IMG/VR virus record: IMGVR_UViG_3300048999_000045
Location: 1-40,782 of that record
DNA length: 40,782 bases
DNA from: a virus
Reading direction: 5' to 3' (one strand)
The notes under the pieces were generated by a model. It was given only the letters and a program-made list of their open reading frames with translations. It did not search any database and had not been told where the DNA came from. Shown here piece after piece: positions 1 through 40,782 of the stretch; the first letter of the stretch is position 1; each line of letters opens with the position of its first letter. The position numbers and the translations under genes were made by a program.

Positions 1-2
1 AG

Positions 3-176
3 AAGGCTCGGCTCGAGGGTGAGTTGCGCTTCAATCGGGATGCGATGGAACTATCGATTGAGGCCGAGAGAATTCTCAAGACCTACAATTATGAAGTGGG
101 CCCCGGACCGGAGGGACATTTCAGTCCAGGACCCACCCGCCCCTCGCGGGGACCTCTTAGGCTGCCACAGGCGTAA
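3..176 (+). CDS. C-terminal end of a rightward gene, cut by the window edge
   Basis: An open frame enters from the left edge and ends at TAA 174-176. Its 57 visible residues include a stretch that looks like real protein (LEGELRFNRDAMELSIEAER at residues 4-23, an amphipathic helix), then a Gly/Pro-rich tail. It converges on the endolysin gene and overlaps its 3' end by 20 bases. No family can be named from so short a tail. A CCCC-TCGC-GGGG hairpin at about 140-151 sits inside the overlap zone and could help end transcription of either strand. The call rests on composition only, so it may also be a chance open frame. Confidence 0.5.
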   Translation, partial: KARLEGELRFNRDAMELSIEAERILKTYNYEVGPGPEGHFSPGPTRPSRGPLRLPQA

Positions 177-717
177 GGCAGACCTTCTTCTCGTCGATCC
201 TGCGGTTCTTGAGTCCCTGCAGCACGAACGGTGCTCCAACCCGCTTTCCCTTGACCCGCTTCTGAGCATGGATATACCAACTCGGCAGTGCACTGCAAGC
301 AGACAGCCAGTGATCTGCCCTGATCTGGATTGCCATGGGTGACTTGCACACGGCATCTGGACCGGCGTTGTAGCTCGCATCGATCAATGCACCGAAAACA
401 TATTTCCGCTTTGGATCGATCAGCTGCGGAAGACACGCCAAGATCTTTGGTGCATAGTCACGAGCCATCCGTTGGCGTAACAGCTCTGCACATTGGTTCT
501 TCGAGTAGATAAAGGTCGGATCGTTGCTGAGCTTGACTAGCGTCTCGCCGTAACACCAAGTGCTGATGTTCGCAGGATCCTTGTAGACCTTCGGGGCATA
601 GCCCTCCCACTTCTGGGCAAGAGGAGCAGCGATTAGACAGGCGGCAGCGATGCAGGCACCGATAGCCGTCTGTTGTCCACCGGTGAGCTTCTTATTGCTG
701 CTGTTGTCTTGCGGCAT
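157..717 (-). CDS. SAR endolysin, lysozyme family GH24
   Basis: Predicted to cut the glycan strands of peptidoglycan at the end of infection. The 186-residue protein has a weakly hydrophobic, Ala/Gly-rich segment at residues 17-35, typical of a signal-anchor-release (SAR) domain: it would be exported by the host Sec system, tethered, then released. After it comes the T4-lysozyme-type catalytic spacing Glu38-x8-Asp47-x5-Thr53 (compare Glu11, Asp20, Thr26 in T4 lysozyme), seen directly. Several Cys residues (22, 27, 55) could support the disulfide control known for some SAR endolysins; that is inference. A strong AAGGAGG site lies 6 bases before the ATG. The start lies inside the 3' end of the holin gene, so the two are translated together as a lysis cassette. 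Confidence 0.9.
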   Translation of the reverse strand: MPQDNSSNKKLTGGQQTAIGACIAAACLIAAPLAQKWEGYAPKVYKDPANISTWCYGETLVKLSNDPTFIYSKNQCAELLRQRMARDYAPKILACLPQLIDPKRKYVFGALIDASYNAGPDAVCKSPMAIQIRADHWLSACSALPSWYIHAQKRVKGKRVGAPFVLQGLKNRRIDEKKVCLTPVAA

Positions 718-1009
718 TTTGTGCCTCCTTCAACTTGGCTGCGGCTGCATCGAGCTTACGTTGCTTGAGTCTTGCGACAATGATCGGAAGACCGGCAACG
801 AATGCAAGAATGAAAGGCGAAAGTGCAGCACGGAGCTCGGTCGGTAGAACGGCAGCAAGTTGACCCAGGATCGTTGGGTCATTCCAGAAGACCGTGACGA
901 TCAATCCCCACAGGATCGCCAGCCAGGAAGACCAAAGCTTATACCAGGACTTGCAGTCGTCGATGAAGTGACGATGAAGACCCTTGAACCACTCAACAAT
1001 TCTACTCAT
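692..1009 (-). CDS. holin
   Basis: A 105-residue protein with two hydrophobic segments (about 26-42 and 62-80), a charged amphipathic N-terminus and an Ala/Lys/Gln-rich C-terminal tail. This layout and the position directly upstream of an endolysin match phage holins that permeabilise or depolarise the inner membrane. With a SAR endolysin the expected role is membrane depolarisation (pinholin-like), but that cannot be told from sequence. A full AAGGAGG ribosome binding site precedes the ATG. The last 26 bases overlap the endolysin gene. Confidence 0.8.
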   Translation of the reverse strand: MSRIVEWFKGLHRHFIDDCKSWYKLWSSWLAILWGLIVTVFWNDPTILGQLAAVLPTELRAALSPFILAFVAGLPIIVARLKQRKLDAAAAKLKEAQNAARQQQQ

Positions 1010-1019
1010 CTTAACCTCC

Positions 1020-1283
1020 TTATCCCACGATGGTAAACAAAACTCGCCTTCGTCTCTTGGTAGGCACGAAGCCTATCGGTCGAGGCCTCGGCTGAGCGAA
1101 GAACCAGTTCCCCTCTTCGAGTAATGAAAGTCTAACTGCTGTGGGTGCTGATCCTGCTGCACCCCCGCCGCCTCCCCCGCTAGTTGCCCCGAAGTTGAAG
1201 ACAACCGTTGCACCCGATGGTGCGATGTAGGCGGGACCCTTGAAGTTAAAGCCGGCGCCATTGCCTGGAGGAGGAGTATACAT
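1020..1283 (-). CDS. small appendage protein with two GN-x-FxF repeats
   Basis: An 87-residue protein that starts with two imperfect copies, about 15 residues each, of a phage-type motif: YTPPPGNGAGFNF followed by YIAPSGATVVFNFG. Motifs of the form PPxGNxxxFxF recur in short proteins and at the ends of tail-fibre proteins in many phages and prophages, with no agreed function. A Gly-rich linker and a basic C-terminal end (KRRRR) follow. It lies between the appendage gene at 1285 and the holin gene, so it is probably a virion tail-tip or fibre component, but this is inference. Confidence 0.6.
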   Translation of the reverse strand: MYTPPPGNGAGFNFKGPAYIAPSGATVVFNFGATSGGGGGGAAGSAPTAVRLSLLEEGNWFFAQPRPRPIGFVPTKRRRRVLFTIVG

Positions 1284-1284
1284 C

Positions 1285-2550
1285 CTAGATCGGGCTCACG
1301 TTATCATAGACCAACGAGTTATAGGTCGTGGGATCTGATCCTACGATCCTAACCTTGGGTCTGCCTAGACAAGCAACGGACCATGAGCCATCCACAGCAC
1401 TCCTCGCCGTCCCGAGTAGCTCTCCCGTGTTTCGATCATAGACGTCAACTCGACGACCGGGAACCAAGACACTGTTCTCTTGAACGACCCCGCTAACGTG
1501 AGTTACCGGACCAGCTGGAAAGAACTGCTTCTGACTGATGTCCTGTGGTAGACTGGGAGCTATCAATCCATAGGGGGATAGAGTCGTAGCTGAGGGAATG
1601 GGGTAGTATGCTTGAGCTGAACTGTCGGCCTTAGTGTAACCCACAGCGTCGATTGATGAGAAACCAGCGGGCGGCGTGTCGACTGGACTTGAGAAATTGG
1701 TGGTCCACACGGTTCCCGTGATACTAGCACTGACTGCCGCTGCAAAGTTACCGATCCCGACTATGGCCGAGTAATCGATGCCGCCGACGCCCGTAGCTGG
1801 ATTGTTCAAGACGTTGTTATTCCAGTTTCCATTATTGACACGGAACCAGATGAGACGATTAGCAGGGTCGACTGCAACCCCGATACGGTCTCCGGCAACA
1901 TAGGCAGCGATAGTCGCAAGAGTGGCATTGTTGTTACGGACTACACCGCTCGGTTGATAGCCGATGGTGTTATTGCCCGCACCTAAGGCTGTGGAGTGAT
2001 CCCAGTTCATGTTGGCGATACCGACCAAGGGAGTTCCGGTCAGCGTTGTGATGATGGCCTCGAAGTAGGACGGGCCTGACAATGATCGACGAGTCCGAAC
2101 GCCCGCACTACCGGCGGTCGAGGTAGCTACAAGGAGCGGCGCATCTTGGAGGTTGATTGCACTGATTGTTCCAGTGAAGGCAGCGGTGTCAGCCTCAATG
2201 GCAAGATTAACGTCGGTCGCTATGAAGAATAGGGTCACAGAACCGGAGGCACCAAGAACGGCGGACGTGGCTACGATCTGCGAAGCGTTGGAATAGCCAT
2301 TGGTGATGCGGATCTTACTGCCAACTGTCATCGTGTAGTTGAGGGTGATCGAGTAGCCTTGACCAGCAGTCAGAGACCCATTCCAACGCACGATGTCATT
2401 TGCGGCAGTTGCGGTTGCTGTGCCCGTTCCAGAGTTCCACGCAACGCCCGCACCCGTTGTGGGAGCGGAGGTAGGTAAAAGATTAGCGCCCGCCCCTGTT
2501 CCCGTTAGGGTGGTGTTTGTCTTTTGATTGTTGTCAAGTATGGTCAACAT
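1285..2550 (-). CDS. tail appendage protein with a SPRY-like lectin domain
   Basis: 421 residues. The N-terminal third is rich in Gly, Thr and Ala (beta structure). The middle (about 150-300) has features of a SPRY/concanavalin-like domain: a run reading VAVDPANRLIWFRVNNGNW is the usual 'equipped with strand, gap, W-x-x-N-G-x-W' signature. The last 70 residues resemble a carboxypeptidase-regulatory-like beta sandwich (VSGVVQ at the start, then VDVYDRNTGELLGTA, then DGSWS). Such domains often bind host surface sugars or proteins. Position between tail-tip and lysis genes supports a receptor-binding or fibre role. The ATG has only a weak ribosome binding site and lies 3 bases after the upstream stop. 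Confidence 0.65.
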   Translation of the reverse strand: MLTILDNNQKTNTTLTGTGAGANLLPTSAPTTGAGVAWNSGTGTATATAANDIVRWNGSLTAGQGYSITLNYTMTVGSKIRITNGYSNASQIVATSAVLGASGSVTLFFIATDVNLAIEADTAAFTGTISAINLQDAPLLVATSTAGSAGVRTRRSLSGPSYFEAIITTLTGTPLVGIANMNWDHSTALGAGNNTIGYQPSGVVRNNNATLATIAAYVAGDRIGVAVDPANRLIWFRVNNGNWNNNVLNNPATGVGGIDYSAIVGIGNFAAAVSASITGTVWTTNFSSPVDTPPAGFSSIDAVGYTKADSSAQAYYPIPSATTLSPYGLIAPSLPQDISQKQFFPAGPVTHVSGVVQENSVLVPGRRVDVYDRNTGELLGTARSAVDGSWSVACLGRPKVRIVGSDPTTYNSLVYDNVSPI

Positions 2551-2553
2551 GGC

Positions 2554-3612
2554 TTAGGTCCAAGTATCCGAATACTCAATTAGTGGAGTGGCGATGTCGC
2601 CGCTGCCAAGGAGATAGGCCATGGTCTGTTGACAGATCAGTGACTTCCCGCTAAGGTTTCCGCTGGACAATGTCATCGTGTCGTTGTGCAGCATGACTCG
2701 ATCATGCAATGGCGCCCAAAGGCCCGGTAGATATCCACGATATGAGAACCCGTGGAACATATAGAGGGGGGAGACCCACAATGCTCCATCCACCCCGTTA
2801 GGTCCGGGGAACTGAATGCTGCTGGCGTTGCGGCCCATCGTGAAGTTAAGGGTACCGTTGTTCGGGATCAGCAACTGGTTATCCGAGCTATACTGCATGA
2901 TGGGCGTCGTGCCGATTTTGTTGTAGTCCATTATCTTGCCGAACTGCGTCGATCCCCCAATGCCGTTCCACGAGCGGGCGACATAGTGACCCATGTACTT
3001 GATGTTAAGGTTCGACAGAGCACCGACCATGTGGAACGGCTCATTCTGAGGGGTACCGTTGTTCTCCGTAGCTCGACCGATGATCGCAACAGCATACTGG
3101 TCGGCAGACTTGTAACTCTTGAAGTCGCCGAAGAAGAAGGGAACAGCACCAAGGGGTATCGTCTGATCGCCCGTTTCGATGAACAGGTAGATCGTCTGTC
3201 CGTTAGCGATGATCGTCCAGGGACGGGCTGTAGCATCGGCGGTCGTTGACTTGCGAATAGTCAACGTTCCCACACCAATGGTCGACTGAGCCGCCGTGGG
3301 GAACTGACCAGTGCCCGTCGGGGTGATTGCGGACATGGTCTCAAAGCCACAGGTTCTGGCCTCTCGAGCACCGCCGGCGCCCGGCCCCGTATCATCGATG
3401 TAAAGCAACATGCCTGAGGAGTTGTTGGCTCCAGTGAGGTTCTGAAGATAGGCAGCCTTGTTGGTCGTGCTTAGGGGTTTAGTCCAGCCGGCCGCCGTCT
3501 TGGAACCATAGCCGTTCACCAGAACGGCATCAAGGAGTGCAATCAAGGATCCGACCTGACCGGTTAGGACTGGAGCACTACCGTCAGTTGACTTGTATAG
3601 ACGGACGGTCAT
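2554..3612 (-). CDS. phage virion protein, appendage or tail fibre
   Basis: A 352-residue protein beginning MTVRLYKSTDGSAPVLTGQ, a start commonly seen in uncharacterised phage structural proteins. It is Gly/Ser/Thr-rich with alternating hydrophobic residues and no membrane segment or catalytic motif that I can recognise. Its ATG overlaps the stop region of the 3612-4085 gene by one base, so the two are translated together. The context (tail-tip protein upstream, lectin-like appendage downstream) implies a virion role; the exact function is unknown. Confidence 0.6.
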   Translation of the reverse strand: MTVRLYKSTDGSAPVLTGQVGSLIALLDAVLVNGYGSKTAAGWTKPLSTTNKAAYLQNLTGANNSSGMLLYIDDTGPGAGGAREARTCGFETMSAITPTGTGQFPTAAQSTIGVGTLTIRKSTTADATARPWTIIANGQTIYLFIETGDQTIPLGAVPFFFGDFKSYKSADQYAVAIIGRATENNGTPQNEPFHMVGALSNLNIKYMGHYVARSWNGIGGSTQFGKIMDYNKIGTTPIMQYSSDNQLLIPNNGTLNFTMGRNASSIQFPGPNGVDGALWVSPLYMFHGFSYRGYLPGLWAPLHDRVMLHNDTMTLSSGNLSGKSLICQQTMAYLLGSGDIATPLIEYSDTWT

Positions 3613-4085
3613 TAGAAAACCTCCCCGAAGTAAAGAGTGCCGCTCATGACGAGGGCGGTAGCGGGTGCGCCCACAAGTTCCAGGATTGCAGCCTCACCCA
3701 ATCCAACAGTGGGAATGTCGGCCGGTGGCCAGAAAAACTGACAGCCGTTGATCGTGTTAAAGACGTCTCTGTGAAGCGCGACCTCCGAACCGCTAGTTAT
3801 AGCAAGGGTGGTGTCGTTAATTCTTGCACTTACCGTTGCAAGCGCATCACCCCTCATGAGTCTGTTGACCGCACCTAGGGCACCTCCGCTTCCGGATGTG
3901 ACCACTGCGGGAAGTCGTTTAACGGCAATCTCGAGGTTCTCGACGGTGGTTCCTGTCACCTGACCGAGCACAAAACCATGAAGCTCGATTGCCATGGTAG
4001 CCCCACAGTAGATAGCGATGAGGTCCTGAACCGCTGAGACAGAGACGTTGCGAAACGCCGCTGAGTATGACCTACTACGTCCCAT
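3612..4085 (-). CDS. small virion protein of the tail-tip region
   Basis: 157 residues, mostly hydrophobic-polar alternating sequence without Cys-rich, membrane or catalytic motifs, except a single Cys near residue 28. It starts MGRSRSYSAAFRNVSVSA and sits 3 bases after the large tail-tip gene and 1 base overlapping the next structural gene, which marks it as part of the same late operon. I do not recognise a named family. A baseplate, tail-tip or fibre-attachment component is the likely role by position only. Confidence 0.55.
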   Translation of the reverse strand: MGRSRSYSAAFRNVSVSAVQDLIAIYCGATMAIELHGFVLGQVTGTTVENLEIAVKRLPAVVTSGSGGALGAVNRLMRGDALATVSARINDTTLAITSGSEVALHRDVFNTINGCQFFWPPADIPTVGLGEAAILELVGAPATALVMSGTLYFGEVF

Positions 4086-4088
4086 GTC

Positions 4089-7000
4089 TTAACTCCTTTG
4101 TCCAACTAATGTATATCTGATGCCCGAGAGTGTTGCATCCTTCGGTGACGGTGCTTGCATCGAGAACCTATCTCCCGACGCGAAGCTCAAGGCTGAGGCC
4201 AACGTGAATGTCGCGGTCGTGGCGGCCGCAGCGATGTCCATGCTACCAACGGGTGTTCCGTTCTTCAGTAGCGGCAGACTCACCGCACCCGTGGGAGCAA
4301 TGTCACAACTACCGAGACTTCCGGCCATAGCAGCGAGGAAGCCCTCGTCACCGGTCATCTCGATGTCGAACAGTTCCTCAGCAAGATCGGGCTTATCGGG
4401 AATGCCCCCATAGAGACGAATGATCTTCGGGTTGTTGCCTTCATGCCAGATCGGGTTAGCGCCGACATAGGGAGTAACGTCAAACTCCCACCCGGTCACA
4501 GTCCCGTACCGGAACATCTGGATACGACCGCCGCCGGTTACTTGTCCGATCCATGCACCGCCCACAAAACCCGCTAGATCAAAGCTGACCTGACCGGAGT
4601 AGTCGTTTCCGCCAAAGCTAAATCCTCTAACAAGAGTCACCGTTCCCTGAGTTGCATTATCTCCCAATGAGAATTGAGGAATGCTAGCTCGGAGTGCACC
4701 GGCGGACCAATTGGCAGAGTCGTCGAGAATACTTAGTTTAGCGTTGAGTGCATTCTGCAAATCGGTCTGTGCCGACAAGGTTCCGGTGATCGCTCCCCAG
4801 ACAGTCGATACGCCTGTTCCCGATGTAATACTCGTTCCCGCACTCGCGGTACTTGATCCGACTGCGTTGACGGCTACGATGAAGTAGGTGTAAGCCGTCG
4901 AAGCTGCCACAGAGGTGTCGATGAATTGCGATCCTACCGCGGAGTTAATTTTCGACGCAGAACCAAACGAGGCTCCCAAACCCGGAGCTCTGTAGATGTC
5001 ATACCGGATGACATTCTGTGCAGCCGACAGAGGTGTCCAGGTTACAAAGTTGTAGCTACCAGAAGCCGATACGGAAGGGGCGGCCGGAGTTGTGGGAACA
5101 CCGCCTGTTCCGCCACCATATCCTGTTCCTGCAGGCGTATAGGTATAGGTCGTGCAGGTCGAGAGGTCTTGAACTGCTCCACCGTAGATGTTGTAAGACT
5201 GGAACTTGAAGTATAGCGGCACACCGATGTAGTTGGTCGGCAATTGGTACTTAAAGATCGCCCCATCGAGCCGAGCGAAGTCCACACCGGAGAGGTGGGA
5301 TCCGGCTGCCGTCCCATACAGCCCACGGTAGAGTTGCCCGCCTAACGTGTAGTGATACGTGCTGGTTAGCGTTGCATCCCTAAAGCTAAGTAATTCGCCG
5401 CCGAGGTAGCACAAGCTCGCATAACCGGCGGCATCCGACGCACTGACGCTAATGAGCTCGCCTGCGCTCTCCTGGATGTTCACACCGACGCTATGGACAG
5501 TATCGGGGTTCGTTCCGCCGTATGGGGCAAGCGTACCTGTGGTCTTACCCATTCGAGCAGGCTGCGTTATCTCACCAATCTCAGTGAATGGACCACCCGG
5601 ATCACTAGCAACGTGAACGAAGCAGCCTCCCCAGTAGGGACCTGCATCGGTTCCGTCGCCGCCCGATACAGCCGCCCAGACCTGTGCGTTGGACCCCGCC
5701 AACATCGAAGTCGGTTCAATGAAGATCGGCGCATTCACATCACCGGCGGAGACACCCGTATCGTTACCGGTTGAGGTTTGATCGGGTGGTGTAAAGCCTG
5801 TGCTGTCAGTCGATCCCATGAGGACCTGACTAGCCTCGAACGTAAGATTATTCTCCTCATCCTCCTCAATCCGATCCACCTGAACGTCAATGGTTCCCAA
5901 CTGGGGATCAACGATAGTCAGAGTATCCATCGGTTCAACGAGACAGAAGGCAGGACCCAGCGTGAACTTGTAGGAGTTTCCACCACGGAAGGCATTGCGC
6001 TGACCCATGAGAGAAACGAGGCTTGTAGCCATCGCCATCTCACACACCTCATGAGCATTGAAGACCGCATCCTGACGACTACCGAATTGATCGACCAAAG
6101 CCTGATCGACCCACTCGACTGGAACGGCGTTATATTCCTTCTCCCGGTTGAGGATTTCCATCTGCAATCGGTTTTTGGTATCAGACGGGTTCCTACGGGT
6201 GATGACCACAGGGTCCTGAGGATCTCCGTCGCTCCCTCCGCCGCTGATGAAGTCAGCATCGGTGAGCGTGTAGATCGAAGCGGAGACAGTGTTCGGCGGG
6301 ATATAGGTTACGCCATTCCCTGTGATCGTCTCGAGAGCATAGGGAACGAACTTGAGAAGAGCACCGTTCCAGATAACTGCTGTGTTGAGGATCTTGCCCC
6401 AACGATCAAGAACATCGATGCACTGCTCCTGCGTGGTCAGCGCTGGGGATATGCCGAAGCCCATCGCCTGGCAATATGTCTGGAACGCGCTGTCACCGGT
6501 CGTAGGCGCATCAGGGCCTGACAACAGCGACGCCTCATCAATCAGCGTCTCGGGGAAGCCTGCGCCGCCGATAGGTAACGTGAGCAGATCGAATACGCAT
6601 AGTGCCGGGTCAGCGTCTCCTGCGCCGCCTACTTGCGTGTTATAGCGAAGGGCCTCGGTCTCGAAACTGTGCTGTGGCAATGACGCGCTATTGCCCAGGT
6701 CATAGTTGGCCTTATCCACATGGACAGTACCGGGATAGGACAGCGCGGCCTCCGGGTGGTTAGCCACAAGATAGGACCAAGCACTCTGCGGATCAGCACC
6801 GTCAAAGAAGGTAAGTCCCAACGAGGATAGACTTGCATTCTTCTCGTTGTCTCGGAATACCCGCTGGATGCCGGTGCTGACGCCTTGACAGATAGCCATC
6901 TGAAGAGACGCGGAATAGGTATACTGAGTTCCACCTTTACCGCCACCGCCCTTACCGCCGGCACTCTGCTTGTGTGCTGCGAAGTCCCCATACCACATCA

Positions 7001-7124
7001 GGTTGGGAGCAAGACGGATCAACCCCCAGCAAAGGGGGAGAGGAAGGTTGTTCGAGCTCGACTGAACCTGCAGCGATGAATACTGCGGCTTGCTCTTCAT
7101 TCGGGAACCAAAGAAAAGACTCAC
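4089..7124 (-). CDS. large tail-tip protein with fibronectin type III domain
   Basis: A 1011-residue protein in the position of the Rhodobacter GTA gene 15 'megatron' and the lambda J tail-tip protein. The N-terminal half (about 1-460) has the features of a central tail-tip hub, with a GGKGGGGKGG linker near residue 55 and a stretch near 300-450 like the 'putative phage tail protein' family. A fibronectin type III-like domain follows at about 690-780 (TPAAPSVSASGSYNFVTW at its start, AYTYFIVAVNAVG near its end). The C-terminal 200 residues are beta-rich and may contact receptors. Its start overlaps the NlpC/P60 gene by 4 bases. Role: closing the tail tube and host recognition. Assignment rests on size, order and domains. 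Confidence 0.8.
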   Translation of the reverse strand: MSLFFGSRMKSKPQYSSLQVQSSSNNLPLPLCWGLIRLAPNLMWYGDFAAHKQSAGGKGGGGKGGTQYTYSASLQMAICQGVSTGIQRVFRDNEKNASLSSLGLTFFDGADPQSAWSYLVANHPEAALSYPGTVHVDKANYDLGNSASLPQHSFETEALRYNTQVGGAGDADPALCVFDLLTLPIGGAGFPETLIDEASLLSGPDAPTTGDSAFQTYCQAMGFGISPALTTQEQCIDVLDRWGKILNTAVIWNGALLKFVPYALETITGNGVTYIPPNTVSASIYTLTDADFISGGGSDGDPQDPVVITRRNPSDTKNRLQMEILNREKEYNAVPVEWVDQALVDQFGSRQDAVFNAHEVCEMAMATSLVSLMGQRNAFRGGNSYKFTLGPAFCLVEPMDTLTIVDPQLGTIDVQVDRIEEDEENNLTFEASQVLMGSTDSTGFTPPDQTSTGNDTGVSAGDVNAPIFIEPTSMLAGSNAQVWAAVSGGDGTDAGPYWGGCFVHVASDPGGPFTEIGEITQPARMGKTTGTLAPYGGTNPDTVHSVGVNIQESAGELISVSASDAAGYASLCYLGGELLSFRDATLTSTYHYTLGGQLYRGLYGTAAGSHLSGVDFARLDGAIFKYQLPTNYIGVPLYFKFQSYNIYGGAVQDLSTCTTYTYTPAGTGYGGGTGGVPTTPAAPSVSASGSYNFVTWTPLSAAQNVIRYDIYRAPGLGASFGSASKINSAVGSQFIDTSVAASTAYTYFIVAVNAVGSSTASAGTSITSGTGVSTVWGAITGTLSAQTDLQNALNAKLSILDDSANWSAGALRASIPQFSLGDNATQGTVTLVRGFSFGGNDYSGQVSFDLAGFVGGAWIGQVTGGGRIQMFRYGTVTGWEFDVTPYVGANPIWHEGNNPKIIRLYGGIPDKPDLAEELFDIEMTGDEGFLAAMAGSLGSCDIAPTGAVSLPLLKNGTPVGSMDIAAAATTATFTLASALSFASGDRFSMQAPSPKDATLSGIRYTLVGQRS

Positions 7125-7588
7125 GGCAGTAGACTCCTATGGGCGTAAGTTCTGAACGGCCGATCCTCTAGCATCGATCCTTTGGCGGAACATTCCAACA
7201 CGCAGCCATCGTGGACATTAGCGTGGATGACGTTTGGCCAACTGCTGACAAGAGCACTATGACTGAAGGTTCTGCCCAGTCTAACCACGACGACAGAAGC
7301 GGGTGGTGCAACCCAACCCGGTCTCTGGTTGAACGGCGCATCGTCATACTCCTCATCGATACGGACCAAGTACTTCTCCATATAACCGAGATATCTTTCC
7401 TCGGATCGATGAAGGTGCCAATCTGGCGTATAGAACCCGGGATCAAAGTCATCGTTCACGCCACTCTCGACAAAGGCGGCGATGATGAGCTGAGCGCAGT
7501 CGACACCGTGCCCCTTGACCCTCGCCATGTGATGATAGGGCGTTCGGATCCAACTGCGGGCAGCAGCAATGACTGCATCAGCACTCAC
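7121..7588 (-). CDS. NlpC/P60 family tail-tip peptidase
   Basis: 155 residues with the NlpC/P60 layout: catalytic Cys31 in HGVDCAQL, catalytic His110 in RTFSHSALV and third polar residue His122 in VIHAN. The family cleaves peptide links in peptidoglycan. In phages and gene transfer agents this gene sits between the DUF2163-type gene and the large tip gene and helps local wall opening during DNA entry. Here it overlaps both neighbours by 4 bases, and its length is normal for the phage form. A conserved YHHMARVKGHGVDC start matches many alphaproteobacterial homologues. Confidence 0.88.
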   Translation of the reverse strand: MSADAVIAAARSWIRTPYHHMARVKGHGVDCAQLIIAAFVESGVNDDFDPGFYTPDWHLHRSEERYLGYMEKYLVRIDEEYDDAPFNQRPGWVAPPASVVVVRLGRTFSHSALVSSWPNVIHANVHDGCVLECSAKGSMLEDRPFRTYAHRSLLP

Positions 7589-8487
7589 AGAGATGTCTCC
7601 TCTGTGGGAACAAATGGATAGCCGCGGAAGTTCACCTCATTGTTCAGTTCCTGACAGCGGGTGAAGCTTCGATCACATCCCTCATACACAACGAAGTCCT
7701 GACCCGTGCTCGGGGTTACCTCAAGCGGATAGGATAGAACGAGTTTCACACCGGGAACAACCTCGCGGATAGTCCTGACTAGGGTCACACCCGAGACGGT
7801 TTCGATGTAAACTGTCCCGAGAGCATGCTTAGCCAAAGCACCGGCCCAATTGATAACGTTGTTAGTGGAGCCGGCACCGATCAACCCGTTGGTCTGGAAT
7901 AACGTCCTATCGAGCTTACACCCGAGGTCATAGATTGCATTGCGACATGAGGGCTGGAACAGCGTTGTCGGAACGTTGATGTTTAGCAGCCCCAAGTCTG
8001 ACCGGGTCTTGAACTTGGCGAAGGATCTTCCGATCTGGTCTAGGTCCGCGATCTTTCCCGCATACATGCGAGTGCCGCCCATCCACGCCGTTGGCACATT
8101 GCCGCCACCCCAATTCTCGGCAAAGTAGCGATCACGCGTCAAGGATCCACCGTCGAAGCGTCCCCACAGCAATGCCTGGGGAAGTGAGATACCTTGGAAC
8201 AACATGCTGGGCGTGAAGTCTAGTTGAGCTTCCTGCTCATCGACATCGACACCTAGTTGGCTCACGGTCTTGATGCCGCTGACCTTCACTCCCTTGGAAG
8301 TGAACGTCACCTTTACGCCGCCGCCAATGGGAGTGACGATGACATCCTTCTGGGCATTGGAGCAACGGATCTTGTCATTGTTGGGTGCTGTGATCGTGTA
8401 GCAATCCACGAAGACGAACTGCCGTGAGGCAATAACCGCCTGGACCTCGGCTTCAGTATACCCCGGCTCTGGCTGAATGGTCCTCAC
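7585..8487 (-). CDS. DUF2163 / phage BR0599-family tail protein
   Basis: A 300-residue protein. The N-terminal two thirds resemble DUF2163, and the C-terminus carries the BR0599-type signature: a Cys-Asp pair, then FTRCQELNNEVNFRGYPFVP. It corresponds to gene 13 of the Rhodobacter gene transfer agent, a hub component of the baseplate. Four Cys residues near the C-terminal signature and near residue 185 could bind metal; in the GTA homologue an iron-sulfur cluster has been reported, but whether this one binds it is inference. It overlaps both neighbours by 4 bases. Confidence 0.85.
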   Translation of the reverse strand: MRTIQPEPGYTEAEVQAVIASRQFVFVDCYTITAPNNDKIRCSNAQKDVIVTPIGGGVKVTFTSKGVKVSGIKTVSQLGVDVDEQEAQLDFTPSMLFQGISLPQALLWGRFDGGSLTRDRYFAENWGGGNVPTAWMGGTRMYAGKIADLDQIGRSFAKFKTRSDLGLLNINVPTTLFQPSCRNAIYDLGCKLDRTLFQTNGLIGAGSTNNVINWAGALAKHALGTVYIETVSGVTLVRTIREVVPGVKLVLSYPLEVTPSTGQDFVVYEGCDRSFTRCQELNNEVNFRGYPFVPTEETSL

Positions 8488-9611
8488 TGGATAAGGCTCC
8501 TGAAGTTAACTTCCTGCAATTCCCACAGTTGGTTCATGAACTTGTTGAACTCAATCTCGTCGTCTTTGAACCTGCAGACAAAGTAGTATTGAAAGCTTGC
8601 CGTTGCAATCGAGTTGACAGGCGGAGCCGTGTCGAAGGCAATCACGTTGGGCATGGTGATCGTGTAGTCAGCAGGATCGACGAGATACTGATAGTGAAAC
8701 ACGACGGTCTGACCCTGCCTCGCAGAGTTGAAGGTGTAGGTGTGACCGGAACGCGTATACTGGTTGGCGGTTGGTGCGCTCACGACCTCAGTGAGCGTAG
8801 TTGCTCCGATGGTAACAACGGGAAGAACGGTCGGAGTGTGGTTGGTAGTAACCACGTAAGGTCCCGGCGTGACTGGAATGACACGAGTCTCATCCGTCTC
8901 GAGCCAAACGTCTAGAGTCTCGTCGGTGTTGAGCTGACCGACCGGTTCGTAGAAACCGCCCATACCTCTCACGAGGTTGAAGTCCACAGTCACGCCGTCA
9001 AAGATCTTCTGGAAACCCGCGGTGACAGTGTAGTCGTCAGGATCGCGGAATAGCCAAGCCTCGAAACTACCGCGACGAGACAAGAAGAAACCCATGAGTG
9101 TATGGAGATCCGTCTCACCAACGGAGACAGGCCTGTCGGGAAGATAGTCGTAGGTCATGGTGTATTCCCAGCGCGGGTTCTCCCAATAAGATGTAGCAGT
9201 CTCCTCGCCGCTGGTATGCTGAACTATCTTGTTGCTGAACATCGGACGCTTCTGAACATCGAAGGCCAAACCCTTTAGAACTATCGGGTCTCCCGTCAGC
9301 GGGTCTGTACCAGGGAACACTTCGGTAGCCATTACTGCCTCCAGAACTTCCATGAGCGCTTCGACGACGATCCCGCGGGTTCGAAGGTTCGGCGGAAAGT
9401 TGTGATCGACGTTGGTCTCAACGCCAAGAAGTCTTGTTCTAAGGTTCGGGGGTGCTTGATGATCCCGAGTAGACTCGACGATGGTAGATCGAGTCCGCAT
9501 AGCCGCGGGACCGTCACCGGCACTCTCGACAGTGAGCATCCGTGTGCGGAGAGCTGCGGCGTAAGCACCAAGAGCACCGGTACTAAGCAGACGAACATGG
9601 ATAGCTGCCAC
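8484..9611 (-). CDS. DUF2460-like tail protein with N-terminal repeats
   Basis: 375 residues. From about residue 110 to the end the protein resembles DUF2460 (gene 12 of the Rhodobacter gene transfer agent, distal tail or hub protein): 'LSRRGSFEAWLFRDPDDY' is the usual signature and the C-terminus ends in a conserved FNKFMNQLWELQEVNFRS-type helix. Before it lies an extra region of four imperfect repeats starting at residues 21, 38, 57 and 76, each with the pattern LRTRxxxVE followed by a D-H/G and P-P-N spacer. These repeats are not part of the family core. The start is the ATG 4 bases after the upstream stop. The gene overlaps the next by 4 bases. Confidence 0.78.
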   Translation of the reverse strand: MAAIHVRLLSTGALGAYAAALRTRMLTVESAGDGPAAMRTRSTIVESTRDHQAPPNLRTRLLGVETNVDHNFPPNLRTRGIVVEALMEVLEAVMATEVFPGTDPLTGDPIVLKGLAFDVQKRPMFSNKIVQHTSGEETATSYWENPRWEYTMTYDYLPDRPVSVGETDLHTLMGFFLSRRGSFEAWLFRDPDDYTVTAGFQKIFDGVTVDFNLVRGMGGFYEPVGQLNTDETLDVWLETDETRVIPVTPGPYVVTTNHTPTVLPVVTIGATTLTEVVSAPTANQYTRSGHTYTFNSARQGQTVVFHYQYLVDPADYTITMPNVIAFDTAPPVNSIATASFQYYFVCRFKDDEIEFNKFMNQLWELQEVNFRSLIQ

Positions 9612-9615
9612 ATCG

Positions 9616-10713
9616 CTAACCCAACAGGACTTGCTGACCGGCCTGGATGGCGTTCAGCTCTGCAGCTGTCCACCCTACGCCGGTGTTGGGGTTGATGTCC
9701 CATATATCACGGTAGTAGTGATAGCTTTGGGCAAGATAGTGATCCACACCGTCGTAGATTGTTCCTCCCGTCTTAAGTGACAGCTTGCTCTTGAGCTGAG
9801 TGGAGTCATCCTGCCTGTGTGCACCGACAACCTGAACGCCCAGGATATTTTGAGCAGTTACATTGGGATCCATCGTGTATAGGTCTCTGTGAGTCATGAC
9901 AGAGTCATAGACGTACTCAACCTCAGTCAAGACCCGCTCGTTCACAGCATCCCAGTTAGCTGCCGCACCAAAGACACTCATCTGAGTGAGGTCTCCCGGC
10001 GCAGTCGTGAGCTGAGCGTTAACTCGAACGTTGCCAAGATAGTCGATATTGTCTACGCCTGTATCATCAAGGATATATCGGTCATCCCACAGGGTCGTAT
10101 TGTAGCTCGACCTCCAGCTATATTGAAGCGTGTCCCAGCCATAATCAGCGCCCAGAAGAGGCGGCATAAGGTTGCCGGTTCTGCCGAGATAGGAGATCAC
10201 TGTGACTGTGTTAACGCGGACCTCGACCATACCGGCTGTGGGATGGATTAGCCACTTCACCTCGATATAGTCCCACTCATTGACGTGTGTGACTTTGTTA
10301 TGTGAGGTAGCAACCAGCGTTAATCCATTCTTGTTGACCGAGGAAGTTCCCCCGATATATAAACGAAAGACACCATCCTCTTCCCACTGAAGAACCCATT
10401 GGTCACCGTTGCCACCTTCACCGTCATATGCGCCGATCTGAAACGGTTGCCAGAGCCCGCCATTGCCTTGGGCCAGATAGAATGCCTGACCCATTACTAC
10501 GGTTTCGGTAGTGAAGCGGTTACCCACCGCCTCATACATCGAGGCACCACCGGAGTGAAGTCCGGTCTGCCCCAAGGCAAGCCCGCTGCCAAAGCGACCG
10601 AGGGAGGTAGCGATGTTAACGGTGTTACCATACCAACCGTCGGCCAGCGCATTCACCTCGCAGCCCGTACTAACGGGAAGATAGTCCCAACCATCAATCC
10701 GAAAAAGCGCCAT
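9616..10713 (-). CDS. virion protein with LamG/concanavalin-like fold
   Basis: A 365-residue protein between the tape measure and the DUF2460-like protein. The first 230 residues resemble a laminin-G/concanavalin-like sandwich: alternating strands with NEWDYIEVKWLIHPTAGMVE, a pattern typical of these carbohydrate-binding folds in phage structural proteins. The C-terminal part (about 240-365) contains TQMSVFGAAANWDAVNE and a YDSVMTHRDLYTMDP-like stretch also seen in uncharacterised phage tail proteins. It overlaps the tape-measure stop by one base. A tail-side appendage or distal tail component is likely. No enzymatic motif is visible. Confidence 0.65.
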   Translation of the reverse strand: MALFRIDGWDYLPVSTGCEVNALADGWYGNTVNIATSLGRFGSGLALGQTGLHSGGASMYEAVGNRFTTETVVMGQAFYLAQGNGGLWQPFQIGAYDGEGGNGDQWVLQWEEDGVFRLYIGGTSSVNKNGLTLVATSHNKVTHVNEWDYIEVKWLIHPTAGMVEVRVNTVTVISYLGRTGNLMPPLLGADYGWDTLQYSWRSSYNTTLWDDRYILDDTGVDNIDYLGNVRVNAQLTTAPGDLTQMSVFGAAANWDAVNERVLTEVEYVYDSVMTHRDLYTMDPNVTAQNILGVQVVGAHRQDDSTQLKSKLSLKTGGTIYDGVDHYLAQSYHYYRDIWDINPNTGVGWTAAELNAIQAGQQVLLG

Positions 10714-13700
10714 TACTTGCTACCCCCAACAAATTGTCCATCTCTCTGTTGCTTCTTCAGCCAACGAAGTAGACGGTTACCATCCCGACGCAATAGTTGA
10801 TCCATGCTCATGTCCTGGGCCTTGCCACCATAGGATGGACCATAGTGAAGGTGGGTTTCCCCGTTGTTCGTGGTACGAGACGAAGCCCCGGCCGCGGTCG
10901 CAGCACCGAAGATACCATCGGAGCCTCCGCCACGAAGCTGTTGCCGAAGAGGCTCTGCCGCCCAGGCTGGCAACACCATTTCCTTCTTGTGCAGCATTGA
11001 GAGCTGACCGTCGAACGGAACCTCGGCCTGACCGCCGCGAGCACTGATGAGCGCCGCGAACCCAAGCACCGCCGCCAAGGCAGCTGCGGCAGCGACAGGC
11101 GCGGCAACCGGGCCGATGAACGGGATAACGACGGTCGAACTGAACGCACCGGCTGCCGACGTTGCAGCGCGTGTCCCGATTTCTGCAACAGCACCCGCCG
11201 CACCAACAGTGCCACGAGTGGCTTCACCCGTAACCTTCGCACCAGTCTGAACAGCTTCTGATGCCACAGAGGCGCCGGTCTTGGCTCCCTGTTGTGCCAT
11301 GTGGATACCGACAGCTGCGGCGCCGATGCCTTCGCGAGTAGCCTCACCCGTTGCGGTGATACCCGTCCGGGTAGCTTCGCCCGCGGCAACAGCGGCAGTC
11401 TGTTGTGCCTGCTGAACGTGGATCAGTCCCATCTTGACTGCTTGCTTCGTCAGCCAATCGACCAGGACCCTTTCGCCCATGTCTGCGAACTTGTAGACGA
11501 TCTGATCGCCAAGGTTGATGAGACCCTGCCAAACCGTCATCGACCTCGTCCACAATCCCTGGAACGTATTGTTCAAGGATTGGCCGACAGTCTGGAACAT
11601 TCCCCGCCAAGTATCCATCGACACCTGCGCGGTCTGGATATTGATTGCTCTTGTTTTTTGCGCAGCCTGAACACGAATGCCCGTCATGCGGGTCTCATGC
11701 TCGGCTTCCATCACCTCGAGTTGGTTATTGAGCTGCCGGCGAGCATCCAGGGTCAGGTTCTCAAGAGAGAGCTGATCCTCTACAGCTTGGCGCTTGATCT
11801 GGTAGATGGTGTTTTCGAAGTTGACCTGATCCTGAGTCTCCTCGGCAAGGATCGCCTTCTTCTCAGCCAATGCTTCCCGCTGACCGATGAGCCCATTCTG
11901 CTGATTGAAGTCGACTACCTGACCATGCTCTTGCGTAAGCGAGTTACGGATCTCGTTCTCGGCATTAGCACCCTGCGTTGCAATGTCGATCTTCTTTTGG
12001 ATCGTCTCCTGTGCAATCTTAACTTGTTCTTGGCCGATCCGATACTCAAGATCGATGGTCTTCCTGTGTTGATCCTCGGCCTGCTTCGATCCGGCTCCGT
12101 AGAATGCGGCGGTCTTGGCTGTAATCTCATCCTGGATCTGAAGCTGCGCGAAGAGGTCTTCCTTATAGAGTTCCTTCTTCGCCTCAAGGGTAGCAACCTC
12201 ACCGTCGAGTGCTTCGCGCTGACGCCTATGCTCCTCGGTCTCTATAGCTCGGTCATCGGCGATGAGCTGGTTAGCAAGCTTTGATCCCGAGGGCTTTCCG
12301 ACTAGGGACTGAGGAGCTTCGATGTGGACGTGATTGGTATGCTGGTTGTCACCCGCTGGAATATCGTAGGTGGGTCCGCTGCCGTTGGGTTGATAGACCT
12401 TCCCATTCCACAGGATCCGGAAACCGCGAGCCTGGTAGGAAGCGACCATCTTATCCATTTGACGCTTAGCGGTTGCGTCATAGGCCTCTTCGCCAATGCC
12501 CGGAATGTTTACATCGATAGCGAACTCGGCATGAGCCTTGTTGCCCATTCCCGGGTGGTTACCGTGAACCCCTCCGAACTGGTTATTCTCGCCTACACCG
12601 TAGCCGGCCTTCTGTAACTCATGCCCCGCAAGAGCGATTGCCTGCTCACGAGTGTGGAAGATTTCCTTCGCTTCTGCACGAGCCGCTGCAGCATTGTCTC
12701 GACGAGCCTGAGCTTCTTGTTCCTTGACTTTGATGTAGCGCTCGTTCTCGGCGCGACGAGCTGCCTCATAAGCACTAGCCTGTGCAATCGTTTGACTGCT
12801 AGCCCGATAAAGTTCCGTTAGTTTCTGAAGGTTCTTCTGATGCTCACGATCTATCGCTGTGGCGTCAGCCTGTGCGTTGATTGTCGCAAGACGAGACTCA
12901 GTAAGGGCATCAGTCGATGTCTTCAGTAACTCCTGTTCCCGACTGAGTGCCCGCTGGGCGAGGACGACACGGCCATAAGCTACTGCCAGCATCGCGACCT
13001 GAGCAGCTTGCGGAGCTACGTTGTAGGCCGTGTTCTTGCCGGTCCGCATATCATCGTATTGCTTTTGGAGCTCGTTAAGCTTTGTTTGAGCGGTGGCGAC
13101 CGAAGCAAGTGCCTGAGCTTGAGTGTTATAGTTGAGGTTGTTGGTCAAGTCCAGGTTGGTCAGGGTCTGGTTGTTTGCATCTTTCTGCTGCGAAACATAA
13201 CCACGCAGTGCTTCGGTGAGGTCTTTGACCGTAGATGTGCGACGGGACTCCGCATCGTTCAGGTCGAGTGTCTTCTTCTTCCCGTCATCAAGAGATGACC
13301 ACAGGTAGCCGAGGACCATCGTGAAGCCGATGATCGCGGCACCCCAAGGACCGGCGAAGAACGCAGCGACACGACCCACAGTGCCGCCCATGGTCGACAT
13401 CGCCGCAGCGGTCTGACCTCCCTGCTGTGCAAGAATGACGAGCGGATGGATACCCGATGCCCAAGACGCGACCACGTCCTGCATCTGATAACCGATCTGG
13501 ACGTTCATGCTGTTCATGCGGCCCATCGTGCGGACGTTAACGTCCATCTGAGCCTTGGCTTGTTTCAGAACAGCAGTATACTCAGCCTGACTTAGCTTCT
13601 GCGCATCGAGTAGTCGCTTTGCGGTCTGGATCGTATTGTTATACCGCAGCTGCGCGGCGTAGGCCGGATCGATCGATGCACGAAGTTCCTGCGCTGCACG

Positions 13701-14531
13701 AGCCTCAGCCGCGGAAGCCTTTGCTGCGTCTGCTGTTGCCTTGGCGGCTTCACGAGCAGCGGCTGCTGCGAGACGTTCAGCGGCGGCTCTTTCCTGAGCA
13801 GCAGTCTTCGCAACCTGTGCTGCATCACGAGCTGCGGCTTTCTGATCCCGACGCGCCTGTTTCTCGGTCTCTGCAGCTTCGCGGATCGCAGCTTTCTCCT
13901 GTGCGACCTGTTCACGCTTCGCTGTCGCCTCGACTGCGGCGGCCTCCTTAGCAGCAGCCTTTGACTCCGCTGCTGCCATGCGCTCTGCATCGGCTTTCTC
14001 GCGGGCAGCGGCCTTCGCCTCTTGAGCGGCGGCGCGGATCGCTGCACGTTCCTCGGCCTTGCCTTGCTTGATTGCATCAGATGCCGCCTTCGCTGCAGCA
14101 CGTTCGGCCGCGGCCTTCTCCATTGCGGCAGTGCGGGTTGCTTCAGCTGCAGCCTTCGCGTCGGCATTCTCGGCTGCACGTCGAGCCTTCGCCTCCGCAG
14201 CGGCTGCACGACCGGCAGCGCTGTTACGCATGAGAGCAGCGCTCTCCTCATCGAGCAACTGCTTTGCTGCCTTGATCGTCGCGTTATATTCGCGGCGATC
14301 CATCTCCCCGGCCTTGAGGAGGATCTTCGCATCTGCAAGGAGTTTGTTGTAACGTTCCTGTGCAGCAAAGGTGGGATCGATTGCGGCCTTGATCCGCTTG
14401 AACGCCGCCTCGAGTTGTTTAGACTCATCGGTGACGCTCTTGATCGAGGCCTTCGCTCGACGACTACCCGACTCAACACCAGCGGGGTTAGCGCCTATGT
14501 TGATGTTCAGATCATTGGTATCATCAGCCAT
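10713..14531 (-). CDS. tape measure protein with embedded M15-like peptidase domain
   Basis: 1272 residues, by far the largest gene, in the standard tape-measure position after the tail chaperones. It sets tail length and helps DNA cross the cell envelope. Visible layout: N-terminal helical module (44-95); a very Ala/Lys/Glu-rich coiled coil (100-283); a second copy of the N-terminal module (284-330); hydrophobic segment about 392-412; a coiled coil to about 620; a peptidase-like domain (about 635-742) with His667, Asp673 and the His734-x-His736 pair, as in metallopeptidases of the M15 (D-Ala-D-Ala carboxypeptidase) type; further coiled coil; an Ala-rich region and hydrophobic segment at 1138-1163; and a C-terminal HKKEMVLPAW motif common in tape measures. 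It starts one base into the frameshift ORF stop (TGATG). Confidence 0.9.
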   Translation of the reverse strand: MADDTNDLNINIGANPAGVESGSRRAKASIKSVTDESKQLEAAFKRIKAAIDPTFAAQERYNKLLADAKILLKAGEMDRREYNATIKAAKQLLDEESAALMRNSAAGRAAAAEAKARRAAENADAKAAAEATRTAAMEKAAAERAAAKAASDAIKQGKAEERAAIRAAAQEAKAAAREKADAERMAAAESKAAAKEAAAVEATAKREQVAQEKAAIREAAETEKQARRDQKAAARDAAQVAKTAAQERAAAERLAAAAAREAAKATADAAKASAAEARAAQELRASIDPAYAAQLRYNNTIQTAKRLLDAQKLSQAEYTAVLKQAKAQMDVNVRTMGRMNSMNVQIGYQMQDVVASWASGIHPLVILAQQGGQTAAAMSTMGGTVGRVAAFFAGPWGAAIIGFTMVLGYLWSSLDDGKKKTLDLNDAESRRTSTVKDLTEALRGYVSQQKDANNQTLTNLDLTNNLNYNTQAQALASVATAQTKLNELQKQYDDMRTGKNTAYNVAPQAAQVAMLAVAYGRVVLAQRALSREQELLKTSTDALTESRLATINAQADATAIDREHQKNLQKLTELYRASSQTIAQASAYEAARRAENERYIKVKEQEAQARRDNAAAARAEAKEIFHTREQAIALAGHELQKAGYGVGENNQFGGVHGNHPGMGNKAHAEFAIDVNIPGIGEEAYDATAKRQMDKMVASYQARGFRILWNGKVYQPNGSGPTYDIPAGDNQHTNHVHIEAPQSLVGKPSGSKLANQLIADDRAIETEEHRRQREALDGEVATLEAKKELYKEDLFAQLQIQDEITAKTAAFYGAGSKQAEDQHRKTIDLEYRIGQEQVKIAQETIQKKIDIATQGANAENEIRNSLTQEHGQVVDFNQQNGLIGQREALAEKKAILAEETQDQVNFENTIYQIKRQAVEDQLSLENLTLDARRQLNNQLEVMEAEHETRMTGIRVQAAQKTRAINIQTAQVSMDTWRGMFQTVGQSLNNTFQGLWTRSMTVWQGLINLGDQIVYKFADMGERVLVDWLTKQAVKMGLIHVQQAQQTAAVAAGEATRTGITATGEATREGIGAAAVGIHMAQQGAKTGASVASEAVQTGAKVTGEATRGTVGAAGAVAEIGTRAATSAAGAFSSTVVIPFIGPVAAPVAAAAALAAVLGFAALISARGGQAEVPFDGQLSMLHKKEMVLPAWAAEPLRQQLRGGGSDGIFGAATAAGASSRTTNNGETHLHYGPSYGGKAQDMSMDQLLRRDGNRLLRWLKKQQRDGQFVGGSK

Positions 14532-14851
14532 CAGTTAATCATCCCACCCGGTCCAGCCAACTTAAGCAACTCATTGAAGTCACCGGCAGCGGTTGGTTTT
14601 CCGGACGATGACTTTTTCCTCTTCGGCTTAATCAATCCCAAGTAAGCTGCGGCGGAAACATAAACCGGTGGACCATTCTCAGACCAAAACTCAACCATCT
14701 TGTAATAGCGAGGAAGAGTCCACCGTTTCCTGACTAGCTCCCAGTCTCCTCCGCAGTATCCGGCGGCGACGAGCTCGGCGACAATATCTGAGCAGTCTCC
14801 TCGGAAAGGTTCTGCTTCACCAGATCCGCCAGAGGCGGAAGAGCTTCCCCC
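14531..14851 (-). CDS. tail assembly chaperone, -1 frameshift extension (T part)
   Basis: There is no start codon, but the -1 frame relative to the chaperone gene is open from well upstream to TGA 14531-14533. After the point where the chaperone ends (14734) it reads a natural-looking basic protein: DWELVRKRWTLPRYYKMVEF, then PPVYVSAAAYLG, ending FNELLKLAGPGG. That matches the lambda G/GT design: a minority of ribosomes slip -1 to add a ~100-residue C-terminal domain that holds the tail tube and tape measure. The best slip site is G-GGG-GAA at 14845-14851 (the P-site Gly codon re-pairs perfectly); a second candidate is G-AAA-AAG at 14932-14938. The stop overlaps the tape-measure ATG by one base. 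The exact site is inferred. Confidence 0.8.
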   Translation of the reverse strand, partial: GGSSSASGGSGEAEPFRGDCSDIVAELVAAGYCGGDWELVRKRWTLPRYYKMVEFWSENGPPVYVSAAAYLGLIKPKRKKSSSGKPTAAGDFNELLKLAGPGGMIN

Positions 14852-15189
14852 GGTGCGGGTTCCAGCCCAGCCTCCACGTTGATCTGATCCACAGACTTGC
14901 GGATACCCTCGATCTCTCTCGCCTTGATCTTCTTTTTCAGGAAGTAGACGATGCGTTCGAAGGTTTGATCCTGGCCGAGCATCTCATCTTCGGCAATATC
15001 GAACTTGGTCTTGTCGAAGTGCTCGGCCTCGAGAAGGCCTGCAGCGATGATGTTGATACCCGCAGCAACACCCTTCATGGGGTCCTGCGTCATCATGGCT
15101 TCTTCAACGAATGGCCATGCACGTTCAAGAGCAGCGAAGTTCATTTCGGGCACTTCGTATTCGGTGCCCCCAACTGTAACGATAGCCAT
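14734..15189 (-). CDS. tail assembly chaperone (G part)
   Basis: A 151-residue acidic protein just upstream of the tape measure, where tail chaperones lie. It keeps the tape measure soluble during tail assembly and is absent from the virion in known systems. The ATG at 15187-15189 (MAIVTVGGTEYEVPEMNF) is chosen because a GGAGGG site precedes it by 7 bases; an ATG 15 bases further upstream has no such site. Residues 3-22 look like the conserved start of alphaproteobacterial chaperones. The C-terminal 40 residues are Pro/Ser/Glu-rich and disordered, the usual place for the -1 slip into the overlapping frame (see 14531-14851). Confidence 0.8.
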   Translation of the reverse strand: MAIVTVGGTEYEVPEMNFAALERAWPFVEEAMMTQDPMKGVAAGINIIAAGLLEAEHFDKTKFDIAEDEMLGQDQTFERIVYFLKKKIKAREIEGIRKSVDQINVEAGLEPAPGEALPPLADLVKQNLSEETAQILSPSSSPPDTAEETGS

Positions 15190-15217
15190 TGGTTGTCCCT
15201 CCATTGGCAGTTAAGAC

Positions 15218-15278
15218 AAGAGCGGCGCCGGCAAGGGGATCACCGACGCCGCCCTCTTAGGGAGCCCACCCCCCTAAG
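15218..15278 (-). terminator. two tandem hairpins between tail tube and chaperone genes
   Basis: In the 92-base gap after the tail tube gene a perfect 7-base-pair hairpin (CTTAGGG/CCCTAAG at 15256-15262 and 15272-15278, 9-base loop) is followed by a larger GC-rich, bulged hairpin (arms within 15218-15258, AAGAG-CGGCG against CGCCG-CC-CTCTT). No clear uridine tract follows, so these could be partial terminators or mRNA-stabilising 3' ends that lower expression of downstream genes relative to the abundant tail tube. Confidence 0.4.
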
Positions 15279-15281
15279 TAG

Positions 15282-16037
15282 TTACGCTCCGCCGCCGGAG
15301 ATAGACGTGGTCGTGATACGAGCCACACGATTGGCCGCATCGGCGAACGCCTGTCCCGACAGGTCAGCAACGAGGTAGTCGTCCTGCTTCAGCGGCAGGG
15401 TCAGCTTGTCAGCCACGTTGCTGTAGAGGAGCAGAGTGAAGGTCTTGCCTTCATAGAGCTGCGACAGAACGAGCTGAAACTTCGGCGTGTTGCCCATCAG
15501 CTGATTGCTCAGGTCGAGCGATCCGCCATTGGCGGAGTCTTCCCACAGGTAGTTCAGGAGGACGCCCAGGCCGACATCCGCCAAAGCGAACGTATAGACG
15601 CCGGCGGCGCTGACCTTGTACTGACCGGTCGTGGGAGTTCCCGATGCGACCTGCACCAACGGCAGACCCGTTGCAGCGAAGTAGACACCGAGGTCCATGA
15701 TGAAGTCGGCGCCGTGGGTTGCCGTCAGTTGGAACGGAGTGGACGGGATAGTTCCGGTCTCGTTGAAGACCTGGACCAACTGATTGCCCGTGTCGACCGT
15801 TTCCCCGAAGAAGATCTGGTTGAAGGCGGCGACATCGATGTTACCTGTCGAGGCCTTCCACTCGATCTTCGTCTTGCCGCGAGCAACGTCCAGCGCGAAC
15901 TGGTACTGACCGAATAGCTGCTTGATGTCACCGGAGAAATCCACGTTGACATCTTGCAATGCGCCAAAGCGCAGAGGGGCACCTCCTCCAACGGGCATCG
16001 CAAAGAGCTGCCCGGTGCCGAAGACGTATTGACTCAT
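15282..16037 (-). CDS. major tail tube protein
   Basis: 251 residues, beginning MSQYVFGTGQLFAMPVGGGAPLRFG, a start typical of siphovirus tail tube proteins that pack as stacked hexameric rings. The sequence is beta-rich, with KIEWKASTGNIDVAAFNQIF near residue 56 and a C-terminal LVADLSGQAFADAANRVARI-like stretch. It lies directly upstream of the tail chaperone pair and downstream of the tail completion genes, the standard order. An AAGGAG site sits 8 bases before the ATG, and noncoding hairpins flank it on both sides, in keeping with high expression. Confidence 0.85.
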   Translation of the reverse strand: MSQYVFGTGQLFAMPVGGGAPLRFGALQDVNVDFSGDIKQLFGQYQFALDVARGKTKIEWKASTGNIDVAAFNQIFFGETVDTGNQLVQVFNETGTIPSTPFQLTATHGADFIMDLGVYFAATGLPLVQVASGTPTTGQYKVSAAGVYTFALADVGLGVLLNYLWEDSANGGSLDLSNQLMGNTPKFQLVLSQLYEGKTFTLLLYSNVADKLTLPLKQDDYLVADLSGQAFADAANRVARITTTSISGGGA

Positions 16038-16060
16038 CTCTCAAGCTCCTTACCTAAATA

Positions 16061-16090
16061 ACCCCACCGCAGGATGCGGTTTTCACAGGG
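16061..16090 (-). terminator. hairpin in the gap before the tail tube gene
   Basis: The 91-base gap 16038-16128 contains a perfect 6-base-pair hairpin (ACCGCA/TGCGGT at 16067-16072 and 16076-16081) that extends with AACCC/GGGTT outer arms, followed on the minus strand by TTATTT. It may be a weak terminator or an mRNA processing or stabilising element between the tail completion gene and the tail tube gene. Nothing else is visible in the gap except a GC-rich stretch near 16100-16120. Confidence 0.35.
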
Positions 16091-16128
16091 TTGGGAGTTG
16101 TCCCCCTCGCCCGGGCCCGTGAAACTCA

Positions 16129-16608
16129 TTATGGCACCAACAGTTTAATGGGAATGACTATCATCCCCTGGTCGTCGATGTCGCCTGGGTCCTTGAAGAT
16201 CCTACCGCTGATGAAGCAGTGGTGAACAAGACCACCCAGAGTATTTCGTTTGTCTGCAAAGCCAGGATCATTGGGCTGTGGCTCTAGAACCGCTCGACAG
16301 CCACCGATAATCAAGTTGTTCTCGACAGCACCTAAAGCTTTCTTGTCTTTTCCGATTGCTTGGAAGATCACCCAGTTAGCCATGAGTGTGGACTTGTAGG
16401 GCATCCCACTGACCTGTTGTTCGTCGGTCGCCCACTCGGCCTGGAAGCATGCCGGCTGCTCCTTGCTGGGAACATCAGCGAAGAGGCGAACGCGCCTGCT
16501 GATCGTCACGAACTTACGGGTGAGCGGATCCGGGTCCTCAGATCGAGTCCACCGCACCTCAGCCATACGCTGCGCGAGCGTGAACAGGATGAGTTCTTCG
16601 TCTATCAT
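16129..16608 (-). CDS. probable tail terminator / tail completion protein
   Basis: 159 residues, no signal peptide or membrane segment. It follows the HK97 gp10-like gene with a 4-base overlap and precedes the tail tube, the position of the tail terminator protein that caps the tube in siphoviruses. A run near residue 25 (DPDPLTRKFVTISRRVRLF) and a C-terminal IPIKLLVP are seen; I cannot match it to a family by eye, so the role rests on gene order. Fixed spacing and overlap show that it is translated with its neighbours. Confidence 0.55.
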   Translation of the reverse strand: MIDEELILFTLAQRMAEVRWTRSEDPDPLTRKFVTISRRVRLFADVPSKEQPACFQAEWATDEQQVSGMPYKSTLMANWVIFQAIGKDKKALGAVENNLIIGGCRAVLEPQPNDPGFADKRNTLGGLVHHCFISGRIFKDPGDIDDQGMIVIPIKLLVP

Positions 16609-17117
16609 ACTGTAGCCCTCATCTTCGCTCGGAGACCATCAACGATAGCCTTCTTGACTGCACGAGAGAATTGAGGTCCTCGTTCGCGGTAAGCATCCTT
16701 CATGAAGTGATGCGCCGGAATGTGACCGCCGGGGTGTGAAACACGAGTGGCGAAGATCTTGTGACCGGTGCCGCCCATGAACGCAAGAACCTTGCCCTTG
16801 TTGGGATAGATCATATGAGGCCCCACAGTTGCGCCCTCTTCTTGGGGCTTGGCATACGGGACGCCGTGAATAAAGACTCGACCCTGGATCCTTGCGCCAT
16901 CTTCGATGACTTCAGAGTCGAGACCGCTCAGCAGTTTCCCGCTCTGTTCCTTGAGTCGACTATTGATCTTGTCTCGAACATCCTGCTCAAGCTGAGATGT
17001 CCAAGCCTCGACCTTATCCCGAACAATAGTCCGAACAACGTCGGGCATCTGGTCGAGGTTCCTTAGGAGGTTGGTGTCACCTAGGACGTCTACGTAAAGG
17101 AAATCGTCGTCGGCCAT
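16605..17117 (-). CDS. HK97 gp10-like tail completion / neck protein
   Basis: 170 residues with the usual gp10 features: an N-terminal helix region (DQMPDVVRTIVRDKVEAWTS), a glycine-rich middle (VPYAKPQEEGATVGPHM) and a HPGGHIPAHHFMKDA stretch that matches the 'R-x-F-L-x-A' end region of HK97 gp10 homologues. These proteins attach the tail to the head-tail connector. It sits between the connector gene and the tail terminator, in the standard order. ATG, no obvious alternative start. The name HK97 gp10-like is well supported; the precise interface is inference. Confidence 0.7.
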   Translation of the reverse strand: MADDDFLYVDVLGDTNLLRNLDQMPDVVRTIVRDKVEAWTSQLEQDVRDKINSRLKEQSGKLLSGLDSEVIEDGARIQGRVFIHGVPYAKPQEEGATVGPHMIYPNKGKVLAFMGGTGHKIFATRVSHPGGHIPAHHFMKDAYRERGPQFSRAVKKAIVDGLRAKMRATV

Positions 17118-17118
17118 G

Positions 17119-17913
17119 CTACATCGGAACTACATTAGCGTATGGCTGAAGAACGCAGCGGATAGAGTCACTCATATCCTTCTGCGAGAAGGTGACGGTC
17201 TCCTGACCTCCCAACGTCTTCGAAAGAATGCCGATCCGATCCTTGCGCTTATACCATTCACCGATCAGTTCGGTTACAGCAAAGGAGATATCGAACGGGA
17301 CATAGTCATAGGTGATGATCGCTTCCGCATTCATCGCATCGCTAGCGAAGGTGTAGGTGCCCCACTCATCCACGCTGTATTCACCCGCTCCGGGGTTCTC
17401 GGTAACCTTGACTGCGACAACACCATCGATGGTCACACCGATGTCTGCGATCCATTGCCCACCCTCTGTGGGCGTAACCTGAAACGGGGAAGCGGAAATG
17501 ATTGCAGTCTGCGAGGTCTGGAAGCCGGCGGTGTAGATCACCTGCGACGGAGCTCCCTGCCAGAAATTATAGCCGTATAGGTCAAGCTGCTGTTGACCAA
17601 ACCGAGCATCGCTCACGACATAGCCTGATGCGGGGTTCCCGTAGTTGCCCAGAACGGACGCCGCGACAGCAGAACCAGCGATCCCCACAGAGGAGACGGA
17701 CCTGACGGGCCAGTTCAAGAGCATCGCGGAAGTCTTACCGTTGCCCCTGAAGTTCTGCGTATAGGATCGGACACCGAAGCTGTCTCGACCGAGCCAGGTG
17801 ATGACGAACTGAGAGGCTGAAACGATCAGCCGAGTGAGAACAGCGTTGCTATCCTCATTCGCTATGTCAAGATAGTCCTTGACCTGGCTTAGCGTTGTCA
17901 GCCTCTCAGTCAT
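17119..17913 (-). CDS. head-tail connector (gp6-like) protein
   Basis: 264 residues. The N-terminal MTERLTTLSQVKDYLDIANE and the following NAVLTRLIVSASQFVITWLG are the helical signature of the gp6/head-tail adaptor family (rings that sit under the portal). The first ~100 residues match the usual family length; the remaining 160 form a beta-rich region not found in the minimal gp6, including a GEYSVDEWGTYTFASDAMNAE-like stretch and ending in a basic amphipathic region. The gene lies one base from the gp10-like gene. Function is assembling the neck. Confidence 0.7.
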   Translation of the reverse strand: MTERLTTLSQVKDYLDIANEDSNAVLTRLIVSASQFVITWLGRDSFGVRSYTQNFRGNGKTSAMLLNWPVRSVSSVGIAGSAVAASVLGNYGNPASGYVVSDARFGQQQLDLYGYNFWQGAPSQVIYTAGFQTSQTAIISASPFQVTPTEGGQWIADIGVTIDGVVAVKVTENPGAGEYSVDEWGTYTFASDAMNAEAIITYDYVPFDISFAVTELIGEWYKRKDRIGILSKTLGGQETVTFSQKDMSDSIRCVLQPYANVVPM

Positions 17914-17919
17914 TGGGAA

Positions 17920-18234
17920 TTACTCCTCGCCGCCCACTTGGTCGTGGGCAAGAGCGCGAAGCTTCTTCAGCGACATATCGCTGTCAGCGTCGCCACCATG
18001 CTCCTCGATGATGCGGACGAGCTCATCCTTGTCGTCTTTGCCGAGCTCATCGATCTTAGAGTGGACGTCCTCGACCTCATCGACTTCGGTGAACCCGTGA
18101 CGCTTGAGCGTCTCGACGTGGTTCCCGTTGACCACATCGATGACGCCGCCTTTCGGGATGTCATACTCGTGACCATCGATCACCGCAGACGACGTTCCTT
18201 TCGGCGCCTGCATCTTCAATTTCTGTTCCGTCAT
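17920..18234 (-). CDS. small acidic head-neck protein, unknown
   Basis: 104 residues, strongly acidic in its second half (DEVEDVHSKIDELGKDDKDEL). It lies between the capsid and connector genes. The N-terminus (MTEQKLKMQAPKG) runs into a short beta stretch with GHEYDIPKGGVIDVV, which resembles small head-associated proteins in other siphoviruses. I do not recognise a family. The last helix region (MSLKKLRALAHDQ) resembles a SAP/Rho-N-like helix pair, only a hint. Probable capsid accessory protein, by position. Confidence 0.5.
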   Translation of the reverse strand: MTEQKLKMQAPKGTSSAVIDGHEYDIPKGGVIDVVNGNHVETLKRHGFTEVDEVEDVHSKIDELGKDDKDELVRIIEEHGGDADSDMSLKKLRALAHDQVGGEE

Positions 18235-18302
18235 TTCTCGTCCCTTCGCGCAAAGAGAGTGGACGGGAGAGGCTGCGCGACCCCCCCCGCCCGTTACGAC
18301 CG

Positions 18303-19808
18303 TTAGCCGATGTTGGCGATGACGCCCATCGACGGCGGGAAGTAATGCTGGAGCACCTCGTCGGCATAGACGCCGTACTCGTACTTACGAGTGCGGAGCG
18401 GCCATTCGATCTGGTAGTACTCCTGGCGAGTGCGGATCTGCACCACATTGCCGACGCCCGACACCGGATAAGGAATGCTCATCGAGGTGAACAGGATCAT
18501 GCCCTGCGGCATGTTCGGGTGGATGCGGATCTTGACCACGTTCGCGCCGGCCATCGAGAACCGGTTCAGGTAGGTTGCGACCATGACGCCGCCGACCATC
18601 ATCCCCTGTTCCATGTTGACCACGATGCGATAGGCACCGTTTGCATTGCCGGCAAGGATCTTCTGCGAGATTGCCAGCGCTGCATCGGACGACAACCAGA
18701 TCGTGTCCGGGGTCAGCTTGTAGAGATCCCAGAACGACTTGAGAGCCGCATCGATTTCCACGATGCCACCCGCGCCGTCGGCAGTCAGCGTCGCACCGTC
18801 GAGCGAACGGTAGTAGGCATTGCTGCCTGCCTTCATCGCCTGAGTGAGAAGCCCGTCGAAGACGAGGTTGTTGGCCGAGTTGTCAGCCGCCGGCAACGTC
18901 GAAGCTGCCTGCGTTCCGACACCCGCATCGGTCGTAAGAACCGCGGTGTTGACCGTGGTGATCTGACCGAGCGTTGCAGTACCCGCCGCAGCGCCCCAGA
19001 ACCAAGCATAAGCGACGGCGCCGCGGACAGCGACAACCGTTGCAGTGATGGAACCGGTCGTTCCGGAGGTTGCCACAGAGGCGTCGACCGAAACCTGCGC
19101 AGATCCGCCGCCGAAGGTGTCCGTCGAAGCATCGGCGTTGGTACGGGTGACGGAAGTCGGAATGCCCGCGACAACCGATGCGTTGATGTAGCCCTCGAGC
19201 GTCAGAGCGACGACCCGAACGTGCTTGGTGGTGGCGGTCATCGTTCCGCCCGTGGTCGATGCAGTCAGCGATGCAGTCGGCGTAACACCGAGAGCAAGCG
19301 TACCGTTGCCGCCGAGGATCAGAATTTCCTCCGCAAGCATCAGTGCCTGAAGGCCAACCTTCGCTGCGAGAGCGCGGATGTCTTCGAAGCCCTGGCCGGC
19401 ATACTGCGCCTCGAAGTCCACGTTGTCTTCGATGCCGATGCCTTTGTAGGCAGCCGCATAGTCGGCAACGCTGACAGCCATGACGGCGCCGCGGTTACCA
19501 CCCGAGACACCAACGCGGATGCCCGAGGTGTTGATACCCGTGACGGCTTTCCAGTTGGCCTGGATACCGCCGCGACCCGAAACACGCGGGATCTCGTTGC
19601 GGAGAGGCGTGAGGACCGGGTAGAGCATCTTGGCGCCGGCCTCGAGGTCATAGAAGGTAAGACCCGTGGTGGCGGAACCCGACTGTGCGAACGTCGACTT
19701 GAGAAGGTCGCTGTTCTCACCGGTCAGGATCGGTGACGTGGCAAGTGCCTTCATGAGGGCGTCCAGGGAAGTACCCGCAGCGAGGCCCTGTTCTTGAAGC
19801 ATATTCAT
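18303..19808 (-). CDS. major capsid protein, HK97 fold, with inserted Ig-like domain
   Basis: 501 residues if the ATG at 19806-19808 is used. That start is preferred because GGAG sits 6 bases before it; the ATG 12 bases upstream has no site, and its codons contain the ribosome binding site. Residues about 60-170 and 310-500 carry HK97-fold features (KMLYPVLTPLRNEIPRVSG, then GIQANWKAVTGI; RVGVSGGNRGAV; a C-terminal GMILFTSMSIPYPVSGVG). Between them, about residues 175-310, lies a Thr/Ser/Ala/Gly-rich beta region that reads as an inserted immunoglobulin-like domain. No obvious decoration gene is nearby, so the insert may provide the surface feature. Capsid shell subunit. Confidence 0.85.
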   Translation of the reverse strand: MNMLQEQGLAAGTSLDALMKALATSPILTGENSDLLKSTFAQSGSATTGLTFYDLEAGAKMLYPVLTPLRNEIPRVSGRGGIQANWKAVTGINTSGIRVGVSGGNRGAVMAVSVADYAAAYKGIGIEDNVDFEAQYAGQGFEDIRALAAKVGLQALMLAEEILILGGNGTLALGVTPTASLTASTTGGTMTATTKHVRVVALTLEGYINASVVAGIPTSVTRTNADASTDTFGGGSAQVSVDASVATSGTTGSITATVVAVRGAVAYAWFWGAAAGTATLGQITTVNTAVLTTDAGVGTQAASTLPAADNSANNLVFDGLLTQAMKAGSNAYYRSLDGATLTADGAGGIVEIDAALKSFWDLYKLTPDTIWLSSDAALAISQKILAGNANGAYRIVVNMEQGMMVGGVMVATYLNRFSMAGANVVKIRIHPNMPQGMILFTSMSIPYPVSGVGNVVQIRTRQEYYQIEWPLRTRKYEYGVYADEVLQHYFPPSMGVIANIG

Positions 19809-19820
19809 ATAAAACTCCAT

Positions 19821-19907
19821 TCCGTTTGTTGCTTCGGTGGTTGGTGAAACCTTACCGTCCCCGGCAAGGGTGAAGTCGGCTCCCGTCCCCGGTTGCCTCG
19901 TTGCTCC
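19821..19907 (-). other. leader region between prohead protease and capsid genes
   Basis: An 87-base noncoding gap upstream of the capsid start. It holds two direct copies of the ten-base run CCGGGGACGG on the minus strand (plus coordinates 19855-19864 and 19883-19892, 28 bases apart) plus GC-rich hairpin potential. The GGAG site of the capsid gene follows (19815-19818). It could be an RNA processing or translation-boosting leader for the most abundant protein. No promoter consensus is clear. Confidence 0.4.
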
Positions 19908-21800
19908 TTAACGACCCGGCAGCGACATATGCTGCGGGTTCTGCTGTGCAAGCTTGATGAGCTTCGTCGCGAGAGCATCGGCGCCCTCGTTCTTCAGCAT
20001 GTCATGCAAGATTGCAGTGCGTTCCTCTTCGGTGTTGGCGGTCTTTCCGAAGAAAGTACCGTCGCCATCTCGAAGTGCGATATTCTTCGGTGCCCGCGGA
20101 AGAGGCGTATCCTCGACCTTCTTGAGACGAGCACCAAGTTCCTCGACCTTCTCGACAGCTTCGCCGGCGATCTTCTTCAGCTCACCGTTCTCGGTCTCGA
20201 TTTCCTCAAAGCGCTTCTTGAGCGTCGGGGTCATCTCGTCCTGTGGTTCTTCGTCGCTGTCATCGCTGAGGCCGAACGCCTTGGCCATCGTCTCACGAGT
20301 TTCGCGGCTAGGTTCGCGCAGATCATTGATGACGGAACAGACGTCCTTTGCAAGACCGTTCTCGGGATCGGTCTGGACGGCGTTATAGTAATAGTCGTAG
20401 TAACCGACCACAACGTCGTCGTCCATGCCGGCGAGCAACTCCTGAACCTGCTCGGTCGCATAGCTGATGAAGGAGGCGCCGAGCGTCTTCACCGCACCGA
20501 TCACATCGGCCGCGATGGATGCGTCGTCTGCATCACCACCTTCACGCTGTCCCTCGGACTTGATCGTGCGGGAAAGCGAAGCCATGTCGGAGAGCACGTT
20601 CGAGAAGCGGTTAACAGTATACATCCCCTTCTCGAGTTTCGGCTCACCGCCTTCGAACGGTGTGGCGAGAGCAGCAACGACCTTGGACAGACGATCCAGG
20701 TCTTCCATGACCGGTGCCTCATCTTCCACAGGCTCGTCGGGGTTGGTCGCCTTGTTCAGACGTTCACGGAGAAGTTCCGCTTCGGTCTTGGGCGCTGCAG
20801 CCTTTTCGAGGTCCTCCTCGTGAGCAACGGCGTCGGCCTTCTTCTCGAACGACTTACCATCGGAAGTAGTCCAGGCCTGCTTCACTCCGGCGGGGGTAAC
20901 CTTCTCGACAGCACCGCCTTCGGCACCCTCGTCGGCGGCCGCATCATCGGCAGATGCTTCACCTGCTTCCGCGGCGGGCGGATCGACTTCACCCGTTGAG
21001 TCATTCGTGCGGCTCTCCCGTTCTTGATCGACGATAGCGTTGAGTGCGGAAGTCTCAGCCTTCATCAATTCGTCGCGGGCGGGAGCAATGTGATCCTGCC
21101 AGGTCGAACCATCGTTGGCCGCCTTGGCAAGTTCACCCGCCTTCTCGGCAATCGCGGTAGCCGAAGGCTCGCCGGCGACAGGCACCTGGTGATCGTCGAT
21201 CACAGCCTTCTCGACCGTCGCTTCGGGACCATCGGCACCTTCGCCACCCGTGTCACTGTCTTCGGGTTCAATGGTCGCAACGGCATCGGAGAAGGCAACG
21301 GGCTCTTCGGACCCGTCGGCCTTGGTCAGCATAAAGGTCGCCGACTTAACGCAGGGATTGTCGACCAGGCTCACCTCGTTGGGAACGGCCGTGAACTTGG
21401 TGATCGTCTCACCGTCCACAGTCTCCTTCCACTTCTTGCCGTACTTGCCGCCGACGGAGAAGCCGGTATAGCAGCCCTCGATGACCTTGTTCCACTCGGC
21501 ATCGTCCACGACCTTGGCGCAAACCTCGATCGACTTGTCGGTATCGTCATAGCTGATGTCGGTCAGCTTTCCGGCCACGGATAGACCGTGCATGACGCGA
21601 AGGTTCCCCTTCGACAGACCACCCGAGCCGGCTTCGATCTGTGCGGACCAAGACTCGAAGTTCGGCTTGGACGTGTCATAGTCCATCATCTCGCCGGACT
21701 GGTCGACTTCCTGAGCCGTGATCTTACCGAAGACGAGGCGCTGTTCCTCGTCCACTTTCATCAGCGGGACGAATACCCGCGCCTTCTTCGTACCACTCAT
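19908..21800 (-). CDS. prohead protease fused to scaffold-like region (XkdF-like)
   Basis: 630 residues. The first ~160 resemble XkdF-like prohead proteases: Phe-Gly-Lys-Ile-x-x-Gln-Glu near residue 25, His71 in NLRVMHGLS, Ser115 in CYTGFSVGG, and EVSLVDNPC near 142-150, as in the HK97/S78-type serine protease fold (His-Ser-acid). The remainder (about 170-630) is Glu/Ala/Asp-rich with a coiled coil near 510-560 (RFEEIETENGELKKIAGEAV), the usual composition of an internal scaffold. So one gene probably supplies both the maturation protease and the scaffold for procapsid assembly. It overlaps the portal gene by 4 bases. Confidence 0.8.
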   Translation of the reverse strand: MSGTKKARVFVPLMKVDEEQRLVFGKITAQEVDQSGEMMDYDTSKPNFESWSAQIEAGSGGLSKGNLRVMHGLSVAGKLTDISYDDTDKSIEVCAKVVDDAEWNKVIEGCYTGFSVGGKYGKKWKETVDGETITKFTAVPNEVSLVDNPCVKSATFMLTKADGSEEPVAFSDAVATIEPEDSDTGGEGADGPEATVEKAVIDDHQVPVAGEPSATAIAEKAGELAKAANDGSTWQDHIAPARDELMKAETSALNAIVDQERESRTNDSTGEVDPPAAEAGEASADDAAADEGAEGGAVEKVTPAGVKQAWTTSDGKSFEKKADAVAHEEDLEKAAAPKTEAELLRERLNKATNPDEPVEDEAPVMEDLDRLSKVVAALATPFEGGEPKLEKGMYTVNRFSNVLSDMASLSRTIKSEGQREGGDADDASIAADVIGAVKTLGASFISYATEQVQELLAGMDDDVVVGYYDYYYNAVQTDPENGLAKDVCSVINDLREPSRETRETMAKAFGLSDDSDEEPQDEMTPTLKKRFEEIETENGELKKIAGEAVEKVEELGARLKKVEDTPLPRAPKNIALRDGDGTFFGKTANTEEERTAILHDMLKNEGADALATKLIKLAQQNPQHMSLPGR

Positions 21801-23338
21801 GAGCGCTGCTCCTCTTCGATTTTGCGTAGGTAGTTAGCCAAACCCTCCTGGTCACCTGCAGCTGTGAACTCAGCGATCTTCTGGGCAAGTTGCCCCTTGT
21901 CGCCTTGATCTTCAGGCAGGTTGTCAGCTCCGGGGCCAGGCTGGACCACCGGAGAACCGTCTGGATTGAGCTTCGGATCGCCCTGTGCATTCGCATCAAG
22001 AAGCAAAGGCGCAAGACCATTCGAAGTCATGAACATGGGTTGATCGAACTGGGGATCGTCATAGGGGTCGCGGCCATTGGCGACACGTCCTTCATTGACA
22101 GTCATCAGTCCGGTCTTCACATCGCTCTCAGTGATCTGCTGACGCTTGACGGGATCAAGTTCATCGTCGCCGCGCCAGACTAGTTCGAGATCCTCAGAGT
22201 CGAACTCTTCCATGAGCACGTCATCGACGATACCCTTGATGAACATCTTTAACGGCTCGAGTCCGGTAGCAGCTGCATCGTTTGAAGCATGCTCCGCCGT
22301 CGAGCGGTTCATCATCTTGATAAACGGTTGCGGGGAAAGACTGAAGGCGAAGCAGCAGACACGAGCAAGCCATTCCTCGGCCATACCGAATAACTCGGTC
22401 TCCTGCGTCGGGATATAGGTCTTACCGACAGCCGACGGAACGAAGCGAGCCTTGCGCCGCTCAGCCAAGTTACCGGCGAAGATACCGTCGAACCATTCCT
22501 GGAATGTGCGGATCTGATCGGGAGTCCACTGCTCGGGAACCCCGATGAGTGCAGCGGGAACATTGCCTTCGGTGAAGAAGTTCAGTTGGAAGACCTGACG
22601 ACGGAGTCCGATGTTGACCGTCATCATGATCTGTTCCACAGGTGAGTACCCGTAGATCTTGTGGATGCGCAGGTTGCGCGGACGGAAGATAATCTCGTCT
22701 CGACGATAGTTGACCGCCGGCATTCCCTTCAGGATCTGCTGATAGGCGGTGTCGTTCGGATCTTCGGGAGTGCGGCCCCAATCGTCGAGAACGCGGCGCA
22801 TTGTCGCACCGTCTATCTGATCGAGGGCGATAAGCTGACCGGCACGGGTGCGGCGCTTATGCAGCGTGAGCGAGTCCACGACAAATACGTCTTCGAGAAG
22901 CATCCGCAACCATTGGTTCCAGTGATGCTCACCATCGGGCTTCATGAAGAACTTGGTCAGTTCCTTGATGCGGTTACGCTTCTGGGGACTAAGCTTGTCC
23001 TTCGGATCTTTGAGCTGGATCACCCAGCGAAGACGCTCCATCTGATCTTTGCGGGTCTCGATGATAAGGCGCAGAAGATCATAGCTCTCGGCGAAGGCGC
23101 GGAGCGTGTCGTAGGTGATCGGCGATGCGGGACGATTGCTGGTGAGAAGATTGACGCTGCTGGGAAAGTCGAAGGCGCGACCCTTGACTTCCTCGGGAGC
23201 CTGTGGTGCCATGGGCTTGCCAGGACCGAACCAGTCTGCACCTTGCCCTTGAGCACCGATCTGATAGCCACCGAAGGAGTACCCTGGATTGAGGGCTATC
23301 TCGCGACCCCCACCCGCAGCAGCTCGTTGACTTGTCAT
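21797..23338 (-). CDS. portal protein
   Basis: 513 residues of the HK97/lambda-like portal type. Recognisable parts are YDTLRAFAESYDLLRLIIET near residue 75, the wing region with RRQVFQLNFFTEGNVPAALI near 240, and FSLSPQPFIKMMNRSTAEHA near 325. The C-terminal 80 residues are Pro/Gly/Gln-rich and disordered. Twelve copies form the gate at one capsid vertex and take part in packaging. It lies between the terminase and protease genes, in the standard order. Confidence 0.87.
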   Translation of the reverse strand: MTSQRAAAGGGREIALNPGYSFGGYQIGAQGQGADWFGPGKPMAPQAPEEVKGRAFDFPSSVNLLTSNRPASPITYDTLRAFAESYDLLRLIIETRKDQMERLRWVIQLKDPKDKLSPQKRNRIKELTKFFMKPDGEHHWNQWLRMLLEDVFVVDSLTLHKRRTRAGQLIALDQIDGATMRRVLDDWGRTPEDPNDTAYQQILKGMPAVNYRRDEIIFRPRNLRIHKIYGYSPVEQIMMTVNIGLRRQVFQLNFFTEGNVPAALIGVPEQWTPDQIRTFQEWFDGIFAGNLAERRKARFVPSAVGKTYIPTQETELFGMAEEWLARVCCFAFSLSPQPFIKMMNRSTAEHASNDAAATGLEPLKMFIKGIVDDVLMEEFDSEDLELVWRGDDELDPVKRQQITESDVKTGLMTVNEGRVANGRDPYDDPQFDQPMFMTSNGLAPLLLDANAQGDPKLNPDGSPVVQPGPGADNLPEDQGDKGQLAQKIAEFTAAGDQEGLANYLRKIEEEQRS

Positions 23339-23424
23339 CGAATAACTATTCCCCGCAAGGCAACACGCCTATCACCGATGGCTATAAATATAGTGGTTGG
23401 GGAGTTAAGAGATAGAAACTGGGC
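23339..23424 (-). other. 86-base gap between terminase and portal genes
   Basis: AT-richer than its surroundings. On the minus strand there is an ACTATATTTATAGCC run with a TATATT element but no convincing -35 box at the right distance. A promoter or an RNA processing site is possible; I see nothing definite. Confidence 0.25.
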
Positions 23425-25233
23425 TTAAGGTGCCACCTTAGCATCGGCGAAATGCCTACGATAGCCAGCTGACTGTAGTGGCGCTACGTCTTCTTCTTTC
23501 ACCAAGAAGAGACCATCGGTCCCGATGTCGTAGCGAATGCCACTCATGCCATAGGCGATGGTGGGGGTATTTATCGGCGGTGGCAATAGCGCCACCATTG
23601 AGCCCGGTGCAAGAGCATAGGTGTCTTTACCCGCAAGACGATCCTTGACGACTTGAGCTTCTTGACGATAATAGTCCATCAGGCCTTCATGAGCAATCGA
23701 ACCGACCATCAGTTCAGTGAAGCCCCACACTAAGGCGTCCATCCGATCCGGCGAATAACCCATCGATCCATCTGGGGTATACTCGCAGAGCTGATCCTCC
23801 AGTTCGGGGAAGTAACCAACGTGATGGATCTTCTTCTGCTCGTAAAGCTGAGATACTGGTTCTGCTCGGACGATCTTGCCCCTTGTTGCGTGAACTGCTT
23901 TCAATGGGACGAAGTCAGCAGTGCGTAAACCCTCATCCTTCAGGGACTTTGCAGCCTGACGCAACACAGCAGCAACCATCTCGCCACCCTGATTGGCTTC
24001 ATAAACGATCTGGTCACCCGCCCAATCGTCGAATGCCATGACAGCAGCCCGTCCCCATTCCTCAGGGGTACCGTTGATCGAGAGATCTTCTAGGAGGTAA
24101 CCGTCGCCGGCCTGATCCCGACCGTGAACTGTGATCCCGGTCTCTGCAGCTGCCTCACCGACTTCCTTCTGGGGATCTACCGCAATGACGATACGAACAA
24201 AGTCGGGTAGAATGATTGGAGTTACGCTATCCACAGGTCGGATGCGAGACGCGTCGATCATCGCACGAGACCAGAGCGCGCCAGGAACATCATCGAGAAT
24301 TTCTGCGTCGAGCTCCTGTCGGCCGGTCCTTGTTCCGAGGTACTTATCGATCACCTGCTTCTTGAACGGTGGAGCAAGGTTAGCCAGGTTCTCCATCGTG
24401 GAGCCCTTGGTGATCGCTGTATCGCTTCGAAGGACAATCTCCTTCAGCAGGGTCATCGGTCGCGGGGTGGTCGTGATAATCTGCTTCGGGTGTTCTCCCA
24501 AGCGAAGACCGAACTGAAGATTGTCCCATGCCTCCTGGGCATATCTCCACTTGCAGAGCTCATCACACCAAGCACCGTCAAACTGCGGCCCGCGCAACGA
24601 GTCATAGTCTTCAGCGGAAAACAAAGTGCCGACTGCACCGTTGGGCCAAGTTAGACGTCGTTTGGAAGGCTCGTACTTGGGCTTGAAATCTCGAGGGGAA
24701 CAGGCTAGGATCCCACTCTCTCCTTCAACCATAACGTCACGGGCGTCGGCGGAGTCCTGTGCGATCAAGGCAATGCGGCGACAGTGACCCTGCTGAACCC
24801 ACTTGATGATCGTCTCAGCACCGCATCGAGTCTTTCCGAAACCGCGTCCCGCTAGAATGAGCCAAGTAACCCACTGTTCCCCGTTCTTGAGAATAGGATC
24901 CGGCTCTAGCTGATTGGGTCGAGCCCACAGTTCCCAAGTGTGGAGGAGGTCGTCGGCTTCTTCGTCGGTTAATCCCTCGAGCTTCGATATGTCGATAGTC
25001 TTGAGGTGGTGACTACGCAGAAGCTTCCCGTCGATTGCCTTGTTGAGCTGCTCGGCGCTTTCGTCCCCGCTGAGGAAGACTGCCGGGTTCGGGCGCCGGG
25101 AGGAGCTTCTGTTTGGGCGGGGCGTCCGCCTCAAGTACTTCAGGCTCTTCTTGACCGCCGCCTGTGGAAATCTGCCCCTCAGCTTGGAGCCTCGCAATCT
25201 TATTGAGCAGTCTGCCCTTGGCGCCCGTAACAT
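23425..25233 (-). CDS. terminase large subunit
   Basis: ATP-driven DNA packaging motor and nuclease. Seen directly: Walker A AGRGFGKT, Walker B GAWCDE with catalytic Glu, the coupling TTTPRP motif, a nuclease motif IVIAVDP and a second acidic motif SPDRMDALVWG. Counting from the ATG at 25231-25233, the protein is 602 residues. That start has GGAGGA 4 bases before it. There is no ATG, GTG or TTG between 25134 and the ATPase domain in this frame, so the gene must overlap the terminase small subunit by at least 120 bases; with this start the overlap is 221 bases. The first ~50 residues are Arg-rich and not natural-looking, so the real start may be a later TTG (25132-25134). Confidence 0.85.
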   Translation of the reverse strand: MLRAPRADCSIRLRGSKLRGRFPQAAVKKSLKYLRRTPRPNRSSSRRPNPAVFLSGDESAEQLNKAIDGKLLRSHHLKTIDISKLEGLTDEEADDLLHTWELWARPNQLEPDPILKNGEQWVTWLILAGRGFGKTRCGAETIIKWVQQGHCRRIALIAQDSADARDVMVEGESGILACSPRDFKPKYEPSKRRLTWPNGAVGTLFSAEDYDSLRGPQFDGAWCDELCKWRYAQEAWDNLQFGLRLGEHPKQIITTTPRPMTLLKEIVLRSDTAITKGSTMENLANLAPPFKKQVIDKYLGTRTGRQELDAEILDDVPGALWSRAMIDASRIRPVDSVTPIILPDFVRIVIAVDPQKEVGEAAAETGITVHGRDQAGDGYLLEDLSINGTPEEWGRAAVMAFDDWAGDQIVYEANQGGEMVAAVLRQAAKSLKDEGLRTADFVPLKAVHATRGKIVRAEPVSQLYEQKKIHHVGYFPELEDQLCEYTPDGSMGYSPDRMDALVWGFTELMVGSIAHEGLMDYYRQEAQVVKDRLAGKDTYALAPGSMVALLPPPINTPTIAYGMSGIRYDIGTDGLFLVKEEDVAPLQSAGYRRHFADAKVAP

Positions 25234-25564
25234 CAATTCCTCCGCTGAACTCAACCTTGTTCGCCCGATCAAACTTCTCGGGGCGTCGAGCCTTGAGTAT
25301 GGCCAACATCAATGGATCGGATTTCTTGAGGGCGCGTTCCGTCGCCACGTCCTCGATGAAGTCAGTGCCGTCTTCAAGCGCTTCATCCCAGTCAGCGGCG
25401 AAGTTGGAGTCCTCCGCTCGCCAGCGCTTCATAATGGCTGTCGTGGCTCCCGCCGCCATAGCTGCCTTTGATATTGAGTCTCCCGCCGCAAGGCAGTCGA
25501 GGAAGATTTTCCTGGACTTGAATGTGCGAACGAAACGAGACATGGGCGGTTGATCTTTCGACAC
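25013..25564 (-). CDS. terminase small subunit
   Basis: Probable DNA-recognition subunit of the packaging machine: 183 residues with a helix-turn-helix at about residues 18-52 (IFLDCLAAGDSISKAAMAAG followed by TTAIMKRW) and an acidic middle. It is immediately upstream of the large subunit. The start is GTG at 25562-25564 or, 21 bases later, ATG at 25541-25543. A perfect TATAAT on this strand (25574-25579) would put the transcript start at about 25566, which favours the ATG. The last ~25 residues are Arg/Gln-rich and unlike the rest, and lie in the overlap with the large subunit gene. Confidence 0.75.
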   Translation of the reverse strand: MSKDQPPMSRFVRTFKSRKIFLDCLAAGDSISKAAMAAGATTAIMKRWRAEDSNFAADWDEALEDGTDFIEDVATERALKKSDPLMLAILKARRPEKFDRANKVEFSGGIDVTGAKGRLLNKIARLQAEGQISTGGGQEEPEVLEADAPPKQKLLPAPEPGSLPQRGRKRRAAQQGNRREASA

Positions 25565-25579
25565 GTTGAAGGTATTATA
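25550..25579 (+). promoter_or_regulatory. divergent overlapping promoters between late block and rightward genes
   Basis: On the plus strand TTGATC (25550-25555) and TATTAT (25573-25578) are 17 bases apart, a good sigma70-like promoter for the gene at 25609. On the minus strand the same place holds a perfect TATAAT (25574-25579) in front of the terminase small subunit, but no TTGACA-like -35 box. The two -10 boxes share the same bases, so the two directions should exclude each other. This suggests a switch between late and non-late transcription. Confidence 0.55.
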
Positions 25580-25608
25580 TGCTCATTCCCCATAACGAGG
25601 AGCGACAC

Positions 25609-26334
25609 ATGGTAAGGACAAGAAAATCCCATGATAGTGGTAAAGAGGAAGTGAAGTCCTCACGCGGGAACCTTAAGCCTGCGTACTCAGGCAAGGTCGG
25701 TGGGAACAAGCTCGTAGTATACGCGGATCTGCAACGTGAGGGTGATCCTTATGCGCGGGTGCTTGTTCTGAACTTCGCAGCCGAGTATGCGGCGCGCTAC
25801 TTCATCGACTTGCTCATTAAAGACGACACGTGGGAGTGGACTGATCCCCTGGGTTCACGCAAAGCGATCAGGACCACAGGTGGAACTCGGATCTCCATGT
25901 TTGGTGATGACCTCAAGCGATTACTCGAATATAAGATGTCGCCCGACGAGCGATCCTGGGAAGATGAGCTTATCAAGCAGAATACTCTGCGATTTAAGTA
26001 TGGTACTCACGAGGCAGCGAAGAAAGATGATAACCAGGAACACGCACACGGAACCACTGAGACACTTAGTGACGGTGGAACCAAAAAGACCAAGTCTAAG
26101 CGAGGCGGAGCTCGAGCTCCTAAAGAACCTAAAGTCAAGGTTGATAAATCAGACTTCGTCTCAGCAATCGACATCGCCAAAGAACTCAAGCTCGAAGGAC
26201 GAGAAGTCCGAGTAGCCTTGCGAGCATCCGGGATGGTGAAACCCGACATCGGTTGGATGTGGCCCAAGGACAGTAAAGAATTGAAGGCCGCTCGCAAGGC
26301 GATCGAGGCTAACTTGAAGAAAGCTAAGAAGTGA
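25609..26334 (+). CDS. basic DNA-binding-like protein of unknown function
   Basis: 241 residues from the ATG at 25609, chosen because GAGGAG sits 6 bases before it; a longer reading frame from 25579 contains the site itself. The first 140 residues are mixed alpha/beta with no recognised family. A Lys/Gly-rich linker (about 150-190) leads to a C-terminal helical domain: SAIDIAKELKLEGREVRVAL followed by ASGMVKPDIGWMW, a small helix-turn-helix-like module with conserved Gly-Trp-x-Trp seen at the ends of various phage proteins, and a Lys-rich tail. It is the first rightward gene across the divergent promoter. A role in DNA binding or transcription control is plausible, but unproven. Confidence 0.55.
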   Translation: MVRTRKSHDSGKEEVKSSRGNLKPAYSGKVGGNKLVVYADLQREGDPYARVLVLNFAAEYAARYFIDLLIKDDTWEWTDPLGSRKAIRTTGGTRISMFGDDLKRLLEYKMSPDERSWEDELIKQNTLRFKYGTHEAAKKDDNQEHAHGTTETLSDGGTKKTKSKRGGARAPKEPKVKVDKSDFVSAIDIAKELKLEGREVRVALRASGMVKPDIGWMWPKDSKELKAARKAIEANLKKAKK

Positions 26335-26543
26335 CTAAAGACGAAGTCGAGGAGATGCTTCGTGAACAATGGGGCAAGGGCTACAAGATCAAGATTAAGG
26401 AAGTCATCAAGAAGACTAGCTGGGAAGCCATGATAATCTTGTATAAGGTCACCTGCATCCGTGACGGTATGACTGAGTACCGTGTAAAGGGATGGGGAAC
26501 TGCATCAGCAGGGTGGGATTGTGTTACTCGTCGCAGGTGGTAG
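26331..26543 (+). CDS. small basic hypothetical protein
   Basis: 70 residues from a GTG that overlaps the upstream stop by 4 bases (GTGA). It is basic and has no Cys-rich or membrane motif: an N-terminal amphipathic helix (TKDEVEEMLREQWGKG) and two beta strands (SWEAMIILYKVTCI). Translation should be coupled to the gene at 25609. It ends just before a terminator hairpin. I recognise no family. Confidence 0.55.
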   Translation: MTKDEVEEMLREQWGKGYKIKIKEVIKKTSWEAMIILYKVTCIRDGMTEYRVKGWGTASAGWDCVTRRRW

Positions 26544-26547
26544 AAAA

Positions 26548-26582
26548 AAGGCCGACGTCCGGGGGCATGGACGCCGACCTTT
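26548..26582. terminator. bidirectional terminator
   Basis: GGCCGACGTCC and GGACGCCGACC form an 11-base-pair stem (with two G-U pairs on one strand) around an 8-base loop, with A-tracts before and T-tracts after (AAAAAA to the left, TTTCTC to the right). It lies between converging genes and would end transcripts from both sides. Confidence 0.75.
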
Positions 26583-26604
26583 CTCCGTCCCTCCGAAGGA
26601 AGGA

Positions 26605-27075
26605 CTAGATGCGGACTCCCGAGCGAGAGGAGTTGTCGGTGCCAACGGAGTCGACATGGCCCGACGCGTCTTCCTGCACACCGTTCATCGCGGCGTCATG
26701 GGAACCCGGAGGAGCATAGGCAACGTTGCCGTGATCGTTCCGAACAACGCCGGCCGGATCGGGACCAACCGCGGCGCCAGCCACGATCTTCTCGGCCGCT
26801 TCCTGAGCAGCAGGCGAGTCGTCTTGCGTTCCGGGATCGGTCACGTCCCCAACGGGAAGTTCCGTCGAAGCAACGTGGCGATCTTCCGTATCGCCTTGCG
26901 ACTCGTCGAGAATGGCGGTCGGCTTGTGGGCGTCGTCGGCCGGAATTTCACCACCGCCACCTTCGCCGTCATTGCCTGTCCTCTCCGAGGCCGCAATCTC
27001 TTCGGCCGATGGATTGTCCTTGTCGACCGCTGCCTGATCGGCCTTGGCGTTCGGCTGTGCTCCAAATGTACTCAT
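26605..27075 (-). CDS. acidic disordered protein, unknown function
   Basis: 156 residues, rich in Asp, Glu, Gly, Ala and Pro with few hydrophobic residues and no Cys or Trp. It reads as intrinsically disordered from end to end. A GGAG site precedes the ATG by 7 bases and a promoter-like pair (CGTCAA 27162-27167 and AATGTA 27139-27144, read on the minus strand) lies upstream. It is a stand-alone leftward gene between two rightward ones. It could be a DNA-mimic or a virion-internal protein; this is speculation based on charge and isolation. Confidence 0.5.
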   Translation of the reverse strand: MSTFGAQPNAKADQAAVDKDNPSAEEIAASERTGNDGEGGGGEIPADDAHKPTAILDESQGDTEDRHVASTELPVGDVTDPGTQDDSPAAQEAAEKIVAGAAVGPDPAGVVRNDHGNVAYAPPGSHDAAMNGVQEDASGHVDSVGTDNSSRSGVRI

Positions 27076-27138
27076 GTCAAATCTCCTTGGATCGATCCCT
27101 CAAATGCCACAACGCTCGTCAGCGTAAATGGTTCCACC

Positions 27139-27167
27139 AATGTAACATCGCATAGGAACACCGTCAA
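27139..27167 (-). promoter_or_regulatory. sigma70-like promoter for the acidic protein gene
   Basis: Read on the minus strand: TTGACG (27162-27167), 17-base spacer, TACATT (27139-27144). That is 5 of 6 and 4 of 6 matches to the consensus. The transcript would start at about 27132 and run into the gene at 27075. The -35 box overlaps the start codon of the rightward gene at 27167, so the two directions may interfere. Confidence 0.4.
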
Positions 27168-27409
27168 TGGCTAAAGAGAAACGGGATAAACCTCCTCCCG
27201 GTGGCTGGCTCGGCCCACCACGAACGACGGGACTTAAAGGACTACGAGAAGCAGTTTCATCTAAGAAGGGAAAATGGAAATGGAAGGAAATACCACAGAA
27301 GGCCAAGGATCGACGGCTTCGCAAGGAGTGGGACCGTCGGATGGCCAAGGCGGACGCGAAGGGGAAGTGGCACTTTCCGTGGCCTCCGAAGGATTTGCAA
27401 GGATCGTAG
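27167..27409 (+). CDS. small basic protein overlapping the ThyX gene
   Basis: 80 residues, very basic (Lys, Arg and Trp-rich: KGKWKWKEI, KEWDRRMAK), with many Gly and Pro near the start. AGGAAC precedes the ATG. The gene overlaps the next gene in another frame by 136 bases, which suggests that the start of the ThyX-like gene may be further downstream. No family is recognised. A DNA- or RNA-binding role would fit the charge but is unproven. Confidence 0.45.
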   Translation: MAKEKRDKPPPGGWLGPPRTTGLKGLREAVSSKKGKWKWKEIPQKAKDRRLRKEWDRRMAKADAKGKWHFPWPPKDLQGS

Positions 27410-28239
27410 CAGACAGCATAAGTCCACAGGGCATCCGGATCACGACGTTCCACCTTCGATACTGGCGAGCGATCCACGCAGAGTTGATGACGCACCGGGT
27501 CTTTAGCAGGAATGCTCGATCTAGTCGTGCGGTTCCGTCTAAAGTTCTCTTGACAGAGCCTATCTTCATTCCGGTGTTTGGTATGAATAAGCCGGGCATG
27601 CAATCGGACATCACGGCTCCCGAAGAACTTCAGATGAAGTGGCGCAACGAGTGGCAGGATCTTGCCGCGGTCTGTCGAGACTATGTCGAGCGGTGGTCGG
27701 GAGAGGGAATGCACAAGCAGCATGCTAATCGACCGCTGGAGTGGTTCGGGTGGATCGACGTCCTAGTGACCTCCACTTACTGGGAGAACTTCTGGACGTT
27801 GAGGATCAGTGAATATGCACAACCGGAGTTCGACGAGTTGGCCAAGCAGATGAAATATCAGATGAGGTGGTGTTCTACTCCTCGTCTACTTCAACCGGGT
27901 GAGTGGCATCTACCCTACATCACTGGGGAGGAAAGAAACTCAGAGTATCCTATTCCGCTCGAGGATCTGCTGAAGATCTCCACAGCTCGATGTGCGAGGC
28001 TGTCCTACAAGCCGTTCGACGGTAACGCAGACTATGACGCCGAGGTCTCACGTTATGAGAAACTAGTCGTCAGTAGTCCCGTTCACGCATCGCCTGCTGA
28101 GCATCAGGCTACTCCGGACACCTTTACCCATACACTAGGCGGAGGTTGGGACCATCCAGGACAGCACGGCAACTTTTTGGGTTGGCGCCAACACAGGAAG
28201 ATGATCCCGGGTGAAGCAATTATGGAGACTACTCGGTGA
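27274..28239 (+). CDS. thyX: FAD-dependent thymidylate synthase, ThyX-like
   Basis: A 321-residue reading frame. ThyX makes dTMP from dUMP with FAD, serving phage DNA synthesis. The family signature R-H-R-x7-S is present as THR-x7-S (Thr73-His74-Arg75, Ser83) followed by RAVP; the first Arg is replaced by Thr. The C-terminal half has TARCARLSYKPF, and the VHASPAEHQATPD segment near 280 is common in phage ThyX-like proteins. The first 30 residues are low-complexity (TEGQGSTASQGVG, then PSDGQGGREG), so the true start may be GTG at 27367 (Val32) rather than ATG 27274. The stop overlaps the next gene start by 4 bases. Confidence 0.8.
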   Translation: MEMEGNTTEGQGSTASQGVGPSDGQGGREGEVALSVASEGFARIVADSISPQGIRITTFHLRYWRAIHAELMTHRVFSRNARSSRAVPSKVLLTEPIFIPVFGMNKPGMQSDITAPEELQMKWRNEWQDLAAVCRDYVERWSGEGMHKQHANRPLEWFGWIDVLVTSTYWENFWTLRISEYAQPEFDELAKQMKYQMRWCSTPRLLQPGEWHLPYITGEERNSEYPIPLEDLLKISTARCARLSYKPFDGNADYDAEVSRYEKLVVSSPVHASPAEHQATPDTFTHTLGGGWDHPGQHGNFLGWRQHRKMIPGEAIMETTR

Positions 28240-28733
28240 CCTCTGAAGCCGGGATCAGCTCGGACAAGAAATATCGCTGGTGGTTGTTCAGGTGTTGGGC
28301 GGCTCATCTGCCGCTCATCATCTGGATCATGATGAACCCGAGCACAGCAGATCACCAGAAGAATGACCCGACTATCCTGAAGATCATTCGCTACTCCACG
28401 AAGTGGGGATACGGTGCGGTGCTCGTGCTGAACATCTATGCCTTCAGAACCTCTCGACCCGAGAACCTTCCACGGGTCATGCGAGAAGCTGTGGGCAGAG
28501 CGAATGATTGGTGGATCCGCACGATCTTTAAATTTGCGATGCGGAACAAGGTCCCCGTCGTCTGTGCGTGGGGAGTGAAGCATAAGGACCGCGGGGATTG
28601 GGTAAGGATTGCAGCAGACGAAGCTGGCCTGCATCTGATGTGTTTGGAGCTCGCTCTGAACGCCGAACCCAAGCACCCGCGGTTTCTATCGGAAGATTTG
28701 CGTCCCCGACCTCTCCAGTCTAAGAGACGCTAA
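28236..28733 (+). CDS. DUF1643 family protein
   Basis: 165 residues from a GTG that overlaps the ThyX stop (GTGA). The LIIWIMMNPSTADHQKNDPT stretch is the DUF1643 hallmark. The rest of the family core follows, with GYGAVLVLNIYAFR and a CAWGVKH motif near residue 112. DUF1643 proteins are short, widespread in phages and bacteria, and of unknown biochemical function. The conserved Asn, Thr and Asp residues suggest a ligand-binding pocket. Coupled to ThyX, it may act in nucleotide or base metabolism; that is inference from neighbours. Confidence 0.75.
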   Translation: MTSEAGISSDKKYRWWLFRCWAAHLPLIIWIMMNPSTADHQKNDPTILKIIRYSTKWGYGAVLVLNIYAFRTSRPENLPRVMREAVGRANDWWIRTIFKFAMRNKVPVVCAWGVKHKDRGDWVRIAADEAGLHLMCLELALNAEPKHPRFLSEDLRPRPLQSKRR

Positions 28734-28741
28734 ACCCATTG

Positions 28742-29038
28742 TCAACCTCTTTTGTTGATCCCGAGCTGGAGGATGACCTTTATCTCGGTCATACAGGTGT
28801 GGATCTGTCGAGAAAGCTCGGTGTTCTCGCGTATTGCTTCGGTCAGCATTACTATACTCATGTTGTCCATCAGTGAAGCACCCACGATGGGAACTGTTGC
28901 CGGCAAACGATCCGCCTCAACCTTTTTGTAGCCTTTTCTGAACCCGAATGCTGTGGCTGCCCCAGTAACTATGAACGTGGCGGCAGCCGCAGCAGCAACA
29001 TTCCAGTCAAGGTTAGCGACTGCCGAAATTATGAACAT
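28742..29038 (-). CDS. small membrane protein with cytoplasmic tail
   Basis: 98 residues from ATG 29036-29038, with GAGGGG before it; an in-frame ATG 66 bases upstream lies deep in the neighbouring gene. One strongly hydrophobic segment (about 6-32, AAAAAATFIVTGAATAFGF) is followed by a charged tail with a helix (NMSIVMLTEAIRENTELSRQ). It is translated after the gene at 29013. A phage membrane protein of unknown role; a superinfection-exclusion or lysis-control task is only a guess. Confidence 0.5.
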   Translation of the reverse strand: MFIISAVANLDWNVAAAAAATFIVTGAATAFGFRKGYKKVEADRLPATVPIVGASLMDNMSIVMLTEAIRENTELSRQIHTCMTEIKVILQLGINKRG

Positions 29039-29501
29039 TCGATTGCCCCTCAGCAACAGGAGTGAGCTCACGCAGTCTCTTGGTCGCTTCTGCTTCGACA
29101 ACATCTGCAGCCGAGCGGAATGAGGAGTAGATGTCTGCGATCATGTGCCACCCGTAGATAACGAGACCGAGCACCGCTCCTGATCGGAAGAGGCCGGCGG
29201 CAATGAAGAACCACACGCATACCGACAAGAATGATGCAACCAGTCTTATCTGCGGTGTTCGGAACCAGAAACCATTGATGGCTAACGCAGCCAGTCTCCC
29301 GATGCCCATGATGAAGGCAAACATTCCCCACACAGGCTGAGGTGCCCAGTTGGACATGGACTGAAAGAAGGGCTGGTACTGTGGTTGAGTGAATAGGCCG
29401 GGTAGGAGAAGAACGACACTTCCCCACACGGCGAGACAAGAAGCACTCCACCATTCGATAGCTCGAACTTCGAAGTGTCGCTTCATCTCGACTATAATCA
29501 T
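29013..29501 (-). CDS. multi-pass membrane protein, unknown
   Basis: 162 residues from the ATG at 29499-29501 (weak GGGAAG before it; ATG at 29513 also possible). Four hydrophobic segments are visible: about 19-37, 54-72, 83-108 and 110-125, with short loops and a charged C-terminal tail (AADVVEAEATKRLRELTPVA). It overlaps the next small membrane gene by 26 bases. No catalytic residues stand out. It is paired with 28742-29038, so the two may form one inner-membrane complex. I do not recognise a family with confidence. Confidence 0.55.
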   Translation of the reverse strand: MIIVEMKRHFEVRAIEWWSASCLAVWGSVVLLLPGLFTQPQYQPFFQSMSNWAPQPVWGMFAFIMGIGRLAALAINGFWFRTPQIRLVASFLSVCVWFFIAAGLFRSGAVLGLVIYGWHMIADIYSSFRSAADVVEAEATKRLRELTPVAEGQSNVHNFGSR

Positions 29502-29627
29502 GTTACTTCCCATTGTTCAAAGCGCCCACCCCGCGAACGTGAAACCAATGGCTTATTTATACAAGCCAGGTGTTTAAGAGATTGCGCTCGCGTGATATGA
29601 TAGGCATTCTATGCCATAGGAGGAAGC

Positions 29628-30014
29628 ATGTTTGCCTTTTCGGATAAAGACTGGCCGGGGATTGCCAAGATGGTTGAAGAATGCGGTGAGCTCACGGAGG
29701 TTCTGCCGCTGGTCATTCTACTTAGCGCTGTGGGTCGATTGACCCAGACGCAAGGTAAGCTGATGATGATCCAAGGTGGCACCGATCACTGGTCAGGGGA
29801 CCTGCGTAAGGCTATGGTCCAGGAGATGGCCGACGTAAGAGCGGCGATAGAGTTCGTGGCAGAGCATAACCTGAGCAAGCGTGAGCGCAAGACCATCACT
29901 ACCCGAGTGCAGAAGAAGCTGCAACGCTTCGAGAAATGGCATAAGGGCGCACAAGTTCAGCAGCGGGTCGCACGAAATCAATCCAAGGCGAAAACACGCA
30001 AGCGCAACGCATGA
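29628..30014 (+). CDS. MazG-like nucleotide pyrophosphohydrolase
   Basis: 128 residues. The MazG metal-binding pattern is seen as Glu17/Glu18-x2-Glu21 in VEECGELTEVL and Glu66-x2-Asp69 in VQEMADVRAAIEF. The spacing between the two halves (about 44 residues) is longer than in classic MazG because of an insert with DHWSGDLR, a variant common in phages. Family members cleave nucleoside triphosphates to monophosphates and pyrophosphate; phage versions may alter nucleotide pools or the host (p)ppGpp response. A strong AGGAGG lies 4 bases before the ATG, with a small GGCAT-TCT-ATGCC hairpin just upstream. The C-terminus is Lys/Arg-rich. Confidence 0.75.
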   Translation: MFAFSDKDWPGIAKMVEECGELTEVLPLVILLSAVGRLTQTQGKLMMIQGGTDHWSGDLRKAMVQEMADVRAAIEFVAEHNLSKRERKTITTRVQKKLQRFEKWHKGAQVQQRVARNQSKAKTRKRNA

Positions 30015-30101
30015 TTGCGCGTCGATGACCTCACAAACACGCCTGAGGCATCCGAAATCGACGATATGGATGTCTTAGAAGCAGCGTTGAACGTGCATTG
30101 A
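30015..30101 (+). other. open frame directly after the MazG stop (readthrough or lost extension)
   Basis: The TGA at 30012-30014 is followed in the same frame by 28 sense codons before TGA 30099-30101. They encode an acidic, natural-looking peptide (RVDDLTNTPEASEIDDMDVL). Chance open frames of this size are common, but the composition is protein-like and matches no other frame. It may be a readthrough extension, a truncated former C-terminus or a tiny gene from TTG. No ribosome binding site is clear. Confidence 0.35.
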
Positions 30102-30132
30102 TCGATGACGCGTCATTGAAGGTTCAACGACC
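30084..30132. repeat. palindrome nested in an inverted repeat
   Basis: ATGACGCGTCAT is a perfect 12-base palindrome at about 30105-30116 (near the end of the MazG region), inside a wider inverted repeat GTTGAAC (30085-30091) and GTTCAAC (30122-30128). It lies at the convergence of the rightward MazG gene and the leftward gene at 30124. It could be a dimer binding site for a regulator or part of a terminator structure. Nothing else is visible in this 100-base gap. Confidence 0.4.
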
Positions 30133-30573
30133 TCGGGCGTCTTCAGTCAATTCCTTGTGAGCGTCAGGATTGTTCCAGATCCGAAGCTGCTCATCGCGGT
30201 GTGCTCTGAATAGAAAACCATACCATACCCGATCACCACGCTCAAAGGAACGACACGGGTAGAAGCTGGTCTGTGGAGGCCTAGGATCCTTGGGAACCGA
30301 TAACCAATAAGGCGCTGGTTCTTTATAGGCATCGTTCATGATCTTGTTAGCGGCGATCCTTATGCTGTTCAGACCTAACCACTCAAAGTTATTCGGGTCA
30401 TGCCACTTAGCAGCTCGAGGTGCTTCCTTCTTCTTGCTCGAGACTTCGCCGCCATCCCTCAGGCGCTTACGTTCTGCACGTCGCTCTGCAGACCTCAGCT
30501 TCTTCAGTCGAACTCGCTCGAACGGATCGAGCTTCTTGGTCTTCTCCCGCTCTTTACGACTGCGACGCGCCAT
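30124..30573 (-). CDS. basic protein with helical N-terminus, unknown
   Basis: 149 residues. The first 55 are extremely Lys/Arg-rich (RKEREKTKKLDPFERVRLKK), in a helical, likely nucleic-acid-contacting pattern; the second half is a folded domain (HDPNNFEWLGLNSIRIAANK; WYGFLFRAHRDEQLRIW). It begins inside the last 20 bases of the upstream gene, so translation is coupled. I recognise no family. Confidence 0.5.
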   Translation of the reverse strand: MARRSRKEREKTKKLDPFERVRLKKLRSAERRAERKRLRDGGEVSSKKKEAPRAAKWHDPNNFEWLGLNSIRIAANKIMNDAYKEPAPYWLSVPKDPRPPQTSFYPCRSFERGDRVWYGFLFRAHRDEQLRIWNNPDAHKELTEDARGR

Positions 30574-31033
30574 TGCTCACCTGAATGTGGTTTGTCTCCC
30601 GCGGAGCATTGTAGCGGTCGATGTCCTTGAGCCAATTCCTGAACCCAAGGGTCTTGGTCTGGCCTTGATAGCCACAGACCATGTCGAACTTGCCTTCTTC
30701 CCGATGTTCCCACAGCTGAACATAGACCGACACGGGTTCCATGCTCAATCCGACAAGTCCATTCTTGATGGAAGGAATGTCGAGTCCGGCGATAGTGAAG
30801 TCACCCAGACCAAGTTTTGACCTGTTGCTCATGCTGATCTTCTCAACTGTAACGTAACAGCGAAAACGAGCGAGCGGCACCGCAACGGAGAGAATGTCGG
30901 TGCAGATCTTCAATGCTTCCTGATCCAACTCTTGGTTGTCAGACAACTTGAGTTGCTTGCTCATGGTAGCATCCTCGGCCATGGTGACACGGGCAGCCGA
31001 TAGAACCCGCTGCAATGCTTCTGATGCTAACAC
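30554..31033 (-). CDS. hypothetical protein
   Basis: 159 residues from a GTG with AGGAGA 7 bases upstream. The N-terminal 45 residues are helical, the remainder alternates hydrophobic and polar residues (KICTDILSVAVPLARF; SVYVQLWEHREEGK) as in a beta-rich fold. It has three Cys and no membrane segment. It overlaps the next gene by 20 bases. Operon position next to ligase-group genes suggests early expression. Function unknown. Confidence 0.5.
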   Translation of the reverse strand: MLASEALQRVLSAARVTMAEDATMSKQLKLSDNQELDQEALKICTDILSVAVPLARFRCYVTVEKISMSNRSKLGLGDFTIAGLDIPSIKNGLVGLSMEPVSVYVQLWEHREEGKFDMVCGYQGQTKTLGFRNWLKDIDRYNAPRETNHIQVSNGASQS

Positions 31034-31042
31034 TGTCTTCTC

Positions 31043-31354
31043 CTATCTGAATATGTCGGCGATACGGCGCAGGTTGTCGCAATCGCCGTTGAAGGTGTCG
31101 TTCTGATCCTGCAGGTCGCGCACAAGCAGCTGTGCGTCGTGATCGTCAGGTTCCTCGACGTTCATCCTGCTCATGAGCTCCTCGTTCTGCAGCGAGCGTC
31201 GATCCTGCATCTCTGCATGTGTCTCGAGGATCGCGCAAACCTGAGCCTTGTCCTCGGCGGTCATCATCACCATCTGCATGTTGGGTCTCCGTTGCAATTC
31301 GATGATGTCATTATGCGACAAAGACACACCGGGAGCAACTGGATCATTCTGCAT
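31043..31354 (-). CDS. small acidic helical protein
   Basis: 103 residues from ATG 31352-31354, with GGAGTGGG before it. The longer reading frame upstream is Arg/Ser-rich out-of-frame sequence from the ligase gene and is rejected. The protein is helical and acidic, with MTAEDKAQVCAILETHAEM and AQLLVRDLQDQNDTFNG. It overlaps the ligase stop by 11 bases. No family recognised. Confidence 0.5.
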   Translation of the reverse strand: MQNDPVAPGVSLSHNDIIELQRRPNMQMVMMTAEDKAQVCAILETHAEMQDRRSLQNEELMSRMNVEEPDDHDAQLLVRDLQDQNDTFNGDCDNLRRIADIFR

Positions 31355-32267
31355 AATCCCACTCCGGCCTGAAGTCGATGAACTCGCGAAAGTTCGGATG
31401 GCGAGGCTTATCCTTCTCACCCATCTTCTGCTTCTTGTAACGAACGAGCTTTCCTTTGAGAACATGAGGGTCTCGCTCGATGAGTTTCCACAGTTCGGTC
31501 CGTTGCCTAGCAGTAAAGCCTCCACCGACACGGACCTCGACCTTAGTTGAGCAATCCTCCAGGATAAAGCCTCCGAGAGTTCCCTTAGGTTTCTTGCCAT
31601 CCTTGGCCGACGAGCGTTTGAGCTTGCCTGTTGCTTCTCGCTTGGCTTCATTGGTATTCTCCATCTCCTCAAACCATCCCTTGATGCGTCCCTCTGCATC
31701 GATAAATGGCTTGTACTTGAGCATGAACTGTTCTCTCAGCGTGGACTTACCTTCTTTATATGGTCCATGAAGGGATCGAGTAATAATACCTTCGTATCCC
31801 TTCGCAAGACATCGCTCAGCATATCGCTCAAGCTCGTCGGGCGTGGATAGGAGGCGGTGTCGTAGAAACCTGACTCGGTCATGACCAAGCTGGGTAACGA
31901 TCTGGTGGGCGAGTTCCAGACGGTCTCCAAAGCCGTAACCAAGCTGTGGGGTATCGAAGACCCACAAAGTGAAGTCGGGCTTGCCTTGGCTATTCGTGAC
32001 GCCTGATGAAGTCCGTTGAAGAACTCCAGGTCCTCTTTTCTCCCCGACAACAAGTTCTCCGTCCAGGAGCGGATGTGGATCCTTAAAAAGTCCAGAGAGC
32101 TCAGCTCGGACGAAGGGATTGCGATAGGGCCCCAACCTGCTGGTAAGAGGTTGCCTCCCGACAAGGCAACGGAAGCCATCCACCTTCGGCGAGCCATAGC
32201 ACGGAAGTTGAACTTGCGAGAGGTCATCGAGAGCTACTCCCTTCATCGGACGCTTAATCATAACCAC
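31344..32267 (-). CDS. ATP-dependent DNA ligase
   Basis: 307 residues, close in size to T7-type ligases. It seals nicks in phage DNA via an AMP-lysine intermediate. Motif I is SPKVDGFR (active-site Lys28), motif III LLDGELVVG, motif IV KGYEGIITR and motif V LKYKPF, and the C-terminal half forms the OB-fold domain (GGFILEDCSTKVEVRVGGGF; RTELWKLIERDP). The start overlaps the upstream small membrane gene by 10 bases. The gene lies in the early leftward group, as expected for DNA metabolism. Confidence 0.9.
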   Translation of the reverse strand: MVMIKRPMKGVALDDLSQVQLPCYGSPKVDGFRCLVGRQPLTSRLGPYRNPFVRAELSGLFKDPHPLLDGELVVGEKRGPGVLQRTSSGVTNSQGKPDFTLWVFDTPQLGYGFGDRLELAHQIVTQLGHDRVRFLRHRLLSTPDELERYAERCLAKGYEGIITRSLHGPYKEGKSTLREQFMLKYKPFIDAEGRIKGWFEEMENTNEAKREATGKLKRSSAKDGKKPKGTLGGFILEDCSTKVEVRVGGGFTARQRTELWKLIERDPHVLKGKLVRYKKQKMGEKDKPRHPNFREFIDFRPEWDYAE

Positions 32268-32476
32268 CTCACGATGCCGATGATATTCGAGACGGTAAAC
32301 CCCAGGTTCAGAAACACGAGAGGCTTGCTATCATCGAGGCTTGCTGCAACATATCCCAAGATCGATCCACCAAGCATCAGCATGTAGCAGTAGGGAGGAT
32401 CAACCCATCGTAACGCCATCAGGTAAACACCCAATAGCTGAAGAATGGTTGCTAACCACCAAGTGCTCTTAGTCAT
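32258..32476 (-). CDS. small three-helix membrane protein
   Basis: 72 residues with three hydrophobic segments (about 5-22, 30-45 and 51-70). No charged signature or catalytic residue is visible. It overlaps the gene on either side (8 and 10 bases), so its translation is coupled to the ligase. No family is recognised. It could be a host-membrane or transport-modifying protein; this is not shown by the sequence. Confidence 0.5.
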   Translation of the reverse strand: MTKSTWWLATILQLLGVYLMALRWVDPPYCYMLMLGGSILGYVAASLDDSKPLVFLNLGFTVSNIIGIVRWL

Positions 32477-32870
32477 GATAACGATACGCCGAGTCTTGGT
32501 TGTTGAACCGGAAGACTATTGCTCCGGGGACCAGATAGTCTGGGAACTCGGTCCGCATAATCTCAAGTGCCTCCATGTGACCGATCAACTGGGGAATGAA
32601 GATGGTCTGCTCTTTGAAGTTCTGCGTCTCATTGATGAGGATGCCCCGCGGCTGAGTAATGTCGCGGCGACACTCATTCCAGGAAACAGCAGTATGATTA
32701 CGATCCTCAAACCACCACAGGTTCGCCAGATCGGGGTACTGTCGGTAGGGTGCTAGATGCTTGACCTTGTAGTTGTCGAACACCGAGCCTTCAAGCGGGC
32801 GCAGGTCCTTTGAGTAGAGACCGCGCTTCTCGCTGTCGATCAGTCGACCGTAGAATAGCAAGGGCATCAT
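32469..32870 (-). CDS. hypothetical protein
   Basis: 133 residues, mixed composition, no Cys-rich or membrane motif. The central stretch (YRQYPDLANLWWFEDRNHTA) and the C-terminal IPQLIGHMEALEIMRTEFPD are the most conserved-looking. It overlaps the helix-turn-helix gene by 4 bases (ATGA) and the next by 8. I recognise no family. Confidence 0.45.
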   Translation of the reverse strand: MMPLLFYGRLIDSEKRGLYSKDLRPLEGSVFDNYKVKHLAPYRQYPDLANLWWFEDRNHTAVSWNECRRDITQPRGILINETQNFKEQTIFIPQLIGHMEALEIMRTEFPDYLVPGAIVFRFNNQDSAYRYHD

Positions 32871-33142
32871 CGTTTCTTCTTTGATGGTTTCGGTCTTGAT
32901 GAGCGTTCGGTGCAGATCGGGTCTTCATCGACGGGTAGATATATCGTCTGGGGATAGTAGCCCAAGGCCTCGGGGATCTGCAACCCGGCGGTCTGTACTC
33001 TGCGAATGAAGGCCGACACCGCCTGTGGAGTGATCCCGTTATCCACAGCCCATGCACTCAAGCTCGTGTCGTCCGCCGCCTTCTTCAGCAAGCGTCTAAG
33101 TTGCTTTTCGGTTATGGCTGACTTGGGGATCCGATTTTTCAT
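32867..33142 (-). CDS. helix-turn-helix DNA-binding protein
   Basis: 91 residues. A helix-turn-helix is clear at about 29-52: SLSAWAVDNGITPQAVSAFI, followed by the phage-typical IPEALGYYPQTIYLP motif. A Lys/Pro-rich tail (RPKPSKKKR) follows. Such small proteins are widely found in phages and are thought to be regulators or DNA-binding accessory proteins. It sits after a strong hairpin and before the hypothetical gene at 32469. DNA target unknown. Confidence 0.6.
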   Translation of the reverse strand: MKNRIPKSAITEKQLRRLLKKAADDTSLSAWAVDNGITPQAVSAFIRRVQTAGLQIPEALGYYPQTIYLPVDEDPICTERSSRPKPSKKKR

Positions 33143-33156
33143 GGATGACTCCGGAT

Positions 33157-33191
33157 GAGGGGTCGCAGCCGCAGAGAAACCGCGACCCCTC
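33157..33191 (-). terminator. perfect 10-base-pair hairpin
   Basis: GAGGGGTCGC (33157-33166) and GCGACCCCTC (33182-33191) pair perfectly around a 15-base loop, between the stop of the gene at 33209 and the start of the gene at 33142. There is no uridine tract, so it may be a partial terminator or a stability element that separates a strongly expressed gene from its downstream neighbours. Confidence 0.5.
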
Positions 33192-33208
33192 GAGGGCTAC
33201 GTTACCGA

Positions 33209-33511
33209 TTAGACAACCGGCGGATCGCCCTGGCCTTGATCGCCGGTCGGCGCGGGAGCTTTGCCCCTCTTGCCACCCGGTCCTTGACCATGCAACTCAT
33301 CGTTCTGGGCACGGCCAGGAATTTCCTCGCCTTCGAACGGTGTGGGGTTCTCCTCGGCCGGCGCCTGGGCGGGCTGTGTCACGGAGAACGACTGGGAACC
33401 TTCCTCGATGTGGAAGTCACGTTCCGAGTTAGGAGAAACGTCGATGGTCTCCCCGTTCGTCTCGACGACAGCGCCGTGAGCACGGGCCTTGACGGTAACA
33501 GTGGTCGTCAT
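33209..33511 (-). CDS. small protein with beta N-terminus and disordered acidic tail
   Basis: 100 residues. Residues 1-45 are a beta-rich module (VTVKARAHGAVVETNGETID, then SERDFHIEEGS), the rest is Gly/Pro/Glu/Gln-rich and disordered. It has its own promoter (33546-33575) and an AAGGAG site followed by CCCATCA, very like the leader at 34449. It is followed by a strong hairpin. High expression is implied; function unknown. Confidence 0.6.
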   Translation of the reverse strand: MTTTVTVKARAHGAVVETNGETIDVSPNSERDFHIEEGSQSFSVTQPAQAPAEENPTPFEGEEIPGRAQNDELHGQGPGGKRGKAPAPTGDQGQGDPPVV

Positions 33512-33545
33512 TGATGGGCTCCTTGTCGCGGAATTGCGATGTGTG

Positions 33546-33575
33546 AAACCTACACGAAATGACGTGCTATTGTCA
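33546..33575 (-). promoter_or_regulatory. promoter for the gene at 33209
   Basis: Read on the minus strand: TTGACA (33570-33575), 18-base spacer, TAGGTT (33546-33551). The -35 box is a perfect match, the -10 box a weak one (3 of 6). It lies in a 73-base gap between the genes at 33585 and 33511. Confidence 0.5.
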
Positions 33576-33584
33576 ACTGCATCT

Positions 33585-34067
33585 TCAGAAGGGGCAATCG
33601 TTCTGGATTTCCTCGATCCGAGAGTTCACATAGTCCTGGTAGGTCTCTTCCTCGTCGTGGTCGCTGGCCTTCCAGTCATCTTCATCATCGAAATCCATAC
33701 CATCGAGTGACTGAGTAAAACTCTCAAGCTCGTCATACCGTTCTTGAACAATCGAGCTTTCCTTCAGCTGGTCGGGCATGTTGTCGAGCTTGTCTTCTTG
33801 TTCTTGTTTCAAGTCTTCGACCGATTGCTTGAACGACTCAAAATCATCCTTACTCTGGATAGCGGGCAAGTCCTCATCGACCAGTCGATAGGCAGTCTGC
33901 AAGTAGTCGCTACTAGTAAGCTGCCACCGCTTGAAAGGCGTCAGGCTCTTGAGTGTTCGACTGGATCGAGGGCCGGTCTTCAACGATACCTTGTAATAGG
34001 TATCACCTTTCTTAATCCCCTGTTCGGGATAGTCTTTTCGTGCGACCCGCTTTAACACCTTAGCCAT
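33585..34067 (-). CDS. acidic protein with basic N-terminus, unknown
   Basis: 160 residues. The first 40 (VLKRVARKDYPEQGIKKGDT, then YYKVSLKTGPRSSR) form a compact basic module like those on small phage nucleic-acid-binding proteins; the remainder is acidic with coiled-coil character (SFKQSVEDLKQEQEDKLD and an Asp/Glu-rich C-terminus). AAGGAT precedes the ATG by 6 bases. A hairpin (TGCGGGA/TCCCGCA) lies just upstream in the 65-base gap 34068-34132. No family recognised. Confidence 0.5.
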   Translation of the reverse strand: MAKVLKRVARKDYPEQGIKKGDTYYKVSLKTGPRSSRTLKSLTPFKRWQLTSSDYLQTAYRLVDEDLPAIQSKDDFESFKQSVEDLKQEQEDKLDNMPDQLKESSIVQERYDELESFTQSLDGMDFDDEDDWKASDHDEEETYQDYVNSRIEEIQNDCPF

Positions 34068-34132
34068 TGTCTAATCCTTGGATAAGAATGCGGGACCGAC
34101 TGCCTGCACAACAATCGATCCCGCACCCGACC

Positions 34133-34243
34133 TTACCGGTTTCGGCTAATCAGGCCAATAAGACCATTCATAGCGGCTTCTCCTAGGGCGAACCCAAGGC
34201 CGAAGACAATTGCGGCAAGGAACAACATCAACGAGGGTTCCAT
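34133..34243 (-). CDS. 36-residue membrane peptide
   Basis: A short gene from ATG 34241-34243 to TAA 34133-34135, MEPSLMLFLAAIVFGLGFA at the start, which is one membrane helix, then a short NGLIGLISRNR end. GGAGG lies 5 bases before the ATG. An 8-base-pair hairpin (CCTGTAGA/TCTACAGG) ends right at that site, so access to it may depend on ribosomes finishing the upstream gene. Small single-span phage peptides of this type often act on the host membrane; the role here is unknown. Confidence 0.6.
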   Translation of the reverse strand: MEPSLMLFLAAIVFGLGFALGEAAMNGLIGLISRNR

Positions 34244-34249
34244 GAGAAC

Positions 34250-34290
34250 CTCCCTGTAGAACGTCCCTCTACAGGTAGCCGAGGTGGCTA
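34250..34290 (-). promoter_or_regulatory. two tandem hairpins before the membrane-peptide gene
   Basis: Read on the minus strand, GTAGCC-ACCTC-GGCTAC includes the stop of the gene at 34288, and CCTGTAGA-N7-TCTACAGG follows and ends at the GGAGG of the next gene. A ribosome stopping at 34288 would disturb the first and could free or hide the second. This looks like translational control of the 36-residue peptide, by position. Confidence 0.4.
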
Positions 34291-34449
34291 CTTGATTTCG
34301 GCAATCTCGATGGTCAGCGTCTTGGGCGGATCGCCCTTCTTGAACGCGGTCTTCTTGATGTAGAGCGAAGGGATCGGGGCATCGTCGTCCCCGTTCTTAT
34401 AGACGTTGGTACCCTTCGTTTCGCGGTCGAATTTCAAAGTAGTCTTCAT
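34288..34449 (-). CDS. 53-residue phage protein (KFDRETK type)
   Basis: MKTTLKFDRETKGTNVYKNG at the start, then PSLYIKKTAFKKGDPPKTLT and an acidic end. The pattern K-F-D-R-E-T-K, N-x-Y/V, a strand reading LYIKK, then PKTLTIEI matches a common short phage protein of unknown function. AGGAG lies 6 bases before the ATG, and a strong promoter (34476-34504) lies immediately upstream. Its leader (AGGAGCCCACC) is almost the same as that of the gene at 33209. Probably an abundant early protein. Confidence 0.65.
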   Translation of the reverse strand: MKTTLKFDRETKGTNVYKNGDDDAPIPSLYIKKTAFKKGDPPKTLTIEIAEIK

Positions 34450-34475
34450 GGTGGGCTCCTGTAATTGACCTGTTC

Positions 34476-34504
34476 ATTATCGTGACACAGGAGCTATATG
34501 TCAA
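34476..34504 (-). promoter_or_regulatory. strong sigma70-like promoter
   Basis: Read on the minus strand: TTGACA (34499-34504), 17-base spacer, GATAAT (34476-34481). A 6-of-6 and 5-of-6 match with ideal spacing, the best promoter in the window. It lies just downstream of the stop of the gene at 34509 and reads into the 53-residue gene. Confidence 0.75.
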
Positions 34505-34508
34505 CCGC

Positions 34509-34667
34509 TCATTTCTCAGCTAATTCGTCGATGACCTTGGCAGCCCGATTAACTCCTGCGACGATCTGGCGCCACAGGGTGATCGCGTTTGTGGGAAGCT
34601 TCTCCTCCTCGCAGTCGCCAAAGGCCCGACACGCTGCGATGAGGATCTGTGCTGTCTTGCGGTCCAT
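34509..34667 (-). CDS. 52-residue hypothetical protein
   Basis: Helical, with DRKTAQILIAACRAFGDCEE at the start and IVAGVNRAAKVIDELAEK at the end. Its ATG overlaps the upstream stop by one base (TGATG). Family unknown; it is too short for me to name. It ends just before the strong promoter at 34476. Confidence 0.55.
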   Translation of the reverse strand: MDRKTAQILIAACRAFGDCEEEKLPTNAITLWRQIVAGVNRAAKVIDELAEK

Positions 34668-34921
34668 CAGCCTTCACCCTCGGGCTGACCTAATGTGAGG
34701 AGTGCAGCATGATTGCCTATCTCGATGTTCTCACTGACAATCTGCATTGCCATGTCAGGAGTGATCTTGCGCTGATCCTGTAGCGCGATCAACTGACCGA
34801 CAAACTGAGACGTGATGGCTAGGATTCTCTGAGCGGGCATCTCGGGTGGCATCTGATCCTTCAGCGCCTTCATGAAGGCTTGATCGGCGGCGTCCGGCTG
34901 AAAGCCCTTAGTCGACGGCAT
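34667..34921 (-). CDS. hypothetical protein, helical
   Basis: 84 residues, a helical bundle-like sequence (DQAFMKALKDQMPPEMPAQR; ITPDMAMQIVSENIEIGNH) without Cys or membrane segment. It starts 14 bases inside the upstream gene and ends at the TGATG overlap with the 52-residue gene. Family unknown. Confidence 0.5.
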   Translation of the reverse strand: MPSTKGFQPDAADQAFMKALKDQMPPEMPAQRILAITSQFVGQLIALQDQRKITPDMAMQIVSENIEIGNHAALLTLGQPEGEG

Positions 34922-35189
34922 TCACTTTACTCCCTTTGAGTGGATCGCCACACGGCTTGGCTCCGAACTGACGATATAGGTTGATGAAACGGTCTCGGTT
35001 CTTCTGACCCTCGAACGCATAGGTTCTTACTCCGCTCCCGGGATCAAAGACCACGGAGACGTGTTCACCCACGATCAGGGTATTGATGTTCTCAGGTCTT
35101 AAACCCTGACCTATCGGGCAGGTTGCATAGTGGGGTTCACGGAAGGCCTGCGCCATCTTTGCGCGCCACATCCTACGAGTATCGTTCAT
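34908..35189 (-). CDS. hypothetical protein
   Basis: 93 residues with an N-terminal helical part, two Cys (24 and 80) and a beta-rich middle (VGEHVSVVFDPGSGVRTYAF). It overlaps the gene at 35186 by 4 bases. No family recognised. Early operon member behind the promoter at 35448-35476. Confidence 0.5.
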   Translation of the reverse strand: MNDTRRMWRAKMAQAFREPHYATCPIGQGLRPENINTLIVGEHVSVVFDPGSGVRTYAFEGQKNRDRFINLYRQFGAKPCGDPLKGSKVNAVD

Positions 35190-35425
35190 AGGGGGCTAAC
35201 GCCCGTCGGGATGTGACTGCCCAGGTCACCGAGTACTAGGTGCAGTTTCTCCCTCACTCGAAAGACGTTGACGGCACTATCGCGGCTGTTCTGGTCCGTG
35301 ATGTCCAGGTAGGGCAAGAAGGTATCGATGAACAGGATCAGGCTTGCGGCATCCTCGCAATCGATCCTCGGTGTAATACAAGGCACTTGGCCATCGGTTG
35401 TCTCGGTCAAACTTGGTTTTCTCAT
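35186..35425 (-). CDS. hypothetical protein, first gene of leftward early group
   Basis: 79 residues from ATG 35423-35425; a longer reading frame to 35476 runs over the promoter and is rejected. Start MRKPSLTETTDGQVPCITPR, then a mixed fold ending in SHIPTGVSPL. It is the first gene behind the promoter at 35448-35476. A GGAAAG-type site lies about 10 bases upstream. No family recognised. Confidence 0.5.
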   Translation of the reverse strand: MRKPSLTETTDGQVPCITPRIDCEDAASLILFIDTFLPYLDITDQNSRDSAVNVFRVREKLHLVLGDLGSHIPTGVSPL

Positions 35426-35447
35426 CCCGCTCTTTCCTTTCCTGAAT

Positions 35448-35476
35448 ACAATACACTTTCGAGACAAACCAGGCAA
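35448..35476 (-). promoter_or_regulatory. leftward promoter of the early group
   Basis: Read on the minus strand: TTGCCT (35471-35476), 17-base spacer, TATTGT (35448-35453). Four of six matches in each box with ideal spacing. It points into the gene at 35425. The -35 end lies about a dozen bases from the inverted repeat at 35488, so a bound regulator could control it. Confidence 0.5.
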
Positions 35477-35487
35477 CTATTCCTGGA

Positions 35488-35533
35488 TTTAACCTGTGTC
35501 TATCTGGAATTTTCTGGTTTAACACAGATTAAA
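35488..35533. promoter_or_regulatory. operator-like inverted repeat between divergent promoters
   Basis: TTTAACCTGTGT (35488-35499) and ACACAGATTAAA (35522-35533) are inverted copies (11 of 12 match) separated by 22 bases. Two CTGG-(A)-TTTAAC direct copies overlap the same place (35483-35493 and 35514-35521). It lies midway between the leftward promoter at 35448-35476 and the rightward promoter at 35551-35579, the classical layout of an operator for a dimeric regulator. The regulator is not identified. Confidence 0.5.
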
Positions 35534-35550
35534 GCGGAGACCGTAATGGA

Positions 35551-35579
35551 TTGATAGTGGTAACGGAAAGTGCAATAGT
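35551..35579 (+). promoter_or_regulatory. rightward promoter
   Basis: TTGATA (35551-35556), 17-base spacer, AATAGT (35574-35579): five of six and four of six matches. It points into the 58-residue gene at 35624, giving a 5' leader of about 40 bases with a CCGAA-CCGTT-TTCGG hairpin. Confidence 0.5.
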
Positions 35580-35623
35580 GACTAGTGCCGAACCGTTTTC
35601 GGCTGTTGTAAGGAGATCGTACC

Positions 35624-35800
35624 ATGCCTCGCCATGACTATATTCCTCTGAAGCATGTGCTTCCCAAGGGGATGAGTGCCAAGGTTGCTCGGTCACATCT
35701 GCGTAACCAGACCAAATTCCATCAGCGCGACGGTCGATGGGAGTTTCCCCGTAAGACCGCTGATCGTGTCGAGAACTTCCTCGTCGATCACACAAGCTGA
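35624..35800 (+). CDS. 58-residue basic protein, only rightward gene in this region
   Basis: From ATG 35624 to TGA 35798, with AAGGAG 8 bases before it. The sequence (RHDYIPLKHVLPKGMSAKVA, then RSHLRNQTKFHQRD) is basic, with a DNA- or RNA-binding look: conserved Gly-Met-Ser, then a helix-like RSHLRNQTK. It is the only rightward gene between 30 and 40.7 kb, with its own promoter and a strong terminator. A regulator is plausible, given its place next to the operator-like repeat; that is inference. Confidence 0.6.
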   Translation: MPRHDYIPLKHVLPKGMSAKVARSHLRNQTKFHQRDGRWEFPRKTADRVENFLVDHTS

Positions 35801-35806
35801 CCCCTA

Positions 35807-35851
35807 GGGTCCGACGTCTCAACCCTCCCATATCCCCGAGACGTCGGGCCC
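35807..35851. terminator. 14-base-pair terminator hairpin
   Basis: GGGTCCGACGTCTC (35807-35820) pairs with GAGACGTCGGGCCC (35838-35851), 14 base pairs with one G-U, around a 17-base loop, followed by GCCTTTCCTC. It lies between the converging genes at 35800 and 35860 and can serve both. Confidence 0.75.
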
Positions 35852-35859
35852 GCCTTTCC

Positions 35860-36120
35860 TCAACGTTCGTAGGTTATACGTACCGGGGTGTGTTTGTAGA
35901 TAAGCAGATGGGGAACGATCATCCTATCATAGGGTTGCCGGCGTCCTGCGAAGCCGGGCGGGTATTCTGCCTTGATGTCCCGCTCGACAGCCTGATCGAG
36001 GACTGCCCACTCAACCAGGCCCTGGCATTTAATATCTACCTGAATATCTGTGGGCTTGCAGCCGTGGAGTTCGAGCTCGCGCTGAAGCGCCTCGACAAAG
36101 ACACCTAGTTCCTTAAGCAC
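35860..36120 (-). CDS. hypothetical protein, last gene of cassette
   Basis: 86 residues, N-terminal helix (LKELGVFVEALQRELELHGC) then mixed fold with DIQVDIKCQGLVEWAVLDQA and two Cys. The start overlaps the upstream stop by one base. It is the fifteenth gene of the cassette and ends just before the 14-base-pair hairpin. No family recognised. Confidence 0.5.
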   Translation of the reverse strand: MLKELGVFVEALQRELELHGCKPTDIQVDIKCQGLVEWAVLDQAVERDIKAEYPPGFAGRRQPYDRMIVPHLLIYKHTPVRITYER

Positions 36121-36560
36121 TAGATCCTTTCCTCCAAGATGAGTTTTCCAAGCAGTCGATAGACTCGCTCCTCATTGTCGGACATCCGCACGATGTCGGG
36201 CGTGTCTCGTATAGCGGACCCGATAACCTTGCGACGGTTAGGCGGCAAGGCCTGAACCGCCTCGATCACGTCAGCGACTGTGGGCACGTCATCTGGAAAC
36301 CGCTCGATGGCTGAACGAGACAGGTTCTTCATGTCGTCCAGGTCCCACTGACCGCTAAAGACCATCGCGCATTGAAGGTAACCGAGCCATCGATGTGATT
36401 TGCGCCCCTCGACAGCGCCCGAGGTGATTTGATCGCACATCCACAGGAAGTGATGCACAGTATCGCCTGACACCTCCTGACGTGCATCTATTTGCCTGTG
36501 AGGATCGATCATCTCCCTGATCTGCTCGGCGCAATAGGTAACTGCTTGCTGGTTCATCAC
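36120..36560 (-). CDS. hypothetical protein
   Basis: 146 residues, helical: VTYCAEQIREMIDPHRQIDA, then HHFLWMCDQITSGAVEGRKS and PTVADVIEAVQALPPNRRKV. It has three Cys. It overlaps the upstream gene by 4 bases (36557-36560) and the downstream gene by 1. I do not recognise a family. Part of the leftward cassette. Confidence 0.5.
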   Translation of the reverse strand: MMNQQAVTYCAEQIREMIDPHRQIDARQEVSGDTVHHFLWMCDQITSGAVEGRKSHRWLGYLQCAMVFSGQWDLDDMKNLSRSAIERFPDDVPTVADVIEAVQALPPNRRKVIGSAIRDTPDIVRMSDNEERVYRLLGKLILEERI

Positions 36561-36961
36561 TCTGCTTCTTCCTTGTCTCGCTCGGCGTAGAATGCCTCCT
36601 GAGCGGTGATGGCTGCCTTACGAGCAGCAGTCGGGTTCTCGACACCCAAGTCCCGCAGCAGTGCATCAAGTTCGTAGTCGCCGTGATCGTACCAACGAGG
36701 CTCGATGAGCATGAAGCCGTCCTCATCCGCCTTCCGAACGTGGAACTTACAAGAGCGACCATGAACGTAATCCATGTCAGCCAGGAGTCTAGAGTGACCG
36801 CGGGCTATGATTTCTTGGACGGTCTCTTCTTCAAGAGGTCCTTCACGGTGATGTAGAAACCCCAAACCCTGGGGCTGAGACAACTCAAACGCTTTCTTGA
36901 TGGCGTCGGGAAGCCTGTCTCTAGATACTTTGATAAAGCACTCGTCACCCATCGTTCTCAT
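36557..36961 (-). CDS. hypothetical protein with YVHGRSCKF motif
   Basis: 134 residues. The middle stretch (ADMDYVHGRSCKFHVRKADE, then FMLIEPRWYDHGDYELDALL) looks like a family found in several phage and plasmid proteins, with an HGR-x-CK element, a strand and a WYDH element. A helical Ala-rich end follows. No activity has been assigned to the pattern that I know of. It lies one base after the upstream stop and overlaps the next gene by 4 bases. Confidence 0.5.
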   Translation of the reverse strand: MRTMGDECFIKVSRDRLPDAIKKAFELSQPQGLGFLHHREGPLEEETVQEIIARGHSRLLADMDYVHGRSCKFHVRKADEDGFMLIEPRWYDHGDYELDALLRDLGVENPTAARKAAITAQEAFYAERDKEEAE

Positions 36962-36962
36962 T

Positions 36963-37265
36963 CTAGTTCTCCTTTACTCCATGGTGCTCAGTCAAGCTGT
37001 CCACCCACTCTTTGCCGCTGAGCTTGACATAGGTGGTGGTTGGTAGAAGCAAGACGACCTGGTAGTCATGCGGAAGGTAGATCACGGGCCAGTGTAACCG
37101 ACCCTCGATGATAGAATAGCCGATGATGTGCCAGTGAAGGCCCTCTTCTTCCACGAGACTGTGGTGATCGACGCGGCAGACTGTGTCCTCACGATTGGGC
37201 AGCTCGAAGACGTTGCCCACCTCCAGTGAGCCGACCGGGATCCATGACCGCTCATACCCCGACAT
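36963..37265 (-). CDS. hypothetical protein, beta-rich
   Basis: 100 residues. VGNVFELPNREDTVCRVDHH and VVLLLPTTTYVKLSG suggest a beta-rich small domain; several His residues are clustered at 33-46. It overlaps the upstream membrane-anchored gene by one base. No family recognised. Confidence 0.5.
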   Translation of the reverse strand: MSGYERSWIPVGSLEVGNVFELPNREDTVCRVDHHSLVEEEGLHWHIIGYSIIEGRLHWPVIYLPHDYQVVLLLPTTTYVKLSGKEWVDSLTEHHGVKEN

Positions 37266-37480
37266 CAGTCGTCCCCGTATGGCGAGAGGGCACCATTAGT
37301 CAATCGAGGGGGAGGACTACCCGTGTTGCGCCACTCCCTTGCCTCGTTAACCGTGATGAACCCACGCTGGAGAAAGATCAGGATCTGCTCATCGTCCTTG
37401 TACCGCTTCACGAGACTACGAATAGCAAGAAAGGCTCCAATCCCCATACCAATGATTATGGCGATAATTGTAAGGGTCAC
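37265..37480 (-). CDS. single-span membrane protein
   Basis: 71 residues. The N-terminal segment (TLTIIAIIIGMGIGAFLAIR) is one membrane helix, followed by a charged cytoplasmic domain with ILIFLQRGFITVNEAREW. It overlaps the next gene upstream by 4 bases. Unknown function. Confidence 0.55.
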   Translation of the reverse strand: MTLTIIAIIIGMGIGAFLAIRSLVKRYKDDEQILIFLQRGFITVNEAREWRNTGSPPPRLTNGALSPYGDD

Positions 37481-37668
37481 GTCAACTTCTCCTCATTGAC
37501 AGCTCGGATAATGCGTTCTGCATCGGACCGTCTAAGTTCCTTAACTTCTCGACCGCCATAGCCGAACCCGACTTGAGCTACCGCCCAACCATTAGCATCG
37601 CGGATGGTGAAGCAGGTTTTCATCTCGTGTAGTGTCCATGGTCTTGGTGAAGTTTTTGGTCTCATCAT
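37477..37668 (-). CDS. short protein of the DANG-x-x-VA type
   Basis: 63 residues with FTIRDANGWAVAQVGFGYGG and an AERIIRAVNEEKL end. The layout (a strand pair with Asp-Ala-Asn-Gly, then a helix with Ile-x-Arg-Ala-Val-Asn) is frequent among short phage proteins of unknown function. It overlaps both neighbours by 4 bases. Confidence 0.55.
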   Translation of the reverse strand: MMRPKTSPRPWTLHEMKTCFTIRDANGWAVAQVGFGYGGREVKELRRSDAERIIRAVNEEKLT

Positions 37669-37919
37669 CGGGCCCTATATACGTGCCAAACAAACTGATT
37701 ACAGACGCAAGACCCTACGTGAGTACTACGAGCGGGATCCGGGATGTTGTGACCTGTTCCAACTAGAATGAAGTCTTGGCGACCAATCACTTCCTCTACG
37801 TCGGTATGCTCAATCCACAAGGTCGGTAGATCTTGGTTATGCTGTTGAGCAACTAGCACTACGCGCCCCAGCGGCGTTGAGGTTCCTCCAGAACTCATCG
37901 GGTACTTCAAAACTCTCAC
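37665..37919 (-). CDS. hypothetical protein
   Basis: 84 residues from GTG 37917-37919, which has GGAG 8 bases upstream and overlaps the preceding stop (GTGA). The reading frame is open further, but that part overlaps the zinc-ribbon gene in another frame and is rejected. The protein has RVVLVAQQHNQDLPTLWIEH and a Cys-x-Cys near the C-terminus (SCVCNQFVWH). Unknown family. Confidence 0.5.
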   Translation of the reverse strand: MRVLKYPMSSGGTSTPLGRVVLVAQQHNQDLPTLWIEHTDVEEVIGRQDFILVGTGHNIPDPARSTHVGSCVCNQFVWHVYRAR

Positions 37920-38104
37920 GTTAGGTTCTCCGTATACTTGAGGGTGGCGTTGTCGTCTGACATCATAACACAACCTCGGATTTCCGGGAATATCCGGGCG
38001 GAACATTCTGGACAGTAGTTCGGGAACCGAGGATTGACCCAGCAGAGCAATGTCCCACAGCAGGGTGTCTTCAGCAGACGGAAGTGCACTCGCTCCGTAC
38101 TCAT
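37916..38104 (-). CDS. small zinc-ribbon protein
   Basis: 62 residues with a Cys-Cys-Gly-x-x-x-Cys near residue 14 (TPCCGTLLCW) and a CPEC motif near 31, the layout of a treble-clef or ribbon zinc site. A charged tail follows. It overlaps the genes on either side by 4 bases. Small zinc-ribbon proteins in phages often modify host complexes, but no target can be inferred here. Confidence 0.6.
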   Translation of the reverse strand: MSTERVHFRLLKTPCCGTLLCWVNPRFPNYCPECSARIFPEIRGCVMMSDDNATLKYTENLT

Positions 38105-38286
38105 CGTTTGGCCTTTCTACTCTCATCATACTGGTGCCACTCGTTCTCCTCAGCTTCCTTGCGCTCTACGAACCGACGAAACTCGTCTCTCATATCCCAG
38201 TTGGGATGCTTGGCCAGCATGCGCTCGAACACCGCACGGTGGGTCCGAGCTGGAAATGCGGGCCGGGCATGTTCTGGCCTTCTCAT
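38101..38286 (-). CDS. small charged protein
   Basis: 61 residues, very charged, with HRAVFERMLAKHPNWDMRDE and a Lys/Arg/Glu-rich end. GGAAGG lies 7 bases before the ATG. It overlaps both neighbours by 4 bases. Helical, probably soluble, unknown. Confidence 0.5.
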   Translation of the reverse strand: MRRPEHARPAFPARTHRAVFERMLAKHPNWDMRDEFRRFVERKEAEENEWHQYDESRKAKR

Positions 38287-38480
38287 GATAGGGCCTTCCT
38301 TAGTCCATGCTCGATAAGGCGTGTTAGATCCGTTGAGCCGCAGGTTACCTTCAGTGTGGACAGGTCCGCACCCATTCTAGCGCAAGCGAGCAAGTAGAGC
38401 TGCATCTCGAGGAGTTGCTCATGCTCTCGCTCCTGGAGTCCTGTGTCGGGTAACTGTATGCTGCTCTTAAACGGGATCAT
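38283..38480 (-). CDS. small hypothetical protein
   Basis: 65 residues from ATG 38478-38480, with GGAAGG upstream; the longer open frame upstream is out-of-frame sequence of the next gene and is rejected. It contains a helix (REHEQLLEMQLYLLACARMG) and ends in an LIEHGLRKALS-type helix. It overlaps both neighbours by 4 bases. Unknown. Confidence 0.5.
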   Translation of the reverse strand: MIPFKSSIQLPDTGLQEREHEQLLEMQLYLLACARMGADLSTLKVTCGSTDLTRLIEHGLRKALS

Positions 38481-38767
38481 CCCTCTTCCTTCCACAGGCC
38501 GACAGTCTCCCACTCGCTTAGTAGCTCTGGCAGGGTGAGATATCGGGTCGCGGTGCGAAGCCTCCTGTTGAGCTGCCGAGCTGTGGGATCTACGAACGTT
38601 GTTCCTCGCCAGATCACTAGGTGGTACTGGTACCCATGCTCTACCAGATCCGGGTGGATAGAGTGTGTGGGACCCTTGTATCCCTTGCATTCCATGATGA
38701 TCGACCGCGGATGCTTCTGTCTATAGGACAGACAGGCCTCTAGACAGGAGTATGGAACGGTGCTCAT
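38477..38767 (-). CDS. possible papain/transglutaminase-like small protein
   Basis: 96 residues from ATG 38765-38767. SCLEACLSYR near the start, His49 in HGYQYHLVIW and Asp60 in FVDPTARQL make a Cys-His-Asp order like that of papain-like or transglutaminase-like folds (the VDPTxxQ end is typical). It is far shorter than classic members, so this is a motif-level guess. It could otherwise be a nucleotide-binding or toxin-type domain. It overlaps both neighbours by 4 bases. Confidence 0.45.
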   Translation of the reverse strand: MSTVPYSCLEACLSYRQKHPRSIIMECKGYKGPTHSIHPDLVEHGYQYHLVIWRGTTFVDPTARQLNRRLRTATRYLTLPELLSEWETVGLWKEEG

Positions 38768-39174
38768 GACTGTAGCTCCGGCCAGTTTACCCTGCCCGTA
38801 GGTGGAGCATAGGATCGAGCAGCGATAGCCGCAACGCCATTCACTCCCACACCCGGGATCTGGAGAAGTCCTTCCACAGACCAGGCTTCGGGGTGCTTGA
38901 TGTCGTGCTCCTTTAGGGCATTGATCGTTCGACCGGACAGCTTCCGCTTCAGCGGCGCCGGACTTTTCGCGGGATGCTGCTTGACTAGACGCAGGCATTC
39001 CTTCAGGTGAGTGTTGAGCGCTCGAAGGGCGTTCCGCTCGTCACGCTGTCGAGCCTTGACTGTGGACGCATGCTTAGCCGACGTCTCGAGTTTGAGAATG
39101 TCCTCTGCTCTGACTCTACGTTCGATGCTGATAGCGAAGGTGTTGACTAGGTCCTGTGTGCTAATGTCTCTCAT
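38764..39174 (-). CDS. helix-hairpin-helix protein, alpha-CTD-like
   Basis: 136 residues. The first 70 are helical and basic, with RNALRALNTHLKECLRL. The C-terminal half (about 78-125) reads LSGRTINALKEHDIKHPEAW, then SVEGLLQIPGVGVNG, strikingly like the C-terminal domain of RNA polymerase alpha (LS-x-R-x-x-N-x-L, then LLxxPGVGxxxL) and like helix-hairpin-helix domains. It may contact DNA or mimic alpha-CTD. It overlaps both neighbours by 4 bases. Function unproven. Confidence 0.55.
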   Translation of the reverse strand: MRDISTQDLVNTFAISIERRVRAEDILKLETSAKHASTVKARQRDERNALRALNTHLKECLRLVKQHPAKSPAPLKRKLSGRTINALKEHDIKHPEAWSVEGLLQIPGVGVNGVAAIAARSYAPPTGRVNWPELQS

Positions 39175-39611
39175 GACTCATTCTCCTTGAGCCCGTTGGG
39201 ATAGATAATTAAGACCTGTAGCCTGAGCTTGCGAGCGTAGCGAACTGTCGCCCAGGTTCCTGATCCTCGTCGTTCCTCATCATAACCTCGAGGTGTCGCT
39301 ACCAGCAACTCACTGCATTCCACCATATCCTTATCCCGGACTAGGTAGTCTCGGGGTTCGCAGATGATCTTGGCCTTAGAGAAGTGCGCTCGATAATCGT
39401 CCTTGATCGGCGGATGCAACTGGACTAGACCGTTGTAGCCATACCAGATGGTTGCGGCTTCATAGTCCGCTCCGACGCAATCGCCGTTGTGCATCCACAG
39501 GAACCCGTCATCTCTCAAGCGGCAGAGTTGTCTGTGGAGAGTTAGCTCCTGCTGCTTGGTGATCCCCTTCTTCGTTCCGGTGAAGGCTAGGTGCCTATAG
39601 GCGGACCTCAT
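39171..39611 (-). CDS. SLOG-domain (DprA-like Rossmann) protein
   Basis: 146 residues from ATG 39609-39611 (AAAGG 7 bases upstream). AFTGTKKGIT near the start, then a HNGDCVGADYEAA motif and GSGTWATVRYARK near 120 match the SLOG superfamily, which binds nucleotides and nucleotide-derived signals. Some SLOG proteins are sensors or effectors in bacterial conflict systems; phage versions may capture signals or act on free nucleotides. It overlaps both neighbours by 4 bases. Family match is by motif; ligand unknown. Confidence 0.6.
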   Translation of the reverse strand: MRSAYRHLAFTGTKKGITKQQELTLHRQLCRLRDDGFLWMHNGDCVGADYEAATIWYGYNGLVQLHPPIKDDYRAHFSKAKIICEPRDYLVRDKDMVECSELLVATPRGYDEERRGSGTWATVRYARKLRLQVLIIYPNGLKENES

Positions 39612-39871
39612 GGTTTTGCCTTTCTGAGTTTCTTCTTGACGACCCATTGTGCCAAGGCTTTGGCCATATGCTCTTTCGCTTCATGTGCTAACCTCTTGCC
39701 GAGAGCTGCAGCTTCATCATAGTCGTCGCATGGACTGCCGGCCTCATACTGTCCGAACGGAGTCATTATCTCGGGGTAGAACCGGCCGGTCTTCCGATCA
39801 GTCTTCACTGCGCCGCTTGGTAGACGCCGGGCATCCTTGTCCAGTTCTGCGAACATTTCTTTGTCAGTCAC
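39608..39871 (-). CDS. hypothetical protein
   Basis: 87 residues from GTG 39869-39871, which overlaps the upstream stop (GTGA) and has GAGGAGG 10 bases before it; a longer upstream frame is out-of-frame sequence. The sequence (DARRLPSGAVKTDRKTGRFY; YDEAAALGKRLAHEAKEHMA) is mixed, with an Ala-rich helix and a Lys-rich end. No family recognised. Confidence 0.5.
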   Translation of the reverse strand: MTDKEMFAELDKDARRLPSGAVKTDRKTGRFYPEIMTPFGQYEAGSPCDDYDEAAALGKRLAHEAKEHMAKALAQWVVKKKLRKAKP

Positions 39872-40056
39872 TGCTTGAGTACCTCCTCTAATTCGTGGAC
39901 CGGGCAGTCTATGTCGAAGGTGTAGCTCGGATATGGGGGCTGCTTCTCCGGACAGTTGCAACCCTGCATCCTAGCGTCCTCGCTTCCGGGGAGTGGATCG
40001 GGTTTCCATCCTGGAGGTGCTCCCTTCATGTCGAACGAAACAGTCACTGTGCTCAT
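39868..40056 (-). CDS. small Cys-rich phage protein, first gene of cassette
   Basis: 62 residues from ATG 40054-40056 (AAGGAT before it; a GTG three bases earlier is possible). The sequence has GCNCPEKQPPYPSYTFDIDC and then PVHEL: a Cys-x-Cys-Pro and Asp-Cys-Pro-Val-His, a pattern seen in many short phage proteins and likely to bind a metal. It overlaps the next gene by 4 bases and begins the cassette. Confidence 0.55.
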   Translation of the reverse strand: MSTVTVSFDMKGAPPGWKPDPLPGSEDARMQGCNCPEKQPPYPSYTFDIDCPVHELEEVLKQ

Positions 40057-40127
40057 CACTTATCCTTTCAATGAATTACGTGTCTCTCAAAACCCAAACC
40101 ATATAAGATGGGACCAGGTGCGTGGGA

Positions 40128-40168
40128 TACGTATGGCCGCCTATTTTTGGACGGGGCGGTCATACGTA
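40128..40168. repeat. 14-base inverted repeat (large hairpin)
   Basis: TACGTATGGCCGCC (40128-40141) and GGCGGTCATACGTA (40155-40168) are inverted copies with one mismatch, around a 13-base loop, followed by no T-tract. It lies between the gene at 40186 and the cassette. It may be a terminator-like structure or a binding site. Nothing else is visible in the 129-base gap 40057-40185 except an AT-rich stretch near 40095-40110. Confidence 0.55.
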
Positions 40169-40185
40169 ACGGGTGGGTAGATTTA

Positions 40186-40296
40186 TTACGGCAAGACGTT
40201 GGCGATGGTCGACATCGTATGGACGAAGTTCATGAACAGCGGATAGACGAACGATACGACAGTCACGGCAACGGCAATTTGGAATAGACGGATCAT
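40186..40296 (-). CDS. 36-residue membrane peptide
   Basis: From ATG 40294-40296 to TAA 40186-40188, MIRLFQIAVAVTVVSFVYPL at the start, one membrane helix, then a short tail. AAAGGAA lies 6 bases before the ATG, similar to the leader of the gene at 40732. It lies alone between two large inverted repeats. Like the 34133-34243 peptide it is the same length, with no sequence similarity that I can see. Unknown role. Confidence 0.55.
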   Translation of the reverse strand: MIRLFQIAVAVTVVSFVYPLFMNFVHTMSTIANVLP

Positions 40297-40370
40297 GGTT
40301 CGTTCCTTTCGTTTCGATGTTCACAGTATACAGGCAACAGATTAAGAATGTGTTACGGGATGGAAAGAAA

Positions 40371-40442
40371 TGTGCGCGACACGTTATAGGCTTCATTACG
40401 ATACACAGCGGACGCACAAGGCGTTTCAGCGTGTCGCGCACA
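40371..40442. repeat. 13-base perfect inverted repeat
   Basis: TGTGCGCGACACG (40371-40383) and CGTGTCGCGCACA (40430-40442) are perfect inverted copies with a 46-base loop. On the minus strand it comes just after the gene at 40451 and is followed by TTTCTTTCC, so a terminator of an unusually large loop is possible. It could also be a regulator site, an RNA element or a DNA end or origin feature. Confidence 0.6.
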
Positions 40443-40450
40443 TTCAGGTT

Positions 40451-40732
40451 TTAGGCGTCGGCCTTTTCGGCGTTCGCCTTTTTCGCACGTGGCGCACGGG
40501 CAGGTTTCGCAACCTTCGCGGCGTAGGTCGTATCGAACGCAGCGCGGATTGCATCATAGTCGCGTTGGTTGTTCGCAACCCATGACGTGTTGCGGATGTG
40601 CGCAGACACCTTTGCGCGTAGACGCGAACGGATTTGTTTGTCGTTCAGCGTGAACGACTTGTTGTCACGGTGCACGTCGGAGATGATGGTTTTCAACACG
40701 ACGGGAAACGTGATCGATTTACGTGCAGGCAT
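40451..40732 (-). CDS. small basic hypothetical protein
   Basis: 93 residues. PVVLKTIISDVHRDNKSFTL and VSAHIRNTSWVANNQRDYDA form a helical domain seen in various phage proteins, then an Ala/Lys-rich tail (ARAPRAKKANAEK). AAAGGA lies 7 bases before the ATG. It may bind nucleic acid through the tail. The 50 bases upstream hold a small GTCGC/GCGAC hairpin. No family recognised. Confidence 0.5.
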   Translation of the reverse strand: MPARKSITFPVVLKTIISDVHRDNKSFTLNDKQIRSRLRAKVSAHIRNTSWVANNQRDYDAIRAAFDTTYAAKVAKPARAPRAKKANAEKADA

Positions 40733-40782
40733 TGTGCATTCCTTTCATCGTCGCGTCATTGCGACATCACCTTTATCGCATA

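Follow-up and report, generated by a model that had tools for sequence, protein, structure and literature searches.

Between a probable major tail protein gene and a tape measure gene of a virus lie two overlapping frames, the second of which lacks a usable start codon, and the question is whether this second frame is translated and, if so, how ribosomes come to read it. Both frames are on the minus strand of the window, the whole stretch of 40,782 nucleotides of the IMG/VR virus record IMGVR_UViG_3300048999_000045 that was analysed. The first, a putative tail-assembly chaperone gene (G), was called at 15204..14734 with a length of 156 aa from ATG 15204. This call is probably five codons too early, because nearly all of 30 aligned G homologues begin like MAxVTxGG, which favours ATG 15189, an ATG preceded by GGAGGG; the likely gene is then 14734..15189 (151 aa). 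The -1 frame relative to G runs stop-to-stop from 14983 to 14531. The A of its TGA (14533-14531) doubles as the A of the tape measure ATG (14531-14529), so that, as the initial annotation had described, the frame is open from before the G stop and ends one base into the tape measure start.

The surroundings are the head-tail module of a long-tailed phage, with terminase, portal, protease, head-tail connector, tape measure, DUF2460 and tail genes around the two frames; tRNA and Rfam searches of the window found no family. Directly downstream is the tail tape measure protein (10713..14531, minus strand, 1272 aa; PHROG 2854, tape measure, E=1.3e-12). The gene directly upstream (15282..16037, minus strand) is probably that of the major tail protein, judging by its position, and Brevundimonas phages have a homologue of it in the corresponding position. 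It is matched over its full length by PHROG 8234, a family with no annotated function, which also matches residues 136-204 of the gene at 17119-17913 (the C-terminal half of a head-tail connector) and residues 263-310 of the DUF2460 gene at 8484-9611. The latter two cover profile positions of about 104-175, and the three matches suggest a small domain common to these structural genes.

The openness of the -1 frame is weak evidence by itself. Open frames of 214 and 226 codons occur on the other strand at the same place, the openness of the overlap with G has P of about 0.07 under synonymous shuffling, and that of the rest of the frame has P of about 0.025 under base shuffling. Comparison with relatives is strong evidence, and the case rests on it because openness alone is weak. 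The product of the -1 frame (T) has 57-58% identity (tblastn) to its counterparts in the Brevundimonas phages Strzyga and Polewnik. An alignment-based scan with a T profile gave 42 IMG/VR loci and two loci in Caulobacteraceae genomes, Pseudomonas phage KT1 was found using the Strzyga T protein, and Acinetobacter phage 5W was found through the upstream gene. Full-length G gave no match in the phage collection or the genome contigs. In the relatives, T is an open frame at -1 relative to a G homologue, with T identities of about 29-80% across some fifty loci. That T is only a chance frame in GC-rich DNA, or a relic of a sequencing error splitting one gene, could be entertained in view of the long chance frames on the other strand, but such a reading is contradicted by the conservation of T over these loci, by the constant frame relation and by the low dN/dS described below, and its probability is negligible.

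How T is reached is indicated by a second conserved element. The initial annotation had put forward G GGG GAA as the best slippery site without settling the matter, and had suggested aligning homologues; the alignment now places the site at 14845..14851 on the minus strand, where the 0-frame codons are CCG GGG GAA (as they are also in L025, one of the relatives). Of 49 loci, the window included, drawn from IMG/VR, from Brevundimonas, Pseudomonas and Acinetobacter phages and from Caulobacteraceae genomes, 48 (35 groups at 95% T identity) have a five-G heptamer at the same place and in the same register: xxG GGG GAR, with GGGGGGA in one. By groups, the codon after xxG GGG is GAA in 22, GAG in 12 and GGA in one. 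The search was confined to five-G runs in the register of G; what it tests is that such a run is present in all loci but one. Elsewhere in the same loci, none of 13905 background codon triplets is xxG GGG GAR, and within the structural genes of the window (7689 codons) the heptamer is the sole in-frame copy. GGG makes up 14.8% of glycine codons in the background, and G 34.5% of third positions; despite these low values, the site is NNG GGG in all 48 five-G loci. The loci are related by descent, and naive probabilities for the heptamer (about 1e-15 and less) therefore overstate its significance; synonymous positions between many of the 49 are otherwise close to saturated. The heptamer persists in relatives whose T is as little as about 30% identical, among them phages whose annotations list G and T as separate hypothetical proteins.

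The 49th locus (L038:4150-4512) alone among the relatives lacks the five-G heptamer. In the equivalent position, 111 nt ahead of its G stop, a distance common among the other loci, stands the canonical GGGCCCT, a natural replacement of the slip site. Seven relatives (L008, L009, L017, L018, L026, L034 and L035) carry two or three in-frame copies of G GGG GAR within the G/T overlap and may offer ribosomes more than one place to slip. Two other candidate heptamers were rejected. AAAGAAG, far upstream in the overlap of the window, re-pairs poorly and is absent from relatives, and CCCTTCG in relatives is a by-product of conserved EPF codons and is absent from the window.

A five-G run could also act at the level of transcription, with RNA polymerase slippage on GGGGG producing a mixed mRNA population in which G is fused to T. 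The presence of the run in 48 of the 49 loci is what such a mechanism would predict, but the constant codon register, followed by GAA, GAG or once GGA, fits tandem tRNA slippage instead, and the relative with GGGCCCT has no five-G run at all. Polymerase slippage on runs as short as five G is also expected to be weak, and this explanation is considered extremely unlikely.

Translation of T as a small gene in its own right, from an internal start at ATG 14698-14696 or by re-initiation past the G stop, is how public records treat the frame: annotated records list G and T as two separate hypothetical proteins, and those of the Brevundimonas phages start an independent hypothetical inside the T frame. 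The location of the conserved residues argues against this. The T core is GDCSDIVAELVAAG...W...W...GPPVY in the alignments, and its most conserved residues (AELVAAG and GxW) lie upstream of the first T-frame ATG. In the window 51 codons separate this ATG from the slip, which puts it within the conserved domain, and the core is preceded by no ATG, GTG or TTG, in agreement with the earlier claim that the frame has no usable start of its own. In 30 of 33 scorable representatives (KT1 and 5W, with their diverged conserved core, were left out), the T frame likewise has none of these three start codons from the heptamer to the AELVAAG core or in the 40 codons before the heptamer. Independent initiation of T would also leave the conserved heptamer unexplained, and seems very unlikely.

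Tandem slippage at the heptamer is consistent with the pattern of selection. In comparisons of the window with seven relatives, the G frame has a dN/dS of 0.10-0.28 ahead of the heptamer and of 0.69-1.57 past it, and in this latter part changes are as frequent at second as at third positions. For the T frame the values are 0.22-0.52 within the overlap and 0.09-0.24 once the G stop is passed, the latter range covering comparisons in which dS could be estimated. The frame under purifying selection thus changes at the heptamer. Of the stretch that is open from 14983, only 14851-14534, the 106 codons from the re-paired GGG, would be read as the T domain (14534..14851, minus strand).

The remainder of G past the heptamer (14734..14844, minus strand) is probably an expendable extension. 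Its dN/dS gives no sign of purifying selection, it varies in length from 0 to 138 nt among homologues, and it is mostly unstructured and of low confidence in the AlphaFold2 model. Acinetobacter phage 5W (L052:5080-5089) has a 0-frame TAG directly after GGG GAA and a tail of length 0, unlike most relatives, in which the G frame continues for 9 to 46 codons. In the same model, pLDDT is about 97 over residues 1-110 of G but falls at residues 114-115, where the slip is, so that the confidently folded domain ends at the slip site. T is modelled as a small helical domain with moderate confidence.

Similarity to named families is slight. No match of the G or T proteins was found to Pfam or PHROG families with a chaperone name, the sequence search of solved structures gave no match, and no PDB fold match was found for G. 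One G homologue weakly matches PHROG 7947 and five T homologues weakly match PHROG 8018, both of unknown function, and because the matches are weak, membership in these families is tentative. A Foldseek search of the G model against viral models placed the GT protein of N15, a lambda-like phage, second (probability 0.87, TM 0.46, E 0.16), in a list that holds several other tail chaperones; with E values above 0.1 for the fold matches, the likeness to N15 GT is suggestive, not significant.

The lambda GT-like layout first proposed for the locus is supported by the conserved register of the heptamer, the conserved T and the switch in the selected frame, and it is very probable that G and T are a lambda-type G/GT pair expressed by a -1 slip at G GGG GAA. 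The majority of ribosomes would read G through to its own stop. In a minority, the tRNA-Gly on GGG and the tRNA-Glu on GAA would step back one base onto GGG GGA, producing a G-T fusion of about 219 aa, with 115 residues through the GAA codon and 104 from the -1 frame. As first described, re-pairing would be identical in the P site (GGG to GGG) and would differ only at the second base in the A site (GAA to GGA). The latter requires a U.G pair at the middle position (U35.G), which counts against a frameshift here; the heptamer departs from the canonical X XXY YYZ pattern, where each tRNA regains complete pairing at bases 1 and 2 of its codon. The slip event, its rate, the stimulating hairpin and the chaperone roles are inferred for this pair.

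A stimulatory hairpin past the heptamer is plausible, if tentative. In the window, the predicted fold is CCGCC-TCT-GGCGG flanked by T and A (14824..14839, minus strand), with 5-6 bp starting about 5 nt past the heptamer. Folding z-scores for 50-nt windows, averaged over 30 loci across a 600-nt span, have a mean of -0.29 (sd 0.27) and reach their minimum, -1.0 to -1.1, at 0-6 nt past the heptamer. No covarying consensus structure was found downstream of the slip, and a conserved RNA structure there was rejected, as the raised folding tendency is without covariation. An internal Shine-Dalgarno stimulator was also rejected: 19 nt separate the end of a GGAGG from the heptamer that follows it, and this spacing is inconsistent among relatives.

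The lambda G and GT tail assembly chaperones are the textbook example of a -1 frameshift in a tail module (PMC5009743). The present pair shares with them the position between tail and tape measure genes, the predicted -1 fusion, the two-domain organization and a T that would be made only after the slip. It differs in its heptamer, G GGG GAA, and in that its sequence resembles none of the named chaperone families significantly. The lambda slip heptamer is G GGA AAG. By analogy with lambda, many G molecules would bind the tape measure protein, the few G-T molecules would recruit the major tail protein via T, and both would leave the finished tail. A parallel for the heptamer is the non-canonical GGGGGAA, a known slip class to which the site belongs. 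In about a thousand frameshift motifs of actinobacteriophage tail chaperones, the 'fivetwo' class consists of this one sequence (PRFect, PMC10885494), which has also been proposed, with a downstream RNA structure, as the slip site of corynephage phi16 (PMC5506516). The heptamer and the kind of gene are identical in these phages, and a downstream structure is likewise proposed for phi16, whereas the hosts and the protein family are different; unlike the 'fivetwo' motifs, about a third of the relatives here have GGGGGAG, one has GGGGGGA and one GGGCCCT.

What is new is thus the assignment of an unannotated family, the kind of mechanism being already known. A protein pair listed as separate hypotheticals can now be given one joined gene model and a likely function, and GGGGGAA, a slip site of actinobacteriophages, is extended to phages of Caulobacteraceae, Pseudomonas and Acinetobacter. 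In mechanistic terms, this adds a well-sampled natural series and no new principle. On balance, it would appear that an unannotated lineage of proteobacterial phages depends on the non-canonical G GGG GAR, with either GAA or GAG in the A site, which has persisted while the proteins diverged very widely and can give way to a canonical heptamer. If this is true, the G/T family could reveal what selection demands of a phage slip site.

Follow-up and report, generated by a model that had tools for sequence, protein, structure and literature searches.

Results

Fifteen open reading frames (ORFs), g1 to g15, run on the minus strand from position 40056 to 35860 of the window, the whole stretch of viral DNA analysed here, and all were found to be present without internal stops, as originally predicted. 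The window comprises a complete virus record of 40782 bases; this record is probably a fragment, since its closest relatives measure 64-66 kb. Tailed-phage genes (terminase, portal, head protease, tape measure and tail proteins) were recognised among the large minus-strand ORFs, and the best explanation of the source is an uncultivated siphophage with kin among Brevundimonas phages.

The cassette of fifteen ORFs lies between two anchor genes which, like the features placed between them unless noted, are on the minus strand. The upstream anchor (40451-40732, 93 aa) has homologues in seven of 46 records, the related contigs G001-G007, at 38-80% identity, while the downstream anchor (34288-34449, 53 aa) is present in all of G001-G008. 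Between the upstream anchor and g1 are a membrane-like ORF of 36 aa (40186-40296), 56% identical in G001 and G002, and a conserved leader (40057-40160). A strong hairpin without a U-tract (35805-35851; 86-nt stretch, -36.6 kcal/mol, z=-3.5) directly follows g15, and past it lies a possible convergent ORF (35624-35800) for which no relatives were found. Given the hairpin and this possible ORF, the operon probably ends at the hairpin.

Ten successive four-base overlaps (ATGA or GTGA) link g1 to g11, at 39868, 39608, 39171, 38764, 38477, 38283, 38101, 37916, 37665 and 37477, and all ten of these previously listed joins were verified. The remaining joins are a one-base overlap (37265), a one-base gap (36962) and a further one-base overlap (36120), together with the g13/g14 join, which spans four bases if g14 starts at the GTG at 36560 and one base if it starts at the ATG at 36557. 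When ORFs with a minimum length of 55 aa were chained through four-base overlaps, the longest chain in the cassette region was 11 genes; in 300 dinucleotide shuffles of the region the longest chain was one gene 210 times, two genes 87 times and three genes 3 times, and never more than three. Four-base joins make up 11 of 14 in the cassette versus 7 of 35 in the rest of the window (Fisher p=2e-4), and SD-like words of at least four bases accompany 13 of the 15 cassette starts versus 27 of 126 other ATG or GTG triplets in the region (p=1e-6). Join distances from -8 to +6 nt are indicative of termination-reinitiation (PMC10666635), and all 14 cassette joins, which fall between a four-base overlap and a one-base gap, lie within this range. 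In tests of ATGA and TGATG overlaps, coupling was strict in 13 of 14 gene pairs (PMC6728339).

The four-base overlaps are ordinary in kind, and what stands out is only how densely they lie and that ten follow in a row. This type of join is the commonest in prokaryotes (PMC10666635), and Brevundimonas phage Delta has shorter comparable runs, as do the relatives, where they reach up to five genes as called by a simple gene caller with a bias towards short overlaps. Such observations favour the main rival to the interpretation developed below, namely that the cassette is ordinary filler, made of compact, small, non-essential ORFs with no common role, the overlaps of which reflect genome deletion pressure. 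Codon usage also favours it, since the cassette differs from the late genes and g5-g10 differ most, with a codon score of -0.08 versus 0.35 for the late genes; this is compatible with recent acquisition and equally with weak selection on small genes. The SD sites that accompany 13 of the 15 cassette starts argue against it, however, and two further observations against it are given below.

Six cassette genes are orphans, with no relatives in the sequences searched, and are called from ORF, SD and overlap evidence: g1 (39868-40056, 62 aa, Cys-containing) and g2 (39608-39871, 87 aa), both with SD sites, g5 (38477-38767, 96 aa, without a Pfam or PHROG match), g7 (38101-38286, 61 aa), g10 (37477-37668, 63 aa, with a weak SD site) and g15 (35860-36120, 86 aa). 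For g5 and g14 no close relatives were found in viral contigs by a peptide-pattern method, which misses distant relatives; those of g14 do appear by direct tblastn in the loci of related contigs. Both g13 (36557-36961, 134 aa; phrog_12532, E=2.4e-12), with relatives in Erythrobacter, Xanthomonas and Caulobacter phages, and g14 (36120-36560, 146 aa; phrog_7775, E=5e-15) match PHROG families without an assigned function. The product of g9 (37665-37919, 84 aa) is a DUF7352 protein (PF24043, E=1.8e-12; phrog_3848, E=1.2e-12). By inspection, g11 (37265-37480, 71 aa) has an N-terminal membrane segment, and it is 64-66% identical in G001 and G002; g12 (36963-37265, 100 aa) is 90% identical in the same two contigs, and the search returned no further homologue of it.

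The products named in the original prediction fared unequally. A SLOG-like protein was supported for g3 (39171-39611, 146 aa), which matches phrog_289 (E=1.9e-6) and is up to 41% identical to mycobacteriophage proteins, one of them annotated as DprA-like; its homologue L094 scored below threshold on the SLOG Pfam models DprA, LDcluster4 and YAcAr. The second product, an alpha-CTD-like helix-hairpin-helix protein, corresponds to g4 (38764-39174, 136 aa), where a helical N-terminus precedes a helix-hairpin-helix C-terminus. Here the helix-hairpin-helix assignment held and the alpha-CTD resemblance was seen only below threshold. The g4 model has a pLDDT of 69, rising to 78-89 in the C-terminal part, and most of its top Foldseek matches are alpha-CTD chains, none of them significant (E>0.3), with probabilities of up to 0.96 and TM to target of 0.60-0.64 over 47 columns. 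The alpha-CTD model PF03118 gave no match to g4 itself and 13.4 bits for its homologue L107, below the cut-off of 23.8. Among the predicted Cys-rich small proteins, g8 (37916-38104, 62 aa) was supported as a zinc ribbon, with C15, C16, C21, C31 and C34 invariant in an alignment of 16 members, forming CC-x4-C and C-P-x-C motifs, and with a confident beta model (pLDDT 91); a Foldseek search of this model gave no significant matches. A predicted Cys-His-Asp-like small protein, probably g5, was supported by none of the tools used.

Relatives were gathered through a conserved capsid-region protein (18303-19820), yielding 80 contigs, and the locus was compared in eight genomes, the window (G000) and G001-G007, the latter being metagenomic and in some cases incomplete. 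The Brevundimonas phages Strzyga and Polewnik, about 75% identical to the window in one capsid-region gene, were rejected as close kin, as the anchor gene is absent from both; a literature search on Polewnik gave no result. Both anchors flank the locus in G001-G007. The distance between them varies from 1.9 to 7.0 kb among the genomes, and the contents of this slot differ, the eight loci holding 109 called proteins that form 70 families, 51 of them singletons. In the flanks of the locus, G001 and G002 share 95.0% identity upstream (6.4 kb) and 96.4% downstream (5.7 kb); inside the locus, genes have been replaced and reordered, the g8 homologue lies at a different place, and the g4 homologues share 72% DNA identity. 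Only five of the fifteen window genes (g4, g8, g11, g12 and g14) are common to G001 and G002, often still with four-base or one-base joins, in the gene calls described above, despite different neighbours. The most widespread slot families are those of g4 (6/8 genomes) and g14 (5/8). With its conserved flanks and high inner turnover, the locus is an accessory-gene hotspot, a further example of a type already known. A comparison of synteny with related phages had been proposed as a check on the cassette; anchors and leader proved to be kept, and a fixed gene set did not, as genes are swapped and reordered.

This turnover bears on whether the fifteen products might be subunits of one multi-part machine, balanced by translational coupling. 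Coupling is predicted to be unusually dense in the cassette, which speaks for such a machine, but the five genes retained in the closest relatives stand in another order with other neighbours, and unrelated phages carry relatives of g3, g8 and g13. Those of g3 have different neighbours, and those of g8 occur in Brevundimonas and Xanthomonas phages, in one of which, Xanthomonas phage RiverRider, the gene is placed between the two RNA polymerase genes. One machine is thus very improbable, and a complex of fifteen subunits was rejected on account of the gene turnover, which largely rules it out in its entirety; two or three of the products could form a sub-complex. The original prediction of a single unit, for which independent homologues in other contexts had been named as contrary evidence, is therefore weakened in part, since g3, g8 and g13 have other neighbours in unrelated phages: the chain of overlaps stands and one co-evolved unit does not.

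The leader, absent from the original prediction and added by the present analysis, sits just upstream of g1. Its core, ACCTGGTCC (40119-40111)-N16-GGTTT, is unique in the window, as is ACCTGGTCC itself, which is exact in seven of the eight genomes. The full motif with exact spacing occurs in the window, G003, G004, G005 and G007; the second part is altered in G001 and G002, and both parts in G006. Across the window, G001 and G002, 32 leader bases are identical, and similarity of the window to these two contigs ends 18 bases before g1. No two of the eight genomes have a first gene after the leader from the same family; this gene is a homologue of g8 in G002 and of g6 (38283-38480, 65 aa) in G004. 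The nearly palindromic core (GnACCTGGTCC) would suit a protein-binding site, and the leader is a candidate promoter or operator. A sigma-70 promoter was rejected, the promoter scan having found no such site there, as was a structured RNA, since the eight pairs proposed by RNAalifold showed no two-sided change. In five of the six genomes folded singly, the leader did no better than its shuffles, and Rfam gave no match. Searched strictly in all viral contigs, the pattern was found only in G005 and in one other contig (L113, the same as G043), where the match is GC-rich and was judged to be due to chance.

A leader conserved across genomes ahead of different genes is difficult to reconcile with filler, as are conserved small families such as that of g8 with its invariant cysteines. 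Together with the SD sites, these observations argue for a selected function, and we consider filler unlikely.

Discussion

The likeliest reading of the cassette is an operon that is driven by a promoter, coupled in translation and filled with interchangeable genes for interaction with the host. A host-takeover or anti-defence role, as originally suggested, gains indirect support from the turnover hotspot, the leader, the class of g3 and the slot contents of relatives, and it loses from the lack of any Pfam or PHROG match to known anti-defence families among the window cassette genes. Between leader and downstream anchor, G007 carries a 5-hmdU DNA kinase (E=1e-78) and G005 a Fic protein (E=1e-4). 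DNA hypermodification is a known way past restriction, and these two genes are suggestive of an anti-defence role. PADLOC matches in the relatives count against it, as they are mostly weak and name defence rather than counter-defence.

Other slot contents in the relatives include MazG, AAA and ThyX proteins, so some genes may act in metabolism instead. Extended to the whole locus, this would mean that it serves chiefly DNA or nucleotide metabolism or replication, as the adjoining blocks do. ThyX and MazG-like genes, found within the slots of G004 and G008 or adjacent to them, are consistent with such a purpose, as is the DNA-binding type of the g4 helix-hairpin-helix, whereas the replication genes of G001 are large, recognisable and located elsewhere, and the window cassette contains no recognisable replication gene. 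We regard this explanation as improbable.

On balance, we favour, with moderate confidence, a hotspot with a fixed leader and one operon, whose small genes come and go and change their order between related phages and act on the host in takeover or counter-defence, each largely alone. The leader, as promoter or operator, would head a single operon, the genes of which would be expressed early, and the four-base overlaps would couple translation by termination-reinitiation, gene after gene, to give products that target host functions. Thanks to the short overlaps, a single message would suffice to translate whichever ORF is inserted, and such an operon would consequently work whatever genes it holds. 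If this is right, the slot marks the place where these phages store exchangeable host-interaction genes, and the leader offers a sequence tag with which to find further such genes in metagenomes. Since about half of the called proteins are singletons, the slots would be a source of small proteins for screens of host functions and counter-defence. More tentatively, and with rather less than an even chance in our view, the leader may be devoted, throughout this phage group, to regulating the exchangeable host-interaction operon, which it would always drive, with the overlaps as standard joints that ensure translation of whatever gene is inserted. It could then serve as bait for reading new anti-defence genes from contigs with no prior knowledge of them, which would parallel, for phages of bacteria, the approach by regulatory sequences in archaeal viruses (PMC11065993).

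Parallels to several known systems can be drawn. Viral SLOG proteins are predicted to counter immune signals of the ADP-ribose type by degrading or sensing them (PMC9503650), and g3 resembles those surveyed in being a stand-alone SLOG/DprA-like protein of a caudovirus; it differs in that it was recognised by weak profile matches only, may belong to either the YpsA-like or the LOG-like clade, and has a predicted activity. The ATGA, GTGA and TGATG joins of coupled overlapping genes (PMC6728339, PMC10666635) recur in the cassette, mostly with the SD site inside the upstream gene, yet what those studies tested were pairs of genes, in E. coli and Haloferax, whereas the cassette has ten consecutive joins for which coupling is predicted. 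The hotspots of P2-like phages (PMC9122126) are likewise small, high-turnover loci between two conserved genes (about 1-5 kb in that case); they belong to prophages and satellites and hold defence systems validated against phages, while the present locus consists of many tiny, putatively coupled ORFs of predicted function in an apparently free phage. In archaeal viruses (PMC11065993), a strong promoter precedes early genes whose products are experimentally validated inhibitors, whereas the phage group described here has one leader per genome, a candidate regulatory element ahead of genes whose role against defence is putative; common to both is a conserved upstream sequence ahead of changing accessory genes in related viruses.

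Within the accessory slot, the stretch of variable genes that ends at the downstream 53-aa anchor gene (34288-34449 in the window), the related phage contig G007 carries a gene for a 5-hmdU DNA kinase (PF18723, E=1e-78; L107:14609-15493), pointing to hypermodified DNA in this phage. The position of the thymidylate synthase gene thyX varies among the phages: in the window it lies on the plus strand at 27274-28239, apart from the cassette, and in the related contigs G004 (L104:10895-11734) and G008 (L108:10130-10960) it adjoins the downstream anchor. Relatives of the capsid-region protein (18303-19820) were found in bacterial genomes, Nitrospirillum, Beijerinckiaceae, Rhodospirillales and Neisseria among them (L135-L147), where the copies are presumably prophages.

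Two ORFs stand in place of one homologue of g14 (146 aa, phrog_7775 family) in the related contigs G001 (L101:6680-6974) and G002 (L102:10136-10430) alike. The G002 homologue of g8, the 62-aa zinc ribbon, has a frameshift within a C run when compared with that of G001 (L102:6391-6580); the gene is broken there, or else the shift is a sequencing error. Homologues of g8 and of the SLOG/DprA-like g3 lie at most 6 kb apart on two other contigs (L094:5992-8550; L090:16-6174), which had no match to any other window gene among those tested. In the N4-like Xanthomonas phage RiverRider, a member of the g8 family is flanked by that phage's two RNA polymerase genes (L005:6001-6192).
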